Source of the DNA: Saprospiraceae bacterium
GTDB taxonomy: Bacteria; Bacteroidota; Bacteroidia; Chitinophagales; Saprospiraceae
Direction of reading: 5' to 3'
Assembly: GCA_019638385.1 (NCBI GenBank)
Contig: JAHBTW010000002.1
Location: 310,001-374,000, forward strand
Length of the DNA: 64,000 nucleotides
Shown here piece by piece: positions 1 to 64,000 of this stretch. Both the position numbers and the translations under genes were made by a program. The notes beneath the pieces were generated by a model. That model was not told the origin of the DNA, made no database searches, and worked only from the letters and a program-made list of their open reading frames with translations. Position 1 is the stretch's first letter. Each line of letters begins with the position of its first letter.

Positions 1-162
1 GAAAAAACGCCCGCCTCCGGCTACCACAGTTTTTTCTATCTTGACGGGCGACTGAGAAAAATTCAATCCAATACCCCTGTTTTTTCAGGCAAGCGCCGTG
101 GCGACACGATACAATTGCCGTTCAGAAAAGGACTCTGGGGCTTCGATTTTGTTCCGCTATAA
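1..162 (+). CDS. C-terminal end of an unrecognised protein (5' end outside the window)
   Basis: An open frame runs from base 1 to a TAA at 160-162 and gives 53 residues, including GYHSFFYLDGRL and ending KGLWGFDFVPL. The next start codon, of murB, lies 5 bases after the stop, which suggests co-transcription and translational coupling. The residue mix (aromatic, basic, alternating hydrophobic) looks like genuine coding sequence and not a chance frame. I do not recognise the family, and too little is present to assign one. The sequence left of the window would settle it. Confidence 0.55.
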   Translation, partial: EKTPASGYHSFFYLDGRLRKIQSNTPVFSGKRRGDTIQLPFRKGLWGFDFVPL

Positions 163-167
163 CCGCT

Positions 168-1181
168 ATGAAGTACCAAACATACACATCGCTTCGCACT
201 TTCAACTCCTTCGGCATCGAGGCTGCTGCCGAACGGTACGCGCCGGTTCATTCCGTTTCCGAATTACAAACCCTCCTTCGCGAAGAGGATGAAAGCCCGC
301 TGCGCATTTTGGGCGGCGGCAGTAATGTGCTCATTACCGGCGATTTGTCGGGCCGGCTGCTGCACATCCGCATTCCCGGCAGGCAGGTAGAAACGCGGAA
401 TGCCGATACCGTCATTGTTTCGGCAGGCGCCGGAGAAAACTGGCACGAGTTTGTGCTGTGGTGTCTTTCCCAGGACTTCGGCGGGTTGGAAAACCTGTCG
501 CTTATACCCGGCTCGGCGGGGGCGGCGCCCATTCAAAACATCGGAGCTTACGGCGTAGAACTGGCCGATGTGTTCGATCACTTAGAAGCCGTTGACCTGC
601 ACACCGGCGCGACGCTGCGCATGGACCGGGCCGAGTGCGCGTTCGGGTATCGCGACAGTTTTTTTAAAAAAGAAGGCGCCGGCCGCTATTGCATTACCAA
701 GGTGTTTTTCCGGCTCAGCACAGCCAATCATCGCTTACATCTCGACTACGGGGCCATTCGCGAAACTTTAGCCGCCATGAAGGTCGTTACACCCGGCATC
801 CGCGACCTCAGCCGGGCCGTTATTCACATTCGCAGCAGCAAACTTCCCGACCCGGCCCGCATCGGCAACGCGGGCAGTTTTTTTAAAAATCCGGAAATAG
901 AAACCGCCGAGTTGAACCGGCTGAAGCAACTCCTGCCCCTGCTCGTCGCTTATCCAGCCGGGGAGGACCGCCACAAAATACCCGCCGCTCAACTCATTGA
1001 GGCTTGCGGCTGGAAGGGATACCGGCAGGGCGATGCCGGCTGTTATGAAAAACAGGCATTAGTACTCGTCAACTACGGCCATGCCGCCGGCAGCGAAATA
1101 TTGGCCCTTGCTCAGCAGATTGCCCGATCGGTGTGGGAGCGCTACGGCGTGCGCATCGTGCCGGAAGTAAATGTTTGGTAA
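168..1181 (+). CDS. murB: UDP-N-acetylmuramate dehydrogenase MurB
   Basis: Cytoplasmic flavoenzyme that reduces UDP-GlcNAc-enolpyruvate to UDP-MurNAc with NADPH, the second committed step of peptidoglycan precursor synthesis. The 337-residue length fits type I MurB. Visible signatures: the FAD-binding stretch GGGSNVLI (about 49-56), LSLIPGSAGAAPIQNIGAYG (about 110-129), GYRDSFFK (about 160-167, substrate-binding Arg162), the catalytic Ser in GNAGSFFKNP (Ser237), and the C-terminal AQLIEACGWKG followed by a VPEVNVW end typical of the family. The ATG start sits 5 bases after the upstream stop and is followed directly by the family N-terminus. The gene ends 10 bases before the stop of the convergent gene at 1192. 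Confidence 0.97.
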   Translation: MKYQTYTSLRTFNSFGIEAAAERYAPVHSVSELQTLLREEDESPLRILGGGSNVLITGDLSGRLLHIRIPGRQVETRNADTVIVSAGAGENWHEFVLWCLSQDFGGLENLSLIPGSAGAAPIQNIGAYGVELADVFDHLEAVDLHTGATLRMDRAECAFGYRDSFFKKEGAGRYCITKVFFRLSTANHRLHLDYGAIRETLAAMKVVTPGIRDLSRAVIHIRSSKLPDPARIGNAGSFFKNPEIETAELNRLKQLLPLLVAYPAGEDRHKIPAAQLIEACGWKGYRQGDAGCYEKQALVLVNYGHAAGSEILALAQQIARSVWERYGVRIVPEVNVW

Positions 1182-1191
1182 GATCGGTGCA

Positions 1192-2634
1192 TCATTCTGC
1201 GTTGCATTCCTCCAATAGCCAGTATTTATTGATCACGTTTTCCGTATGCTCCACTTTGAGCGCCAGTTCATCTAATTTTTCGCGGAGCGCCTTCTTTGAA
1301 TAGGTGTAGGCATGATGCCGCAATTGGACTAATTTTTTGGAAAACCGCAAGAAGTTGGTGTAGCTGCGCTTTTGTTCCGTGGTGATTTTTTGGGTTCGGA
1401 TGACGTAAATCCGAAAGGTTTCGATGAGGGAGAGCAGCGCCTCGGTGTCGTGCTGGGCGTAATACGTGCGCAGCAGCAGGAAGTTGGAATTGAGGTGGTA
1501 TTTCACATCGGTAAACTGAACGTGCAGCAGGGTTTGCAGGGTGTTGTCGTACTGTTTCTTGTGGTAGTAAAAATTGGCTAAGTTGTAGCTGTACGCGTTC
1601 TCGCGCTGGTGAGCGGGGATGAAATCTTTGTACTGGTGCAGGAAATTCTCCGTCCATTCAAATGCCTTGAGGCTACAGCCCAGCGTAGCGATGTTTTTGT
1701 AATCCCACTCAGACAAGACGTTGTTTTTGAGTAGCATACCGGAGGAAAGCCCTTTTTTGTAGAGATCGAACAATTCCGTTTGGTATTCGCTCTCCCCCTG
1801 ATTGATACGCCGGATGCAGTAGTTATAAGCAAAGGTGTACAAATCGCCACCGTCCACCTGCGACATAGACGACAACTGCTCCGCAAGCATGGTTTTCATC
1901 TCTGCATAGTGGCGGGGTTCGTCCTCTTCGCGAAGACTCATCAAAATGGTATGATAGAGCTTTACCCCCGGATCGTTTTCAAATTGAGCCCAATTGGCTT
2001 GCAAATACGCGAGCAACTCCTCCAAAAATCCCAGGTCGTAGTGTGAGTTCAGCACCATCATGTTGGCCGTGAGGTGGCAGCAATTGCGCAACTTCTCCAC
2101 GACGTAGTAGCGGTCTAAGTGATTAATCATGCGCTGCAGCCCGCCGGATTCAGAACGGTCTATGAATTCCACTCCATAATATCCCATCAGCGCATTGAGC
2201 CGGTACTGTGCATAGTGATATTGCCCGTTGGGGAAGGTGTGCTGCGCGAGATTTTTCTCCATTTGTTTAGCCCGGTTGACCAACAAATCAAACCGCCCCT
2301 GCTCAAAAGCCGCCTCTAAAGTGAGCAACTGCTCCGTGAGCGGATGCTGATCCACATATTCAAAAGCCAAAAAGCGGTGGTATTGCTTCTTGAGGTACGA
2401 CATGACATTGTGCAATTTCTGCTCGTCGTAAGACAGGCCGGGAAACAACAGCCCGTACAATTCCTCCCGCTCCAGATCCGCCTCCGTTTCCGACATGCGC
2501 GCCAGAATGATGTCTAATAGTTGGTTCGTCTTTTCGTGTTGATTGAAATAAGGCGAGTTGACAAACTGGTGAAACCGCTCTCTTTCGCGTGGGGATAGCT
2601 CCCGAAGAAATTTTATTATCCGGCTCTGTTGCAT
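1192..2634 (-). CDS. Conserved hypothetical 480-aa helical protein
   Basis: I do not recognise this protein. It begins MQQSRIIKFLRELSPRERER, has no signal peptide or membrane segment, and is rich in Leu, Gln, Tyr and charged residues arranged like stacked helical hairpins, as in TPR-type or alpha-solenoid proteins. Examples are the stretches around LANFYYHKKQYDNTL and LRTYYAQHDTEALLSLIETF in its C-terminal half. It is probably a cytoplasmic scaffold or regulator; I cannot say more. The ATG start has a promoter-like TAnnTTTG about 40 bases upstream. It is transcribed alone, convergent with murB and separated from the helicase gene upstream by 432 bases. Confidence 0.75.
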   Translation of the reverse strand: MQQSRIIKFLRELSPRERERFHQFVNSPYFNQHEKTNQLLDIILARMSETEADLEREELYGLLFPGLSYDEQKLHNVMSYLKKQYHRFLAFEYVDQHPLTEQLLTLEAAFEQGRFDLLVNRAKQMEKNLAQHTFPNGQYHYAQYRLNALMGYYGVEFIDRSESGGLQRMINHLDRYYVVEKLRNCCHLTANMMVLNSHYDLGFLEELLAYLQANWAQFENDPGVKLYHTILMSLREEDEPRHYAEMKTMLAEQLSSMSQVDGGDLYTFAYNYCIRRINQGESEYQTELFDLYKKGLSSGMLLKNNVLSEWDYKNIATLGCSLKAFEWTENFLHQYKDFIPAHQRENAYSYNLANFYYHKKQYDNTLQTLLHVQFTDVKYHLNSNFLLLRTYYAQHDTEALLSLIETFRIYVIRTQKITTEQKRSYTNFLRFSKKLVQLRHHAYTYSKKALREKLDELALKVEHTENVINKYWLLEECNAE

Positions 2635-2670
2635 CAGAAATAGTGTTTCAAGTTCAGAAATTCAATGCAA

Positions 2671-2697
2671 CAAAAGTAGTAATTAATTTACATTCAA
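2671..2697 (-). promoter_or_regulatory. Bacteroidota-type promoter of the 480-aa gene
   Basis: Read on the minus strand, TTG (2697-2695) is followed after 16 bases by TACTTTTG (2678-2671), matching the Bacteroidota -33/-7 pattern TTG...TAnnTTTG. It lies 37 bases upstream of the ATG at 2634. The spacer is at the short end of the usual range. Confidence 0.5.
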
Positions 2698-2782
2698 TAC
2701 ATTGGTTAAAATAAAAAGTACAACTCAATTACAGAAAGTTTTTTAAATGTACTATTTATGAGTCAAAACATGACGCATCTTT

Positions 2783-2996
2783 GTACCGTCACTCACAATG
2801 AAACACTATAAACACAGAAACGCAACTCGCTAATAACAAATCTTATAATTCCACAACACGACCGCTACTAACAATTTTTTTCCCAAACAGCGGAGCGCGT
2901 TTAGAGCGGGGTCTAATCTCCCCCGCCCGCTCCAAAGAATTATAATCTCATGAGTGCGTTGGAAAGGGTACTGCAGCAATGTGGTACCCTTTTTTT
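2783..2996 (+). ncRNA. Candidate structured small RNA or orphan leader in a 432-bp gene-free stretch
   Basis: The gap 2635-3066 has no convincing gene but does have structure on the plus strand. A CATCTTTG element (2776-2783, one mismatch to TAnnTTTG) is followed by segments that can pair in nested order: CACTCA 2790-2795 with TGAGTG 2951-2956, TTATAATTC 2843-2851 with GAATTATAA 2937-2945, GGAGCG 2892-2897 with CGCTCC 2928-2933, and GCGGGG 2906-2911 with CCCCGC 2921-2926. A strong terminator closes it. A tiny frame, MKHYKHRNATR (ATG 2798), lies near the 5' end. There is no known-family match that I can name. It could be a small RNA or a stranded attenuator leader. Confidence 0.4.
2963..2996 (+). 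terminator. Rho-independent terminator, rightward
   Basis: AAAGGGTAC (2963-2971) pairs with GTACCCTTT (2984-2992) around a 12-base loop and continues into a T-run to 2996. No annotated rightward gene precedes it, so it implies a transcript within 2783-2996. The helicase gene (leftward) begins its 3' end at 3067. Confidence 0.75.
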
Positions 2997-2998
2997 AT

Positions 2999-3021
2999 GC
3001 ATGGAGCATAGGGGCATAGAG
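2999..3021. repeat. Extragenic CATAG/TATGC-type short repeat, copy 1
   Basis: Iterates GCATGGAGCATAGGGGCATAG, a 7-8-base unit (GGAGCATA/GGGCATA). The same units recur at 10560-10593, 12124-12173 and 18507-18524, always in or next to intergenic spacers. Confidence 0.55.
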
Positions 3022-3066
3022 TTTCCGCCGAGAGTTTCATGGAGCGCAGGAGGGAAGCCTTCGCGG

Positions 3067-6000
3067 CTATTCCGTTTGTACTTCCACCAATACGGCTGAT
3101 AACACGAAATGCACGAATGTGCCGGCTACCGGTTTTTTGAAACTTGCCCGCAGCGAAGCGCCGGCCAAATGCAGCCACCCCGCCAGTTCCGCAGCCCGTT
3201 GGCCCCATTTCACATTGTTGTGATCGCTGTCGAAACTGCTGTTCTGAATCAACACCAAACCGGCATCGGTTTCCAATACCAAATCGAGTACGGCGTAAAA
3301 AAAGCGCCCATCCTGTTCCAGCATGACCGGGTACTTGCGGTGCATGGTTTGTATATTGAAACGCTGCCCCAGATAGCCTGCCCAGCTTTGCCCGGCCTGC
3401 AGGAGCCGCAGTTCGGTCAGTCCGGAATCGGGACAAAAACGAGCGATGGAATACTTCGCTATTTTGATATGCTCTTCGGCGGAAAGCCCCTCATAGTAAG
3501 CATTCAGAAATGCCTTGATGCCCTTAGCCGCGGCATAGCGATCGGCATCGGCCGGCAGTGCGATCTCGGCGCCGTAGCACATCGGCTTGCCCGCCTGCGC
3601 TTTGACGGCAGCGTTATAGTTTTCGCGACGCACATCAATGAAAGCCGGCGCATAAACAGCCCGACCCTTGCGGGCTTCCAAGTAAGCCACATCGCCTTCG
3701 CGCAATTCGGCATAAGTGAAATCACGCGGATAGGCGAGCTGTTCGGTGCGGACAGTCAGCGGCAAACCGTCCCATTCCCAAGGTGTTTCCTCCGAGTGGG
3801 GGTCCAATACCGGGTAGTCCTCCACACCGGCGTGCCACACCCGGTTGAGCCATTTGGGCGGGCGATTAACCGTAGGAAAAATGAGATAATCTCTGGCGCG
3901 GGTAAGGCCCACATACAGCAGGCGCGCCTCCTCGCGCAGTGCCCGCGCCGTGACGGCAGCTTGTTCCGGCCCGGCCTTGAGGCGTTCGTCCAAGGGCGTG
4001 TTGAGGGCCTGATCGCCATACGGGTTTACCCAAAACCGAAGCAGGCGGTTGCCCAGCAGGTTGTCGAGGTCCACCGTTTCCTGTTGGGGTACAATGTCAA
4101 ATCCCCACACATCGGCGCGCAAGCGCTGCTCCAGACTATGGCATATCGTGACGGGCCATTCCAATCCTTTACTTTTGTGATAGGTGAGCACTTCTACCGT
4201 GTCGGGGCCTTGCCCGGAGGCCTGCATGTCTTTTTCGTTGTTTTCCAAATCGCTGAGCCACAACAGGAAGCCCCCCAGCGATGCGGCCGTGTGCAGGCGG
4301 GTGCAGCCGTCTTCGTATTGCAGGGCCAGCCGGCGCAGGGCTTCTATATTGTCCAAGCGCTGCTGTGCATTGCCCCATGCGGCAATGATGCGGCGCAGTT
4401 CGAGTTCGTCCAACAACACATCCAATATTTCGGCGCCGGAGCACTCGGCCAGTTCTTTGCGCAAGCGCAGCAGCCGGTTGATGACGGGGTGGTCTTTGCT
4501 CCACAAGCCCTCCGCGCGGTTTTGCTCTACCTGTTCCAGATAGTCTAAGCGGTTTTCAATAATATCTTCAATGTCAATGCCGCCGGCCAACAGGAGGATT
4601 TCGGCAATGGACAGGGAGTCGCGGTAGTTGAGTACAAATTTCAGACAGGCCGCCACCAAACGGGCTTCTGCTGTGGCGAGCAATCCGTTGCGGGATATAG
4701 CAGCTCGCAGCCCGGCGCGGTGCAGCGCTTCGGCCAGGGTCGCGCATTCTTTGTTGGACCGGCACAGGATGGCCACATCGCCGGGGCGGGCCGGACGGGC
4801 GCTTTTCGCGTCTTTGTCCCAAATCAGTACGCCGGCATCCAACCACTCCCGCAAGCGTTCGGCAATACAGTTTTCCATCCAGGGCGAACCGGGCGGCCTG
4901 CCGGTTTCGCCTTCGGCCCGGAAATGCCAGTGCCACAGTGCATCGGTTAGTCCGGGCGCGTCGGTCGCCCTGGCGCGCTTGGGTTCGAGGGCGACCTGAT
5001 CGGCGGGCAGCTCCGGGAATGCTTTGGTGAAAAGGGCATTGGAAGCATACACCAAGTCCTGCCGCGAGCGCCACGAATAGCGCTGAATATCTTCCGGGCG
5101 AATGCCGCCGCTTTGGTCCACAATGGCCTGCATGAGTCGCGGATCGGCGCCCCGGAATCCGTAGATGGACTGTTTGGGGTCGCCTACCCATACGGAATGA
5201 GCGGCCATGCGGGAGAGTTTGAGAAAAATTTCCAACTGAATGGGGTTGGTATCCTGAAACTCATCCACCATGAGCAGATCGAGTTCTTCAGATAAAATAT
5301 TCCGCACCTCCGGCTTGTCTAACAAGCGTAGAATGAGGGTTTCCATGTCGGTATAGTCAATGAGGCCGCGTTGTTTTTTGTACCGTTCGTACTCTTGCAG
5401 GGCATCGGTGGCCGCCTCGAAGATGTGGAAGATGTAGTCGCGTATGTCATTTTGGAAAGCGGCATTGGCCTCGTGTTCGCGGGCGGCTTCTATGAGCGGA
5501 GCGGCATCGTCGCGGCTTTTCACAGCTACCTTGGTTTTGGCTGTTTTCATCCAAAAGCGCCATGACAATATACCGTTGAGGCTGAGTTGGCGGCGGGCAT
5601 CGCGCCACACGGCTACGGCATCGGCGGTTGTTTTGGTGGCATCGCCGTTGTTTTCCACACGGGCGATGGCGGCGTCGAGCGCTTCGGCGAAGCGGCGGTG
5701 CAGTGCCTCTTCCGATTCTTGCGTGGCAGCGGGGAGGTAACGGGCGAAGGATTCCCAAGAGTAGCTTTTACTTGCCGCGAGGGTTTCCAACGAAAACGCA
5801 TTGGAGCGGGCGATGTCGGTGAGTTCGCGCAGCTCCTTGCGCCAGTCGTGCGGAGCGCGGTCGTGCATACCGAGGCGGTGACACAGGCGGTCAATGGCTT
5901 CGACCCGTTCGGCGCGGAGCACCATAGCGAGGGAGTTGTTGAAGAGGGTTTGTTGGTCTTCTTCGGCAATGATTTCCACCCGTGGAGAAACGCCCGCCTC

Positions 6001-6285
6001 AAAAGCAAAACGCTGCAAGAGTTTAACGCCGAGGCTGTGTACAGTACCGATGAGCGCATTGGTAAGTTCGTCGGCCTCGCGGATCAGCCCCGATTCGAGC
6101 AGCCGCACGCGCACGCGTTCCTGCAATTCGGCTGCCGCTTTTTTGGTAAAAGTAGTGGCAATGATCCCGGAAGGGCGCACGCCCTTTTGCAGCAGGTCCA
6201 CCATTTCGGAAGTCAGACGGAAGGTCTTGCCGCTGCCGGCGCCGGCGGAGATGATGCGAATATGCGTTGGTGGCGATGGCGTCAT
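3067..6285 (-). CDS. UvrD/AddA-like superfamily 1 helicase with degenerate C-terminal nuclease region
   Basis: 1072-residue ATP-dependent 3'-5' DNA helicase of the UvrD/RecB/AddA group, expected in double-strand-break repair. Motifs in order: Walker A SAGAGSGKT (13-21), Ia TTFTKKAA (about 44-51), II VDEFQDT (340-346), III GDPKQSIYGFRGA (368-380), IV SWRSR (404-408), V YHKSKGLEWP, and VI LLYVGLTRARD. The length and the C-terminal beta-rich tail resemble AddA/RecB proteins that carry a PD-(D/E)XK nuclease. Here the region around VLDLVLETDAGLVLIQNSS (about 999-1017) has QNSS where D-x-K is expected, so nuclease activity looks lost. No AddB or RecC partner lies nearby. It is the last gene of a leftward run (E1, metF, helicase), 64 bases after metF. 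Confidence 0.9.
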   Translation of the reverse strand: MTPSPPTHIRIISAGAGSGKTFRLTSEMVDLLQKGVRPSGIIATTFTKKAAAELQERVRVRLLESGLIREADELTNALIGTVHSLGVKLLQRFAFEAGVSPRVEIIAEEDQQTLFNNSLAMVLRAERVEAIDRLCHRLGMHDRAPHDWRKELRELTDIARSNAFSLETLAASKSYSWESFARYLPAATQESEEALHRRFAEALDAAIARVENNGDATKTTADAVAVWRDARRQLSLNGILSWRFWMKTAKTKVAVKSRDDAAPLIEAAREHEANAAFQNDIRDYIFHIFEAATDALQEYERYKKQRGLIDYTDMETLILRLLDKPEVRNILSEELDLLMVDEFQDTNPIQLEIFLKLSRMAAHSVWVGDPKQSIYGFRGADPRLMQAIVDQSGGIRPEDIQRYSWRSRQDLVYASNALFTKAFPELPADQVALEPKRARATDAPGLTDALWHWHFRAEGETGRPPGSPWMENCIAERLREWLDAGVLIWDKDAKSARPARPGDVAILCRSNKECATLAEALHRAGLRAAISRNGLLATAEARLVAACLKFVLNYRDSLSIAEILLLAGGIDIEDIIENRLDYLEQVEQNRAEGLWSKDHPVINRLLRLRKELAECSGAEILDVLLDELELRRIIAAWGNAQQRLDNIEALRRLALQYEDGCTRLHTAASLGGFLLWLSDLENNEKDMQASGQGPDTVEVLTYHKSKGLEWPVTICHSLEQRLRADVWGFDIVPQQETVDLDNLLGNRLLRFWVNPYGDQALNTPLDERLKAGPEQAAVTARALREEARLLYVGLTRARDYLIFPTVNRPPKWLNRVWHAGVEDYPVLDPHSEETPWEWDGLPLTVRTEQLAYPRDFTYAELREGDVAYLEARKGRAVYAPAFIDVRRENYNAAVKAQAGKPMCYGAEIALPADADRYAAAKGIKAFLNAYYEGLSAEEHIKIAKYSIARFCPDSGLTELRLLQAGQSWAGYLGQRFNIQTMHRKYPVMLEQDGRFFYAVLDLVLETDAGLVLIQNSSFDSDHNNVKWGQRAAELAGWLHLAGASLRASFKKPVAGTFVHFVLSAVLVEVQTE

Positions 6286-6349
6286 GTTGTACCGGGTTTT
6301 TCATTCGGTTCCCAATGGCGAGTATATAGCTTTTTGCGGAGAAATGTTC

Positions 6350-7306
6350 TTAAAACACCGCCTCTGCAATTTGCCGAGTGGTCTTCGAGTCGCCCATGGT
6401 GTAATAATGCAGACAGGGCGCTCCGGCGGCCTTGAGTTCTTTCGACTGCGCAATGCACCACTCAATGCCGGCCTGCCGCTTGGCTTCGGCGGTTTTGGCC
6501 TGATGAACGGCACTGACCAGATCGTGCGGCAAATTCACATAAAAATTGCGGGCAATGGAGCTGAGTTGCGGTTCTTTGGTGATGGGTTTCAGCCCCGGCA
6601 CGATGGGGACGGTGATACCCATATCGCGGCAGCGCTGCACAAATTCGAAGAACTTTGCATTATCAAAAAACATCTGCGTGACGATGTAATTGGCGCCGGC
6701 ATCCACTTTGGCTTTGAGGTACGCCAGGTCCAGGTCCATGTTGGGCGCTTCAAAGTGCTTTTCCGGGTAACCGGCCACCCCGATGCAAAAATCGGTTCGC
6801 TCGCCGTTTTCGATGTTCTCGTCCAGGTATTTGCCGGCGTTCATATCGGCTATTTGCCGCACCAAATCCAGTGCGTAGGCATGGCCCTGCTCTTCGGGCA
6901 CAAAGCGGCCGTCGAACTTGCGCGCGTCGCCGCGAATGGCCAACACATTGTTGATATTGAGGAAGTTGAGATCAATCAGCGCGTTTTCTGTGTCTTCTTT
7001 GGTGAAGCCGCCGCAAATGAGATGCGGCACGGCATCCACGCCGTAACGGTGTACAATGGCGGCGCATATCCCCACCGTGCCGGGGCGCTTGCGGATGGAA
7101 ATTTTTTCAAAATACCCACCGGCCCGCTGCACATACACAAACTCCTCGCGGTGGTAGGTCACGTCAATGAACGGCGGTTTGAACTCCATGAGCGGGTCAA
7201 GAGAGTCAAAGATAGCCTGCATCCCGCCGCCTTTGGGGGGCGGCAACACCTCGAAGGAGATCAGCGTTTGGCCGGCGGTCTTGTCGAAATAGTCGGTTAC
7301 TTTCAT
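6350..7306 (-). CDS. metF: 5,10-methylenetetrahydrofolate reductase
   Basis: Flavoprotein that reduces 5,10-methylene-THF to 5-methyl-THF, feeding methionine synthesis. The 318-residue length is normal for bacterial MetF, which is a single TIM-barrel catalytic domain. Seen: N-terminal FEVLPPPKGGG holding the catalytic Glu (family FEFFPPK), AVPHLICGGFTKEDTE, NVLAIRGDARK, CIGVAGYPEKH, YIVTQMFFDN and IVPGLKPI. The ATG at 7306 begins 4 bases after the stop of the E1 fusion gene, so the two are almost certainly co-transcribed. No ACT or regulatory extension is present. Confidence 0.96.
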   Translation of the reverse strand: MKVTDYFDKTAGQTLISFEVLPPPKGGGMQAIFDSLDPLMEFKPPFIDVTYHREEFVYVQRAGGYFEKISIRKRPGTVGICAAIVHRYGVDAVPHLICGGFTKEDTENALIDLNFLNINNVLAIRGDARKFDGRFVPEEQGHAYALDLVRQIADMNAGKYLDENIENGERTDFCIGVAGYPEKHFEAPNMDLDLAYLKAKVDAGANYIVTQMFFDNAKFFEFVQRCRDMGITVPIVPGLKPITKEPQLSSIARNFYVNLPHDLVSAVHQAKTAEAKRQAGIEWCIAQSKELKAAGAPCLHYYTMGDSKTTRQIAEAVF

Positions 7307-7310
7307 AGCT

Positions 7311-9356
7311 CTAATAATCCTTGAGGCGCTGTAATTGTTTTTTTAACCGCTCTTCCGGCAGGAAAATGCGCTCCAAGGCCGGGGTAAACGGGATGGGCAT
7401 GTCCAAACTCGCTATGCGCATCACCGGCGCATCCAGGTGTTCAAAAAGGTGCTCCGAAATGTAGGCCGCTATTTCTCCTCCGAGACCGCCGAACAGGGTG
7501 TCTTCGTGCAGCACCAGCACTTTGCCGGTCTTTTTCACAGAGCGGTCAATGGCCGGATAATCTAAGGGCAGGAGCGTGCGCAGGTCTATGATATCGGCAT
7601 CTATGCCCATTTCTTCCACTGCTTTCAAGGCCCAGTGAACGCCCATGCCGTAAGTGACAACGGACATTTCAACGCCTTCGCGCGCAAGCGCAGCCTTGCC
7701 TATTTCTATGGTGTAATAATCGTCAGGGACGCTGCCGGACACGCTGCGGTACAAGAGCTTGTGCTCAAAGTACATCACCGGATTGGGGTCTTCAAAAGCG
7801 GCGAGCAGCAGCCCTTTGGCGTCGCGGGGATTGGATGGGTACAGTACTTTCAGACCGGGCGTATGCGCAAACCATGCTTCGTTGCTCTGCGAGTGAAACG
7901 GCCCGGCGCCGGTGCCCGCGCCCGTCGGCATTCGGATAACCATATCAGCCGATTGGCCCCAGCGGTAGTGCAGCTTGGCGGCATTGTTCACAATCTGGGT
8001 CATGGCGCAGGTCACGAAGTCGGCAAATTGCATTTCCACCATACTCTTATAACCTTTCAGCCCCAGTCCGATGGCGGCGCCCACAATGGCGCTTTCGCAG
8101 ATAGGCGTATTGCGCACGCGCTCTTTGCCAAATTCTTTTACAAACCCATCGGTGATTTTGAACACGCCGCCGTAGTCGGCAATGTCCTGCCCCATGAGCA
8201 CGAGTTTGTCGTGGCGGCGCATGGCCTCGCGCAGTCCGTCCGACAGGGCGTCCACAAAGCGTTTTTCGCTTACCTTTTCAGTAGCCGGTTCCACGATTTC
8301 CTGCTGCCAGGGCGCATACACGTCGGCGAGTTCGGCCTCGGCGGTAGAAGTCACATCGCCTTCTGCGTAAGCAATTTGCAATTCCGATTCTATTTTGTCT
8401 TTGATGCCTTTTCGCACGGCTTTCACATCGGCTTCTGAGAGCACATTTTCGGCCAGCAAAAACTGCTCGTAGTTGAGTACGGGGTCTTTGGCGGCCCAAT
8501 GGTCCATGAGTTCTTTGGGAACGTATTTGGTGCCGGATGCTTCCTCGTGACCTCTCATGCGGAAGGTGCGGCATTCGAGCAGTACGGGTTCTGGTTTCTC
8601 TCGTAGTTCGGCGGCGAGGCCGGCTACGGTATCATATACTTCCAGGATGTTGTTGCCGTCTATTATTTTGGAACGCATGCCGTATCCCACAGCACGGTCG
8701 GCTATATTTTCGCAGCGATACTGCTCCTGTGTGGGGGTGGAAAGGCCGTAGCCGTTGTTTTCTACAATAAAAATGACGGGCAATTGCCACACGGCCGCTA
8801 CGTTGAGCGCTTCGTGAAATTCGCCCTCGCTCGTGCCGCCTTCCCCGGAGAATGCCACCGCTACCCTGCCCTCTCCGGAGAGCTTGTGCGCCAGGCCCAC
8901 GCCGGCGGCCAGCGACAGTTGCGGGCCGAGGTGAGAAATCATACCTACGATGCCATATTCCAAGGTACCGAAGTGAAAGGAACGGTCGCGGCCTTTGGTG
9001 AAACCGGAGGTCTTGCCTTGCCATTGGCAAAACAAGCGGCTGAGCGGAATGTCTCGCACGGTGAACACGCCGAGGTTGCGGTGCAGGGTGAACACCAGTT
9101 CGTCGGAGAGCAGCGCGGCGGTAGCGCCCACGGCAATGGCCTCCTGCCCGATGCCCGAAAACCATTTGCTGATTTTGCCCTGCCGCAGCAGGATGAGCAT
9201 TTTTTCCTCCACCATGCGGGGGTACAATATTTGCTCGTACAGGCGCCGGAGTTGCTCGTCGCTGAGCGCGCCGCGCCGGAATTGCATAGTCTTTTCAGTA
9301 GCAGGTGTCATGCCGGTTGAAATTTTGGTGGGCAAAGATAAAGATAAAGTCTTCAT
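7311..9356 (-). CDS. Fused E1 alpha/beta subunit of a 2-oxoacid (branched-chain type) dehydrogenase
   Basis: 681-residue thiamine-diphosphate enzyme that decarboxylates a 2-oxoacid and passes the acyl group to lipoyl-E2. Both E1 subunits are in one chain. The alpha part (about 30-330) has the ThDP motif GEGGTSEGEFHEALN...ENNGYGLS. The beta part (about 365-681) has MGQDIADYGGVFK, ICESAIVGAAIGLGLKG and FHSQSNEAWFAHTPGLKV. The TGAGPFHSQS motif and the fusion resemble Bacteroidota branched-chain 2-oxoacid dehydrogenase E1, although substrate cannot be fixed from sequence. The first ATG is used; ATGs at 9311 or 9287 would drop a poorly conserved N-terminus. Followed by metF after 4 bases. LpdA (E3) lies at 38148; no E2 gene is in the window. 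Confidence 0.93.
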   Translation of the reverse strand: MKTLSLSLPTKISTGMTPATEKTMQFRRGALSDEQLRRLYEQILYPRMVEEKMLILLRQGKISKWFSGIGQEAIAVGATAALLSDELVFTLHRNLGVFTVRDIPLSRLFCQWQGKTSGFTKGRDRSFHFGTLEYGIVGMISHLGPQLSLAAGVGLAHKLSGEGRVAVAFSGEGGTSEGEFHEALNVAAVWQLPVIFIVENNGYGLSTPTQEQYRCENIADRAVGYGMRSKIIDGNNILEVYDTVAGLAAELREKPEPVLLECRTFRMRGHEEASGTKYVPKELMDHWAAKDPVLNYEQFLLAENVLSEADVKAVRKGIKDKIESELQIAYAEGDVTSTAEAELADVYAPWQQEIVEPATEKVSEKRFVDALSDGLREAMRRHDKLVLMGQDIADYGGVFKITDGFVKEFGKERVRNTPICESAIVGAAIGLGLKGYKSMVEMQFADFVTCAMTQIVNNAAKLHYRWGQSADMVIRMPTGAGTGAGPFHSQSNEAWFAHTPGLKVLYPSNPRDAKGLLLAAFEDPNPVMYFEHKLLYRSVSGSVPDDYYTIEIGKAALAREGVEMSVVTYGMGVHWALKAVEEMGIDADIIDLRTLLPLDYPAIDRSVKKTGKVLVLHEDTLFGGLGGEIAAYISEHLFEHLDAPVMRIASLDMPIPFTPALERIFLPEERLKKQLQRLKDY

Positions 9357-9485
9357 GAATTGGCCGACGATGTCCGCCCTTCCTCTTTTTTCAGGAGGAC
9401 GACCGGCGCGTGCGCTACATTAGGAACGTGTCGTGAATTTTGGGAACAGGTTCAGTTGTAACAGGGGCGTTGATTGGAAGAAGGC

Positions 9486-9532
9486 AAGGCGGGAAAGGGC
9501 GCCGCTCGAAGAGACGCCCTTTCGCCTTTTTT
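9486..9532. terminator. GC-rich stem-loop with T-tail between E1 and the 140-aa gene
   Basis: AAGGC...AAAGGGCG (9486-9501) pairs with CGCCCTTT...GCCTT (9515-9528), followed on the plus strand by TTTTTT. On the minus strand it lies directly after the stop of the leftward 140-aa gene, where it probably ends that transcript even though the T-run faces the other way. Confidence 0.5.
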
Positions 9533-9540
9533 GTAAAATC

Positions 9541-9963
9541 TTACTTTTTCACTCCTCTGCCAAGGACCAAACCGATAACTCCGCCGACGATAGCACCGAC
9601 AACGGTACTGGCGATGATGTCTGCGATGGTTCCATTCAGGTTCAGGATGTTTGCCGACGCATACCATACCAAATCCATGGACACCGCGATCAGGCCGAAA
9701 ATCAAAGCCCCGGCTTTGGCGCCCGTTACGAAGGTGGAAATATTGGCCCAAAAGTCGAAGATGAATGCGAGCAGAAATGCGGCGGCAAAATTGCCCAGCA
9801 CCATGGCCCACAAAATCATGTCCTTATCGGCTTTTAAGATGCCGGAGGAGACATAGTTGGCCGCCATGAAGTCGCGGAGCACAATGCCCCAAACCAACCA
9901 TCCCAGCAGGAAAAAAACGACCGTTCCGGCCAATGCTGCAATTAAAATTTTGTTGAGTCTCAT
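9541..9963 (-). CDS. Small integral membrane protein, unknown function
   Basis: 140 residues with about four hydrophobic helices: roughly 5-27 (ILIAALAGTVVFFLLGWLVW), 48-70, 80-100, and 113-136 (a Gly/Val-rich segment ending GLVLGRGVKK). The short polar loops include FMAANYVSSGILKADKD. I do not recognise a named family; it looks like the small conserved inner-membrane proteins common in Bacteroidota. The ATG at 9963 is clear. It is transcribed alone, with a TACATTTG promoter element about 70 bases upstream and a stem-loop just after the stop. Confidence 0.75.
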   Translation of the reverse strand: MRLNKILIAALAGTVVFFLLGWLVWGIVLRDFMAANYVSSGILKADKDMILWAMVLGNFAAAFLLAFIFDFWANISTFVTGAKAGALIFGLIAVSMDLVWYASANILNLNGTIADIIASTVVGAIVGGVIGLVLGRGVKK

Positions 9964-10276
9964 ATCAGAAAAAAGTTTTGATGACTACGGCTAATGAGGT
10001 ATCGCCTTTTCAATATGAGTCACGGGAAGCAGAACAAATGTAACTAATAATTTCACCCAGTCGCCTTTGTGCAAAAAAATTGTTTGCGCAATCCGCATTT
10101 CGCACAGTTCCCAAGAGACACTTTTCGGTATTTTTTTGAAAAAAATTTGTCGCATCGCAACAAACATTCTATTTTCATGGCCGATTCAGAGGCCGTCCAA
10201 CAACCGCCTGAATTGTTACAAACGGGAAAGCCGAAAACCGATCAGAGTAGGCACAAAACACTAAAAACTTCAAATT
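9964..10276. other. 313-bp divergent intergenic region
   Basis: Separates the leftward 140-aa membrane protein from the rightward TM2 gene. It is A/T-rich on the right (a T-run followed by an A-run at about 10130-10150). I see one minus-strand promoter element (10035-10042) and no credible gene. Frames here lack coding character. Confidence 0.6.
10035..10042 (-). promoter_or_regulatory. Promoter -7 element for the 140-aa gene
   Basis: Reads TACATTTG on the minus strand, an exact TAnnTTTG match 72 bases before the ATG at 9963. A TTG at the expected -33 spacing is not evident. Confidence 0.4.
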
Positions 10277-10492
10277 ATGTCAGAACAAAAAGAAGTCCAA
10301 TCCAAAGTGACCATGATCCTCATTTGCTTCTTCCTCGGAAGCCTCGGCATTCACCGCCTCATGATGGGTTATTCCAATTGGTGGCTCATGCTCATCACCC
10401 TCGGCGGCTGCGGCATCTGGACGCTGGTGGATTTCATCCAAATCATTCTCGGCAACATGAAAATGGCCGATGGAAGGGATTTGACCAACTAG
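10277..10492 (+). CDS. TM2 domain-containing protein
   Basis: 71-residue membrane protein of the TM2 family: two hydrophobic helices (about 12-30 and 36-58) joined by a short turn with the family pattern FLGSLGIHRLMMGYSNWW, then the second helix around GGCGIWTLVDFIQIILG. The family is widespread in bacteria and eukaryotes; its bacterial role is unknown. The ATG follows the A-rich tract ACTTCAAATT. The short length equals a bare TM2 domain. The next rightward gene (DUF2752) starts 85 bases later, and the two may be co-transcribed. Confidence 0.88.
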   Translation: MSEQKEVQSKVTMILICFFLGSLGIHRLMMGYSNWWLMLITLGGCGIWTLVDFIQIILGNMKMADGRDLTN

Positions 10493-10559
10493 TTCTTTCT
10501 AAAAAAGACAACCGGGCAAGGGGCAAGTTGGCAAAATTTGCTTCTTGCCCTTCCTCCTC

Positions 10560-10593
10560 CTCTATGCTCCATGCCCTATGCTCTATGCACTCC
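10560..10593. repeat. Extragenic TATGC-type short repeat, copy 2 (contains the start of the DUF2752 gene)
   Basis: Iterates CTCTATGCTCCATGCCCTAT, the reverse-complement sense of the unit at 2999-3021. Just upstream, GGGCAAG (about 10522-10528) and CTTGCCC (about 10544-10550) form a small stem-loop. The ATG at 10578 used for the next gene lies within the repeat. Confidence 0.6.
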
Positions 10594-10886
10594 AACTCCT
10601 TCCAGCTTATTTTTGGGAAAACAAATTGCTGAGCCTTGCCGGCTTGTATTTTCTCGTATCTGCCGTACTCAAGTCCTTCACTGCCATTGACATTTGCCTG
10701 CCCTGCCTGTGGAAAGCCATCTTCGGCATACAATGCCCCGGCTGCGGCCTCACCTCTGCTTTCATCCAACTCGTCCGCCTGAATCCGATCGGCGCCTGGC
10801 AGGCCAATCCGCTGATCTTTGTAGTATTACCGGCAGCGTTGTTTTTTATCCTTCGGGATTTTATCCGTTTTCGGAAACCTGTTTAG
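10578..10886 (+). CDS. DUF2752 family membrane protein
   Basis: About 102 residues from the ATG at 10578. The family signature is the Cys-containing motif CPGCGLTSAFIQL preceded by an IFGIQ segment and followed by NPIGAWQANPLIF and a last hydrophobic helix (VVLPAALFFILRDF). Two to three membrane segments. DUF2752 proteins are small membrane proteins of unknown function, often encoded near TM2 genes in Bacteroidota, as here. The frame extends upstream to a TTG at 10545, but that part, and the first residues MLYALQ, are encoded by a short tandem repeat, so the true N-terminus is uncertain. Confidence 0.82.
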   Translation: MLYALQLLPAYFWENKLLSLAGLYFLVSAVLKSFTAIDICLPCLWKAIFGIQCPGCGLTSAFIQLVRLNPIGAWQANPLIFVVLPAALFFILRDFIRFRKPV

Positions 10887-10938
10887 CGGAACTCCGTCCC
10901 GCTCCTGTACCTCTGCGGCGAAAGAACCGAAGACCATA

Positions 10939-11964
10939 TCACAGCGCAAACACCTTAGCGGCAAACCCCTCTCCGGCAGCTTCCACGAAGAGCTTGCCCG
11001 CTTCCGCAACCGTATCTGCCACAGGGATATACGACCAGTCAAGCGCTTCCCTTGATTTTCGGTTGTCGTATTCTATTTCCAAAGAAGAATGATACACGGC
11101 CTCGCGGGTTATTTCGCGGGTGCGCCCGCTGAGCAGCGATCGCACGGCATCCAGATACCGGGCTGCTTGCAAGGTCCATGCAGCGGCTTTGTGCGAAGGC
11201 GGCCGCCGGGAGAGTGCGCCGGCGATAAGCCCCATGAGGTGTTGGAAATCGAGATTTTCGGAAGAAAGCACAAACCGCTCCCCGCTGATATCGCTTTCCA
11301 TGAGGCGAATCATGAAGCGAGCCACGTCGCGTACGTCCACGAAACCGTTGCGGCCGGGCGGGCATATCGGGAAGTTGCGCCACACCAGGGGGAAAATCTT
11401 GAGCGGACCGTCATTCCAGCGACCGGCGCCGAGAATAACAGCGGGATTCACCACCGCTACGTTCAGCCCCTCCGCCGCACCGCGCCACACTTCCAGTTCG
11501 GCCAAGTGCTTGCTCAGCGCGTAGTTCGACATTTGTTTGCTGTATTCCCATTTGGTGCTTTCATCTGCCTTAAACCCTTCTTTGGGTCGCCCGATGGCTG
11601 CCGTGGAGCCGGCAAAGATCAATTTCTGCACCCCGCAGGCGAGCGCTTCGTTTACCACATTGGCCGTGCCTTCTACATTCACCGCCAGCACGCGCTTGCG
11701 GTCTTGCGGCAAGTACGACACCACCGCTGCACAGTGATACACCTGTTCGACGCCGGTCATAGCATCCTGCAGGGAATACGGATCGAGCACGTCCCCGTCC
11801 ATCCATTGCACGGCTTCGGCAACTTCACGCACCAAATCCATATTGCTGCCCGCCCGTTTAATGGCGCGCACATCGGTATAGCCGGTTTTCACCAAATACC
11901 GCAGCAGATATGACCCGACAAAGCCGGTACCGCCGATGACTAATACAGGTGTGTTGTATTTCAA
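10939..11964 (-). CDS. NAD(P)-dependent epimerase/dehydratase (extended SDR)
   Basis: About 341 residues. Rossmann motif LVIGGTGFVGSYLLRYL right at the N-terminus, then DLVREVAEAVQWMDGDVLD, the VYHCAAVVSY segment, LIFAGSTAAIG, and the catalytic YALSK (Y-x-x-x-K). The later region with NPAVILGAGRW and GFVDVRDVA matches dihydroflavonol reductase/3-beta-HSD-like extended SDRs. Substrate unknown. There is no ATG near the expected N-terminus. TTG at 11964 gives a five-residue lead to the Rossmann strand. The longer frame to TTG 12009 would be encoded partly by an extragenic repeat and is less likely. Neighbours give no pathway hint. Confidence 0.9.
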   Translation of the reverse strand: MKYNTPVLVIGGTGFVGSYLLRYLVKTGYTDVRAIKRAGSNMDLVREVAEAVQWMDGDVLDPYSLQDAMTGVEQVYHCAAVVSYLPQDRKRVLAVNVEGTANVVNEALACGVQKLIFAGSTAAIGRPKEGFKADESTKWEYSKQMSNYALSKHLAELEVWRGAAEGLNVAVVNPAVILGAGRWNDGPLKIFPLVWRNFPICPPGRNGFVDVRDVARFMIRLMESDISGERFVLSSENLDFQHLMGLIAGALSRRPPSHKAAAWTLQAARYLDAVRSLLSGRTREITREAVYHSSLEIEYDNRKSREALDWSYIPVADTVAEAGKLFVEAAGEGFAAKVFAL

Positions 11965-11999
11965 TGCCTTGTTTTTTTGTTGCCTTAGAAGTACTCGCC

Positions 12000-12033
12000 A
12001 CTTCAACAATCTAAATTCAACAATCTACAATCT
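12000..12033. repeat. Extragenic direct repeat of the ATTGTTGAAT/AGATTGT type
   Basis: The plus strand shows TTCAACAATCTAAATTCAAC followed by AATCTACAATCTGAC, so TTCAACAATCTA is repeated twice with a partial third unit. It lies directly upstream of the SDR gene and overlaps the longer alternative N-terminus, which argues against that start. Confidence 0.5.
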
Positions 12034-12123
12034 GACTTCTATTTAAAATTGATGAATGTGGATTTAAAATTTTAGAAGTGTCTATGCTCACTCATAGCAA
12101 ATCACCGCAAACCCCAAAACAGC

Positions 12124-12173
12124 CTACCCTATGCTCTCTGCACTATGCCCTACGCCCTATGCTCCACCCCTCC
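12124..12173. repeat. Extragenic TATGC-type short repeat, copy 3 (overlaps the 3' end of anmK)
   Basis: Degenerate iterations of CCTATGCTC, CACTATGCCC, TACGCCC and CCTATGCTCCACCCC. The stop codon of anmK (12150-12152) and its last codons lie inside this array. Confidence 0.6.
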
Positions 12174-13250
12174 CACCGCATCCCTCCGCGCACCCGTCAC
12201 GCTTGCGATACAATTGGGTATGTTTTTCAACCGGAGCACACCCATGAGCGCCATGAGCGCCGCCTCCTTAAAAGCAATGATGCCCGGATCGGGAAGATGC
12301 AATGAAAAGCGCCCGATGCGATTGCACTCCGCTACAATACAATTACAGAGGAAAGTGTTGAACGCGCCGCCGCCGGTAGCCATGATGCGGTATTCTTTGC
12401 GCCGCCAGTTTTCCTGCTCCATGATGCGCTGCACCGCGAGAGCAGTTTGCCGGGCCAACTGCACGCAAGCCGTGTGCAAGCGGTCCTCCACCGATGCGGG
12501 CCAGGCCCTGTATGCGCTCACCTGATGCTCCTGTACCCAGTCGTTGCCTAGCGACTTTGGGGGCGGCTGCCGGAAGTAAGGCAGCGCGTTCATCGCGTCC
12601 ATGAGCGGCCCGATGAGGCGGCCCGATGCCGCGAGGCGACCGCCATCGTCGTAAGGCAGGCCGAGGGGTTGGACCAAGGCATTGAGAATCTGATTGGCGC
12701 CGCCGATGTCGAAAGCGATATAGCGCCCGGCTACATTGCAGGTGATGTTGGCAATGCCGCCGAGGTTGAGCAGTAAGTCGAAATCGGGGAAGAGCAGGCG
12801 GTCGGCAATAGGGGCAATGGGCGCGCCCTGTCCGCCGAGCGCAATGTCGGCACTGCGGAAATCGCACACCACGGTATGCCCGGTAGCGGCTGCAATTGCA
12901 GCGCCGTCGCCGATTTGAGTCGTAAAGCCCTCCGCCGGAAAATGGAAAATGGTGTGCCCGTGCGAGGCGATGAGGTCGGGTTGCAGGTTGTGTTTTTTTA
13001 TAAATGTGTGGACGACTTCCCCCATCCAACGGCCCAAGTCGGCGTGGGCTTTGGCGAGGCTGCGGGCATCGGCCTGCGGCAGGTCGCGTAGGCGTTGCGG
13101 CCAGACATCGGGGAAGGGAACGGTTTCGCCGTGGAGCAGTTCCCAGTTGGTGAGCCGGGTATCATCGAATAAGAAGGTGCAGGCAGCGATGTCTAACCCA
13201 TCTAAAGAAGAACCCGACATGAGGCCGATGGAGGTAAGTGTGTCGCTCAT
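12150..13250 (-). CDS. anmK: Anhydro-N-acetylmuramic acid kinase
   Basis: 366 residues. Phosphorylates and opens 1,6-anhydro-MurNAc released by lytic transglycosylases, giving MurNAc-6-P for cell-wall recycling. Signatures: GLMSGSSLDGLDIA (ATP-binding P-loop of the family, about 8-21), ASHGHTIFHFP, TQIGDGAAIAAATG, GQGAPIAPIADRLLF (catalytic Asp), NLGGIANIT, FDIGGANQILN, and ATGGGAFNTFLCN near the C-terminus. The ATG at 13250 is well placed, and the promoter TATATTTG lies about 75 bases upstream. The last residues (GGVEHRA and stop) are encoded by an extragenic repeat array, so the natural C-terminus has been replaced or extended. Confidence 0.95.
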   Translation of the reverse strand: MSDTLTSIGLMSGSSLDGLDIAACTFLFDDTRLTNWELLHGETVPFPDVWPQRLRDLPQADARSLAKAHADLGRWMGEVVHTFIKKHNLQPDLIASHGHTIFHFPAEGFTTQIGDGAAIAAATGHTVVCDFRSADIALGGQGAPIAPIADRLLFPDFDLLLNLGGIANITCNVAGRYIAFDIGGANQILNALVQPLGLPYDDGGRLAASGRLIGPLMDAMNALPYFRQPPPKSLGNDWVQEHQVSAYRAWPASVEDRLHTACVQLARQTALAVQRIMEQENWRRKEYRIMATGGGAFNTFLCNCIVAECNRIGRFSLHLPDPGIIAFKEAALMALMGVLRLKNIPNCIASVTGARRDAVGGVEHRA

Positions 13251-13322
13251 TTCGCTATCTCAACGTTGGGATATACCTTAGAAAGGAGAAGTTTGGTAGT
13301 CATCTATTATCAGATTGTTGGG

Positions 13323-13349
13323 CAAATATAAAAAATAGCCCGGAAACAA
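13323..13349 (-). promoter_or_regulatory. Bacteroidota-type promoter of anmK
   Basis: On the minus strand TTG (13349-13347, within TTTG), 16 bases, then TATATTTG (13330-13323), about 73 bases before the anmK ATG. Exact match to TAnnTTTG. Confidence 0.6.
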
Positions 13350-13395
13350 ACCTTGTGTCTCGCTGTTGAAGGAGGGTAAGTACATCGTAATGAAT

Positions 13396-13474
13396 AGCTG
13401 CGAGCTACGAGCTGTGAGCTTCGAGTTTTATCATGGACAGACTCACCGCTCGCGGCTCACCGCCCGAAGCTAAA
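13396..13474. repeat. Extragenic GAGCTNCGA-type inverted repeat, copy 1
   Basis: The left arm iterates a 9-10-base unit, AGCTGCGAGCTACGAGCTGT then GAGCTTCGAGTTT. The right arm (13442-13474) carries the inverted sense, CACCGCTCGCGGCTCACCGC then CCGAAGCT. Together they can form a long imperfect hairpin just before the 197-aa gene. Same family as 17757-17834. Confidence 0.6.
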
Positions 13475-13493
13475 CCGTAAGTCCCTGTCGCCT

Positions 13494-14087
13494 ATGTCCG
13501 GTATATGGAAATACCTGCAATCTCTGTTCCGGCAAGCGGAGCACAGCAGTCCGTCTCAGCCTTTCATTCACGAAATGATAGAACGTAGTCCGGAGCATCG
13601 CGATGCATTGGAGCATTGGAAACAAACTTTAGTGTGCCGCCGCTTGTGCGACTGGGTGCTCAATCAATACGGTCTCTTCGGCGCCCTGCCCGACGACGTG
13701 GACGAAGCGCTCGATTTTCTGAATACGCCGTCTTCCAAAGGGTTTGTCGTACATTTTCACAAAACCAACTACGACCGCCGGGAGGCCCTGTTCTTTTTTG
13801 ATTTGCTGCGCGAAAAAGTACTCGCGCTGGGCTACCGCACCCAGATTTCCGACCGCCGCGTGTATCAAACCGGCGCCTGGGCAGAAACGGCAGAGCGGCA
13901 TTATCTCAAACCAAAACCGGAGTTCGGCGCGCCCGGCAAAATCCGGCAACGCTTCGGCAACATCACCATTATGTTGGTGTTGCGCAACGACGCGCCCTGG
14001 CAGCTTCAATTTCAGGCGACCACCTACCGCGATCATCTCTTCCTCGAAGCCGACAGCTTTCAGGATTTAATGAGCGGGTTGTTTTGA
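13494..14087 (+). CDS. Conserved hypothetical 197-aa protein
   Basis: I do not recognise a family. A cytoplasmic-looking protein without signal peptide or membrane segment, it starts MSGIWKYLQSLFRQAEH, has a helical first half (around ALEHWKQTLVCRRLCDWVL) and a beta-rich second half with aromatic and basic residues (VVHFHKTNYDRREALFFF, RFGNITIMLVLRNDAPWQL). The start ATG lies 19 bases after an extragenic repeat, so it is probably expressed from a promoter within or before that repeat. The aconitase promoter overlaps its stop codon (TTG at 14084-14086). Confidence 0.72.
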   Translation: MSGIWKYLQSLFRQAEHSSPSQPFIHEMIERSPEHRDALEHWKQTLVCRRLCDWVLNQYGLFGALPDDVDEALDFLNTPSSKGFVVHFHKTNYDRREALFFFDLLREKVLALGYRTQISDRRVYQTGAWAETAERHYLKPKPEFGAPGKIRQRFGNITIMLVLRNDAPWQLQFQATTYRDHLFLEADSFQDLMSGLF

Positions 14088-14111
14088 GATAAATCTAAAG
14101 GATTATATTTG
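14084..14111 (+). promoter_or_regulatory. Promoter of the aconitase-aspartate kinase operon
   Basis: TTG (14084-14086), 17 bases, TATATTTG (14104-14111). An exact Bacteroidota promoter whose -33 element overlaps the stop codon of the preceding gene. The predicted leader of about 40 nt contains a GC hairpin (CGCCC...GGGGC). Confidence 0.72.
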
Positions 14112-14158
14112 CGCGCCCTTTCGGGGGCATACTTTTTCATCATAAAATTAGCACTACT

Positions 14159-16429
14159 ATGGCGTTCGATATGGAAATGCTCAAGGCTCACTACGGGTCT
14201 TTCGCTCAACGGGTTGACTCGGCAAAAAAGGCACTCGGCAAGCCCCTTACCCTTACGGAAAAAATTCTCTACGCTCACCTGCACCCCGATTCTCATCTGC
14301 AATCTTTTGCCCGTGGCAAGGACTATGTCTTTTTTGCACCCGACCGCGTGGCTATGCAGGACGCCACCGCTCAAATGGCCTTGTTGCAGTTTATGATGTG
14401 CGGCCGCGACAAAACCGCCGTGCCCTCCACCGTCCATTGCGATCACCTCATACAGGCCCAAATCGGGGCATCGCAGGACCTGAAAACCGCCATTCATGTC
14501 AACTCCGAAGTATATGACTTCCTCGCCACCGTTTCCAACAAATACGGCATCGGATTCTGGAAACCCGGCGCGGGCATCATTCACCAAATCGTGTTGGAAA
14601 ACTACGCTTTCCCCGGCGGTATGATGATCGGCACCGACTCCCACACCCCCAATGCGGGCGGTCTGGGCATGGTGGCCATCGGCGTGGGCGGCGCAGATGC
14701 GGTGGATGTAATGACCGGAATGGCCTGGGAATTGAAAATGCCCAAGCTCATCGGCGTGAAACTCACCGGCAAACTCGGCGGCTGGACTTCCTCCAAAGAC
14801 GTCATCCTCAAAGTGGCCGGCATCCTCACCGTGAAAGGCGGTACGGGCGCTATTGTGGAGTACTTCGGCCCCGGCGCGGAAGCCATGTCGTGTACCGGCA
14901 AAGGCACTGTGTGCAATATGGGCGCGGAGATCGGCGCCACCACGTCTATCTTCGGCTACGACCAGTCCATGAGCCGCTACCTGCGCGCCACCGAACGCGC
15001 CGATGTGGCCGAGCTGGCCGATCAGGTGGCCCCCTACCTCACCGGCGACGCGGAATGCTACGCCAATCCCGGCCAATATTTCGATCAGGTAATTGAAATT
15101 GACCTCGATACGCTGGAGCCGCACGTCAACGGCCCATACACGCCCGACCTGGCCTGGCCCATTTCCAAATTTGCACAGGCCGTACGCGAAAACAACTATC
15201 CGCAAAAATTGGAGGTCGGCCTCATCGGTTCCTGCACCAACTCTTCTTACGAAGACCTCGACCGCGCAGCTTCCATTGCGCGGCAGGCCGTGGACAAGAA
15301 GTTGAAAGTAAAATCCGAATTCACGGTGACGCCGGGATCGGAACAAATCCGCTATACTGTGCAACGCGACGGGCAGTTGGAAGCCTTCGAAAGCATGGGC
15401 GGCGTGGTGCTGGCCAATGCCTGCGGCCCCTGCATCGGACAATGGGCGCGCCATACCGACGACCCCAATCGCGCCAATTCCATCATCACTTCTTTCAATC
15501 GCAACTTCTCCAAACGCAACGACGGCAACCCGCAAACCCGCTCCTTTGTGGCTTCGCCCGAAATCGTAACGGCATTGTCCATCGCGGGCGACCTTACGTT
15601 CAACCCGCTCACCGACTCGCTCATTAATGAAGACGGACAGGCTGTGCGCCTCGATCCGCCGACCGGGGTGGAATTGCCGCCCAAAGGCTTCGATGTAGAA
15701 GACGCAGGTTTTCAGGCGCCCGCCACCGACGGCGCCGTCATATCGGTGAGCGTATCGCCCGATTCCAACCGCCTGCAATTGCTCACGCCCTTCCGGCCCA
15801 TCACCGCCGACCAACTCAAGGGCATGCGCATCCTCATCAAAGCGAAAGGCAAATGCACCACCGACCACATCTCTATGGCCGGCCCCTGGCTCGAATTTCG
15901 CGGGCACCTGCAAAATATCGCCAAAAATACCCTCATCGGCGCCATCAACGCTTTCAACGGCGAGACCAACAGCGTCATCAACTATATTGAAAACAAATAC
16001 ATGCCCGTGCCCGACTCTGGTCTGGCGTACAGAAATGCAGGTACCGGCACGGTGGTGTTCGGTGAAGAAAACTACGGCGAAGGCTCCTCGCGCGAGCACG
16101 CAGCCATGCAGCCCCGATTCCTCGGCGTCAACGCGGTTATTGTGAAATCCTTTGCCCGCATCCACGAAACCAACCTCAAGAAGCAGGGCATGTTGGCGCT
16201 CACTTTCGTAAATCCCGACGATTACGAACTGATCCGTCAGGATGACATCATTGATCTTATGGGGTTTGAACACATGTCGCCGGGCCGCAATATGGAACTC
16301 GTGCTCCGCCACGCCGACGGCACGTTGGATAAAGTGGAACTGAGCCACACTTACAATCAGGCTCAAATAGAATGGGTACAGGCCGGTTCGGCGCTCAACA
16401 AAATCAGAATGGGGCTTGGAGAAGCCTGA
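14159..16429 (+). CDS. acn: Aconitate hydratase (mitochondrial-type aconitase)
   Basis: 756 residues. [4Fe-4S] enzyme that interconverts citrate and isocitrate in the TCA cycle. The three cluster cysteines are visible: one in [12 protein letters not shown] (about 359) and two in [11 protein letters not shown] (about 422 and 425). Other signatures: [32 protein letters not shown], and in the C-terminal swivel domain [20 protein letters not shown] and [15 protein letters not shown]. The length and the absence of AcnB-type HEAT repeats fit the mitochondrial-like group. It leads an operon with aspartate kinase, which begins 11 bases after its stop. Confidence 0.96.
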
Positions 16430-16440
16430 AGGTTGACAGC

Positions 16441-17745
16441 ATGAAAAAAACAGTCAAAGTATTCAAGTTCGGCGGGGCATCTCTCAAAGACCCCGATGCG
16501 ATCAAAAATGTGGCGTCTATTCTCGAACGCTTCCGAAAGGAAAAGCTCATCATCGTCGTGTCGGCTATGGGAAAAACCACCAACGCTTTGGAAAAAGTGG
16601 TGGGCGCACACAACGAGGGCAACAGCGATACCGCCCGACGCCTGCTGGCCGACATCAAGTCGGCGCATTACAGCATCATGGACGCGCTGTTTGAACCCGG
16701 CGACGAAGCGTACGCATTGGTCAACGACACCTTCGTGGAAAGCGAGTGGGTGCTCGATGAGCCGCCGCACGAGAATTACGACTTTATGTACGATCAAATC
16801 GTATGTGTTGGCGAGTTAGTCGCCTCCCGCATCGTGACCGCTTACCTCAACCGGCGCGGCCTGCCCACCCAATGGTTGGACGCCCGCGACATCATCCTCA
16901 CCGACGACATCTACCGCGAGGGATGGGTGCAATGGGAGGAAACTGAGGAGCGCTTTGCGCGCAAAGTGCCCGCTATGCTCGATGCGCCGGGGTTCATTCT
17001 TACGCAGGGTTTCATCGGCACTACCAACGAAAACTTCACCACCACGCTGGGCAGGGAAGGCTCCGACTACACGGCGGCCATTTTCTCTTATCTCAGCGAG
17101 GCCGACAGCATGACGATTTGGAAAGATGTGCCGGGCGTACTCACCGCCGACCCGCGCATTTTCGACAACGTGGCCAAGCTCGACCGGCTCTCCTACAAAG
17201 AGGCCATTGAGATGACTTATTACGGCGCAAAGGTCATTCACCCCAAAACCATCAAACCGCTGCAAAACAAAAGCATCCCGCTGTATGTGAAGTCGTTTGT
17301 TGATCCCGACGGCGCGGGCACGGTCATTTCCAATGATGTGGAAGACCCCTACCCGCCGATGGTGGCCGTGGAGCAAAACCAGGCGTTGATGCAAATCTCC
17401 ACCCGCGACTTCTCCTTCGTGGCAGAGCACCACATCAGCCAGTTGTTCAACCTCATCGCCGATCAACGCCTCCAGGTGAACATGATGCAGAACTCCGCCA
17501 TCAGCTTCAGCGTATGCGTCAACGACATAGATGACAAGGTGCTGCGCTTCATCGCCCAAATCGAAAAGGATTTCAAAGTCATACTCGACCGCGACCTACA
17601 ACTCATTACCGTGCGGCACTACACCGAAGGCGTGTTGCAAAACCTCATCGGCGGCAAAATCGTCATGATGGAGGAGCGCAGCCGCGGCACGGTGCAGGTA
17701 GTGGTGAAAGACGTGCCGGTGATCAGTTGGAAGAATGTTTCTTGA
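16441..17745 (+). CDS. lysC: Aspartate kinase
   Basis: 434 residues from the ATG at 16441, which starts MKKTVKVFKFGGASLKD with the kinase motif KFGGASL. Catalyses ATP-dependent phosphorylation of L-aspartate, first step to Lys, Met and Thr. The kinase domain continues with VSAMGKTTNALE, TTLGREGSDYTAA, IWKDVPGVLTADPRI and YYGAKVIHPKTIKPL. The C-terminal ACT region (about 300-434) includes ISTRDFSFVAEH and the family-typical IGGKIVMMEE. It is a monofunctional enzyme, not fused to homoserine dehydrogenase. A frame upstream to 16372 overlaps aconitase and is rejected. The long inverted repeat at 17757 lies 11 bases after its stop and may end the transcript. Confidence 0.94.
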   Translation: MKKTVKVFKFGGASLKDPDAIKNVASILERFRKEKLIIVVSAMGKTTNALEKVVGAHNEGNSDTARRLLADIKSAHYSIMDALFEPGDEAYALVNDTFVESEWVLDEPPHENYDFMYDQIVCVGELVASRIVTAYLNRRGLPTQWLDARDIILTDDIYREGWVQWEETEERFARKVPAMLDAPGFILTQGFIGTTNENFTTTLGREGSDYTAAIFSYLSEADSMTIWKDVPGVLTADPRIFDNVAKLDRLSYKEAIEMTYYGAKVIHPKTIKPLQNKSIPLYVKSFVDPDGAGTVISNDVEDPYPPMVAVEQNQALMQISTRDFSFVAEHHISQLFNLIADQRLQVNMMQNSAISFSVCVNDIDDKVLRFIAQIEKDFKVILDRDLQLITVRHYTEGVLQNLIGGKIVMMEERSRGTVQVVVKDVPVISWKNVS

Positions 17746-17756
17746 TTATTCAAGAT

Positions 17757-17834
17757 AGCTTCGAGCTGCGAGCCGCGAGCTTCGAGTTTAGGCGTCTCGC
17801 AAAACTCGAAGCTCGAAGCTCATAGCTCGCAGCT
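17757..17834. repeat. Extragenic GAGCTNCGA-type inverted repeat, copy 2
   Basis: The left arm, AGCTTCGAGCTGCGAGCCGC then GAGCTTCGAGTTT (17757-17789), and the right arm, AAACTCGAAGCTCGAAGCTC then ATAGCTCGCAGCT (about 17802-17834), are near reverse complements around a short spacer. The result is a strong hairpin between lysC and pdxH. Unit and layout are shared with 13396-13474. Confidence 0.7.
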
Positions 17835-17855
17835 GCTAATGCTCAAAACAAGCCT

Positions 17856-18503
17856 ATGCTGCTCGATTTAGAAAAACTGCGCCAGGAATACGCCGAGCGC
17901 ACGCTCGACGCCTCCGATGCCGACCCGGACCCGTTCCGACAATTGGAGCACTGGCTCGCCGACGCCCTTGAGGCCGGCTTGCCCGAACCCAATGCCATGA
18001 CGCTGGCCACCTGCACGCCCGACGGCAAACCATCTGCGCGCGTGGTGCTGCTCAAAGGCATCGAAGGCGGCGGTTTGGATTTTTATACCAATTACGAAAG
18101 CCGAAAGGGCCGGGAGTTGGAGGAAAACCCGCGCGCGGCCGTCGTGTTTTTATGGTTGGAATTGCAGCGGCAATTGCGCGTGGAAGGCCGCGTGGAGCGC
18201 GTTTCGGAAGAACAATCCTCGCGGTATTTTCAATCGAGACCCATCGGCAGTCAAATCGGAGCGGCAGCCTCTCCGCAAAGCCGCATCATGAACGACCGCG
18301 CCGAATTGGAGCGCAATTTCGCCGAGTTGGAAAAACAATACAACGAAGCCGGCCACATCTCCCGTCCGCCGCACTGGGGTGGATACCGCATCATTCCCGA
18401 CTGCTTCGAGTTCTGGCAAGGCCGCCGCAGCCGCCTGCACGATCGCCTGCAATATGCGCTTGACGCGGAGGGGAAGTGGCGGTTGGAGCGGCTGGCGCCG
18501 TGA
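17856..18503 (+). CDS. pdxH: Pyridoxamine 5'-phosphate oxidase
   Basis: 215 residues. FMN enzyme that oxidises PNP or PMP to pyridoxal 5'-phosphate. Seen: MTLATCTPDGKPSARVVLLK (about 48-67), FYTNYESRKGRELEENPRAA, EQSSRYFQSRPIGSQIGAAAS (Arg and Ser contacts to PLP/FMN), and the classic C-terminus PPHWGGYRIIP...FWQGRRSRLHDR ending WRLERLAP, which is intact. Length equals the E. coli enzyme within a few residues. The ATG at 17856 follows a strong extragenic hairpin by 21 bases. The convergent rhodanese gene lies 85 bases beyond the stop with a repeat array between. Confidence 0.97.
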   Translation: MLLDLEKLRQEYAERTLDASDADPDPFRQLEHWLADALEAGLPEPNAMTLATCTPDGKPSARVVLLKGIEGGGLDFYTNYESRKGRELEENPRAAVVFLWLELQRQLRVEGRVERVSEEQSSRYFQSRPIGSQIGAAASPQSRIMNDRAELERNFAELEKQYNEAGHISRPPHWGGYRIIPDCFEFWQGRRSRLHDRLQYALDAEGKWRLERLAP

Positions 18504-18506
18504 GGG

Positions 18507-18580
18507 GGGGCATAGAGCATAGAGGCGGTAGGCAGTAGGCGGTACCGCGCACTGCCCACCGTCTACTGCCCACTGCTTAC
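18507..18580. repeat. Composite extragenic repeat: CATAGAG units followed by a GGTAGGCAGT inverted repeat
   Basis: Starts with GGGCATAGAGCATAGAGG, then GCGGTAGGCAGTAGGCGGTA, and returns in the opposite sense as CACTGCCCACCGTCTACTGC. It occupies the convergent gap between pdxH and the rhodanese gene, where the hairpin could act as a two-way terminator. The second motif is shared with 35835-35934. Confidence 0.65.
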
Positions 18581-18588
18581 CATCCGCC

Positions 18589-18903
18589 TCAACGCAAGGC
18601 TCGCCGCATAGCGCCCAGGCTGCCGGCGTTGTACGCCTCGATGCCGGCTGAGCGCAACATGGACTTGGCCATGCCACTGCGATTGCCGGAGCGGCAGTAC
18701 AAAATCACCGGTTTTTTCTTCTTTTGGAAAGCGGCCACCTCCTTGCGTATCCGGTCCAATGGGATATTGACGGCGCCTTTGAGGTGGTCGGCACGAAATT
18801 CTTCCGGGGTGCGCACATCCACGATGAGGGCGCCTTGCGCTTTCAGCGCCTTAAAATCTGCTTTGGGGCCGAAGCCGAGTAATTCTTTGAGAAAAGTCAA
18901 CAT
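18589..18903 (-). CDS. Single-domain rhodanese-like sulfurtransferase
   Basis: 104 residues from the ATG at 18903 (a GTG 9 bases further upstream is possible). A single rhodanese domain: LIVDVRTPEEFRADHLKGAVNIPLDRI in the first half, and the active-site loop YCRSGNRSG with catalytic Cys70, then AGIEAYNAGSL. Cytoplasmic, no signal peptide; probably transfers sulfane sulfur as GlpE/PspE-type proteins do. The substrate is unknown. Convergent with pdxH and separated from it by an extragenic repeat. Confidence 0.9.
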   Translation of the reverse strand: MLTFLKELLGFGPKADFKALKAQGALIVDVRTPEEFRADHLKGAVNIPLDRIRKEVAAFQKKKKPVILYCRSGNRSGMAKSMLRSAGIEAYNAGSLGAMRRALR

Positions 18904-19023
18904 TGGGTACACTGATTTTTCTGCAAAGTACGCCCGGGAGGAAGGAGACGAATGGTGATGTGGGTTACAAAGGAGCGTTAGACCTTGATATTGAAAATTC
19001 GGGCGGCCTCTTCGGCCTTCTCC

Positions 19024-22000
19024 TTATTCCAGCGTAATGCGGTACCACTTCTTCGGATTGGTAATATGTACAACGGTACTCTTCGACTTGTCTTGCCCCG
19101 ATAGTTTGTAATATACCGTCACTTTGACGGGCAATTCATCGTCGCGCACGGCCCCTAACACATCCAATAGCGAGTCTCGGAAAGGATCGGTACTCGTCTT
19201 TTTTCTCGTCTTCGTTTCATAAGTGACGGAATAGGTTTTATCATCCACCTTAGCGCCGGAGACAGCATTTCCGCCGTCATCCACATAGAGTACCAACCGG
19301 TCATTGGCGCCGTTCGACACCCGGCAATCGCCGCCGGCGATTTGATACCCATCTGCGGTGGCGGCGCCCGGCCTGTTATCCCGTGGAGACATGCCCGATA
19401 TGGCGCCGGCAATGTGTCCGATACCGTTCATGATCGCTTCCATTTGCCAGCCTAAGGGTTTATCGTCAATGGTTCTGATCACATTGTTTTCGAATGGATA
19501 GTGCGCGGTCACCGTCTGAAAGTTTTTCATGGTAGCAGCCAGTTGTTTGGGCGCTTCGGCGGGGTGCATTCTGTTAATGGACGCCGAAGGCCCCTGCGAT
19601 TTGCCGCCGATCCATTCTTTGGCGTAAGCCAGAGAGCCGGAAAAATTCACCAGGCCGTCTTTTCCGCTCACCAACCCATTGATGCACTTTACGTTATGGG
19701 AATGCCACACCTCAAGCAATTGCTGCGTCGTCGGGTGGTAGCATTTACAATTCGCAACATTGGTTTGCGCCCTGTAGTTGAGGTTGGCATCCAGATTAAA
19801 CCCGGCAATTTCCGTTCCGCTCAACGGCTCCGGCAAGGCGAGATTTTCCTGTGGGATGGCGTCGGTGTTGAAGGTTAAGGAGGTGTTTGCGGTCAGGGTA
19901 ACCTTGTACGGTCCGTCTTTCAAGGGGATGGGCTCAAAGTACAATTCAAAATAGCGGTATCTGGCCCCGCAGTTTCTACACTGACCGATGGAGACAAAAT
20001 GATAGGGATTTACTTTATCCGAATTTTTGATACTGATGCCGGCGTAGTGAACCAGTTTAAACAACCGGGGCTTAGCTTCCATACTGGTAAGGTTTACCGT
20101 ATTTTTGGGGTCATCCAGTTCAAATAATGCATCAACCGCTTCTTTTTCATCGCGCACCAGAGCCATGATACCGACCACGGTGAATTTATCGGTACGAATG
20201 ACTTTGCTGACCCGAAGATCAACTTTATATAAATCATTGATTTCTTGCTCCGTCTCTTTTTTAAACGCCTGATAATAAGCCGCAGCGCCGGCGGCATTTT
20301 GTATTTTTTGGAGCGCAACATTCAATTCCACTTCTTTGAACAGCAGTGAATTGCCCTGCAACTCGCCCGATCCTGCCTTCCCGACGGCCAGCCGGAAGGG
20401 GTGTTTGCTTGCATTAATCTCCGCAATCTGTTTACCGTTTGATTTTTCGAGTTCGAGGCAATACTGCGACGCTACCCATATTCGGAAACGATCTACTACT
20501 GACCCGATCAGGTTGAAATTCAGTTCTCCATTATCGAGCGTGGCAAACCCCTCATCATAAAAAGAGCGACCATACAGAACGTTAACGGTGGGGCACTTCG
20601 AATGGAGCAAGGTATATTTGATATAGACATCCACGTTGGAAGCATCCATAGGAATCATGGCCATTTCTATGTCAAAATCAAGCACATCTGCAACGGTGTA
20701 TTTTCCTTTCCATACCCCGTGCAGTTTATCCATGATTCCGGGGTCTTTGTTGTCATCGCGCACTACCGGCTGCGGCGCTATTTTTTTAGCAGCTTCGTAC
20801 GTCTTTTTCTTCAGGTCCAAATAGCTGAGTTTTGAATCATCTATTCCTTTGATGGGCGTACTTTTAAATGTTTGGGGGTAGTTTTGCCGGGCCAGTTCAT
20901 ACGGTTTTATGTGTTTAAACAAAGCAGCTTCTACTCCGCGCGCGCTTCCTGCTATCGGCAGCGGAGTTACTTTTTTACTGCTCACAGCAAAATTTTTCCT
21001 CATTTCAAAAACGGATGTCTGACCTTTCGTTTCTTTCATGTACAGCCCCAGATCAAATAAAAAAGCAACGTTTCTCGTCTCTTTGGGCGCCAAATCCAAA
21101 ACAGCAATTCTGTATTTAAAAATATTTTCCGCAGAACCTCTGCTCGTGGAAAAGCCCAATATCGAAGCGGACTCTATCCGTTTTACCCCTAAATCAGCCT
21201 CCAGAAAAAAATGAAGCGTCCGGTCAGTAGGGTTGCTCACCGTGCCCGTCATTAAATATTGCAATTGGCCGAGATTGTAAGAAATGCGGTCAAATAGTGG
21301 AATTTTATCGTTGGACACCGTATTTTTCGACGTGCCCTTAAATTGATCCCCCTCCAGCATCGTCCATTCCGAAAACTTTAACCGGGGGAGCAATTCTGCT
21401 ATTGCAAGGTTGTTCAACACCTTTTTCACATCTACCGTATAGGGACTTCCGGGATATAATTCCAATAGTTTTTCGCAGGCCGTTTTTTCCTGATTGTTGA
21501 TGGCGCACCTCGCTAACTCTTTGTGAACGCGCTCTCGCAAAGACGGGAGTTCTTGATAAATGCGCTCGTAATGATAGGCTGTAAAACTCCGAAGAAGGCC
21601 GGCCGGCAAATCCATCCGCCCAAGCAAATACCGCAAGGCTACTTCTTTGAAATATGCATCCGGCGTTGTTTTGATGTATTCCAATAATCGGTCTATGTTT
21701 TGTACAGAAACATTGTTGATTTTGTCCAATTCATCTGCTTTCTCATTCGGCCCGCAAAGAATGAGCCGGAGCGTATTGTCCGGCATTACATACGACATGG
21801 CGCCCGCTACAAATTTGGCATTGACGGAAGCCGCAGAATCCACCCAACTTAAAGCGCCGTAATTATCATTGGCAATGGAATGACTGGCCGGGCTGTGGTA
21901 GTGATCGTGATAGATATTTACCTTTTTCAAGCCCTTGAGTTCGGATGCAATTTTATTCGCCTTTTGTTTCAAAAACACCACTTTATTGAGCGGAGTGGTT

Positions 22001-22500
22001 TCATTGAGCTTGGTTTTTACATAGTATTGCTCGCCTGTCAGCCGCTTGTCTTTGTAAAAAATGGTGTAAAAACTCATGCTTTTTTCATCAAAAAAAACGT
22101 GGTTTTCTTCCAGAAAATACTTTTTATAAAACTCCTTTTCATAAATATCATCAGCAGCAGCCATCACGCTCCGCCCTATGTATTTAAGCTCCTGTACATT
22201 CCAGATATCAATGAAATAACCGTATCGAAGTTGATGCTCAAAATAATGAGTGGATAGCACAAACAGATATTTATCCTTGTCGGTATAGGCACAGAAATAA
22301 TTCGTGCCAAGCCCGTCTGGAATACCTATTTCCATCGAAATCCAAGGATAAAGGCTTGTCGCCCGAATGGCCTCCTTGTAATGAAACTCAAGGTCGAATG
22401 GCCGCGCCAGTTCGATTTTGAATGAGGAAGATTGGGCTGCCGGAGAGACAACAAATACGAAATAAATAAGCGCCGAAAACAGGAGCGTTCGTAAATTCAT
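19024..22500 (-). CDS. Large secreted orphan protein (1158 aa)
   Basis: I do not recognise this protein as a whole. The N-terminus MNLRTLLFSALIYFVFVVSP...AQ is a signal peptide, so it is exported. The N-terminal half is long and mixed alpha/beta with a helical part (about 270-370). About residues 590-740, starting LHGVWKGKYTVADVLDFDIE, resemble a lipocalin-like beta-barrel. The C-terminal third has cysteine pairs (QCRNCGARY, NCKCYHP). It ends KKWYRITLE without a T9SS sorting domain, so it is probably periplasmic or outer-membrane associated. The ATG at 22500 is chosen over a TTG 9 bases upstream because the signal peptide starts there. Bases look more A/T-rich than in the metabolic genes. It lies 62 bases downstream of the CHAP gene, possibly co-transcribed. 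Confidence 0.75.
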   Translation of the reverse strand: MNLRTLLFSALIYFVFVVSPAAQSSSFKIELARPFDLEFHYKEAIRATSLYPWISMEIGIPDGLGTNYFCAYTDKDKYLFVLSTHYFEHQLRYGYFIDIWNVQELKYIGRSVMAAADDIYEKEFYKKYFLEENHVFFDEKSMSFYTIFYKDKRLTGEQYYVKTKLNETTPLNKVVFLKQKANKIASELKGLKKVNIYHDHYHSPASHSIANDNYGALSWVDSAASVNAKFVAGAMSYVMPDNTLRLILCGPNEKADELDKINNVSVQNIDRLLEYIKTTPDAYFKEVALRYLLGRMDLPAGLLRSFTAYHYERIYQELPSLRERVHKELARCAINNQEKTACEKLLELYPGSPYTVDVKKVLNNLAIAELLPRLKFSEWTMLEGDQFKGTSKNTVSNDKIPLFDRISYNLGQLQYLMTGTVSNPTDRTLHFFLEADLGVKRIESASILGFSTSRGSAENIFKYRIAVLDLAPKETRNVAFLFDLGLYMKETKGQTSVFEMRKNFAVSSKKVTPLPIAGSARGVEAALFKHIKPYELARQNYPQTFKSTPIKGIDDSKLSYLDLKKKTYEAAKKIAPQPVVRDDNKDPGIMDKLHGVWKGKYTVADVLDFDIEMAMIPMDASNVDVYIKYTLLHSKCPTVNVLYGRSFYDEGFATLDNGELNFNLIGSVVDRFRIWVASQYCLELEKSNGKQIAEINASKHPFRLAVGKAGSGELQGNSLLFKEVELNVALQKIQNAAGAAAYYQAFKKETEQEINDLYKVDLRVSKVIRTDKFTVVGIMALVRDEKEAVDALFELDDPKNTVNLTSMEAKPRLFKLVHYAGISIKNSDKVNPYHFVSIGQCRNCGARYRYFELYFEPIPLKDGPYKVTLTANTSLTFNTDAIPQENLALPEPLSGTEIAGFNLDANLNYRAQTNVANCKCYHPTTQQLLEVWHSHNVKCINGLVSGKDGLVNFSGSLAYAKEWIGGKSQGPSASINRMHPAEAPKQLAATMKNFQTVTAHYPFENNVIRTIDDKPLGWQMEAIMNGIGHIAGAISGMSPRDNRPGAATADGYQIAGGDCRVSNGANDRLVLYVDDGGNAVSGAKVDDKTYSVTYETKTRKKTSTDPFRDSLLDVLGAVRDDELPVKVTVYYKLSGQDKSKSTVVHITNPKKWYRITLE

Positions 22501-22562
22501 AATGGCCAAATTACTTAAAATTAAATCGAATTAGAGCTTTCTAAAAATTTAAAATCCTGCTC

Positions 22563-24824
22563 TTACCTGACAATGATGATTCTTTCTGCAACCGTTTCCC
22601 GGCCGACAATCCCCTGAATAAAATAAGGCCCGCTCGGCAAGTCAGTCAAGTCGAATTGAAGGCTCGCGACGCCGGCATTCATCTGTTCGCGAACCAAGCG
22701 CCGAATCACCCTGCCGCTCAAATCGCGAAGGTTTAACTCCACGGATGCATCCGATTCCAATTGGAAAGAACCGTAAAGGACGCCCGAAGTGGGGTTGGGA
22801 TGAAAACTCCAGGAAACAGAAGCCTCAACCACGTTCTGCTCTTTTGTAAGTTGAATGCCTTCCGGATTTCCTGAATCGGCGAGGTTCAGGGTGCTGTAGT
22901 TCATAGCACAAATCTGGAAGGTGCCGGTGGCATTGCCATACCCCCAAATACGGATGTGCAGCCAGGTACCGGGGCTATACCCCGTAATGGTGATGACCGG
23001 CATCAGGCTGCTGTTGCCACCCGGTTGGTTATTATCATCCTCACAAACGATGCCCTGAAGAGCCGTACAGCTTCCATAATATACCGCCATCAAAGCGTCT
23101 GTCAGCGTACCGGCCCAGGTTCTGATGGTAATGATGCCGGTAGAAGGCACCTGAACTTTGAACCATACATCATAAGGATAATAAGGACAAGATGTCGGCG
23201 CGCCGGGATTGGTAGTGTTCGTAGCGCCTACGTTCGTGCCGGATGAATATGTACAACCTGATCCGGCTATAATGGTGGTGGCAGAGCAGGGGTTGTCGTT
23301 GAGGGGGGTTGTTGACAAGGATGTGGTGGTGAATGTCTTCGATGCAGACCAGGTACTCCATACGCCGTTGGCACAACGCACCGCACCCTGATACTCATAG
23401 GTGGTATTGGCTAACAGGCCGCTCGCCGGAGTAGTATTTGCCGACAACTGGGCCGAGGTCGTCCACGAAGTTGTGTTCAGCGCTTTCCAGCGAAATTGAA
23501 CTGCCGTTCCCGTCGCGCTGTTGCTGAGCGTGGCGCTGGTGGACGTCACGCTGCTGTGGTTCATCTGCGCAGTCGTCGGCGCAGCGCAGGTGTTGCCGAG
23601 CGTGGTGAATGTCTTCGATGCAGACCAGGTACTCCATACGCCGTTGGCGCAACGCACCGCACCCTGATACTCATAGGTGGTATTGGCTAACAGGCCGGAT
23701 GTGGCCCAGTTGTTGGACGTGAGCTGAGCCGAATTAGTCCAACTCGATGTATTCAGAGGTCTTCTTCTAAACTGATACAAGGTGCCGGAAGCCGACGTGC
23801 TGATTATAGCCGAACTCGCCGTAACGTTGGAATGATTCATCTGCCCGGTAGTCGGTGCAACGCAGGTGTTGCTGCTGAGGGTGGAAAAAGTGCTTACCGG
23901 GCTCCATAGAGAGTTGCCGCCAGTCGGAGTATAAGCTTTTACCGTCCAATAGTACGTTGTGTTAGGCTGAGGTGCAGCGCAAACCCCTGGTTCTATGGAA
24001 TTCCAAGTGAAGCCGGAGTTCGTTTGCACGTTCTTATTGACCACGAGACTGCCGCCACAGGCGGTTGTTGAGGAGGTAAATCCATTTTGAGATGTCCAGC
24101 CTGAGTTACTGGTTGAAACTTGTATTCTGTATTCTGCGCCGTTTGGTCCCATCCAACCGAAACTTACCGGAATGGTTGTCGTACCACTTATTGGAAACTG
24201 AGGCACCGGAGAATAAATGAGCCCAAGTGGATAGAATTTTGGATAATTACCCGTACCTCTTGTATCGTTGCCATCAAAGGGTAACCAAACAGAACTGGTA
24301 TAACTAAGGCTTACACCCCAGTTATACTCTGAAATGCGATATTGTGTTTTAGCAGCATTAACTTCTTCTACAAACGCTACATGCCCAAAGGAGTTACCTG
24401 GCCAAGGGTCCCACACAACTATCATTCCGGGATTGCGCATACTCATGGGAAGAGGTTCACCGGCTGTGCTTGTAAAGCCGCCAATGATATTATCCCAGTT
24501 GCCACCGTGACGTCCGGTAGCAGTGCAAAGTGTATTGTGGACGGGATCAACACTTGCGGCTGTTAAATGATTGCTCGCTTTTAACTCTTGCATTCTTGCC
24601 TCTACATACCAAGTACACTGCCCGCGCAAATCTTGACTGCCTGTAGTGCAGTTGTAAAAGTAAAAAGCGTTGTTAGTAGTTGCGGATGCGTGAGTGGACG
24701 AGGAATCGATATTCACAGTTCCAGGAAAAGGATTTTGAGCTACAAGTCCGGAGTAACAAAGTATCTGTAAAACGACAAGAAGGGTTACCTGGAAAGTACG
24801 GTGAGACTGAAATGCAGTGTTCAT
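22563..24824 (-). CDS. Secreted CHAP-domain protein with Fn3-like repeats and T9SS type A sorting domain
   Basis: 753 residues from the ATG at 24824, which begins a signal peptide (MNTAFQSHRTFQVTLLVVLQ...VAQ). A CHAP amidase/peptidase domain follows (about 45-190), with nucleophile Cys in RGQCTWYVEARM, His in FGHVAFVEEV and the partner polar residue in RISEYNWG. Next come an Fn3/Ig-like region, two 92-residue repeats (CVAPTTGQMNHS and CAAPTTAQMNHS, each ending NGVWSTWSASKTF), and a pre-peptidase-like beta domain (NDNPCSATTIIAG...WLHIRIWGYG). The C-terminus has SFHPNPTSG and LPSGPYFIQG and ends ERIIIVR, as in T9SS type A CTDs. Probably a cell-surface or released peptidoglycan hydrolase. Confidence 0.9.
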   Translation of the reverse strand: MNTAFQSHRTFQVTLLVVLQILCYSGLVAQNPFPGTVNIDSSSTHASATTNNAFYFYNCTTGSQDLRGQCTWYVEARMQELKASNHLTAASVDPVHNTLCTATGRHGGNWDNIIGGFTSTAGEPLPMSMRNPGMIVVWDPWPGNSFGHVAFVEEVNAAKTQYRISEYNWGVSLSYTSSVWLPFDGNDTRGTGNYPKFYPLGLIYSPVPQFPISGTTTIPVSFGWMGPNGAEYRIQVSTSNSGWTSQNGFTSSTTACGGSLVVNKNVQTNSGFTWNSIEPGVCAAPQPNTTYYWTVKAYTPTGGNSLWSPVSTFSTLSSNTCVAPTTGQMNHSNVTASSAIISTSASGTLYQFRRRPLNTSSWTNSAQLTSNNWATSGLLANTTYEYQGAVRCANGVWSTWSASKTFTTLGNTCAAPTTAQMNHSSVTSTSATLSNSATGTAVQFRWKALNTTSWTTSAQLSANTTPASGLLANTTYEYQGAVRCANGVWSTWSASKTFTTTSLSTTPLNDNPCSATTIIAGSGCTYSSGTNVGATNTTNPGAPTSCPYYPYDVWFKVQVPSTGIITIRTWAGTLTDALMAVYYGSCTALQGIVCEDDNNQPGGNSSLMPVITITGYSPGTWLHIRIWGYGNATGTFQICAMNYSTLNLADSGNPEGIQLTKEQNVVEASVSWSFHPNPTSGVLYGSFQLESDASVELNLRDLSGRVIRRLVREQMNAGVASLQFDLTDLPSGPYFIQGIVGRETVAERIIIVR
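23326..23697 (-). repeat. Near-identical 276-bp tandem modules within the CHAP gene
   Basis: A block of about 95 bases (starting GTGGTGAATGTCTTCGATGC on the plus strand) occurs at about 23326-23421 and again at 23602-23697, 276 bases (92 codons) apart and nearly base-identical, while the flanking parts of the modules have diverged. Confidence 0.75.
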
Positions 24825-24913
24825 AAAATAAGGTTTTTGATGATAAAAAAGATTAAACTTACGGGAACATGTCAAAAAAATGCGGTCGTACAAGTTTTTC
24901 ATGTGTCAGGCTT

Positions 24914-25285
24914 TCAAGGATTGATTTGCTCCATTTTCCCCCATTCTTGTCGCACCACCCCGGCCACTTCCTGCTCCATCCGCTTGAAGGTGTCCTGATT
25001 GCTCACATACACGATAAGCAGGAAAATCAGAGCACCAATAAACCCGAGCAGTACGCCGATACCCACGCCCAACGCTATGCCGATATTAGCTGTATTGACG
25101 CCGCCGGAGATTTTGTACCCTGCGGACGTGCGGGTGACCAACACCATGGATGCGCCGTTTTGCACCATCAGGGCATTGGGGTTCAAAGGGGGCGTTTTGA
25201 GCTTGTAGCGCGGAAAGGCCTCTTCGATAAGTCTTTTGAGTTCCTCTCTTGAAGGAGGGGATGGAAGGTGAAGGGTAATTGCCAT
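24914..25285 (-). CDS. Small single-pass membrane protein, unknown
   Basis: 123 residues from the ATG at 25285. N-terminal soluble part, MAITLHLPSPPSREELKRLI through PRYKLKTPPLNPNALMVQNG, then a strongly hydrophobic helix (about 66-94, around GVGIGVLLGFIGALIFLLIV) and a charged C-terminal tail (RMEQEVAGVVRQEWGKMEQ). Probably an inner-membrane protein; no family recognised. The open frame extends to 25459, but that extension has poor coding character and ATG 25285 precedes a plausible N-terminus. Between the CHAP gene (downstream) and the response regulator (192 bases upstream). Confidence 0.65.
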   Translation of the reverse strand: MAITLHLPSPPSREELKRLIEEAFPRYKLKTPPLNPNALMVQNGASMVLVTRTSAGYKISGGVNTANIGIALGVGIGVLLGFIGALIFLLIVYVSNQDTFKRMEQEVAGVVRQEWGKMEQINP

Positions 25286-25477
25286 TGTCTGCCTATCTTT
25301 ATGTTGTTTACTGTTGATAAGTTCTACTGCGATGGGATTTTGAACCCAACTGAGGTTTAGCCACCCAAGTGTAAAGTTGGGGGGTTTTAAGTTATACGGC
25401 AAATTATCACAAGCCTGCACCTCATTCGCTTGCACGAAATCATCATTTCTCTGCACCAAGAATGAGGACAGTCCGTC

Positions 25478-26215
25478 TTATTTCTTTGATTGGAGTAAAA
25501 TCTCCTCCAAGCCGGAGCGGTATTTGTCGCCAATTGGTATCCCACGTGAGCTTTGAGGGAAATAAAGACGATTGGCCTTAAGAGATTCCACCCGGCGGGT
25601 ATTGGCAATATAAGAGCGATGAACCCTGCGTATTTCCGGTTCCCGGAAAACGGCGCTCAAGTCGCTGATGCCTATGGAAATGGTGAAATGCTGCTTGTCG
25701 GCAAGAAAGACTTCTGCGTGGTGTTTTTTGCTTTGGATATAGAGTATGTCGCCTGCGATCACCTTGCGGTACTTGCCGGTCTTGTACTCGTGAAAAAAAT
25801 AACCCCCATTCAATTCGAGCAAATCGCGTGGTGCAGGTTTTTCGCTTTCATCGTCCAATAGTGCAAACTCCATAGCATCAACCAATTGGGGTTCTGTAAA
25901 AGGCTTCGGCAAATACGTCTCGCCGCTGCGTTTGATGCGTTGTTTGGTCAGGGGTTCGCGATCGTTGGTGAGAAATACGACCGGCACATTTCGGGTTTGG
26001 CGAATGATGGCGGCTGTTTGTATCCCGTCAAGGTCGCCGGGAAGGACGACATCACACAGCAGCAGGTCGGGTTGATGGGTGTCGGCCAAACCGATGGCTT
26101 GTTCGCCGTTACTTGCTATGCCCACCACTGCATAACCGGCATTGCGCGCAAAAACTGCCATTTCTGCGGCTTGCAGCGGATCATCCTCTATGATCAGAAT
26201 TTTGATTGTTGACAT
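25478..26215 (-). CDS. LytTR-family response regulator
   Basis: About 245 residues starting MSTIKILIIEDDPLQ. The receiver domain (1-120) has the acidic pair EDD, phospho-acceptor Asp55 in LLLCDVVLPGDLDG, Thr in VVFLTND and Lys in YLPKPF. The LytTR DNA-binding domain (about 140-235) has GDILYIQSKKHHAEVFL, RVHRSYIANTRRVES and the C-terminal IPIGDKYRSGLEE. It is directly downstream of the histidine kinase gene: an ATG at 26230 abuts the kinase stop codon (TAAATG), and the ATG at 26215 gives the canonical N-terminus. They form a two-component pair that probably binds LytTR-type direct repeats; targets are not visible here. Confidence 0.93.
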   Translation of the reverse strand: MSTIKILIIEDDPLQAAEMAVFARNAGYAVVGIASNGEQAIGLADTHQPDLLLCDVVLPGDLDGIQTAAIIRQTRNVPVVFLTNDREPLTKQRIKRSGETYLPKPFTEPQLVDAMEFALLDDESEKPAPRDLLELNGGYFFHEYKTGKYRKVIAGDILYIQSKKHHAEVFLADKQHFTISIGISDLSAVFREPEIRRVHRSYIANTRRVESLKANRLYFPQSSRGIPIGDKYRSGLEEILLQSKK

Positions 26216-26230
26216 AGTATTCCCATTCAT

Positions 26231-28066
26231 TTACACCAAAAACTCGAAGCGCGCACCGGGGTTGTTTTTCCAGGAGAGCGTGCCGCCGAGGCGCTGAGCA
26301 AACAACTGGGCCAATCTCAACCCAAATGAATTGCCTGCCTCCGGATTGAAGTCGGCCGGTAGCCCCCCGCCGTTGTCTTCCACCACCAACCGAAGCCGGT
26401 CGGTATGATGCAGGCTGACGGAAACCCGGGGCGAAACTCCTTCCGTGCCGGCGTATTTGCCGGCATTCACCACCAATTCATTGACGATGAGACCAATAGA
26501 CATCGCTTGCTCCATATCCATTTCCAAGGGCTGGAGATCTTTGACGATCTGCATCGGACTATGGGCGCCCAGCGCTTTGGAGAGGTTGTCAAGGATGGAT
26601 TCGAGGTACTCATGTACTTTCACCCGAGAAGCCGGCCGCTCCTCCTGCATGAGTTTTTGTTCTAAGAGCTTGATGGTTTCCACCCGGCGTTGCTCTTCCG
26701 ACAGAAGCCGGCGCGCTGCCGCATCGGTCGTTTGCGCGGAATGCAGGTTGAGCATAGCGCCCACGGTTTGCAGGTAGTTTTTGGTGCGGTGTTGGAGGTC
26801 GCCATACAATGTGCGCAGGGTGTCGTGTTGGGCCTCGATGGTCTTTTTTTGCCGGCGGGTTTTCCATAAAAAAAAGACAACCACGGCTGCCAGCAGTCCG
26901 ATAGCCGTGAGAATCAGCAGCAACCGACTGCGACGGCTCCGTTCCCGATTGAGGGCGAGTTGTTGTTCTGCAATTTGCCGTTGGTCTAATGCACGATCAT
27001 ATTCAGCTTCCAATGCAGCAATGGTCTGCGTTTTTTCAATGCCGAGCAGTTGTTCTTTCACTGCGGCTGCCTGCAGATGCGTTTGGTAAGCCTTTTCCCA
27101 TTCACCCTGCACGGCATACACATCGGCAAGGTCGGTGAGTGTACCCAATTTCAGATCAAAGAAAAGCGAATCGGAGCCGATGAGGGCGAGCGCTTTGTCA
27201 AAATGCGCTTCCGCTGCTTTAAAATTTTTCAATTTTTTTTCCAAAATTCCTTTGTTCATCGTCATGGCTATGACCTGACGGGGAATGCCGAGTTCTTCTG
27301 CAATAGCAGCGGCAGCATCGTAGTGGGACAAAGCCTGAGGTATCCGGTCGTTTTCCTCGTTGAATATGGCCAGATTGAGCAAAGCGAAAAACCGGTGATA
27401 CGGCTTCAGCAAGGCTAAGTTTTTTTCTCCGATGCTGAAATAATACCCAGCGGAATCCTTCACGCCGAGCCGGTCGTAGGTGGGGGCGAGATTCACCGCA
27501 ATTTGGGTAAAAGAAGAGGTGTCTTTTAGCCTTGAAAAGTAACCAAATACAGCGCAGTAATCATCTGCCGCTGCTCGCAGTATATTGGTACGCATTAGCG
27601 CACTGGCTTTGTTGTTCAATGTTTTGTAATATCCAAGGGAATCGCCGGCTTCCAAAAATTGCAGCCCCGCCTTAACGAAATACCATACGGCTGAGTCTGC
27701 TTCTCCAACGGTAAAGTAATATCCTCCCAACTGCCCCAGAAACATGCCGAGATACCCCGCATCAGAGTGACTTTCTGCCAACTTTCGGCCCTCCCGCGCC
27801 CAAACACGGCACAGTGAATCCTGCCCTGTGAGTTGACTCGCTTTTGACAATAAAAACAGGCTTTTCATCTCCCCCGGCACATATCCGGCTTTGCGGGCTG
27901 CCGCCAATTCCACTGCGGCTATCCTTTGAGCGCTATCGGGGATTGTTTCCACGATCGCTTCGGCTTGTTCCAGTCTGGCATCAATTTGTTTTTCCTGCTG
28001 TTGGGCAAATACCGGGATTGCGGCAAAAGTCATACCGAATAGTAGCAGGGATTTTCTGAGCGGCAT
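26231..28066 (-). CDS. TPR sensor histidine kinase of the HisKA_2 type
   Basis: 611 residues. A signal peptide (MPLRKSLLLFGMTFAAIPVF) precedes a periplasmic TPR-like helical sensor region (about 25-360), with repeats such as FKAAEAHFDKALALIGSDS and GEWEKAYQTHLQAAAVKEQL. One membrane helix (about 380-401) follows. The cytoplasmic HisKA_2 dimerisation domain has His426 in GDLQHRTKNYLQTVGAML, then the HATPase domain with N-box GLIVNELVVNAGKYA, G1 VEDNGGGLPADF and GLRLAQLFAQRLGGTLS. It autophosphorylates and should pass phosphate to the adjacent LytTR regulator, immediately downstream. The ligand is unknown. An exact TACATTTG promoter lies 30-40 bases upstream. Confidence 0.93.
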   Translation of the reverse strand: MPLRKSLLLFGMTFAAIPVFAQQQEKQIDARLEQAEAIVETIPDSAQRIAAVELAAARKAGYVPGEMKSLFLLSKASQLTGQDSLCRVWAREGRKLAESHSDAGYLGMFLGQLGGYYFTVGEADSAVWYFVKAGLQFLEAGDSLGYYKTLNNKASALMRTNILRAAADDYCAVFGYFSRLKDTSSFTQIAVNLAPTYDRLGVKDSAGYYFSIGEKNLALLKPYHRFFALLNLAIFNEENDRIPQALSHYDAAAAIAEELGIPRQVIAMTMNKGILEKKLKNFKAAEAHFDKALALIGSDSLFFDLKLGTLTDLADVYAVQGEWEKAYQTHLQAAAVKEQLLGIEKTQTIAALEAEYDRALDQRQIAEQQLALNRERSRRSRLLLILTAIGLLAAVVVFFLWKTRRQKKTIEAQHDTLRTLYGDLQHRTKNYLQTVGAMLNLHSAQTTDAAARRLLSEEQRRVETIKLLEQKLMQEERPASRVKVHEYLESILDNLSKALGAHSPMQIVKDLQPLEMDMEQAMSIGLIVNELVVNAGKYAGTEGVSPRVSVSLHHTDRLRLVVEDNGGGLPADFNPEAGNSFGLRLAQLFAQRLGGTLSWKNNPGARFEFLV

Positions 28067-28097
28067 AGGTTTTTATTTTTGCATGGTGCTATGGGCA

Positions 28098-28124
28098 CAA
28101 ATGTAATGAATAGTAAATCCACAA
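28098..28124 (-). promoter_or_regulatory. Promoter of the histidine kinase-response regulator operon
   Basis: On the minus strand TTG (28124-28122), 16 bases, TACATTTG (28105-28098), with the kinase ATG 31 bases further on. Confidence 0.6.
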
Positions 28125-28187
28125 CCATCGTCTTTTTATCGCTCCTAAACCTGCCGCAACTTTTTATTTTATTTTTCGCCCCTCGCA

Positions 28188-28216
28188 TTGTCGTTATCAA
28201 GAAACATATATCTTTG
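28188..28216 (+). promoter_or_regulatory. Promoter of tRNA-Leu
   Basis: TTG (28188-28190), 18 bases, TATCTTTG (28209-28216): an exact Bacteroidota promoter 57 bases before the mature tRNA 5' end. Confidence 0.72.
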
Positions 28217-28273
28217 CCGAACTTTTTTGAAACCCTCTACGGTTCAACGGACGCAAAGGCGTCCACATACTCT

Positions 28274-28357
28274 GCCCAGATGGTGAAATTGGTAGACACG
28301 CTACTTTGAGGGGGTAGTGCTCGCAAGGGTGTGCAGGTTCGAATCCTGTTCTGGGCA
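28274..28357 (+). tRNA. tRNA-Leu (anticodon GAG)
   Basis: 84 nt. Acceptor stem GCCCAGA pairs with TCTGGGC. D arm GTG...CAC with the loop AAATTGGTAGA. Anticodon stem CTACT/GGTAG (one U-G pair), loop TTGAGGG and anticodon GAG at 28308-28310. A long class II variable arm (TGCTCGCAAGGGTGT) marks Leu. T arm GCAGG-TTCGAAT-CCTGT. Discriminator A at 28357 followed by CCG, so CCA is not encoded and must be added. Confidence 0.96.
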
Positions 28358-28362
28358 CCGGC

Positions 28363-28393
28363 AAAAAGCCGTTCCAATTGGAACGGCTTTTTT
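28363..28393. terminator. Bidirectional terminator between tRNA-Leu and the PKD gene
   Basis: A perfect palindrome AGCCGTTCCAATTGGAACGG plus CT, flanked by A5 on the left and T6 on the right, so it works on both strands. It ends the tRNA transcript rightward and the 1747-aa gene leftward. Confidence 0.88.
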
Positions 28394-28433
28394 GTTTCCT
28401 ATATCGCCGAGCTTCCGTCGTCCGAGGCGGACA

Positions 28434-31400
28434 TCAACTCTTTATCACTTTCCTCGCCGCCCGGCCCTCCGGCGTTTGCAATACCACCCAATAGACACCG
28501 GCCGGCAAATCGCCCATATATACAGTTGTTTGCGTTGCGGCGGCGTCAGCGGGCCAGGGCCATTGCCGGAGTATGCTGCCCCGCGCGTCTATCAACAACA
28601 GGCGAGCCTCCCGGCCGGGCAGGTTTTCCGCTGTTACGGTCAAATTATCTTTCACCGGGTTGGGCGCTACCGAGAAGCGCAGGCGCTCCGCCGGTTCATT
28701 CACCGATACCGGCCCTACAATGATGTTCTGGCAAATTGTATCTGCTCCGCAGGCATTGCCGGCAATAAGACATACCTGATAGGCCCCGTTTTGAGGATAC
28801 AAATGCAACGGATTCTGATCGGTGGAGATGGTGCCGTCGCCGAAGTTCCACAACCACTGTGTAGGATTGTTGGAGGACGCATCTGAAAACAACAACAACT
28901 GCCCCAGCGTAGAAACAGAAAATGCAGCCGTCGGCGCCACACAGTTGATCGTAACGGTATCGCAAAAAACGTTGGAACCGCAGATGCTGGACGCTTGCAG
29001 GCACACAATGTACTCGCCCGGCGCAGCGTAAGTGTGTTCCGGGTTTTGTTGCATGGAGGTGTTGCCGTCGCCGAAGCTCCACAGCCATTGCGTCGGCGCG
29101 TTGCCGGAGCTTTCCGCAAAATCCACTTGCAAGCCGTTCACCGAAAAGCTGAACAGGGGTTGCGGGGCCGGGCAGGTCACCGTTACGCTTTGGCATATTT
29201 GCACGCCCGTGCCGCATATACTCGACGCAGCGAGGCATATCTGGTAAGTACCCGGCGCGGCGTAGGTCACCTGCGGGTTCTGTTGGGTAGAAGTGGTTCC
29301 GTTGCCGAAATTCCAACTCCAGGCCGTCGGCGTACCGGTACTTTGATCGGTCAGCGTCACGGTGAGGCTACTGACCTGACGGCTGAATGCCGAGACCGGC
29401 GGCGCACAACTCACCGTCACGCTCTGGCAAATCTGCTGTCCCGTGCCGCATATACTCTGCGCTAAGAAACATATCTGATAAGTACCCGGCGCAGCATAAG
29501 TCACCTGCGGATTCTGTTGGAGGGAGGTCGTCCCGTTGCCGAAATTCCAACTCCAGGCCATCGGCGAGCCGGTACTTTGGTCGGTAAGGGTCACCGTCAA
29601 GCCGTTGATTTGAAAACTAAAAGCCGAGACCGGCGGGGCGCAATTGGCTATTATGTCTTGGCACACCTGCGCACCCGTGCCGCAGATACTGTTGGCCGTA
29701 AGGCATACCACATACGGCCCTGGTAGGGGAAGATTCAATTGCGGATTTTGAAGATCCGACACCTCTTCTCCATTAACGGTCCAACTCCAGCCGGTCGGTG
29801 CGCCGGTGCTTTGATCCGTCAGGGTTATCGTGAGGCCGTTGGCTTGAAGCGTAAAGGCAGCAACCGGCGCTGCACAACTCACCGTCACGCTCTGGCACAT
29901 CTGCACGCCCGTGCCGCATATACTCGACGCAACGAGGCATATCTGGTAGGTACCCGGCGCGGCGTAGGTCACCTGCGGGTTCTGCTGGGTGGAAGTGGTT
30001 CCGTTGCCGAAATCCCAACTCCAAGCCGTCGGCATGCCGGTACTTTGATCGGTCAGCGTCACGGTGAGACTGTTCACCTGACGGCTGAATGCCGAGGCCG
30101 GCGGCGCGCAACTCACGGTTACGCTTTGGCAAACCTGCACCCCCGTACCGCAGATACTCGACGCTTCGAGGCATATTTCATACGTGCCCGGCGCGGCGTA
30201 GGTCAACTGCGGATTTTGTTGTGTGGAAGTAGTTCCGTTATCGAAATCCCAGTTCCAGGCCGTCGGCGCGCCGGTACTTTGATCGGTTAGCGTTACCGTC
30301 AGGCCGTTGGCTTGAAGGCTGAAAGCTGCAACCGGCGGCGCGCAACTCACCGTCACGTTTTGGCAAACCTGCTGCCCCGTACCGCACAGGCTCGACGCTT
30401 CGAGGCATATCTCATACGTGCCGGGTATCGTATAGGTCACCTGCGGATTTTGGACAGTGGAAGTATTGCCGTTGCCGAGCGTCCAATTCCAAGCCGTCGG
30501 TGCGCCCGTGCTCAGGTCGGTCAGCGTTACGCTGAGGCCGTTTATTTGAACACTAAAGGCAGCGGCCGGCGAGGCGCAACTCACCGTCACGTTTTGGCAA
30601 ACCTGCTGCCCCGTACCGCAAATACTCGCCGTTTGAAGGCATATTTCATAAGTGCCCGGCGCCGTATAGGTCACTTGCGGGTTCTGGGCAGTGGAAGTAT
30701 CTCCGTTGTCGAGTGTCCAGTTCCAGGTGGTTGGGCCGCCTGTGCTTTGGTCGGTCAGCGTCACCGTCAGGCCGTTGGTTTCAAAACTAAATGCCGAGGC
30801 CGGCGGCGCGCACCCCACCGTCACGTTTTGGCAAAACTGGGTTCCCGTGCCGCACACGCTCGCTGCTTGCAGACATATTTGGTAAGAACCGGGCGCAGCA
30901 AACGTCACCTGCGGGTTTTGCAGGTTGGAAGAATTTCCATTGCTGAATGTCCAGTTCCATTGCGTCGCCCCGCCGGCGCTCAGGTCAGTTAATAAAACGG
31001 TCAGACCGTTCGATTGAAAACTAAATCCCGATGCGGGCGGCGCACAATTTACGGTCACGTTCAAACACACTTGCTGCCCCGTACCGCACAGGCTCGCCGC
31101 TTGCAGGCATATTTGGTAAGTGCCCGGCGCGGCGTAGGTCACTTGCGGGTTTTGTTGGGTAGAGGTGGTTCCGTTGCCGAAACTCCAATTCCATTGCATC
31201 GGTGCGCCGACGCTCAGGTCGGTCAATGAAACGGAGAGGCCGTTGGTTTGAAAACTAAACCCGGTAGCCGGCGGCGCGCATCCTACCACCAATGTTTGGC
31301 ACACTTCCGTAGAGCCGCAACCATTGCCCACCTGCAAACAAACTTCATAAGAACCGGGCGCAGCGTAGGTATGCACCGGATTGGTCTGGCCGGAAGTAGC

Positions 31401-33677
31401 CCCGTCGCCGAAAGACCAAAACCAGGTATTGGGATTTCCAATGGAAATATCGGTTAGCGAAACGGTCAGGCTGTTGATCTGCGCGCTGTATCCGGCAGTA
31501 GGCGCCACACAATTGACGGTAATAGAATCGCACACCGTCACGGCGCCGCAGGCATTGGTCACCGTGAGGCATACCTCGTAAGTGCCGGGCACTGCGTAGG
31601 TGTGGCCGGGGTTTTGCATAGAAGAGGTTTGGCCGTTGCCGAAATCCCATTGCCACTGGAGCGCAGGCAAAGAGGCAATCCCGGTAAAAGCAACTGATAA
31701 GTTCGTGATGGTAGCCTGGTATCCCACCTGCCCCGGCGAGCACCCCGCCTGCACCAAAGAACAGTATTGCCCGAAGCCGCAACCGTTCAGGACGCTCAGG
31801 CACACCAAATATGTACCCGCCACCGGATAGGTGTGCTGCGGGTTTTGCTCATTGGAAGTGATTCCGTCGCCGAAATTCCATTGCCATTGCGTCGGCAGGT
31901 TGGTGGTTTCGTCTGTAAAATTCAAAGTCAACCCGGCAGGACCGGAGTTGAAAAAGGAAAAATCGGGCACAGGCGGCGCGCAACTCACGTTTACGGAAGT
32001 ACAATAAAAACCGTTTCCGCAAATACCCGTCACGTTGAGGCAAACCTGATATATGCCCGGCGCGGCATAGGTGTGGTTGGGGTTTTGCAAAGTAGAGGTG
32101 GTTCCGTCACCGAAATTCCAAAGCCATTGCGTAGCGCCTACGGTACTCTGATCGTTGAACGCGGCATTCAATCCGTTTACAGAGTGCCCAAAATTGATGG
32201 AGAGCACGCAATTGGAAGCCTCCTGCACCACCAAGGTTTGATTGACGGCGGGGTTTATAATTTTATCTACTACGCCGGAGGGCCATCGCACGATGAGGCT
32301 GTCAATACCGTTGGAAGCGCCCAACCCGAAATGGCGGGTAAAGGTGCTCATGATGCCGTAGCTCTCGCCGCTGCGCACCTCGCGAATTTGTTTGCCCCAT
32401 ATCCCGTACAATTCCAGTCGGGCGCCGATACCGTTGATGTTGGAGGCCGTGCCGCGCAAGCGCACTTTAAAATAGTTACTGCCGGCATTGGCGTTCAGCA
32501 GCAGTTTGTCGGGTACCGCGCCGGGGGTATTGTATCCCGAACCGAAGCTCGCGTATATGTCTATATAGCCGTCGTTATCGAGGTCGCCGGTAGTGGCGCT
32601 GTGAATGCGCAGGCCGCCGAGGTTGAATGCGTTGGTCACATTGGTAAAGGTGCCGTCGCCGTTGTTGTGAAACAGAAGATGCGTGGCGCCGAGGGAGGTG
32701 TAGAGCATGTCCACGAACCCGTCGTTGTCGAAGTCTTCAAATTTGACCTGCAAGCCGAGGCCGGCGGTATTGAGGGCGGGCAACATACCGCTCTGTGCCG
32801 TCACATCGGTAAACTGCCCGAAGCTGTTGTTGAGATAGAGCCGGCTGATTCCCTCGTGGTCAATGATGAAGCAGTCGAGGTCGCCGTCGTTGTCAATATC
32901 GGCAAAATCGGTGGCCCAGGATTGGGCAAACGGGCGCAGGCCCGCCGCTTCAGCCACTTCGGTGAAGGTGCCGTTGCCGTTGTTGCGAAACAGGAGGTTG
33001 AGCCGGCGACCGTCGAGCGGGTTGGACACACCGCCTCGGCACTTGGAGATGTAGAGGTCGAGTTTGCCGTCGTTGTTGTAGTCAATCCATACGGAGCCGT
33101 AATTGCCGGAGTTGTCGGAAGGGATGGTGGATACGGGATTGATGAGGTTGTAATCCACGACGAAACCTCCGTTGCCGGTGTTGCGCATTGGTACGCTGAG
33201 GCCGAGGTCGTGGCAGGCGAATATATCGGCGAGGCCGTCGAGGTTGATGTCGGCAAAATTGGCCCCTTGCAGAAAGATAGATGGCGCGGTGAGGTTGGTA
33301 ATGGAATAGGTGGAGCCGGTGTTGTCGGCGCGGATGAGCTTAAGCCCGTTGTTGGCGCCGCCGGTGAAGATGTCGTTGTAGTTGTTGCGATCCACATCGG
33401 CTACGCAGAGGCCCCATTGCGTGCCCTGCAACTGTCCCACGAAGTAGTTGGAAAAATTGCCGTTGCTCGCCTGATAGGCAATGTAGAGATTGCGGGCCGA
33501 ATCGAGGCGGATGATGTCGTCCAAGCCGTCGTTGTTCATATCGGCAATGCCCATAGCGGCGCCGCTGCGAACGTTGGGATTGGCTAAGCGATTGGAATCA
33601 TCGGTAAAGGTGACCTGGCCGGAAATCGGCTGTGCTGCACACACCAGCAGCAGGAGCGCTGTGTAGAAGTTTTTCAT
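28434..33677 (-). CDS. T9SS surface protein: VCBS/FG-GAP repeats, UnbV-like domain, 15 PKD domains
   Basis: 1747 residues from the ATG at 33677, which starts a signal peptide (MKNFYTALLLLVCAAQPISG). The N-terminal part is a propeller-like set of FG-GAP/VCBS calcium-loop repeats: DMNNDGLDDIIRL, DINLDGLADIFA, DYNNDGKLDLYIS, DIDNDGDLDCFI, DFDNDGFVDMLY, DLDNDGYIDIYA. An ASPIC/UnbV-like domain follows (YFKVRLRG...GIGARLELYG...IVRWPSG). Then 15 PKD domains of about 78 residues, each with a WNFGDGTTS-like turn and a CL.A.S.CG end. The last 80 residues (VAPNPVKDNLTV...AGVYWVVLQ...KVIKS) are a type A T9SS sorting domain. Probably a cell-surface adhesin. It shares the bidirectional terminator with tRNA-Leu. 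Confidence 0.93.
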   Translation of the reverse strand: MKNFYTALLLLVCAAQPISGQVTFTDDSNRLANPNVRSGAAMGIADMNNDGLDDIIRLDSARNLYIAYQASNGNFSNYFVGQLQGTQWGLCVADVDRNNYNDIFTGGANNGLKLIRADNTGSTYSITNLTAPSIFLQGANFADINLDGLADIFACHDLGLSVPMRNTGNGGFVVDYNLINPVSTIPSDNSGNYGSVWIDYNNDGKLDLYISKCRGGVSNPLDGRRLNLLFRNNGNGTFTEVAEAAGLRPFAQSWATDFADIDNDGDLDCFIIDHEGISRLYLNNSFGQFTDVTAQSGMLPALNTAGLGLQVKFEDFDNDGFVDMLYTSLGATHLLFHNNGDGTFTNVTNAFNLGGLRIHSATTGDLDNDGYIDIYASFGSGYNTPGAVPDKLLLNANAGSNYFKVRLRGTASNINGIGARLELYGIWGKQIREVRSGESYGIMSTFTRHFGLGASNGIDSLIVRWPSGVVDKIINPAVNQTLVVQEASNCVLSINFGHSVNGLNAAFNDQSTVGATQWLWNFGDGTTSTLQNPNHTYAAPGIYQVCLNVTGICGNGFYCTSVNVSCAPPVPDFSFFNSGPAGLTLNFTDETTNLPTQWQWNFGDGITSNEQNPQHTYPVAGTYLVCLSVLNGCGFGQYCSLVQAGCSPGQVGYQATITNLSVAFTGIASLPALQWQWDFGNGQTSSMQNPGHTYAVPGTYEVCLTVTNACGAVTVCDSITVNCVAPTAGYSAQINSLTVSLTDISIGNPNTWFWSFGDGATSGQTNPVHTYAAPGSYEVCLQVGNGCGSTEVCQTLVVGCAPPATGFSFQTNGLSVSLTDLSVGAPMQWNWSFGNGTTSTQQNPQVTYAAPGTYQICLQAASLCGTGQQVCLNVTVNCAPPASGFSFQSNGLTVLLTDLSAGGATQWNWTFSNGNSSNLQNPQVTFAAPGSYQICLQAASVCGTGTQFCQNVTVGCAPPASAFSFETNGLTVTLTDQSTGGPTTWNWTLDNGDTSTAQNPQVTYTAPGTYEICLQTASICGTGQQVCQNVTVSCASPAAAFSVQINGLSVTLTDLSTGAPTAWNWTLGNGNTSTVQNPQVTYTIPGTYEICLEASSLCGTGQQVCQNVTVSCAPPVAAFSLQANGLTVTLTDQSTGAPTAWNWDFDNGTTSTQQNPQLTYAAPGTYEICLEASSICGTGVQVCQSVTVSCAPPASAFSRQVNSLTVTLTDQSTGMPTAWSWDFGNGTTSTQQNPQVTYAAPGTYQICLVASSICGTGVQMCQSVTVSCAAPVAAFTLQANGLTITLTDQSTGAPTGWSWTVNGEEVSDLQNPQLNLPLPGPYVVCLTANSICGTGAQVCQDIIANCAPPVSAFSFQINGLTVTLTDQSTGSPMAWSWNFGNGTTSLQQNPQVTYAAPGTYQICFLAQSICGTGQQICQSVTVSCAPPVSAFSRQVSSLTVTLTDQSTGTPTAWSWNFGNGTTSTQQNPQVTYAAPGTYQICLAASSICGTGVQICQSVTVTCPAPQPLFSFSVNGLQVDFAESSGNAPTQWLWSFGDGNTSMQQNPEHTYAAPGEYIVCLQASSICGSNVFCDTVTINCVAPTAAFSVSTLGQLLLFSDASSNNPTQWLWNFGDGTISTDQNPLHLYPQNGAYQVCLIAGNACGADTICQNIIVGPVSVNEPAERLRFSVAPNPVKDNLTVTAENLPGREARLLLIDARGSILRQWPWPADAAATQTTVYMGDLPAGVYWVVLQTPEGRAARKVIKS
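28715..32205 (-). repeat. Array of 15 PKD-coding repeats (about 233 bp each)
   Basis: Units run from the one beginning INFGHSVNGLNAAF (about 32205) to the one ending ADTICQNIIV (about 28715). The central units (about 29160-31050) are the most alike, for example repeated NGLTVTLTDQSTG and QNPQVTYAAPGTYQICL, suggesting recent unit duplication or homogenisation. The outer units are more divergent. Confidence 0.85.
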
Positions 33678-33762
33678 TGCGGGATCATGATTTGGTTTGC
33701 GTTGCGAAATAACGAAAAATCCCGGTTGATTTCTCAACTTTGCCGGCCTCAAACAAAAAATA

Positions 33763-34608
33763 ATGACAGCGGCACTACGGGAGCGCAAAATCGGATTGGC
33801 AGCCATTGTGCTTGCGGCGATAATATGGAGCACGGGCGGACTGTTTATCAAGCTGTTACCGTTCAATGCCCAAACCATTTTGTTTTATCGCTCGCTCTTC
33901 GCAGCCATCCTGTTTGCGGCCATGTTTCGCCGGGCTATTTTCAACGTCAACTGGCTTACCCTGCTCGTGAGCATTATGTATGCTGTGCTGCTCATTACAT
34001 TCGTGACGGCCACCAAACTGACCACTGCCGCCAATGCTATTTTTCTGCAATACACCGCTCCGATTTATGTGCTCCTGCTGGAACCGGTGCTGTTCAAAAC
34101 CCGCCTTCGCCGTATCGACATCATCGCCATCGCCGTTTGTATCGGCGGCATGTTTTTGTTCTTTTTCGGCGATCTGGAAGTCGGACATGCGGGCGGCAAC
34201 TGGATAGCGCTCCTCTCCGGCCTGATGCTCGCGGGTATCATACTCGGCCAGCGATTCAATGCGCCGGAGCGCTACGAGGCGGCTATCTTCTGGGGCAATA
34301 TCTTAGTCGTGCTCATCTGTTTCCCCGCCTGGCAGCAATCGGCGGCGCCCACTGCGCCGGAGTGGGGCATGTTGCTGTTCCTGGGTTTTGTACAAATCGG
34401 CCTGGGATACGCTCTTTTCAACTACGGCCTCAAAAGAACCACCGCTCTGGAAAGTTCCCTGATCGCCATGCTGGAGCCGGTGCTCAATCCGGTGTGGGTA
34501 TTCCTCGGCTACGGCGAAGCGCCGGCGCCGTTGGCCATTGTAGGGGGCGCCGTGATCGTGGCTATGCTGGCAGTAAGATTGCTGATATATAACCGGCGAA
34601 GCGGGTAA
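33763..34608 (+). CDS. EamA-family (DMT superfamily) transporter
   Basis: 281 residues, about ten hydrophobic helices in two EamA halves. The first half starts IGLAAIVLAAIIWSTGGLFI, with the conserved IWSTGG after helix 1, and includes TAANAIFLQYTAPIYVLLLE at the end of the first module. The second half has GLMLAGIILGQRFN and LGYALFNYGLKRTTALESSL with the family end EPVLNPVWVFLGYGEAP. Predicted inner-membrane exporter of small metabolites or amino acids; the substrate cannot be read from sequence. Divergent from the PKD gene across 85 bases. Confidence 0.92.
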   Translation: MTAALRERKIGLAAIVLAAIIWSTGGLFIKLLPFNAQTILFYRSLFAAILFAAMFRRAIFNVNWLTLLVSIMYAVLLITFVTATKLTTAANAIFLQYTAPIYVLLLEPVLFKTRLRRIDIIAIAVCIGGMFLFFFGDLEVGHAGGNWIALLSGLMLAGIILGQRFNAPERYEAAIFWGNILVVLICFPAWQQSAAPTAPEWGMLLFLGFVQIGLGYALFNYGLKRTTALESSLIAMLEPVLNPVWVFLGYGEAPAPLAIVGGAVIVAMLAVRLLIYNRRSG

Positions 34609-34674
34609 CTTTTTGACCGGCAGTAATTTCCGCTTATTGAAGATATTCATTTATTTTGCAGCAAACAAAAGTTC

Positions 34675-35703
34675 ATGCAACCCTTCCTAATCCTCTTCTT
34701 GCTACTCCCCTGTTTTTGCCTCGCTCAGGTAACGATTCCACTGAACAATCCTTCCTTCGAAGACTCCCGCGGACACAGCCAAGTTCCTACAGGTTGGAAA
34801 AACTGCGGAGACACGCTCGAATCACCCCCGGATATTCAGCCCGGCTTTTGGGGCGTAATTCAAAAGCCCCTGCAAGGATTTTCTTACATGGGTATGGTCG
34901 TGCGCGAACGGAATACCTGTGAGGCTATAGGACAAAAGCTGCAAAGACCGATGACGCCTGGAACGGTTTATACCTTTTCCATGCATCTGGCAAAATCGCC
35001 GTTGTACCTCAGCCCTAAATCTCCTACATCCAAGGATACTACCAATTCCAACACCCCGGTTGTGATGCGCGTTTACGGCGGCATGTCTATGTGCGACCGC
35101 CATGAACTGTTGGCGGAGACAGTGCCTATAGATCACTCGGACTGGCGAGAGCATATCGTTTTGCTCGTGCCCAATGCCGCTTATACGCACATCACATTTG
35201 TCTCCTATTTCGCACCACCTTATGTTCAGCCTTATAACGGGCATCTCCTTGCCGATCATTTCTCCAGTTTGGTACCCGTCAAATTAAGTGCGGTGTCCGA
35301 CGAGGATTTGGGCGCATTATTGACGTGCACACCGAGAGCGCTATTCGATATGGTTGCCGGATGCGATCACCCTGCGCCAGCCGCTATCCAATCGGTTTTG
35401 AGTTGGGAATCCAACATAAAAGAAACGGGCGTTGCGCTCTTCCTCCACACGGAGGAAGAAAACGCAATAGAGAAACATGCCGCCAACCTGAAAGCCATCG
35501 GCGCCGATGCACATGCGGCGCTGCTGTCGGAGATGTGGCCCAACTTGCAAGGGAAAAGAAATTACAAGTTGCAGCAAGAAACTGTAACCGCCCGATGGGC
35601 GGAATTGGAAGCGGCCGGACCGCTCTCCGCCATTCGGACGCATTACGCTACCCGACACCGCGACGCCATCCTACAGTGCATTCGCCAGGTTTCAGATAAT
35701 TAG
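34675..35703 (+). CDS. Secreted protein with an N-terminal carbohydrate-binding-like beta domain
   Basis: 342 residues. The signal peptide MQPFLILFLLLPCFCLAQ is followed by VTIPLNNPSFEDSRGHSQVP, a pattern (N-x-S/G-F-E-D...P-GW) seen in galactose-binding-like or CBM4/9-like beta-sandwiches. That domain seems to cover about 19-200 (WRAPP-like aromatic residues, GQKLQRPMTPGTVYTFSMHL). The C-terminal part (about 210-342) is helical and soluble and not recognised (SWESNIKETGVALFLHTEEE). No T9SS CTD is seen. It starts 66 bases after the DMT gene. The function is unknown. Confidence 0.72.
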   Translation: MQPFLILFLLLPCFCLAQVTIPLNNPSFEDSRGHSQVPTGWKNCGDTLESPPDIQPGFWGVIQKPLQGFSYMGMVVRERNTCEAIGQKLQRPMTPGTVYTFSMHLAKSPLYLSPKSPTSKDTTNSNTPVVMRVYGGMSMCDRHELLAETVPIDHSDWREHIVLLVPNAAYTHITFVSYFAPPYVQPYNGHLLADHFSSLVPVKLSAVSDEDLGALLTCTPRALFDMVAGCDHPAPAAIQSVLSWESNIKETGVALFLHTEEENAIEKHAANLKAIGADAHAALLSEMWPNLQGKRNYKLQQETVTARWAELEAAGPLSAIRTHYATRHRDAILQCIRQVSDN

Positions 35704-35704
35704 C

Positions 35705-35830
35705 GATGCAAAAGTCGAAGTCTATCGCTCCATCAAAGAAGTAAACATCTGCACCGGCAACGACCGTTGCTCCGCTGCCCCGGTCCTCCCCGATTTTGAA
35801 ATCTCCGTGCAGGACTTGTTTCAAGCGTAG
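35705..35830 (+). pseudogene. 3' remnant of a gene, resembling the end of a Uma2-type nuclease
   Basis: Directly after the stop of the 342-aa gene but in another frame, 41 codons read as plausible protein ending in TAG (35828-35830): AKVEVYRSIKEVNICTG and then VLPDFEISVQDLFQA. The VEVYR strand plus the ending LPDFEISVQDLF looks like the C-terminus of Uma2-family (PD-(D/E)XK) proteins. No start codon or upstream domain is present, so this is at most a fossil cut off on the left. The family assignment is tentative. Confidence 0.4.
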
Positions 35831-35834
35831 GTTT

Positions 35835-35934
35835 CAGTATGCAGTATGCGGTAGGCAGTATGCAGTACCGCCCACCGCCTACTGCCCACCGCCTACCGCC
35901 CACCGCCTACTGCCCACCGCCTACTACCCAACCA
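35835..35934. repeat. Extragenic GCCTACTGCCCACC-type repeat
   Basis: Begins with CAGTATGCAGTATGCGGTAG, then runs four to five iterations of a 14-base unit (ACCGCCTACTGCCC / ACCGCCTACCGCCC) up to the 3' end of the ABM gene. The left part carries the opposite sense, so a hairpin is possible. Same family as the second half of 18507-18580. Confidence 0.7.
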
Positions 35935-35938
35935 CCGA

Positions 35939-36226
35939 TCACCCCACCTCCTCCACGCTCCAGGCCTCCGGGCGCGCTGCAAAAAGCGCTTTCGTGCGAC
36001 GCCAGGTACCCTGAAACAATTCCGATTGCCGATAGGCGTCCAAGTGCGCTTCGGTATCCCACAGGCTGTAGGTAAAAAATACGTTCGGTTCCGGACGACT
36101 GCGCCACAGTTCTAAGTGCCGGCAGCCCTCGAATCCGCGGATTTGCAATTTCATCTCCTCAAAAATGGCGAGGAAATCGCCTGTCTTTTCCGGGTCGAAC
36201 GTGAGTTTGACGATGCGCTTTATCAC
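35939..36226 (-). CDS. Antibiotic biosynthesis monooxygenase (ABM) family protein
   Basis: 95 residues, a single ferredoxin-like ABM domain: IVKLTFDPEKTGDFLAIFEE, FEGCRHLELWRSRPEPN and FFTYSLWDTEAHLDAYRQSE follow the usual order of strand, helix, strand, and the W-D/S-E-x-h motif. Such dimeric proteins include quinol monooxygenases and haem-degrading enzymes. The actual reaction is unknown, and the haem-ligating Asn/His set of IsdG is not evident. The start is GTG (36226); no ATG is available. It follows the hydrolase gene by 6 bases, so they are likely co-transcribed. Confidence 0.87.
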   Translation of the reverse strand: MIKRIVKLTFDPEKTGDFLAIFEEMKLQIRGFEGCRHLELWRSRPEPNVFFTYSLWDTEAHLDAYRQSELFQGTWRRTKALFAARPEAWSVEEVG

Positions 36227-36232
36227 AGCTTT

Positions 36233-37675
36233 TTACTGTTGAACCATCACCTTTCCATACCAGTTGCCCTGCGGCGAAGTAATGCGGACGTGGTACAAGC
36301 CGCGCGCCAAATCGGAGGTTTGCACGGCATGAGCGCTGCTCTGTATGCGCCCGCTGCGCAACCGGCGGCCGGTATTGTCAAATACTTCTACAAGTGCATC
36401 TACAGGAGCGTGCTCCACCCGGAAGAACGCGCCTGCCGGATTGGGCGACACTTGTACGCCTTCCAGCAGCACCGGCCCCGAAGTGGATGAGGTCATCGTA
36501 ATGCTTTGATATTGACCAAAAAAGAGCGCCGTATTGATCGTAGCCGGCTGCACGCAGCCGCCGTGATCGGCTGCAGGGTTCACGTCAATCGCCATGACGT
36601 TGGGCGCGCCGTTGAGGTTCATAATCGAATCGGCCACCACGCTGTTGCGGTAGGGCACCTGATCGTCGGCCTGGCAATAAAACATGCGGGTGGGCGATTG
36701 CGGCGTCCAATCGTGTACGTCGTTGTCGGCTAATGCGAGATTCACCGGGTGATCGGGCTGGGCAATCACGGCAGCCACGACGCTGTCCTGGAGCATGTGT
36801 CTTGGTACGGACGCACCGAAGTCGGCGGTGAGTTGAGCAATGAGCATGGCATTGAGCGTGGAGAGCGTAATTTGCCGGTTGAAATAATTATCGGCCCAAG
36901 TGGCATATGGTTCTTTGAGGTACTCCTGCGTAGAACTGTACAGCCCATAGACGTAGTTGAACGACAGCAAGGTATTGGGCACATACGCCGGATACAGATA
37001 CACGTCGTCCGATAAAATGGCATCGCGCATGACGCCGGAAACGCTGTACGGCCCCGACATGGGCGCAGCGGCGGTTACGGTAAATTCTGCGCCGTGATTT
37101 TCCTGAATGTCTTTATACAAGGCCATTGCGGAAAAGCCGCCCTGCGAATACCCGGTGATGAACAACTGATCGTTGAGCGACAAGCCATTCTCCGATGCGT
37201 ATTGTTTGGAGGCGCGCAACATATCTAAAGACGCCGAAGCCGTGGACTCTGCATGAATGTAGGGGTGAAATCCGCGGGAAGTGCCGATGCCCAGCAAATC
37301 GGGCGCAGCCGTCACATAACCCAACCCGCCGAACACCACCGCCAACTGGTACCCGCCCTGGAGGTTGGAGGGCGCGTCGTTGGGGCCGTCGAGCGTGCCG
37401 TGCTGATAACACAACAAAGGCAAGGTAAAGCCGGGCCGGATGGGTACCACCAACAACCCGGAGGCCGTGTCTGGTTGCCCAAATACATCAAGCGTAGCGT
37501 AAGTGATTTTGTACATGCGCACCCCGTTTTGAATGAGGGGGCCGTATTGCAACACCAACTGCGCCTGCGTGAGCATGCCTTTAAACTCGCTGCTGATGAG
37601 TGTCTGCCCGGAGGACGGGGCGGAAAAGCTTCCCAATAAAATAACAAAAAGAAGTGCTTTGAAAATTCGCATCAT
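36233..37675 (-). CDS. Secreted alpha/beta hydrolase (lipase-like) with T9SS type A sorting domain
   Basis: 480 residues from the ATG at 37675 (ATG 37672 and TTG 37681 are alternatives). Signal peptide MMRIFKALLFVILLGSFSAP. The alpha/beta-hydrolase fold shows LLCYQHGTLDGPNDAPSN (oxyanion region), nucleophile Ser177 in FITGYSQGGFSAMA, the acidic residue in FYCQADDQVPYRNS and the His in NPAADHGGC. The family resembles secretory lipases or prolyl-oligopeptidase-like esterases. The last 75 residues (VQVSPNPAGAFFRVEH...LARGLYHVRI...KVMVQQ) are a T9SS CTD, so the enzyme is displayed or released outside. It is followed 6 bases later by the ABM gene. Confidence 0.92.
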   Translation of the reverse strand: MMRIFKALLFVILLGSFSAPSSGQTLISSEFKGMLTQAQLVLQYGPLIQNGVRMYKITYATLDVFGQPDTASGLLVVPIRPGFTLPLLCYQHGTLDGPNDAPSNLQGGYQLAVVFGGLGYVTAAPDLLGIGTSRGFHPYIHAESTASASLDMLRASKQYASENGLSLNDQLFITGYSQGGFSAMALYKDIQENHGAEFTVTAAAPMSGPYSVSGVMRDAILSDDVYLYPAYVPNTLLSFNYVYGLYSSTQEYLKEPYATWADNYFNRQITLSTLNAMLIAQLTADFGASVPRHMLQDSVVAAVIAQPDHPVNLALADNDVHDWTPQSPTRMFYCQADDQVPYRNSVVADSIMNLNGAPNVMAIDVNPAADHGGCVQPATINTALFFGQYQSITMTSSTSGPVLLEGVQVSPNPAGAFFRVEHAPVDALVEVFDNTGRRLRSGRIQSSAHAVQTSDLARGLYHVRITSPQGNWYGKVMVQQ

Positions 37676-37779
37676 GGTCAATGGTTTTATTTGAATGGAT
37701 GTCGAGGGCTAAGGTCGGGAAATAAATTTTGCATTTCCCGGCATTGCCTCTATTTTAGCGAAAAAAACACAGCCCGAAT

Positions 37780-38139
37780 ATGAAGCATACCTGTGTAGAA
37801 TGCGGCAGCGAGATCAAAGGCCGTTCCGACAAAAAATTCTGCTCGGACCCCTGCCGCAGCAACTTCAACAATCGGCTCAACAGCGATGCCACCAATTTTA
37901 TACGCAACATCAACAACGTACTGCGCAAAAACCGCCGCATTCTGGCCGAACTCAACCCCGACGGCAAAACCAAAATCCACAAAGATCGTCTGCTCGAAAA
38001 GGGATTCAAATTCAGCTATTTCACCAATGAATTCGTCACCCGCACCGGCAACGCCTACCGCTTTTGTTACGATCAGGGCTACCTCGCTTTGGACAACGGG
38101 TTCTACGCCTTAGTAGTGCGGCAGGAGTATGTGGAATAA
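37780..38139 (+). CDS. Small N-terminal zinc-ribbon protein
   Basis: 119 residues. The N-terminus THTCVECGSEIKG-like segment gives a C-x2-C...C-x3-C set (Cys5, Cys8, Cys21, Cys25 in KFCSDPCRSNFNNR), similar to DUF2116-type zinc ribbons. The remainder is basic and helical (NFIRNINNVLRKNRRILAEL), then a compact beta part (FKFSYFTNEFVTRTGNAYRF). Probably a nucleic-acid or protein-binding adaptor; no function is known to me. Its stop is 8 bases from the convergent lpdA stop. Confidence 0.8.
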   Translation: MKHTCVECGSEIKGRSDKKFCSDPCRSNFNNRLNSDATNFIRNINNVLRKNRRILAELNPDGKTKIHKDRLLEKGFKFSYFTNEFVTRTGNAYRFCYDQGYLALDNGFYALVVRQEYVE

Positions 38140-38147
38140 CGCCTCCT

Positions 38148-39551
38148 TTACATGTGAATAGATCGGTTGGCCGTAGCAGCCAGCGCAGCTTCCTTAAACG
38201 CCTCGGTGTAGGTAGGATGCGCATGGCTCATGCGGGCCGCGTCTTCTGCGGAAGCGCGAAATTCCATGAGCGCCACGGCCTCCGCTATCATATCGGCCGC
38301 ACGGGGGCCGACTATATGCACGCCGAGTATTTCATCGGTATCCTTGTGGCTGAGCACTTTCACCATGCCTTCCGTATCGGTACTGGCCCGCGCGCGGCCT
38401 AATGCCTTGAACGGAAATTTACCCGATTTGTACGGAATCCCTTCCTCCTTCAACTGCTCTTCGGTGCGGCCCACAGCGGCCACTTCCGGCCAGGTATAAA
38501 CCACGCCCGGAATGAGGTTGTAATCAATGTGCGGCTTTTGCCCGGCGATGGTCTCGGCAACAAACACGCCTTCTTCCTCCGCTTTGTGGGCCAACATAGC
38601 GCCCTGTACCACATCGCCGATGGCATAAATGCCTTTTATGCTCGTTTCCAAATGCGTATCCACGGGAATGCGGCCTTTGTCATCGGGTTGAATGCCGGCT
38701 TTATCCAAACCCAAACCATCCGTATAGGGCCGGCGACCAATGGCCACTAAGCAGTAATCGGCATCTATGGTAAATTTCTCCTCGGAGTCGCGTTTTTGCA
38801 CTTCCACTTTTACGGCTTTGGCCGTTGCGGTCACGGTAGTCACGGCATGGCGCAGGTGAAACTCCATGCCCAGTTTTTTGAGCGCGCGCATTAGTTCTTT
38901 GCTGCAATCGCCGTCCATACCGGGAATGATGCGGTCAAGGTATTCCACCACATCTATTTTCGTACCGAGGCGGGCATACACGGAGCCGAGTTCGAGGCCG
39001 ATGACGCCGCCGCCGATGATGACCATTCGTTTGGGCACATCGGCGATGTTCAGCGCTTCGGTGGAAGTGATGACGCGCTTCTTATCGTAGTTGAACGCAG
39101 GCGGAGTGATGGGTTTTGAACCGGTGGCAATGATGACCTTATCCGTCTCAATTTCGCTGGTAGCGCCGTCGGCGGCAGCTATTTGAATACGCGTAGGACT
39201 AAGGAAAGACCCGTGCCCGCGCAGAACGTCAATCTTGTTTTTTTTCATCAAAAAATCCAGTCCTTTCACGGTTTCACCCACCACCTCGTCTTTGCGGCGG
39301 ATCATCTGCGGCATGTTCACTTTGAGTCCCTTGACTTCAATGCCGTGCAGTGAAAACTTCTCTTTGGCATTGTGGTAATGCTCCGAGGAATCGAGCAGCG
39401 CTTTGGACGGAATACACCCCACGTTGAGGCAGGTGCCGCCCAGGCTATTGTAGCGTTCAATGATAGCGGTTTTGAGGCCGAGTTGAGCGGCTCGTATAGC
39501 GGCTACATACCCACCGGGGCCGGAGCCGATAACAGTTACATCGTATTTCAT
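38148..39551 (-). CDS. lpdA: Dihydrolipoyl dehydrogenase (E3)
   Basis: 467 residues. FAD enzyme that reoxidises lipoyl groups of 2-oxoacid dehydrogenase and glycine cleavage complexes. Seen: FAD motif VIGSGPGGYVAAIRAAQLG (8-26), redox disulfide GGTCLNVGCIPSK (Cys41, Cys46), NAD motif VIIGGGVIGLELGSVYARLG, second FAD motif YAIGDVVQGAMLAHKAEEEG, and the C-terminal His-Glu pair in HAHPTYTEA (His445, Glu450). Length is normal and all key residues are present. It stands alone, 29 kb from the E1 fusion. A strong leftward terminator upstream separates it from the 1927-aa gene, so it needs its own promoter in 39552-39588. Confidence 0.97.
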   Translation of the reverse strand: MKYDVTVIGSGPGGYVAAIRAAQLGLKTAIIERYNSLGGTCLNVGCIPSKALLDSSEHYHNAKEKFSLHGIEVKGLKVNMPQMIRRKDEVVGETVKGLDFLMKKNKIDVLRGHGSFLSPTRIQIAAADGATSEIETDKVIIATGSKPITPPAFNYDKKRVITSTEALNIADVPKRMVIIGGGVIGLELGSVYARLGTKIDVVEYLDRIIPGMDGDCSKELMRALKKLGMEFHLRHAVTTVTATAKAVKVEVQKRDSEEKFTIDADYCLVAIGRRPYTDGLGLDKAGIQPDDKGRIPVDTHLETSIKGIYAIGDVVQGAMLAHKAEEEGVFVAETIAGQKPHIDYNLIPGVVYTWPEVAAVGRTEEQLKEEGIPYKSGKFPFKALGRARASTDTEGMVKVLSHKDTDEILGVHIVGPRAADMIAEAVALMEFRASAEDAARMSHAHPTYTEAFKEAALAATANRSIHM

Positions 39552-39588
39552 GTCGGTATTAAATTAACGTTAGTTACTTCGATTTTAG

Positions 39589-39627
39589 AAAAACTGCCCC
39601 GCCGGGAATGACCCCGGCGAGGCAGTT
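39589..39627 (-). terminator. Rho-independent terminator of the 1927-aa gene
   Basis: Minus strand: AACTGCCTCGCCGGG (39627-39613) pairs with CCCGGCGGGGCAGTT (39606-39592) around a short loop, then a T-run through 39589. It begins 28 bases after the stop codon at 39655. Confidence 0.88.
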
Positions 39628-39654
39628 GGGCGAAAATCAGGTATATTAACTCCC

Positions 39655-42600
39655 TCAACGCCCGACAACAACTAAGCGCTGTGTGACCATCCTTTGACCA
39701 TTGGCTTCAAGGCTGACTAAGTACACACCGGCAGGCCAATTGGAGCAGTCTATAATGTCATTTCCACTATCGCTGCTCTGAACCGGCCGGTTCAAAATCG
39801 TAAGCCCTAAAGTATTTCTGGCTACCATGTGATAAGTATTTAACGCTGTATCGGAAGGAGCGATCCCGTAAGATAACGTTACCGTGTGCGTGGCCGGATT
39901 AGGGAACAAGGCCAGGTATGTGCCGAAAAGGTGCTGATGCTCCTGTTGAGAATTATTTTGCATAAGCAACGATTGGCAATTCCCCAATTCCTTATTATAT
40001 ATTTCCTCGTAGCTTACCGCGACATCCCCTTCTTCCGGAACATTTACCACATTCAATACGCCTTCGAATTTGGAGCCGGGATATGAAGTAACATAATTGC
40101 CATACAAAATCCGCCCTGATTTTTCCAATTCAATACTCCCCGAAGGGGTGCTTAATTCATAGGAGCCGATTTCCAAATCGGGGGCCACCTCAAATGCCAA
40201 CTGGTAAGTAGCCTCATCTCCCTGGGTACTGAGGCAGGACTCCGAGAATCCAAACAAATTTTGTCCGCCGCCTATTGCTTTTACTTCTACATAGGTGGCA
40301 CACCACCTGCCGCAATTAGTGGTCATCTCAATACGGAGTAAATTTGTTGAGGCCGGCAGGGTAACAAATATACACCTGTAAATGTCAAGCGGCGGAGTGT
40401 ACGGGTAAACAGTCTGATTCAACAACTGATTGCCTCCCCCGGTTATGTCATACACTGAAATGGTATATGACGTAATGTCACATTCATCGCCGGACACAAA
40501 GCTCATTGCAAAGCAATACTCCAGTGTACGGACCTCCGTATTCGGGTTATACAAAACTTTCGGGTATGCCCCAGCGCAATTGCTGGTAAACATGTACATA
40601 ACGGGATTGATGTAAAACTTTTTTGGACAAACCAGGCGGCCGGCGCAAATATCGAGAATGAAATGAGTGCCCTCCTCCATAAATGTTTTGTAATCAGCCG
40701 CAGGAATATGAAACCAGCCTGCGTATTTATACATACGGCTCTGCCCAGGATTGACATGAAACGTTTGATAATTAACATAGCCGATTTCAGTTTGCGGGCG
40801 CGCACTCTGCCCCTCGCACAGCGTATAGCCTGGAGGAATCATAAAAGTGCCGTATATCCAATAAACATATTCATCGAAGCCGTCGCTGACTAAGCAATTT
40901 AGATTTTTAGTGCCCGTCACATCCGGTATATCCTCGCAACAATCGTTGCGGATTTCAAGGCAAAACGGTTCTGATTCTTCGCTGCATGACCCCGATACCA
41001 CATACAAAACGATTTCTCCGGCATAAGCAGGAATGAGCGTTAGCGGTGTTATGGAGCCTGTGCCTTGTGTCAGAAGGGTATAATTCGATGTTCCCGGCTC
41101 ATACCGGCGCCATTCCCAGGTGTCAAAAAATCCCGGGATGCCGTTGAGCGTCAGCTGCTGGCCCGTCAATTCGAAAAGACAAAAATGATAACACCCGCTT
41201 AAAAAGGAAGCAAAATTGATAATCCCGCCCAGGGTCACTCCGGCCGAGGAACTGCACCCGTTGGCATCGGTATAGCTTGCCGTATATTGGTTGCCCGCTT
41301 CCGTGGCGGTGATTGACGGAGCAAATACGGGAATGCCGCCCCACAGGGTATTCGTCCATGCCACTTCAGGGTACTGGTTTTGCGCCAGCAAAACCACATA
41401 CGGATTGCAACTGATTACCTCCTGGGTAATGACGGGAGGCGCCGGGTTGCCAAACACCTCCGCCGCCAGTTCCATGGAAATACACGCCTGCCCTCCCAGT
41501 ATGGCCGTTGCCGTTACAATATATTTCCCCGGCACAGTTATCGTTACAAAGTGCGCATTGACAACGTCATGGGTTGCGCTCGTGCCTGTATTGGTAATAC
41601 TCCAGTTGTAGGTATAACCCGGGCTGACTGCCGGAATCGTCAGTGTTACCACGTTGCAATCTTCCGTGTCGCCGAGGATGCCGAAAGGAAACGGCTCCAC
41701 CAGCAGTACCTGCTCAGGCATGGGTTGGTATGAGCAGCCTGAGGCATCGGTCACCGTCAGCCGGTATATCCCGGAGTACATGGTTGAAAGCGTGGCAGTG
41801 CTGTGCCCTCCGGGTTCCCATTGATAAGACACGGGAGAAGAGCTGCCCTGGCCGGGAATAAAGCTCAGGGTTGCCGATGCGCCGCAATCCATCAGGGCTG
41901 TCTGTATCTGGCCGGACAGGTTATTATTCTCAACTGCCAAAGTACGGCTGAATGTCCTCTCGCACCCGTAGCTCGTTACTATGCGCAGGCTTACCTCGTA
42001 TGTGCCTCCTGATGCATAAACTTTGACGGGGTTTGCCAAACGGCTGTATGTTCCGTCCCCGAAATCCCACTCATACTCGATGATGTGACCGCCGGGCAAC
42101 ACAGGGTTAAAGTGAACCATTTCGCCTTCGCACATCACGTCCTGGTCCACAACAAAATCGGCGACTGGAGCCTCCGGCGCCACCAGGGTCTTGCATTCCT
42201 CGCAGGAATAGCCGTAAACGGTGGATTCTAAAGCAAGGCATACCTGAAACACCGCCCCGGGCGATACGGTAACGGAGGCATTGGGGCCGTTGCTGTGAAA
42301 TACGCCGTTTATGCGCCATACCTTGCTAACCTGAGCCGGCGCTTCGTAGTACAGGGACCCGTCCTGAAGCGAAACGGTAAAGTCATCCGTACTTGCTCCG
42401 CATTCGAAGGCCCAGGCGAAATCGGTGCTGAACGGAATGGTCACAAAAGCAGACGAGGATTCGTCGCAAAACTCCGGCCCCGCCCCGCATATCTCCCCCG
42501 CCGCGAGGTCTATCCGGATCGGGCCTATGCCCGGCGCCGGTATGTTCTCTTGGGTAAGGTCAAGTTCTTCACTGATCGGAATCACCACATTCGCACCTGT

Positions 42601-45438
42601 GGACCCGCTGATGATCCACCTGGGGTTAACAGCGTCCTTGTAATCCGGTTGGATGTCGCCGTTAAAACTAATCGTACCGCAGCCCGCTCCTAAAAATGCA
42701 TTTATTACGCTTACCGTAATGGGCGATTCGGAGGGAAGCTCGCATTCGCAGGGACAGGAGTAGTCCACCTCGAAAAGCTCCGAAATATTGCTGCAAATCC
42801 CGTAGTCCACTTTCACATGATATGTGCCGGTAGCGGTGATGGTAAGCGTGTTGCCGCTTCCTCCTGTCACAACCGACCCGTTGCGGTACCAGGTGTAAGT
42901 GTAAGGGCCGTTCGGCACGGCCTGAAGTACCCGCGTAAAGGGAGTATCTTCGGGACAGGGAAGCGGCTCTATGGGGCTGATGGCAGGCTTGGGATTGGGC
43001 AGGACGTTGATGGATACAACGGCTGAATACTGGCCGGGACAGCCGGAAGGCGCAATCGCGTCTAAGCGCACCAAGTGCTGACCGGGAACCTGGAAGCTGA
43101 TATTTGCCTGGGGCGCCCCGCCTAAATCCGGCTGCAATACCCCGTTCACATACCAGTTGTAGCTGGATGCCGGGCCGGCATTGCTGGTAAAAAGCGCTGC
43201 CGAACCGGCACAAACTTCAGCAGGACCGCTCAGTGTCAGATTATACGCAGACAAAGTGACCTGGAGAGCGGCTGTAACGCTTGTGCCGCATACCACTGCC
43301 GAAAGCTCTACATCTGCCGTAGCCGGCGTGCCCGTGTAGTACCAGCGAATAACCGCTACCGGTGTGCCCTGGCCCTCGATAATAGTGCCCAGTGCGGGGT
43401 TTATGCTCCAAAAGTAGCTGTCGGCCCCGGTAAATGACGCGGAATAGATGGCCGTGCCGTCAAAGCAGGGCGTATTATCGCCCAAAACCTCGATGCTTTG
43501 AGGCGACACCACCGCAATACCCGCTTCAACGGGTAGCGAACTGCACTCCGGGCTGCCGGGTACGATTTTGCGCACCGACAGCTTATACGGGCCGCCGCTT
43601 GCAGGATTCCAGGTGACAATGGTTGAAAGTCCCAGGGCGGTGGCAGTGACACTCCCCTGCTGTATGGTCCACTCCGCAGTAACCCCCGCCTCAAAGGGGC
43701 TTACCCGGTACAGGTATGCCGTATTGGGGCATACGGTCAGCGGCCCTTCTATCATTTCATAGGGCGACACGGCAACCACCCGCAGCGTCCGAAAAAGTTC
43801 ACACGAAGCTCCTCCTGCCTCCGGCACGGCCGCTATCCCGTACTCGCCCGGAGGCAGGTTCGCAGGGGTGGTGAAGGTATTCCCTCCATTGAGATGTTCA
43901 ACAATGATTTGATTACCCGCCAGTATTTGCCAGTCAATCGCTACTCCGGATAAGGAAGGAACCTGGAATTCAGCCTGGGACCCTTCGCAAATGCTTCCGG
44001 GGCCTTCTATGCTGAAATTAAACACACTGACCGCCTTCTCCTCCGTAAATGCGCAGCCGGCAATGGGGTGGCTGACGTTCACTTTTATCAGTATTTCCCC
44101 GCTGAACTGGCTGCCGAAATTCAGGGTGTACCGGTTCGTATTAGCCCCGCCCTCTGTTATGGAGCCGGCATTATAGGTACTCAATACGGAGTGCGACCAG
44201 TCATAAACCGCGCCCGGCCAAAGCGGAAGCTGGTATATGCCGAAGGAGCCGCACACGGCATCCCTGCCGGAAATCTCTGACGTGGTTGGAAATATCGGAA
44301 CGCTGACCACACTGGGCAAGGCGCAGAAATTGCCGGAGCATCCCGCCGGCAGCAGCATCACATATCCGGTAGCGAAAGTTCCGCCGGGACTTGTCCACAA
44401 TACTTCTATTGAGTTGCCCTGTTGATGGACTATCGTGCCTTCATTGCTCACAACCCATTGGTAAGTGCTGCAATCCGCATTGGCCGTATATACCGCCGTT
44501 TCCCCCGAGCAAACTACCGAAGGACAATGAATTTCCACAGGTTCATCGGCGTTTACCGAAACGTTGAGCGTATATACGGGCAATGCACAGTCCTCGTTTA
44601 AACCGGGCAGGCTGTAGCTCAACGATACGGTATAATTGCCGGGATCGCGGAAAGTGTATGTCAAATCCTGCGTATTGTAAAAGCTCAGGTCTTGCCCGTT
44701 TCCGCTCACCGTCCATTGCCAAAGCACGAATTGTCCTTCCGAAGAAGACCCCAGGTCGCTTGTGTTTCCAAAAAACACTTCCTGGCCCCTGCACACCTCG
44801 ATAAGGCCCGAATTAACGACAAACCCGGCGGGAACAAAAGACGGAGGCGCCAATTCGACGACGTTCACCTCGGTGGCGGCAGTGAATACGCAACCGAATA
44901 TATCAACGGCCGTTACCCTGATTGTTACCGTGCCCGGTTCGTGGAATACCACTTTAAGCATATTGGCCAATACCTCGGCTGTGGCCGCAGCGCCGCTGAC
45001 CTCCCAGTCAAAAGTTTGAAACTGCTGCCCTGTTTGCGCATGGAATGTATAGCTGCTGCCCACACAATGATGTCCCGGCGCTTTTGGGATGGAAAGCGGA
45101 GGTATTCTGGGGTCTCCGCAGACGACAACCTCCAGCATGCACATGGATACAATGGCGCCGGTAGAAGACAGCACGGTAGCCTTTACAAAAGCGTTCGGGT
45201 TGCCGCCTGCCCACAACACGACCGCCTGTTCCGGGCTTTGATACTGGATGCTGCCGCCCTGCGCCTGCCAGGCCACCGTTTGTCCCGACCCCGGGGTGTA
45301 CTCTAAGGTGTAGGTTGCCGCGCTGTTGGGGCAATTTAAATTGCTCCCGCTGATAAAACAGTTGCCCTGAGAAAAAACCTCAGAACAAATCGCTGTACAG
45401 ATCGCTGCCATGTACAGCAAAACAAATTTGCCTCGCAT
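39655..45438 (-). CDS. Giant secreted PKD/Ig-like protein with T9SS type A sorting domain (1927 aa)
   Basis: Signal peptide MRGKFVLLYMAAICTAICSE...SQ, then a long chain of PKD-like and Ig-like beta domains of roughly 80-95 residues with conserved Trp and Cys (for example YTLEYTPGSGQTVAWQAQGG, ADSYFWSINPALGTIIEGQG, SYNWYVNGVLQPDLGG). One is a classical PKD, EYEWDFGDGTYSRLANP, near nt 42080. A cysteine-rich region around CCEDIPDVTGTKNLNC follows. The C-terminal 85 residues (LFPNPATHTVTLSYG...WPAGVYLVSLEANGQ...LVVVGR) are a T9SS CTD. No enzymatic motif was seen; probably an adhesin. The ATG at 45438 is clear. Divergent from the 1636-aa gene across 235 bases. Confidence 0.92.
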   Translation of the reverse strand: MRGKFVLLYMAAICTAICSEVFSQGNCFISGSNLNCPNSAATYTLEYTPGSGQTVAWQAQGGSIQYQSPEQAVVLWAGGNPNAFVKATVLSSTGAIVSMCMLEVVVCGDPRIPPLSIPKAPGHHCVGSSYTFHAQTGQQFQTFDWEVSGAAATAEVLANMLKVVFHEPGTVTIRVTAVDIFGCVFTAATEVNVVELAPPSFVPAGFVVNSGLIEVCRGQEVFFGNTSDLGSSSEGQFVLWQWTVSGNGQDLSFYNTQDLTYTFRDPGNYTVSLSYSLPGLNEDCALPVYTLNVSVNADEPVEIHCPSVVCSGETAVYTANADCSTYQWVVSNEGTIVHQQGNSIEVLWTSPGGTFATGYVMLLPAGCSGNFCALPSVVSVPIFPTTSEISGRDAVCGSFGIYQLPLWPGAVYDWSHSVLSTYNAGSITEGGANTNRYTLNFGSQFSGEILIKVNVSHPIAGCAFTEEKAVSVFNFSIEGPGSICEGSQAEFQVPSLSGVAIDWQILAGNQIIVEHLNGGNTFTTPANLPPGEYGIAAVPEAGGASCELFRTLRVVAVSPYEMIEGPLTVCPNTAYLYRVSPFEAGVTAEWTIQQGSVTATALGLSTIVTWNPASGGPYKLSVRKIVPGSPECSSLPVEAGIAVVSPQSIEVLGDNTPCFDGTAIYSASFTGADSYFWSINPALGTIIEGQGTPVAVIRWYYTGTPATADVELSAVVCGTSVTAALQVTLSAYNLTLSGPAEVCAGSAALFTSNAGPASSYNWYVNGVLQPDLGGAPQANISFQVPGQHLVRLDAIAPSGCPGQYSAVVSINVLPNPKPAISPIEPLPCPEDTPFTRVLQAVPNGPYTYTWYRNGSVVTGGSGNTLTITATGTYHVKVDYGICSNISELFEVDYSCPCECELPSESPITVSVINAFLGAGCGTISFNGDIQPDYKDAVNPRWIISGSTGANVVIPISEELDLTQENIPAPGIGPIRIDLAAGEICGAGPEFCDESSSAFVTIPFSTDFAWAFECGASTDDFTVSLQDGSLYYEAPAQVSKVWRINGVFHSNGPNASVTVSPGAVFQVCLALESTVYGYSCEECKTLVAPEAPVADFVVDQDVMCEGEMVHFNPVLPGGHIIEYEWDFGDGTYSRLANPVKVYASGGTYEVSLRIVTSYGCERTFSRTLAVENNNLSGQIQTALMDCGASATLSFIPGQGSSSPVSYQWEPGGHSTATLSTMYSGIYRLTVTDASGCSYQPMPEQVLLVEPFPFGILGDTEDCNVVTLTIPAVSPGYTYNWSITNTGTSATHDVVNAHFVTITVPGKYIVTATAILGGQACISMELAAEVFGNPAPPVITQEVISCNPYVVLLAQNQYPEVAWTNTLWGGIPVFAPSITATEAGNQYTASYTDANGCSSSAGVTLGGIINFASFLSGCYHFCLFELTGQQLTLNGIPGFFDTWEWRRYEPGTSNYTLLTQGTGSITPLTLIPAYAGEIVLYVVSGSCSEESEPFCLEIRNDCCEDIPDVTGTKNLNCLVSDGFDEYVYWIYGTFMIPPGYTLCEGQSARPQTEIGYVNYQTFHVNPGQSRMYKYAGWFHIPAADYKTFMEEGTHFILDICAGRLVCPKKFYINPVMYMFTSNCAGAYPKVLYNPNTEVRTLEYCFAMSFVSGDECDITSYTISVYDITGGGNQLLNQTVYPYTPPLDIYRCIFVTLPASTNLLRIEMTTNCGRWCATYVEVKAIGGGQNLFGFSESCLSTQGDEATYQLAFEVAPDLEIGSYELSTPSGSIELEKSGRILYGNYVTSYPGSKFEGVLNVVNVPEEGDVAVSYEEIYNKELGNCQSLLMQNNSQQEHQHLFGTYLALFPNPATHTVTLSYGIAPSDTALNTYHMVARNTLGLTILNRPVQSSDSGNDIIDCSNWPAGVYLVSLEANGQRMVTQRLVVVGR

Positions 45439-45673
45439 GGTAAGCGGTTTTGGTTATGAAAATATTGAGTTGCGTTTTTTCAGGACGTTAATAAATCGAA
45501 TTGTTTCTGAAAAGAAGGAAAAAGTTTTTGAGTTTGCGCCTGCAATTATATGTCAAAAAAGCGACTGCATGCGCAAAAAGGCAAGAAATTTTTTATGCGG
45601 TCTTTTGGCTCCTTTTTACCCCCTTTCCCTTCGAAAACCCCTATCTTTCGGTTTCCAAAAAACCGCGCTTAAC

Positions 45674-48600
45674 ATGCGTTATCTTTTCCTGCTTTTGTTT
45701 TGTGCCGGACTTTGGGGCGGGCCGTCCCTTTGCGCGCAGCGCGCTTTGCGCTGCGGCAGCGAAGCCCTGCTCGATCGCTGCGCCGCATCAGGGCCTTGTT
45801 CCGCTGCGCGGGAAGCCGCCGAGCGGGACTACCGCGACTTGGTGAGCAGCGCAGCCAAATCGCTCAATGTACTCGAAGTTCCCGTGGTTTTTCACTTAGT
45901 CTATGCACCTGGCATCGGGCCGGGCAGCCCCGGGTACCTCAACGATGCCGATGTACTCGAAGGCCTTGCCGCCGTCAATGCCGTGCTGGCCGGCGCGCTG
46001 CCATGCCATGCGCCTCCCGGCACGCCGCCCGGCGCTCCCGCCGGCATTGAGCTGTGCCTGGCGCGCCGCGACATCCGCGGACATCCCTCACCCGCCGTGC
46101 TGCGCTACGCCTCCGACCTTGCCCTTTTTGACCTCTGTACCCAGGACGCCCAGCTCAAAGCCCTCCGACGCACGGCAGACTTCGACCCCTATCCCGATAC
46201 CGACTACCTGAACATTTATCTCGTTGCTGAAATCTGCGCCTCCTGCCTGCCCTACGATTGCGCGGTGGCCGGCGTGTCCGCTTATCCCTTTGCCCACGGC
46301 GGCCCCGCCGACGGCATCGTTCTGGAAAGCCGGCACTGGAATCCCGCCGATTGCGCCGACCGCGCCACCCCCGTCCACGAATTAGGCCACTACTTCAACC
46401 TCCTGCACACCTTCGAGGGAGGATGCCTCAACGACGACTGCATGACGCAGGGCGACCGCGTGTGCGATACCCCCCCCGACAACAATGCCGATGCATGGCC
46501 CCACAACCCCTGCCTCGCAGGGCAAACCAACAACTCCTGCACTACCGACGTCAACCCGGCCGACCTCAACAACCCCTTCAGCCAGGACCAGCCTGACCCC
46601 GACGACAATTTCATGGATTACGCTCCCAACGGCTGCGCGCTGCGATTCACACCGGGACAGGCGCTGCGCATGAGGGCCACACTGCTCGGACCCCGCGCTT
46701 CGCTCCTCGACAGCAGGGGCTGCGAACCGCCATGCCCCCAGCCGCTGAGCTTAGACTTTCTCATTCCCGATTCCCTCTTTGCCGGAGAGGAGGCTTTTTT
46801 TGAAAACCTCAGCCCGGATTCCGCAACCTTTACCTGGACCCTCGGCGATACGGTGCTGACGGGCCGGCATCTGCACTTCGCCTTCCCCGCCTCGGGGGCC
46901 TGGCAGATCAGCCTACAGGCCAGCAACGGCCTGCCCGTCTGCGCTGCCGAAATACGCCGCACGGTGCAGGTACGCTGCCGGGCCGGGGCCCTCATCGAAC
47001 CGGATGCTGGCTATTACGAGCCGGGCCAGGGCGCGGTGCTGGTCAACGCAGCGCCGGGACAGCCCGGCGTGAGCTTCAGTTGGCTGTACAACGGGCTGCC
47101 TGCGGGCAGCGGAGACACCCTGCTGCTGGACAGCCTGCCGGAGGGCAACCACAGCGCAGTGCTGCTGGCCTGCAATACCTGGTGCTGCTCGCGCTCCGCG
47201 CCCGCCCTGCTGCGGGCCGGGGTATGCGAAAGCCCCAGGGTGTATGAAAACTGGATATTTGGCCAGGATTCCGCCTGGCTCAGCTTTGCCGGAGGATATC
47301 CGCAGACTATGCCGCAGCTCTCGCAACTGCTGTCGCCGGAATGTTCGGCAGTGGTATCCGATACGGCGGGTAACCTGCTGTTTTACACCAACGGCTCCCG
47401 GGTACTCAATGCCCAGCACCAGTACATGGAGGGCGGGCCGTTTATCATGGGGAATGCTTCCTCCACCCAGTGCTTGGCCCTGCGGCAACCGGGCAGCGAC
47501 GACCGATACTACTTGTTTTACCCGCAGGCGGCAAGCAGCTTTTCGATGGAGTGGGACACAACGGCCCGGCTGCACTATGCGCACATAGACATGAGCGCCA
47601 ACGGGGGCCTGGGGCGCATCGTCGCCAAAGACCTGCTGATGTTGCAACCCACTACCGAAAAGGTAAGCGCCGCCCGGCATTGCAACGGGGTGGACTGGTG
47701 GGTGCTGGGGCATGAAGCCGGCTCCAACCGCTTTTTCGCCTGGCTGTTTGACAGCCAGGGGTTGCACCCCCCCGTCATCAGCAGCGTCGGAAGGCCGAAC
47801 TCAGGGTTTTACCTCTCAAAAGCGGGCTACCTCAAAGTCTCCCACGACCTGAGCCGGGTTGCCATGACAACTGCACACGACCATACCACTTCCACCACCT
47901 TTAACGGCTTTGTGGAACTGTTCGATTTTGACAACGCCACCGGTGTGCTGAGCAATCCCCTCCTGCTCATGGACAGCCTGAGAAACCCCTACGGCCTGGA
48001 GTTTTCTCCCGATAACTCCAAACTATACCAACTGGATAATGCACCCGGCGTCTTGTACCAGTACGACCTGTCACTTGCAGACCCGGACAGCATCCGCGCT
48101 TCCCGTACCGCCGTTTTTACTTTTCCGCCCCAGTTCGGTAACGGCGGAGCGCTGCAAATCGGCCCCGACAACCTCATTTATGCCAGTATCTCCAGCCGCA
48201 CCCGCCTCGGCGTCATACGCAACCCCAACCTCAAAGGCGCGGAATGCGACTTTGTGTTCGAAGGCCCCGACCTCGGCGGGCGACGCGCATTCCTCGGCTT
48301 GGTCAACACCCCGGCCGATGCCTTCCGGCCCGACAAACCCCACCTCGCCGGCCCCCGGCGCATTGATGCCTGCGCCGACCCGGCCCCCCGTCTTTTCCGG
48401 GTACAATCCAACTGCCGAAGCCAGGAATACGCCTGGGAGCTGCGCGGCAAAAGCCGCATTCTCTTCTCTGAGGGAGACTCCGTATGGGTCGAACCCGGTA
48501 CGGAAGGCAGCGATACACTCATCCTTCACAAATTTACAGCTTGCAGAACCGCTTCCGATACCTTAGTCTTCCAGGTAAGCGACTGCCCCCCCGTTTGTCA

Positions 48601-50584
48601 TTGGGAGTTTCAGTGGATCGAGGCCGATACGGTCGTCTGCGGGGGTCAACCCGCTTATGCCCGGTTTAGCTCCAACGCAGACTCCGTACTCCTGCGCCAT
48701 GCCGCAGGACCACTCATCGGGCCGGTCGCCGCAGGCGCTTTTAGCTTCCCTCTTTCCTCTCAGGACGCCTGCTATGACCTGCACCTGTTCCGGGGAGCGC
48801 GCTGCGATACCCTCATCCGCGTTTGCGTGCAGGTCAATCCTGCACAAACTTTTCAATGGCTGCACCGGGACACGGCGGTGTGCGTGGGAAACACGGCCAT
48901 GATTGACTTCGTTTCGGATGCCGAAACCGTGGAACTGTTCAATGTGCAGCACCCCGGTCTGCGGCAGATGCCGGTATTGCCCCTGCTCCTGGGCCCGGTG
49001 TATGCCGACAGTTGCTACGCCCTGCGCCTGCGCAGCGAAAGCGCCGGCTGTGATACGCTGATTTACTTTTGTATTGCCCTGCGGGACGGGGCACTGCCCG
49101 ATACGATCCACATACCGGTTTGCAGCCCGGCGCTGGAGGAGACCCTTGTGGAGGCTTTCACCGATATGCACGGCTGCGACAGCACCGTCGTCAGGGAGTA
49201 TCGTTTTGACCCGGCTTTGTCGGATACCGTGCAGGTCAATGCTCAGACCTGCGACCCCGCCTCAGCGGGGGTGCAGGCATTCAGCTATGTCAACATGCAC
49301 GGCTGCGACAGCACCGTCATCGTTACCACTGTGCTGCTGCCCTCAGATACGGTGCAGTTCAGCGCCCAGACCTGCGACCCCGCCTCAGCGGGGGTGCAGG
49401 TGTTCAGTTACGCCAACATGCACGGCTGCGACAGCACCGTCATTGTCAGCACCGCGCTGTTGCCCTCGGATACCGTGCAGGTCAGCGCCCAGACCTGCGA
49501 TCCGGCGCTGGCCGGGGTACAGACATTCAGCTATGCCAACATACACGGCTGCGACAGCACCGTCATCGTTACCACCGCGCTGCTGCCTTCGGATACCGTG
49601 CAGGTCAATGCCCAGACCTGCGATCCGGCGCTGGCCGGGGTGCAGGCATTCAGTTACGCCAACATGCACGGCTGCGACAGCACCGTCATTGTCAGCACCG
49701 CGCTGCTGCCTTCGGATACCGTGCAGGTCAGCGCCCAGACCTGCGATCCGGCGCTGGCCGGGGTGCAGGCATTCAGTTACGCCAACATGCACGGCTGCGA
49801 CAGCACCGTCATTGTCAGCACCGCGCTGCTGCCTTCGGATACCGTGCAGGTCAATGCCCAGACCTGCGATCCGGCGCTGGCCGGGGTGCAGACATTCAAC
49901 TATACCAACATACACGGCTGCGACAGCACCGTCATTGTCAGCACCGTGCTGCTGCCTTCGGATACCGTGCAGGTCAGCGCCCAGACCTGCGATCCGGCGC
50001 TGGCCGGGGTGCAGGCATTCAGTTACGCCAACATGCACGGCTGCGACAGCACCGTCATCGTTACCACCGCCCTGCTGCCTGATTTTTCCCTCATTGTAGC
50101 CGTTACCCAGGATACCGTCATCGCGTCGGGTAACCCCGTGCTGCTAAATGTTCTCGCTGCGCGACCCGCTCAGGTACTCTGGATGCCGGAAAATACCTTA
50201 GACTGCGCCTACTGTCCGGGCACCATTGCATGGCCCGCAACTACAACCCACTACACAGTGAGTGTACAGGACAGCCTAGGATGTACGGAAATTGCCGGGG
50301 TATGGGTTACGGTGCGCCCACAGCGCACTCTATATGCACCCAATGCATTCAGTCCCAATGGCGACGGAATTAATGATATGTTTACGGTATATGGCGCAGC
50401 CGGCGCTTTCGAGCTGCGCCGCCTGTTGATTTTCAATCGCTGGGGCAGCTTAGTCTTTGAAAGCGCCGGCGCTGCATGGACGGGGGATTCCGCGCCCGCA
50501 GGCGTTTATGTTTATCAGGCACTTGTGCTGTGGCCCGATGGCAAAGAGGAGTGGATCGCCGGTGAGCTGATGTTGATGCGGTGA
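45674..50584 (+). CDS. Secreted M43-type metalloprotease / propeller / repeat protein with T9SS type B sorting domain
   Basis: 1636 residues from the ATG at 45674 (signal peptide MRYLFLLLFCAGLWGGPSLC). M43 (pappalysin-like) zinc protease domain about 50-350: VPVVFHLVYAPG, zinc motif HELGHYFNLLH (His235, Glu236, His239, His245), GDRVCDTPPDNN, and Met-turn region DDNFMDYAPNGCALRFTP. A PKD/Ig-like domain (about 357-440) is followed by a beta-propeller-like region (about 520-900; VVSDTAGNLLFYTNG, LEFSPDNSKLYQLDN). Then Cys-paired beta domains, seven 41-residue repeats (1183-1469) and a gliding-motility-associated CTD starting YAPNAFSPNGDGINDMF (about 1552), which is a type B signal. Longer starts would overlap the divergent gene and are rejected. 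Codon use looks richer in G/C at third positions than in neighbouring genes. Confidence 0.92.
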   Translation: MRYLFLLLFCAGLWGGPSLCAQRALRCGSEALLDRCAASGPCSAAREAAERDYRDLVSSAAKSLNVLEVPVVFHLVYAPGIGPGSPGYLNDADVLEGLAAVNAVLAGALPCHAPPGTPPGAPAGIELCLARRDIRGHPSPAVLRYASDLALFDLCTQDAQLKALRRTADFDPYPDTDYLNIYLVAEICASCLPYDCAVAGVSAYPFAHGGPADGIVLESRHWNPADCADRATPVHELGHYFNLLHTFEGGCLNDDCMTQGDRVCDTPPDNNADAWPHNPCLAGQTNNSCTTDVNPADLNNPFSQDQPDPDDNFMDYAPNGCALRFTPGQALRMRATLLGPRASLLDSRGCEPPCPQPLSLDFLIPDSLFAGEEAFFENLSPDSATFTWTLGDTVLTGRHLHFAFPASGAWQISLQASNGLPVCAAEIRRTVQVRCRAGALIEPDAGYYEPGQGAVLVNAAPGQPGVSFSWLYNGLPAGSGDTLLLDSLPEGNHSAVLLACNTWCCSRSAPALLRAGVCESPRVYENWIFGQDSAWLSFAGGYPQTMPQLSQLLSPECSAVVSDTAGNLLFYTNGSRVLNAQHQYMEGGPFIMGNASSTQCLALRQPGSDDRYYLFYPQAASSFSMEWDTTARLHYAHIDMSANGGLGRIVAKDLLMLQPTTEKVSAARHCNGVDWWVLGHEAGSNRFFAWLFDSQGLHPPVISSVGRPNSGFYLSKAGYLKVSHDLSRVAMTTAHDHTTSTTFNGFVELFDFDNATGVLSNPLLLMDSLRNPYGLEFSPDNSKLYQLDNAPGVLYQYDLSLADPDSIRASRTAVFTFPPQFGNGGALQIGPDNLIYASISSRTRLGVIRNPNLKGAECDFVFEGPDLGGRRAFLGLVNTPADAFRPDKPHLAGPRRIDACADPAPRLFRVQSNCRSQEYAWELRGKSRILFSEGDSVWVEPGTEGSDTLILHKFTACRTASDTLVFQVSDCPPVCHWEFQWIEADTVVCGGQPAYARFSSNADSVLLRHAAGPLIGPVAAGAFSFPLSSQDACYDLHLFRGARCDTLIRVCVQVNPAQTFQWLHRDTAVCVGNTAMIDFVSDAETVELFNVQHPGLRQMPVLPLLLGPVYADSCYALRLRSESAGCDTLIYFCIALRDGALPDTIHIPVCSPALEETLVEAFTDMHGCDSTVVREYRFDPALSDTVQVNAQTCDPASAGVQAFSYVNMHGCDSTVIVTTVLLPSDTVQFSAQTCDPASAGVQVFSYANMHGCDSTVIVSTALLPSDTVQVSAQTCDPALAGVQTFSYANIHGCDSTVIVTTALLPSDTVQVNAQTCDPALAGVQAFSYANMHGCDSTVIVSTALLPSDTVQVSAQTCDPALAGVQAFSYANMHGCDSTVIVSTALLPSDTVQVNAQTCDPALAGVQTFNYTNIHGCDSTVIVSTVLLPSDTVQVSAQTCDPALAGVQAFSYANMHGCDSTVIVTTALLPDFSLIVAVTQDTVIASGNPVLLNVLAARPAQVLWMPENTLDCAYCPGTIAWPATTTHYTVSVQDSLGCTEIAGVWVTVRPQRTLYAPNAFSPNGDGINDMFTVYGAAGAFELRRLLIFNRWGSLVFESAGAAWTGDSAPAGVYVYQALVLWPDGKEEWIAGELMLMR
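49220..50080 (+). repeat. Seven tandem 123-bp repeats in the M43 protein gene
   Basis: Units start at 49220, 49343, 49466, 49589, 49712, 49835 and 49958, exactly 123 bases apart. Each encodes 41 residues of the pattern SDTVQVxAQTCDPALAGVQ...MHGCDSTVIVxTxLLP with two cysteines. An eighth, degenerate copy precedes them (PDTIHIPVCSPAL...MHGCDSTVV). The units differ at only a few bases, more alike toward the 3' end. Confidence 0.95.
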
Positions 50585-50592
50585 GGGATGCA

Positions 50593-50673
50593 GAGCTGAG
50601 TATGGATAGTCTGATGCAATCATCCTGTAAGGGATCAGCTATTTCATTATAGCAGATATCCATAGCTCAGCTC
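50593..50673. repeat. Inverted repeat in the convergent gap before ricT
   Basis: GAGCTGAG-TATGGATA (50593-50608) and TATCCATAGCTCAGCTC (50657-50673) are reverse complements with one bulged base, separated by 48 bases. It lies between two convergent stop codons and may act as a terminator or hairpin, although there is no T-run. Confidence 0.6.
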
Positions 50674-50681
50674 ACGTTAAA

Positions 50682-52160
50682 TTATTCAGTTTTCCGGTTG
50701 TCGTCGCGAGGTGGGCGCCGGTCGTTGTTGCCGGGGCCGGGACGGCCTTTGCGCCTCGGTGGGCGATTGCTCCTTCGCGGAGGGCCGCCGCCTTCAGCGC
50801 CCGAATTGGGCGGTCCGCTCTGACGGGGGGCATTCTGATCGCCGCCGGTTCTGCGCGAGTCGCCGCCTTGTCGGGGCGTATTCGGGTCGCCGCCGGTTCT
50901 GCGCGGTCCGCCGCCACCGCCGCCACCGCCATCGCGGTTGGGGCGGTTCGGATCTGCGGGTCTGCGGGGTTGCCCGGTTCCCTGGCCCTGCTGACCACCG
51001 CCGCCACTGCCGCCTTTTTTCTTCTTTTTGCGGCGCCGGCGTTCTTCTTCCGGCAATTCAACTGCGCCGGTCACATCGCTGTAATCCACTTCCGGCTCGT
51101 CTTCGTTGCGAATATTTTGAATCACCTGCATTTCGCCGAGGCCGGAGGGGCGCTTACCGGATTTATTCATCTCCACAATGGCATGTACCTGTTTGGCATC
51201 TAAGGGATAGAGTTTGCCCCGTGTGCCTTCTTTCTCGTAAGCATAATACATGAGCTGTTTGAATATGTCGGTTTTCACCAAAACGGCGGCGCCTTCATTG
51301 GTTTGCAACCTTTCGGCATCTTCGGGGAAACCCTGAAGCGCGTCTAAATAGGTATCCAATTCGTAGTTGAGGCAGCATTTGAGGCGGCCGCATTGGCCGG
51401 AGAGCTTGGCCTGATTGATGGCTAAGTTTTGATAACGCGCCGCGCCGGTAGATACGGATTTGAAATCGGACAGCCAGGTAGAGCAGCACAATTCCCGTCC
51501 GCAGGAGCCGATGCCGCCGATGCGGGCCGATTCCTGCCGGGCGCCGATTTGGCGCATTTCAATTTTTACATGAAATTCTCTGGCGAATATGCGGATCAAC
51601 TCCCGGAAATCCACCCGGCCGTCGGCGGTATAAAAGAAGGTGGCTTTTCGGGCGTCGGCCTGGTATTCCACATCGCCCACTTTCATATTGATTTTCAACG
51701 AGCGGGCAATGGCTCTGGCCTGTACCAGCGTATTTTTTTCGCGGGAGCGGGCTTCCTGCATGCGTTCGAGGTCGCGCTCATTGGCCCGCCGGATGACGCT
51801 TTGCAAAACGTGCTCCACATTGACGCGCTTTTTCTTCATCTGAAGGCGCACCAAGTCGCCCGACAAAGAAATGCGCCCGATATCGTATCCGTTGGAGGCT
51901 TCCACGAGTACCCAGTCGCCGGTGCTCACCCGCGTGGTATCGGGGTTTCGATAAAAGCCTTTATGGGCGCCGTTTTTAAAACTGACCTCCACCACATCAA
52001 AAGGGTCGGTATCTTCGATATCTAAGCTCGTGAGCCAGTCGAATGTATTGAGCCGGTTGCAGCCGCCGGAGGCGCAGCCCCCTGTGGAGCAACCGCCGCC
52101 GCCACCGCAACCTTTGGCATCGCTGCCGTTACTACTGATTGAACATCCTGCACATCCCAT
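50682..52160 (-). CDS. ricT: PSP1-domain protein RicT/YaaT with a long RG-rich tail
   Basis: 492 residues. Cys/Gly-rich N-terminus (MGCAGCSISSNG, then GCSTGGCASGGCN), the PSP1 core (about 45-330) with GYDIGRISLSGDLVRLQMKK, IGARQESARIGGIGSCGREL followed by CCSTWLSDFKSVS, and SGQCGRLKCCLNYELDTYLD; the paired cysteines are the family's metal-cluster ligands. RicT acts with RicA/RicF in Bacillus on RNA processing; the role in Bacteroidota is less clear. The last 120 residues are disordered, Arg/Gly/Pro/Asn-rich (RRRRKKKKKGGSGGGG, repeated RRTGGDPN/QN), which is unusual and RNA-binding in look. The gene follows holB by 60 bases, probably co-transcribed; RicT genes commonly sit beside holB. Confidence 0.92.
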   Translation of the reverse strand: MGCAGCSISSNGSDAKGCGGGGGCSTGGCASGGCNRLNTFDWLTSLDIEDTDPFDVVEVSFKNGAHKGFYRNPDTTRVSTGDWVLVEASNGYDIGRISLSGDLVRLQMKKKRVNVEHVLQSVIRRANERDLERMQEARSREKNTLVQARAIARSLKINMKVGDVEYQADARKATFFYTADGRVDFRELIRIFAREFHVKIEMRQIGARQESARIGGIGSCGRELCCSTWLSDFKSVSTGAARYQNLAINQAKLSGQCGRLKCCLNYELDTYLDALQGFPEDAERLQTNEGAAVLVKTDIFKQLMYYAYEKEGTRGKLYPLDAKQVHAIVEMNKSGKRPSGLGEMQVIQNIRNEDEPEVDYSDVTGAVELPEEERRRRKKKKKGGSGGGGQQGQGTGQPRRPADPNRPNRDGGGGGGGGPRRTGGDPNTPRQGGDSRRTGGDQNAPRQSGPPNSGAEGGGPPRRSNRPPRRKGRPGPGNNDRRPPRDDNRKTE

Positions 52161-52220
52161 TAGTCAATTTCATTTATGATTGATTTATGTTGCAGCGGCG
52201 CCTCAGGGGCAGCCGCCCTT

Positions 52221-53360
52221 TCAATTTACAAATACTTTCCGCACCGCAGGCGCCTCCAATTGGTGCATAATTCGATGCAGGCGAATGGATGCGTTTAAAA
52301 ACAACACCTTCGCGTTGGCATTGCGCTCAACGTGGTAGTGCGAATCGGAAAACAACTCCGACATGAGGCCGATGCGTTCAGGGTCCAACCGCGCCATAAA
52401 CTTCTGAGCGGTGACCAGTTCCTGCCCCTGAATACGAACGGGCAGCTCCTGCACGATGCTGTGTACCAATGCCTCGCGAAGAAAGTGCAATCCGTAAGTG
52501 ATCAGATATTTTTGAGGTTCGCGGCCCAATTCAGCCAATCGTTCGGCCATTTTCACCCAACCCAGCCCTGAACTTTGGTGGCACGCCCGCAGCCAGTCAA
52601 TGAACAGCACAGCGTAGTTGTTCTCCACATTGGCCGCCAACTGAAGCGCCGTGTTGAAATTGCCGTCGGCCAGCAACGCCAATGTGTGCGCCTTATCGGC
52701 TGCGATGCCCGTTTTGGCCTGCAAGCCCTCTGCGATGGCTTCGTCCCCGATGGGACCAACCCGCACTACCTGACACCGGGAGATGATCGTGGGCAGAATG
52801 CGCTCCATGTTCTCTGCCAGCAGAATGAAGGTGGTGTTGTCGGGCGGCTCTTCGATGAGCTTGAGCAGGCGGTTGCCCTCCTTACCCAAAAACTCCGGCA
52901 GCCACATAAGGAGGATTTTCCGCTTGTTGCCGAATGCTTTAAGACTGATCTTGCGCACGATGTTGACGCACTCGTCTTTGGTAATGTTGCCCTGGTTATT
53001 TTCTTTGGCAATGGTTTTAATCCATTCAAAAACATCAAAATAAGGATTGGCCTCCATCGCCTTGCGCCATTCTTTGAGGAAATTTTCGCTGATGGCATTC
53101 GCGCCTGTCGTGGGGTACGAAAAATGCAGATCGGGATATTCCATCTTGCTCACATCGGAGCAGGCCCGGCACTGCCCGCAGGCGTCGCCTTCCGTGGGGT
53201 TGTCGCACAGCATATATTGCGCCAAAGCCCAAGCCAAACAGCGCTTGCCGCTACCGGCAGGCCCTGACAACAAAAGCGCATGGGGCATACGGCCCGATTG
53301 CGCTATGTGCAAAAGTTGCGTTTGTACTTCTTTATGGCCTATGAGTTCCGAAAACAGCAT
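52221..53360 (-). CDS. holB: DNA polymerase III delta' subunit
   Basis: 379 residues. Clamp-loader subunit of the AAA+ family, part of the replicative holoenzyme. N-terminal MLFSELIGHKEVQTQLLHIA, P-loop-like GPAGSGKR (33-40) with Arg in place of Ser/Thr, a four-cysteine zinc site (Cys52, 61, 64, 67 in CDNP...DACGQCRAC), and KILLMWLPEFLGKEGNRLLK followed by LIEEPPDNTTFILLAENMER and the SRC motif IISRCQVVRVG. The altered P-loop agrees with a delta' subunit that does not hydrolyse ATP. Upstream of ricT in the same direction. The SprB-like gene ends 190 bases before it. Confidence 0.94.
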   Translation of the reverse strand: MLFSELIGHKEVQTQLLHIAQSGRMPHALLLSGPAGSGKRCLAWALAQYMLCDNPTEGDACGQCRACSDVSKMEYPDLHFSYPTTGANAISENFLKEWRKAMEANPYFDVFEWIKTIAKENNQGNITKDECVNIVRKISLKAFGNKRKILLMWLPEFLGKEGNRLLKLIEEPPDNTTFILLAENMERILPTIISRCQVVRVGPIGDEAIAEGLQAKTGIAADKAHTLALLADGNFNTALQLAANVENNYAVLFIDWLRACHQSSGLGWVKMAERLAELGREPQKYLITYGLHFLREALVHSIVQELPVRIQGQELVTAQKFMARLDPERIGLMSELFSDSHYHVERNANAKVLFLNASIRLHRIMHQLEAPAVRKVFVN

Positions 53361-53480
53361 TGTATCGTTCGTTATGTACGGAAAGCCGCAGAACGCGCTA
53401 CATGGTTTCGGAAAGGCGGAGAATAACCGAGAGTCTTATCCAATCCAATATGGCCTCATAATTGACGGCATTCCGGTGAC

Positions 53481-53530
53481 GGCGGTAAAAATAGTGGAAT
53501 TTTCAATTGATTCCTACAATTCTTACCGCC
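53481..53530 (-). terminator. Stem-loop after the SprB-like gene
   Basis: GGCGGTAA (53481-53488) pairs with TTACCGCC (53523-53530), and inner bases GGAAT and ATTCC extend it. It begins 21 bases after the stop at 53551 and precedes holB. No clear T-run follows, so its terminator role is inferred. Confidence 0.45.
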
Positions 53531-53550
53531 GAGCCGGATTATGCTTCAAA

Positions 53551-56500
53551 TTACTTTACTACAATCATGGTGCGGGTAGCCGTGAAGCCCGCCGTTTTCA
53601 GCGTGTAGCGGTACGCACCCGGCGCGAGGTTGCCTGCTTCAAACTCAACCGTGTTGCGGCCTTTGGCGTACGAGCCGCGCACGATGCGCAGCGTACGGCC
53701 CAACTGATCGGTTACGATCAACTCAGCATCCATGTTTTCCGGCAGGTCAAATGCAATCGCGGTATTGCCCACAAATGGGTTCGGCGCGTTTTGGTGCAGT
53801 TGGAAACCGGCATCTGCCAGCGGTTCGCCGGCAGCGGTAACGCCACTCTCCTCAAAACGCAACACAATGCCCATGCGCTCTTCGGCGCTGTTGTACGCTT
53901 CCGATTGTATCCATTGGGAGCTAACTTCCATCACATCGGCCAGATTCTGTATCGCGGCATTGGCCGTAAAGCGCAGCGTGAACAACACTTCGTCTTCATC
54001 GGCATCTACGCCCGTGCCCGCCAGGTTGAACCAACTGATGCTGATGCGCCCGTTGGCAGCCTGCGTAGTACCTGCCGCTACCGAACCCAAAGGCAGTCCG
54101 TTGGGCGCATCAAAACCGTCGAATGTGAGGTATTCGGTATCAAACCACAGCCCCATTTGGTAGTTCGTCACATCGTTGAAGTTGGAACTCCGCACCGGAA
54201 TGCTTAGCGTTTGGCCCGGCTGCGCCTGAAGATTTTGCGCCACTAATTCCAATTCCTGCGAACTGCGAATTTCGAGGTCGTTGTCGCTAAACTGCTGCGG
54301 ATCGGCATGGCCCAATATATCGCCCACTTTCACCCCGGTGAAATCGGCCAACGTATCGGACATGACCATGATGCTGTCGCAATTCTGGTACGGGAACACA
54401 TTGTACGCCGTGAAGTCGCTCTCCGGCATATCGAATCGGTCGGATACAAACACCCAGGCCGGGCAATTCGCGAAGCTGTCGCGCACCCCGATGATGAGTT
54501 GCTGGATGATGAACAGATCGAGGGTGGTAAACGCTCCGTTACAGTTGGCGTCGCCGGCTATCACCTGATATGGGGAACTGACCTGCGGCGGATCCATGCC
54601 GAGAATAAAGCGCTGACCGATGAACAGTGCATAAGTGGAAAGCCCGTTGGCCGGATCGCTGTTCTTCGAAGGCATCACCGTCACCATTTCACCCATCGGC
54701 ACATCCGGCGCGAAGTAGCTGCCGTCGTCGTCGGTCATTTCCATCATCGTCATGTAGTCGTTGAGGATGCGCACTTCCACATCGGGTACGGGTTCGCCCC
54801 AGTAGGTATGCACTTCCCCAGACATTTGCACGGCAAAGGAGATGGTGGCGCTGCCGTTATAAGTTACATGGGGGAGCGCAACGGGTTGGCCGTTCACCAT
54901 ACTGCCTACTTCGACCGCCAGCGGCGAATTGGCAAAACTCAAGGTCGTGGATTGCCCCGGCACGCCGGTCAGGTTGACTATCAGGTAGAACAGAATCTGA
55001 TCCTGCTGCAAAGTCACGCCCGTACCGTTGTTGGCATAGTAGTTGAACGTTTTGTTCACGATGTTGAACTGCGGCGATATGGCAGCCGGCTGTATGCCCA
55101 CGATGGAAGCCACAGCAGGATTCGCCACGGTCAATGAACCGGCCAGAGATACCAGTAAACTGCAATTCTGTATCCGCACAGGCACTAATATCGAACTGCC
55201 CGCAGCGCCGCTGCTCTCTCCGATATCAAGTATAACCGTGCCCGGAGGAAGGATCACGTTTACATTGAGGCAGTGTTGAGCGCTTCCGCAAGGGTTGCTC
55301 ACCGTCAGGCACACCGTATAGTTCCCGTGTTCTGCGTAGGTATGAATCGGGTTCTCCGCAGTGGAAACGGAACCGTCGCCGAAGCTCCACAGGTAGCTAC
55401 CCGTTGAGGAGTTGTTGGTGAAGGATGCCGTAAACTGATTCAAATTGTACGTGAAGGAAGCCACCGGCAGTGCATTGCCCGTATTGAGTACAACCGTCTG
55501 CCATTCAGAACATCCGCCTGCAGCCGTCACTACAATCATATACACGCCCGGCGGTATGCCGAATATGGTGTGGGATGAACCGGTAAAGGTAAAGGAGCCG
55601 TTGGCAGGCCCGCTCCAGGTGAGCAGATAAGGCCCCGGCGCACCGGAAACATTGACCTGTATGGAACTCTGGAACCCGCAGGCGCCCACGTTGGGCACTA
55701 TGTTCAGGTTCAACGCACCTCCCTGATTGTTCAACTGTACAAACCCCTGCTCAAAACAGCCTGCTGCATCGTCCACCCGGATGTTGTAGCTGCCGCTCAC
55801 TAAATTGGGAATGGTAAAGGTATTGCCCGTAATGGTTTGGTTGCCGCTGCCCACTACGCTCGACCAGGTGATGACATACGGCGGCGCATTGCCGGCGATG
55901 TTCACCGTAATAGAGCCGGGGTTGCCGCACACGCCGAGGTTGCCTATGAGGTTGACGTTGAGGTTGTCCGGCGCATTGTTCACCACCAATGTGAAGGTTT
56001 TCAGACACAAGCTGAAGTCCCGCACCGTCACGGTATAGGTACCGGAAGGCAGATCGGGTATGTCAAAGCTGTTTTGATTCGTCGTCATGGAGCCGGAAAC
56101 CGGTCCGGTCCAGGTGACGATGTACGGCGCTTGCCCTTCATTGATGGTGATCCAAATAATGCCGAGGTTGCCGCAGGTTCCGTTATATACCGTGGTGGTC
56201 ACCTGCAGTACGTCGTCGTCGTAATTGTTGATCAATTCCACATCCGAGCCGGTACAGCCCTGCGCATCCGTCACCGTTACGATGTACATACCGGTAGGCA
56301 GATTGAGTATTTCGTACGGCGAGGTAGCGGTTACCGCCGAACCCGATACCGGGCCGACCCAGGAGACCATAAACGGTCCTACGCCGCCGAACATATTGAC
56401 CCGAATGTAGCCCAACTCTCCACAGAACCCGTTGTAAGAGAATGCATTGATGCTGAACGGCACACCGGTGTTGTTCACCGTGGCGCTCGCCGACGATACG

Positions 56501-59500
56501 CAGCCGTTGGCGTCGGTTACCATGATGTTGTAGGTACCGCTACCGAGATTGGGAATCGTATGGGTCGTGGTGGAGATGGTGATAGAGCCGGATGCGGCGC
56601 CGCTCCAGTTGAGGATGTACGGCGCTGTGCCGCCCACTAAGTTCACAATCACCGAACCTTGCATACCGCATACGCCGCTCATGGCGATGGCCGTAGCATT
56701 CACGCCGCCGGTGCTGTTGACAACGATCGAACCGGAATCGGTACAATTGTTATCGTCCGTCACGGTGACGAAGTACATACCCGCCGGCGCATTGGCAATG
56801 GTGAAGCTGCTGTTGGAAGTAGTCGTGCTGCCCGATACCGGCCCCGTCCAGATGACGGAATACGGCGGGTTGCCGCTGATGAAATTCACCACGACCGCGC
56901 CGTTCTGGCCGCAAATGCCGTTTACGGCACTCAACCCGATGTTCAGGTCTGCTTCCGGTACGCTCAACGTCACGGTGCCGGATTCGGCACAGCCGGTAGC
57001 ATCGGTCACAATGATATCATAAGTACCCGGCAACAGAGCATCCAGGGTAAAGGTCGGGTCGGAGGTCTGGACACTTCCAGATTCCGGGCCGCTCCAGTTG
57101 ATGGTATATCCGGGGTTTCCACCGCTGATAATCAACTGAATGGATCCTTCCTGACCGCAATCGCCGGTGGTGGCGGTGGTCGTGATGGAAATGTCGTTCT
57201 CCGCCACTGCTACCGTAGCCGTGGTAGAAGCCACACAACCGTTGGCTGCAGTCACGGTGAACGTATAAGTACCCGCGCCGAGGTTGTCAACGGTATAGGT
57301 AGCCGTTGCCGAAGTAGCTGAGCCGGAAGCTGCGCCCGTCCACACGATATTGTACGGCGCCGGGCCGCCGGTCATCACGAGGATGACCGACCCCGGCTCG
57401 CTGCACAAGCCGTTCACCGGGGTCGCTGTCACCGTCAATGTATTCGTGGCGTTATTCAAAGTGATAATTTCCGTATCGGTACAGTTCTGGGCTGTCGTGG
57501 CGGTAATGGTATAGGTGCCGCCCGGCAGGTTCGACAAGGTGTAGTTGTTGGCATTGGTGTTGGCCGAACCGTTTACCGGGCCGGTCCACACAATGGCAAT
57601 GGGTACTACGCCGCCGGTAAAGCTGAGCGAAATGGAGCCGTTTTGGTCACAAATACCGTTGTTGGCCGAAGCCGTCATGTTGAAAGCGGCGCCGTTGTTC
57701 ACCGTCACGGTTTGGCTGGCAGAGCAGTTTGCCCCGCTGTTCACCGTCACCACATAGGTACCGCTCGGCAGGTTCGACAGCGTATAGCTACCGGCATTGG
57801 CCGTGGCGTTGCCCGACGTCGGCCCGGTCCAGGTTACCGTGTAAGGCGGCGGCGTACCGCCGATGGTCAACTGTATCGTACCCAACTGGCCGCATATACC
57901 GTTTACGACGGTTGCCGCCAGGGTGATGGGCGATCCGTTATTCAGGGTCACCGTTTGGGTGCGAACACAGCCGTTGGCATCCGTCACCGTAATGGTGTAA
58001 GTGCCGCTCGGCAGGTTGAGGATGTTGTAAAAAGCATTGCCGGTGGTCGTCATACCGTTTTGCGGGCCCATCCACATCACGGAATACGGCGCGGTGCCGC
58101 CCGTCATGCCAATGTGAATTTCACCCAACTGAGCGCACACGCCCGGCACAGGTACCGCCGTGATTTGCAGCGTATTGGCCCCGTTGTTCAGTATCACCGT
58201 CTGCGAGCGGATGCAACCGTTGGCATCCGTTACCACCACGGTGTAAGTACCGGAAGGCAGGCTGAGGATGTTGTAAAAGAAATTACCGGTCGTGGCGGAA
58301 CCGTTCACCGGGCCGCTCCAGGTCACTGTAAACGGCGCGGTGCCGCCGGTCATACCCACATGTATCTGGCCCAACTGGGCGCACACGCCCGGCACAGGTA
58401 CTGCTGTGATTTGCAGGGTATTGGCCCCGTTGTTCAGTATCAACGACTGCGATCTGACGCAACCGTTGGCGTCTGTCACGGTAACGGTGTATGAGCCGGA
58501 GGGCAGGTTCAGTATATTGTAAAAGAAGTTATTTGTCGTAGCCGAACCGTTCACCGGGCCGCTCCAAGTCACCGTAAAAGGCGCTGTGCCGCCGGTAATA
58601 CCTACATGAATCTGGCCGGGTTGGGCGCATACCCCGGGTACCCCTACTGCCGTGATCTGCAAGGTATTCGCTCCGTTGTTCAGTATCACCGTTTGCGAGC
58701 GGGTGCAACCGTTGGCATCTGTCACGATAATAATATAGGTGCCGGAGGGCAGGTTTTGAATGTTGTAAAAGAAGTTGCTCGTCGTAGCCGAACCGTTCAC
58801 CGGGCCGCTCCAAGTCACCGTAAAGGGCGCTGTGCCGCTCGTTATACCCACATGTATTTGTCCGGGTTGGGCGCATACGCCGGGTACCGGCACTGCCGTA
58901 ATGATAAGGTTGTTGGCGCCGTTGTTCAGCGTCACCGTTACCGTTCTCACGCAGCCATTAGCATCTACTACTGTTACCGTATAGGTACCGGAAGGCAGGT
59001 TGGGAATGCTGTGGCCGTTGATCTGTAAGTTGATAGAACCGGAAACCGGCCCCGACCAGGACAGAATATACGGCGGCGTACCGCCCACAATGTCCACCCA
59101 TAAGGAGCCATTGGCGCCGCATACACCCGGTACCGGCGTCACCACAAGGTTGACGTTGTTGGCGCCGTTGTTGAGAATTACGGTTTGCGAACGGCTGCAA
59201 CCGTTGGCATCCACTACCGTCACGACATAAGTACCGGAGGGCAGGTTCTGAATATTGTAGAAGAAGTTGTTCGTCGTAGCCGAACCGCTCACCGGGCCGC
59301 TCCAACTCACTATAAACGGCGCTGTGCCGCCCGACATGCCAACGTGTATCTGGCCGGGTTGAGCGCACACGCCGGGTATCGGCACTGCTGTGATGACGAG
59401 GTTATTGGCACCGTTGTGCAGTATGACAGTTTGTGTTTTGGTACAGTCGTTGGCATCTTTTACCGTGATGGTATAAGTGCCGGAGGGTATGTTCGGGATA

Positions 59501-62500
59501 GTATAGTTATTCCCGACTCCCGCAGCCATACCCGATACCGGGCCGGTCCAGAAGACCATGTAGGGAGCCGGCGAACCGCTGATGTTCAAACTGATAGAAC
59601 CGTTCTGTCCGCACAATCCCGGATGCGGTGTGGCAGTAAACACAGGCATGGCGCCGCTGTTTACGGTCACGACCAATTGGTTGGAAGTGCAACCGAAGAA
59701 ATCGGTCACCTGCACGGTGTAAGTGCCGTTGGGCAGGTTGGTGATGAGGTAACCGAAATTGCTGAATGTAATAGACCCCGACACCGGCCCCGTCCAGGAA
59801 ATGACGAAGAAAGGCGAGCCGCCGGTGATATCTAACCAAATAGCGCCGTTCATGCCGCAATCGCCGGGTTCAGCCGAGCCGGTCAGCACGATACTTGCGC
59901 CGGAGTTGTTCAGCACCACCGTTTGCGTGCGAATACAGCCGTTGGCATCCACCACCGTAATGACATAAGTACCGGAGGGCAGGTTCAGAATGTTGTAGAA
60001 GAAGTTGTTGGTGGTAGCCGAACCGCTCACCGGGCCGCTCCACGATACCGTAAACGGCGCTGTGCCGCCCGTCATGCCTACATGTATCTGCCCCGTTTGG
60101 CCGCAAAGGCCGGGCACAGGCACGGCGGTGATTTGCAGGTTATTCGCTCCGTTGTTCAGCGTCACCGTTACCGAGAACATACAGTTGTTTACATCGGTCA
60201 CTTTTACGGTGTATGTTCCGGAGGGCAGATTGGGGATGTTGTACCCGTTGACATTTAAATTGACAGACCCCGACACCGGCCCTACCCAAGTGAGCAAATA
60301 CGGCGCCGAGCCGCCCACGATGTCCACCCAAAGCGAACCAAGTGCGGCGCATACGCCCGGCACAGGCGTTACCACGAGGTGTATGTTGCCCGTTCCGTTG
60401 TTGAGAATTACCGTTTGTGTACGAACACAACCGTTGGCATCCACCACCGTAACGACATAAGTGCCGGAGGGCAGGTTCAGTATATTGTAAAAGAAGTTAT
60501 TGGTGTTCGTCGAACCGCTCACCGGGCCGCTCCACGATACCGTAAAGGGCGCTGTGCCGCCGGTGATTCCGACGTGAATCTGGCCGGGTTGGGCGCAGAG
60601 GCCGGGCACGGGCACGGCGGTAATTTGAAGATTATTCGGCCCGTTGTTCAGTGTCACGGTAACGGTTCTAATACAACCGTTGGCATCTACCACCGTTACG
60701 GTGTAAGTGCCCGAAGGCAAATTGGGGATGTTGTACCCGTTCACCTGCAAGGTGATGGAACCGGATACCGGCCCTGTCCAGGATAATATATACGGCGCCG
60801 CGCCGCCCACGATGTCCACCCACAACGAACCGTGAGAGGCGCACACACCGGGCACCGGCGTAATGACGAGGTTGACGTTGCCCGCTCCGTTGTTCAGTGT
60901 TACAGTTTGGGTTTTAGTACAATCATTGGCATCCTTCACCGTGATGGTATAGGTACCCGACGGCAGGTTGGGGATGTTGTAGGCATTGCCCACGCCATTG
61001 GCCATTCCCGACACCGGACCGCTCCAGAAGACCATGTGCGGCCCTGTCTGACTGCTGATGTGTACTGCAATAGAGCCGGGCTGATTGCACAGCCCCGGAT
61101 ACGGCGTAGCGGTAAACGTGGGCATATGCCCGCTGAATACTGTTATGACCAATGGATTAGAGGTGCATCCGTAAAAATCGGTCACCTGCACCGTGTATGT
61201 GCCGTTGGGCAGGTTGGTAATGAGGTAGCCGAAATTGCTGAATGTAACAGACCCCGACACCGGCCCCGTCCAGGTGATGGTGAAATATGGCGAGCCGCCC
61301 ATGATGTCTATCCATATTGCGCCACCCATGCCGCAGTCGCCGGGTTCGGCCGATCCGGTGAGGATCAGGCCTCCGCCGGAATTAGTGACAACTGTTGTAC
61401 TCGAACCGGAACACCCGTCGCTGCCGGTTACCGTTACGGTATAAGTTCCGGAGGGCAGGTTGTTGATGACATACGCGCTGTTGGGGGTATTGGCCGAACC
61501 GGAAACCGGCCCCGACCACACGATATGAAACGGCCCCAGGCCGCCCTGTATATGTACGCCGATGCTGCCGGGCGAGCCGCAGTTGCCGGGTACCGGCGTG
61601 AGTGACACGCCGATGTTGCCGGTGTTGACGAGCGTCACTGTTTGAGTAGCCGTGCAGCCCGCTGCGTTGGTCACCGTCACCGTGTAAGTACCGGAAGGCA
61701 GGTTGGGAATATTGTATCCGTTGACGTTCAGGGTAATTGATCCCGACACCGGCCCCGTCCAGGTAAGCTGGTAAGGCCCGCCGCCGCCGCTAATGTCCAA
61801 CCAAATAGACCCGCCGGTAGGGCCGCATTGCCCCGGCACGGGCGTCAACGTGAGGTTGAGGTTCCCGCCGGTGGAGATGAGGGTGACTTGTGTGCTTTTG
61901 GTACAACCATTGGCACTGAGCACCGTAATGGTATAAGTCCCCGGCCCCAGGTTGGGTATTATATAAATGGTGTCGTTCGTTGTAGCCGATCCGGAGGAAG
62001 GCCCCGTCCAGCTAACGGCATACGGTCCGACACCGCCGGCCATTCCTATCTTTATTTCACCGGGCGCCACACAACTTGCGTTCGTGATTTCAGTATAAAC
62101 AAAGAACTGGTTGTTCAGATGCACCGTAGTATTGGCGGTACAACCCGTAGCATCAATTATAGAAATGGTATAGGTGCCTATCGGGACGCCTGTTATCTGA
62201 TAGCTGTTACCTGCTACGACGGTTGATCCGCTCACCGGCCCCGTCCACACGATTTGATAGTTGGGTTGGCCGTTGGTAATCGTCAGGGCGATGTTGCCCG
62301 TAGAACCTACACAGTTGCCGCCGGGTGTAGTTGCCGTCACTTGCAGACTGTTGTTGAGAATTGTAACGGTACCCGATGCGCTGCAACCGGCAGCATTGGT
62401 CACTACTATAATATAAGTGCCCGGCACGGCGGGAATGTCAAGGCTGTTTTGATTGGTGACCATGCTGCCGAATGTCGGCCCGGCCCACACAACGGTGAAC

Positions 62501-64000
62501 GGTCCGTTGCCGCCGTAAATATCCAACCAGATCGCCCCTGCGGTGGTACAGGTTTGATGTATCGGCATCAACTGAATGCTGAAAATATTGAGGTTGCCGT
62601 TGGCAACAGCGATCAATTGAGAAACCTGGCACCCGCCGCTTGATACGGTCACGGTGTATATGCCGCTGGGCAAATTGGAGATCAAATAATTAGCTCCGGG
62701 ACTCGTAGCGCTGCCCGATACCGGCCCGGTCCAGGAGACACCGTAAGGTCCGCCTGCCCCGCCGATGGCCACGCTGATGGAGCCTGTTTGCCCACAACCT
62801 GCGTTATTGGCGGTAAGCGTCATCGTGGGCGGAATGCCCGTTACTAAGGTCACCATGCCGGTGCGGCTGCACCCGCCGGCGTCCGTCACCTGCACCACAT
62901 ACGTTCCTCCGGGCAAAGCGGGAATGGTATAGTTGGCTTGGGAAGTCGTAGCGCTCCCCGATACCGGCCCTGACCAGGAAACGGCGTATGCCGGTGTTCC
63001 GTTGTTGAGTTGTATATTAATGGCGCCGGTAGCCGCGCAACCGCCCAGCGCAGAGAAGGTAGCCGACAGCGTACTGCCCGAATTGTTGATGGTGAGCACC
63101 TCGTATCGAATACAATTTACAGCATCCTGCACCTGTATGGCGTAGTTGCCGCTCGCTAATCCGGTGATGAGGTACGAGGTGTTCGATGTGAACACGCTTC
63201 CCGTACTGGGGCCGTTCCATATTATATTATATGGAGGGACGCCGCCCGATAGTTGTAAAGAAATACTTCCGGGAAGATTACAGGCGCCGTTCTGAGCCGA
63301 AGCGGTCATTCTCAGGCCGATATCCGGCACAGTCACTACCTGGGTGTAATGGCAGCCGTCATTTCCGGTAACGGTGACGGTATAAACCCCACCCGGCAGG
63401 TTGGCAATATTCGTCTGGTTGTTGAGGCTGATGAGCACAATCGTCTGCAAACCGTTGACGGATATGACGTAAGGCGCCGTTCCGTTTAAAACCTCAATGA
63501 GTATAGAACCCGGCGCATTACAGGTAGCCGTTACAGGCGTAGCGATGAAACTAAAATTGCCGCTGCTGTATGAAATGGTGAAGGTTCTGACCACCACACA
63601 GCCCAGCGCATCGCGAATATAAGCGGTGTAATTGCCGTCGCTCAATCCGCTGATGGTGTAAGGGTTGGCGTTGCCTGCATTGTAAAATCCGTTCACCGGC
63701 CCGAAAAGCTGCACGGTATAAGGTTGTACCCCACCCGTCATGGTGAACTGGGCCGTACCGCCCGTGCCGCAAACAGCGGCGGTGAGTTGCACGCCTACCG
63801 TCATGTTGGAGTTGGAAGGCACCGTTACAGTTTGCATGACGGTACATCCGTTGGAGTCCGTTATTCTCAATTCGTATAAGCCTGCCGGCAAATTGGGAAT
63901 GGTATTGGTATTGGAAGCGGAGGAAATACTCCCGTTGACGGGGCCGGTGTATTGAATGGTATATCCCGGCGTGCCGCCCGTAGTGGTCGTGGTTATGGAG
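53551..64000 (-). CDS. SprB-like giant repeat adhesin with cohesin/dockerin modules and T9SS type A CTD (5' end outside the window)
   Basis: At least 3482 residues. The frame stays open to the right edge, so the N-terminus and signal peptide are missing. From right to left: 34 complete SprB-type repeats of about 82 residues plus a partial one (GPVSGS...NLPSGTYTVTVTDANGC motif), one PKD domain (SYLWSFGDGSVSTAENP), and a cohesin-like domain (ILDIGESSGAAGSSILVPV). Next are a small carboxypeptidase-regulatory-like Ig fold (GEVHTYWGEPVPDVEV), one dockerin-type calcium loop (GDANCNGAFTTLDLFIIQQL), a second cohesin-like domain (LQAQPGQTLSIPVRSSNF), and the CTD (APNPFVGNTAIAFDL...MIVVK). SprB of Flavobacterium is the mobile gliding adhesin; this protein probably has a similar attachment role, by analogy. 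No enzymatic site was seen. Confidence 0.93.
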   Translation of the reverse strand, partial: SITTTTTGGTPGYTIQYTGPVNGSISSASNTNTIPNLPAGLYELRITDSNGCTVMQTVTVPSNSNMTVGVQLTAAVCGTGGTAQFTMTGGVQPYTVQLFGPVNGFYNAGNANPYTISGLSDGNYTAYIRDALGCVVVRTFTISYSSGNFSFIATPVTATCNAPGSILIEVLNGTAPYVISVNGLQTIVLISLNNQTNIANLPGGVYTVTVTGNDGCHYTQVVTVPDIGLRMTASAQNGACNLPGSISLQLSGGVPPYNIIWNGPSTGSVFTSNTSYLITGLASGNYAIQVQDAVNCIRYEVLTINNSGSTLSATFSALGGCAATGAINIQLNNGTPAYAVSWSGPVSGSATTSQANYTIPALPGGTYVVQVTDAGGCSRTGMVTLVTGIPPTMTLTANNAGCGQTGSISVAIGGAGGPYGVSWTGPVSGSATSPGANYLISNLPSGIYTVTVSSGGCQVSQLIAVANGNLNIFSIQLMPIHQTCTTAGAIWLDIYGGNGPFTVVWAGPTFGSMVTNQNSLDIPAVPGTYIIVVTNAAGCSASGTVTILNNSLQVTATTPGGNCVGSTGNIALTITNGQPNYQIVWTGPVSGSTVVAGNSYQITGVPIGTYTISIIDATGCTANTTVHLNNQFFVYTEITNASCVAPGEIKIGMAGGVGPYAVSWTGPSSGSATTNDTIYIIPNLGPGTYTITVLSANGCTKSTQVTLISTGGNLNLTLTPVPGQCGPTGGSIWLDISGGGGPYQLTWTGPVSGSITLNVNGYNIPNLPSGTYTVTVTNAAGCTATQTVTLVNTGNIGVSLTPVPGNCGSPGSIGVHIQGGLGPFHIVWSGPVSGSANTPNSAYVINNLPSGTYTVTVTGSDGCSGSSTTVVTNSGGGLILTGSAEPGDCGMGGAIWIDIMGGSPYFTITWTGPVSGSVTFSNFGYLITNLPNGTYTVQVTDFYGCTSNPLVITVFSGHMPTFTATPYPGLCNQPGSIAVHISSQTGPHMVFWSGPVSGMANGVGNAYNIPNLPSGTYTITVKDANDCTKTQTVTLNNGAGNVNLVITPVPGVCASHGSLWVDIVGGAAPYILSWTGPVSGSITLQVNGYNIPNLPSGTYTVTVVDANGCIRTVTVTLNNGPNNLQITAVPVPGLCAQPGQIHVGITGGTAPFTVSWSGPVSGSTNTNNFFYNILNLPSGTYVVTVVDANGCVRTQTVILNNGTGNIHLVVTPVPGVCAALGSLWVDIVGGSAPYLLTWVGPVSGSVNLNVNGYNIPNLPSGTYTVKVTDVNNCMFSVTVTLNNGANNLQITAVPVPGLCGQTGQIHVGMTGGTAPFTVSWSGPVSGSATTNNFFYNILNLPSGTYVITVVDANGCIRTQTVVLNNSGASIVLTGSAEPGDCGMNGAIWLDITGGSPFFVISWTGPVSGSITFSNFGYLITNLPNGTYTVQVTDFFGCTSNQLVVTVNSGAMPVFTATPHPGLCGQNGSISLNISGSPAPYMVFWTGPVSGMAAGVGNNYTIPNIPSGTYTITVKDANDCTKTQTVILHNGANNLVITAVPIPGVCAQPGQIHVGMSGGTAPFIVSWSGPVSGSATTNNFFYNIQNLPSGTYVVTVVDANGCSRSQTVILNNGANNVNLVVTPVPGVCGANGSLWVDIVGGTPPYILSWSGPVSGSINLQINGHSIPNLPSGTYTVTVVDANGCVRTVTVTLNNGANNLIITAVPVPGVCAQPGQIHVGITSGTAPFTVTWSGPVNGSATTSNFFYNIQNLPSGTYIIIVTDANGCTRSQTVILNNGANTLQITAVGVPGVCAQPGQIHVGITGGTAPFTVTWSGPVNGSATTNNFFYNILNLPSGSYTVTVTDANGCVRSQSLILNNGANTLQITAVPVPGVCAQLGQIHVGMTGGTAPFTVTWSGPVNGSATTGNFFYNILSLPSGTYTVVVTDANGCIRSQTVILNNGANTLQITAVPVPGVCAQLGEIHIGMTGGTAPYSVMWMGPQNGMTTTGNAFYNILNLPSGTYTITVTDANGCVRTQTVTLNNGSPITLAATVVNGICGQLGTIQLTIGGTPPPYTVTWTGPTSGNATANAGSYTLSNLPSGTYVVTVNSGANCSASQTVTVNNGAAFNMTASANNGICDQNGSISLSFTGGVVPIAIVWTGPVNGSANTNANNYTLSNLPGGTYTITATTAQNCTDTEIITLNNATNTLTVTATPVNGLCSEPGSVILVMTGGPAPYNIVWTGAASGSATSATATYTVDNLGAGTYTFTVTAANGCVASTTATVAVAENDISITTTATTGDCGQEGSIQLIISGGNPGYTINWSGPESGSVQTSDPTFTLDALLPGTYDIIVTDATGCAESGTVTLSVPEADLNIGLSAVNGICGQNGAVVVNFISGNPPYSVIWTGPVSGSTTTSNSSFTIANAPAGMYFVTVTDDNNCTDSGSIVVNSTGGVNATAIAMSGVCGMQGSVIVNLVGGTAPYILNWSGAASGSITISTTTHTIPNLGSGTYNIMVTDANGCVSSASATVNNTGVPFSINAFSYNGFCGELGYIRVNMFGGVGPFMVSWVGPVSGSAVTATSPYEILNLPTGMYIVTVTDAQGCTGSDVELINNYDDDVLQVTTTVYNGTCGNLGIIWITINEGQAPYIVTWTGPVSGSMTTNQNSFDIPDLPSGTYTVTVRDFSLCLKTFTLVVNNAPDNLNVNLIGNLGVCGNPGSITVNIAGNAPPYVITWSSVVGSGNQTITGNTFTIPNLVSGSYNIRVDDAAGCFEQGFVQLNNQGGALNLNIVPNVGACGFQSSIQVNVSGAPGPYLLTWSGPANGSFTFTGSSHTIFGIPPGVYMIVVTAAGGCSEWQTVVLNTGNALPVASFTYNLNQFTASFTNNSSTGSYLWSFGDGSVSTAENPIHTYAEHGNYTVCLTVSNPCGSAQHCLNVNVILPPGTVILDIGESSGAAGSSILVPVRIQNCSLLVSLAGSLTVANPAVASIVGIQPAAISPQFNIVNKTFNYYANNGTGVTLQQDQILFYLIVNLTGVPGQSTTLSFANSPLAVEVGSMVNGQPVALPHVTYNGSATISFAVQMSGEVHTYWGEPVPDVEVRILNDYMTMMEMTDDDGSYFAPDVPMGEMVTVMPSKNSDPANGLSTYALFIGQRFILGMDPPQVSSPYQVIAGDANCNGAFTTLDLFIIQQLIIGVRDSFANCPAWVFVSDRFDMPESDFTAYNVFPYQNCDSIMVMSDTLADFTGVKVGDILGHADPQQFSDNDLEIRSSQELELVAQNLQAQPGQTLSIPVRSSNFNDVTNYQMGLWFDTEYLTFDGFDAPNGLPLGSVAAGTTQAANGRISISWFNLAGTGVDADEDEVLFTLRFTANAAIQNLADVMEVSSQWIQSEAYNSAEERMGIVLRFEESGVTAAGEPLADAGFQLHQNAPNPFVGNTAIAFDLPENMDAELIVTDQLGRTLRIVRGSYAKGRNTVEFEAGNLAPGAYRYTLKTAGFTATRTMIVVK
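55475..64000 (-). repeat. SprB-type repeat array (34 full units, about 246 bp each)
   Basis: Every unit carries a conserved Cys after PVPGVC-like, a W(S/T)GPVSGS core, an NLPSGTY turn and a second Cys in DANGC. Two subfamilies alternate in the middle: SLWVDIVGG-type and QIHVGMTGG-type. A rarer pair (GSAEPGDCGM followed by MPTFTATPYPGLC) occurs twice, near 61340-61100 and 59870-59620, six units (about 1.48 kb) apart. Units near both ends of the array are more divergent. Confidence 0.93.

Follow-up and report, generated by a model that had tools for sequence, protein, structure and literature searches.

A conserved non-coding RNA gene in Saprospiraceae predicted to encode a multi-site sponge for sibling small RNAs

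The intergenic gap at positions 2635-3066 (432 bp) of the window, i.e., of the whole stretch of 64,000 nucleotides analysed, is located between two leftward ORFs and harbours a conserved non-coding RNA gene (RNA A) with its own promoter and terminator, the transcript being predicted. A and its paralogue B rather probably represent multi-site sponge (decoy) RNAs for sibling sRNAs which would repress translation starts without Hfq. Since A carries copies of a motif that is matched by sRNAs of the same genome, it probably soaks up these sRNAs and frees silenced messages. The following sequence of events is envisaged: (i) the TGTACT-box promoter becomes active and A and B are made, (ii) both RNAs, as start-codon mimics, would base-pair with several of the sRNA siblings, (iii) the sequestered siblings would be kept off the start codons of their target mRNAs, and (iv) these targets, apparently encoding exported and envelope proteins, would be released. 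Expression, in-cell pairing, sequestration, the effect on targets and an inducing signal are steps which we infer from sequence.

An earlier note on this DNA had described the gap with its coordinates and flanking ORFs correctly, and its proposal of a new RNA of ~200 nt with own promoter and terminator was borne out by the prediction: A extends on the plus strand from 2789 to 2996 (~208 nt, the start being placed according to the promoter), appears to occupy the same gap in relatives and is unclassified, the Rfam covariance search of A yielding no match, as the note had surmised in finding no known family. The promoter-like sequence seen there belongs to a promoter common to A and B (2748-2785, plus strand), consisting of a TGTACT box, a 26-nt spacer and TTTGTA, with TTTG at 2780-2783 and CATCTTTG at 2776-2783. 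At the exact 38-nt spacing, TGTACT-N26-TTTGTA occurs at two places in the own genome, in front of A and B only, and this promoter is conserved 5' of 36 A/B-like transcripts. Likewise, the T-tailed intrinsic terminator is present at 2963-2996 (plus strand; stem 2963-2992, T run 2990-2996) and compensatory changes are clear: among 24 sequences the pairing is kept in 94.2 % of cells, and 37 double-change cells were counted vs 9.9 in shuffles, none of 500 shuffles attaining this number. The promoter and terminator of A were not flagged by simple scans for terminators and sigma-70 promoters, because just 4 T follow the 13-bp stem and the scan did not include promoters of the Bacteroidota type.

A search of 60 genomes at the DNA level recovered A from two congeners (identity 82 % and 73 %) and fragments of it from four further genera (E < 1e-4); 43 of the 60 genomes were listed at E up to 1, most of these being chance matches. 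A script requiring promoter, 3' motif and terminator retrieved the 36 transcripts mentioned above (29 A-like, 7 B-like). The B of the own genome and its two orthologues in the genus are absent from this set, since the script accepted strict motifs only and demanded a T run no more than 75 nt away.

The divergently oriented ORF of 480 aa (1192-2634, minus strand; no Pfam family match) is a conserved neighbour of A, a homologue being present on the fetched DNA around 27 of 29 A-like entries. On the other side of the gap, the 1072-aa helicase ORF (3067-6285, minus strand) was seen next to A solely at the loci of the own genome when neighbours in relatives were compared, and it is no conserved partner of A. 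Of the two genes between which the earlier note had expected the gap to recur, the 480-aa gene accompanies A in relatives and the helicase gene does not. B is located directly 5' of rpe (Pfam Ribul_P_3_epim) in the own genome (G000:C31, L167), and an rpe homologue was present on the fetched DNA around all 7 B-like entries. In several genomes the 480-aa gene and rpe enclose A and B as a tandem pair, which suggests this arrangement to be ancestral.

The 5' part of A contains a conserved element (CAATGAAACACTATA, 2796-2810, plus strand), which is apparent from alignments, is predicted to be unpaired (0.91) and is also found in the leader of the 480-aa gene. The shared stretch TGAAACACTAT is located at 2640-2650 (minus strand) in this leader and at 2799-2809 (plus strand) at the 5' end of A; judged by this match, A may also mimic the leader of its neighbour. 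In the own genome, TGAAACACTAT additionally precedes the start of a response-regulator-like gene (L360). A small 5' ORF (ATGAAACACTAT..., MKHY...) was rejected as coding: relatives do not preserve its frame, one of them has GTG as start, and several A-like transcripts lack the element.

The motif CUACUAACAAAUUAUAAUCYCAUGA, often preceded by ACGACY, is repeated at three sites in A and two in B, with two to four copies per A/B RNA and several copies in tandem. In A, these are site 1 (CTCGCTAATAACAAATCTTATAATTCC, 2826-2852), site 2 (ACGACCGCTACTAACAATTTTTTTCCC, 2858-2884) and site 3 (GAATTATAATCTCATGAGT, 2937-2955), all on the plus strand. Site 3, a putative start-codon mimic complementary to the common sRNA seed, is near-invariant in 24 relatives and constitutes the top or near-top match of several sRNAs in the window; it is predicted to be mostly paired within A (unpaired 0.29), compared to 0.53 for site 1. 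Repetition of the motif is general among A/B RNAs: after removal of 8 of the 36 transcripts as near-duplicates (for this and the wobble test below), the 28 non-redundant ones contain on average 1.64 further CTACTAACAAATTATAATCCC copies per transcript, compared to 0.21 for shuffles and 0.07 for the reverse strand, a copy being defined by at least 13 of 21 matches and the 3' motif used for finding the transcripts being excluded. A search of family genomes with TTATNATCTCATGA gave matches in 89 of 199 (reversed control, about 27 of 199), and of 105 stretches listed from relatives many are chance matches in unrelated phyla.

B-type RNAs display a near-invariant GGTATGTAGATAGCCTCTCAAAGCTC 3' of the 3' motif plus a second hairpin before rpe; GGTATGTAGATAGCCTCTCAAAGCTC was found in L167 (own genome), L036, L048, L051, L179, L183, L206, L230, L242 and L245. 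At L242 (G086:C1:6656100-6658100), two nearly identical B-type RNAs are present in tandem, ~630 nt apart. In L176 and L177, the stretch AGCCTCTCAAAGCT additionally precedes the promoter of A. L180 and L178 (G022, G150) hold a third type of RNA, which contains TTATAATCCCATGAAC-like copies, possesses a terminator of its own and, within the sequence inspected, is linked neither to the 480-aa gene nor to rpe.

The presumed partners of A and B are sRNA-like loci sharing the seed UUCAUGRGAUUAURAUUUGUU, which is complementary to the A/B motif and located directly 5' of terminators. The own genome contains about six to eight such genes with the motif complement directly before the terminator, the count being given as a range because two loci hold tandem seeds and may each form one transcript. 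When up to three mismatches were allowed, the three genomes of the genus together contained 24 matches to ACAAATTATAATCCCATGAA (control, 0), and a further ten A/B genomes contained 98 (control, 4). Most of these matches are no sponge copies; rather, the opposite strand reads UUCAUGGGAUUAUAAUUUGUUAGUAGGUCGU or a variant, with a terminator hairpin immediately 3' of it. The 120 distinct matches from 13 genomes comprise 73 with a terminator on the antisense side, 12 sponge copies, 11 possible gene starts and 24 others, several of which resemble class II loci whose T run is weak. Tallied over all loci (118 matches), a terminator was present in antisense only in 63 and in sense only in 3. All 13 A/B genomes examined possess sRNA-like loci, at least two each, which fall by their flank pattern into class I (13 of 13 genomes), II (12), IV (11) and III (4). 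A scan of nine loci, of which six contain sRNA elements of the own genome, gave no match to an Rfam family; matches to L20 leader, mir-379 and RT-2 in related loci were far below the cut-offs and were discarded.

Pairing of A/B with these sRNAs is well supported by the complementarity predicted between them. Informative tests are those which do not use the search motif itself, i.e., the 18 nt before the motif (30 flank combinations). The 18 nt before site 1 match its best partner, a class IV sRNA at G000:C22:35888 (p 0.0008), and those before site 2 match a class I sRNA at G000:C1:844124 (p 0.0005). In case of B, the flank of the first site matches classes I and II (0 of 4000 random 18-mers as good for each) and the C33 sRNA (p 0.0008). 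Most of the 30 combinations are not significant. When both strands of the 64-kb window were ranked for complementarity to the class I sRNA, sites 3, 2 and 1 of A came first, second and fourth, third place being taken by a palindrome on the opposite strand of A; for the class IV sRNA, sites 1 and 3 ranked first and second. For four of eight sRNAs (s3, s4, s5, s8), A was not first or second in the window. RNAduplex energies are in line with this pattern: z reached -6.0 (s1) and -5.1 (s2) for B (s1, s2, s6 and s7 spanning -6.0 to -3.4) and -4.4 (s1) and -3.0 (s6) for A (s1, s2 and s6 spanning -4.4 to -2.1), and was otherwise weak or at chance level, i.e., -0.9, -0.3 and +0.4 for A with s3, s4 and s8, respectively. 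A wobble-bias test (A>G vs T>C at paired positions) revealed no bias (44/405 vs 32/270); as site variation follows the sRNA classes, this test is unclean and not counted as support. Complementarity to the seed of sRNAs from the same genome, as in a CrfA-like sponge, was found.

The main rival of the sponge reading is a reversal of roles, in which A and B would be multi-seed regulators and the elements preceding the terminators would be 3' UTR targets controlling mRNA stability or 3' ends. In most class I and IV loci there is no TTTG box near the seed, i.e., no close promoter, and in the own genome the class IV locus sits after the end of an upstream ORF; class I and IV elements may indeed be 3' UTR elements. 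In class II and III loci, in contrast, the seed is preceded by a TTTG box at a distance of 60-95 nt. Moreover, occurrence of the motif on start codons in relatives (see below) fits sRNA-to-mRNA targeting combined with a decoy, and few many-site sponges face many single-seed loci. We therefore regard the reversal as unlikely, albeit as the alternative most deserving attention.

A and B could further titrate a motif-recognising RNA-binding protein, following the logic of CsrB, with the complementary loci representing an unrelated second use. Protein sponges of the CsrB/RsmZ type carry many GGA-type CsrA sites and go along with a CsrA homologue. An A/U-rich motif repeated in the sense strand and partly single-stranded would suit protein binding, but complementarity reaches past the motif and differs between paralogous sites, neither of which is predicted by a common protein site, rendering titration of a protein improbable.

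The earlier note had also likened the long rod-like pairing of the ends to that of 6S-like and other regulatory RNAs. The four pairings quoted there (2790-2795/2951-2956, 2843-2851/2937-2945, 2892-2897/2928-2933 and 2906-2911/2921-2926) are perfect complements at these positions, and none of 200 shuffles reaches the stability of the region 2776-2996 (-54.7 kcal/mol, z -3.86). For 2789-2962, from which the terminator is excluded, z is only -2.51 and 4 of 200 shuffles are equally stable, i.e., the body folds somewhat better than shuffles; therefore much of the folding signal resides in the terminator, whose signal is strong, and that of the rod is weak. Among 11 relatives, the four helices together comprise 8 pairs with double changes vs 7.4 in shuffles; the outer helix is paired in 70.8 % of cells and helix 2843-2851/2937-2945 in 90.9 %, both with zero double changes, and the inner helices in 43.9 to 57.1 %. 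A conserved long rod with central bubble was accordingly not found, its double changes being no more frequent than in shuffles, and of the compensatory changes anticipated in relatives those of the terminator were recovered and those of the rod were not. Most sequences keep the helix TTATAATTC/GAATTATAA, without double change; it exists because A repeats a motif with the self-complementary core ATTATAAT, and the best "helix" of the rod, formed by two palindromic motif copies (AUUAUAAU), is better explained as sRNA pairing sites. The Rfam covariance models for 6S and 6S-Flavo (RF01685) gave no match in the window (a whole-genome RF01685 search matched zero control genomes), and at relaxed thresholds A matched Rfam models only at the terminator: BjrC68 and sbrA, whose weak matches lean on it, were rejected. 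The rod as functional feature was consequently abandoned, a 6S-like or other structured RNA of this kind being highly improbable. Just as little credence is given to a DNA-level repeat or transcription-factor site instead of RNA sites, since, despite the palindromic core and the many copies per genome, the orientation is fixed relative to promoter and terminator and opposite in the two locus sets, and the terminator of A is maintained by covariation.

In other Saprospiraceae, the motif is located exactly on the start codons of L186, L228, L233, L234, L235, L238, L239 and L247. The products of these eight genes are apparently secreted or surface proteins: two contain a CHU_C type IX secretion domain (Pfam), and export of the remaining ones was judged by their N-termini, L238 and L239 having no Pfam family match. 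In G115, one sRNA-like locus and one motif-bearing start share 30 consecutive complementary bases. Most start-like matches in A/B genomes open with an apparent signal peptide, lipoprotein signal or membrane anchor (read by eye), a trend which is suggestive only, since starts of this kind are favoured by an A-rich pattern with ATGAA at its end. No clear mRNA target was found in the own genome, in which L320, with TTATCAACCCATGAA covering the start codon region of a seemingly exported protein, represents a weak candidate. SusC mRNAs were dismissed as targets, as none of the 22 SusC-like starts read (own genome and G115) carries the motif.

Within the own family, the 20-nt motif was detected with up to 2 mismatches in 103 of 137 genomes vs 23 of 259 from other families of the order (reversed control: 6 and 10 genomes, respectively), and the labels of the named relatives read Saprospiraceae, Lewinella or Chitinophagales. 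Within this sampling, the system appears largely confined to the family. An Hfq model matched in 0 of 6 genomes, the controls being matched in 5 of 14; pairing would therefore proceed unaided or via another protein. Taking these observations further, one may tentatively picture a Saprospiraceae-wide, Hfq-free regulatory layer, in which two sponges with a dedicated promoter, start-codon mimics tuned to siblings and conserved sRNAs gate exported surface proteins; this wider picture, which would provide a bacterial counterpart of multi-site microRNA sponges, is put forward with less than even confidence.

Closest in logic is the sponge CrfA of Caulobacter crescentus, which, according to the available part of PMC12559287, pairs with the conserved seed of the sibling sRNAs SisA-D; the latter possess terminators and exert repression close to the start codon of mRNAs. 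Like CrfA, A and B are predicted to be independent non-coding RNAs matching the seed of a sibling sRNA family. In the portion of that paper at hand, CrfA has one interaction site, four siblings and depends on Hfq, whereas A has three sites and B two, the siblings are more numerous, two sponges share the same promoter, and the genomes offer no sign of a CrfA-type Hfq dependence, which is not required of sponges generally. Sponge action is shown for CrfA (PMC12559287) and only proposed for A/B. SroC and 3'ETS-leuZ of enterobacteria, named in the same paper, also sequester sRNAs by base pairing, but originate from other transcripts by decay or processing, while A/B have own promoters, terminators and repeated sites.

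As Bacteroidota sRNAs binding start regions, FopS and GibS of Bacteroides thetaiotaomicron, acting with RbpB, come closest to the partner loci (PMC11697453 and PMC7366714, available in part). The shared traits are multicopy siblings in Bacteroidota, a common seed directed at start codons of envelope mRNAs and independence of Hfq; as with FopS siblings, several paralogous loci per genome carry one seed and terminator. FopS, however, has its seed at the 5' end and targets susC, whereas in the partner loci the seed precedes the terminator, and the motif is absent from SusC starts. The accessible parts of both papers describe no sponge RNA for FopS/GibS, and the likeness concerns the features described above. 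The 6S-Flavo RNA is likewise a Bacteroidota non-coding RNA of similar size class, from which A differs in having no covariance-model match in the window and no conserved rod.

A and B may thus be viewed as a new RNA family that works like an sRNA sponge and, comprising two paralogues, forms a multi-site variant of this kind, membership being putative; no papers on such RNAs in Saprospiraceae were found among the open-licence papers searched. Little is known about Hfq-free use of small RNAs in Bacteroidota beyond gut genera, the nearest worked example found being FopS/RbpB in Bacteroides. The present proposal offers a complete, testable circuit (sponges, siblings, promoter and candidate targets) in a large environmental family. 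If true, it would provide an example from bacteria of a sponge that binds several siblings at several sites, and the start-codon mimic would reveal which part of the mRNA the siblings recognise.

Elsewhere in the window, a DUF805b RNA match is located at 10221-10253 (plus strand; Rfam, 40.5 bits, cut-off 35.6) and a tRNA match is located at 28274-28357 (plus strand). The own genome also contains a CRISPR-like array (L361 and L362, G000:C13 near 4900 and 5840) with the repeat CTTTTAATCGTACCAGATTGGAATTGAAAC and one spacer present twice.
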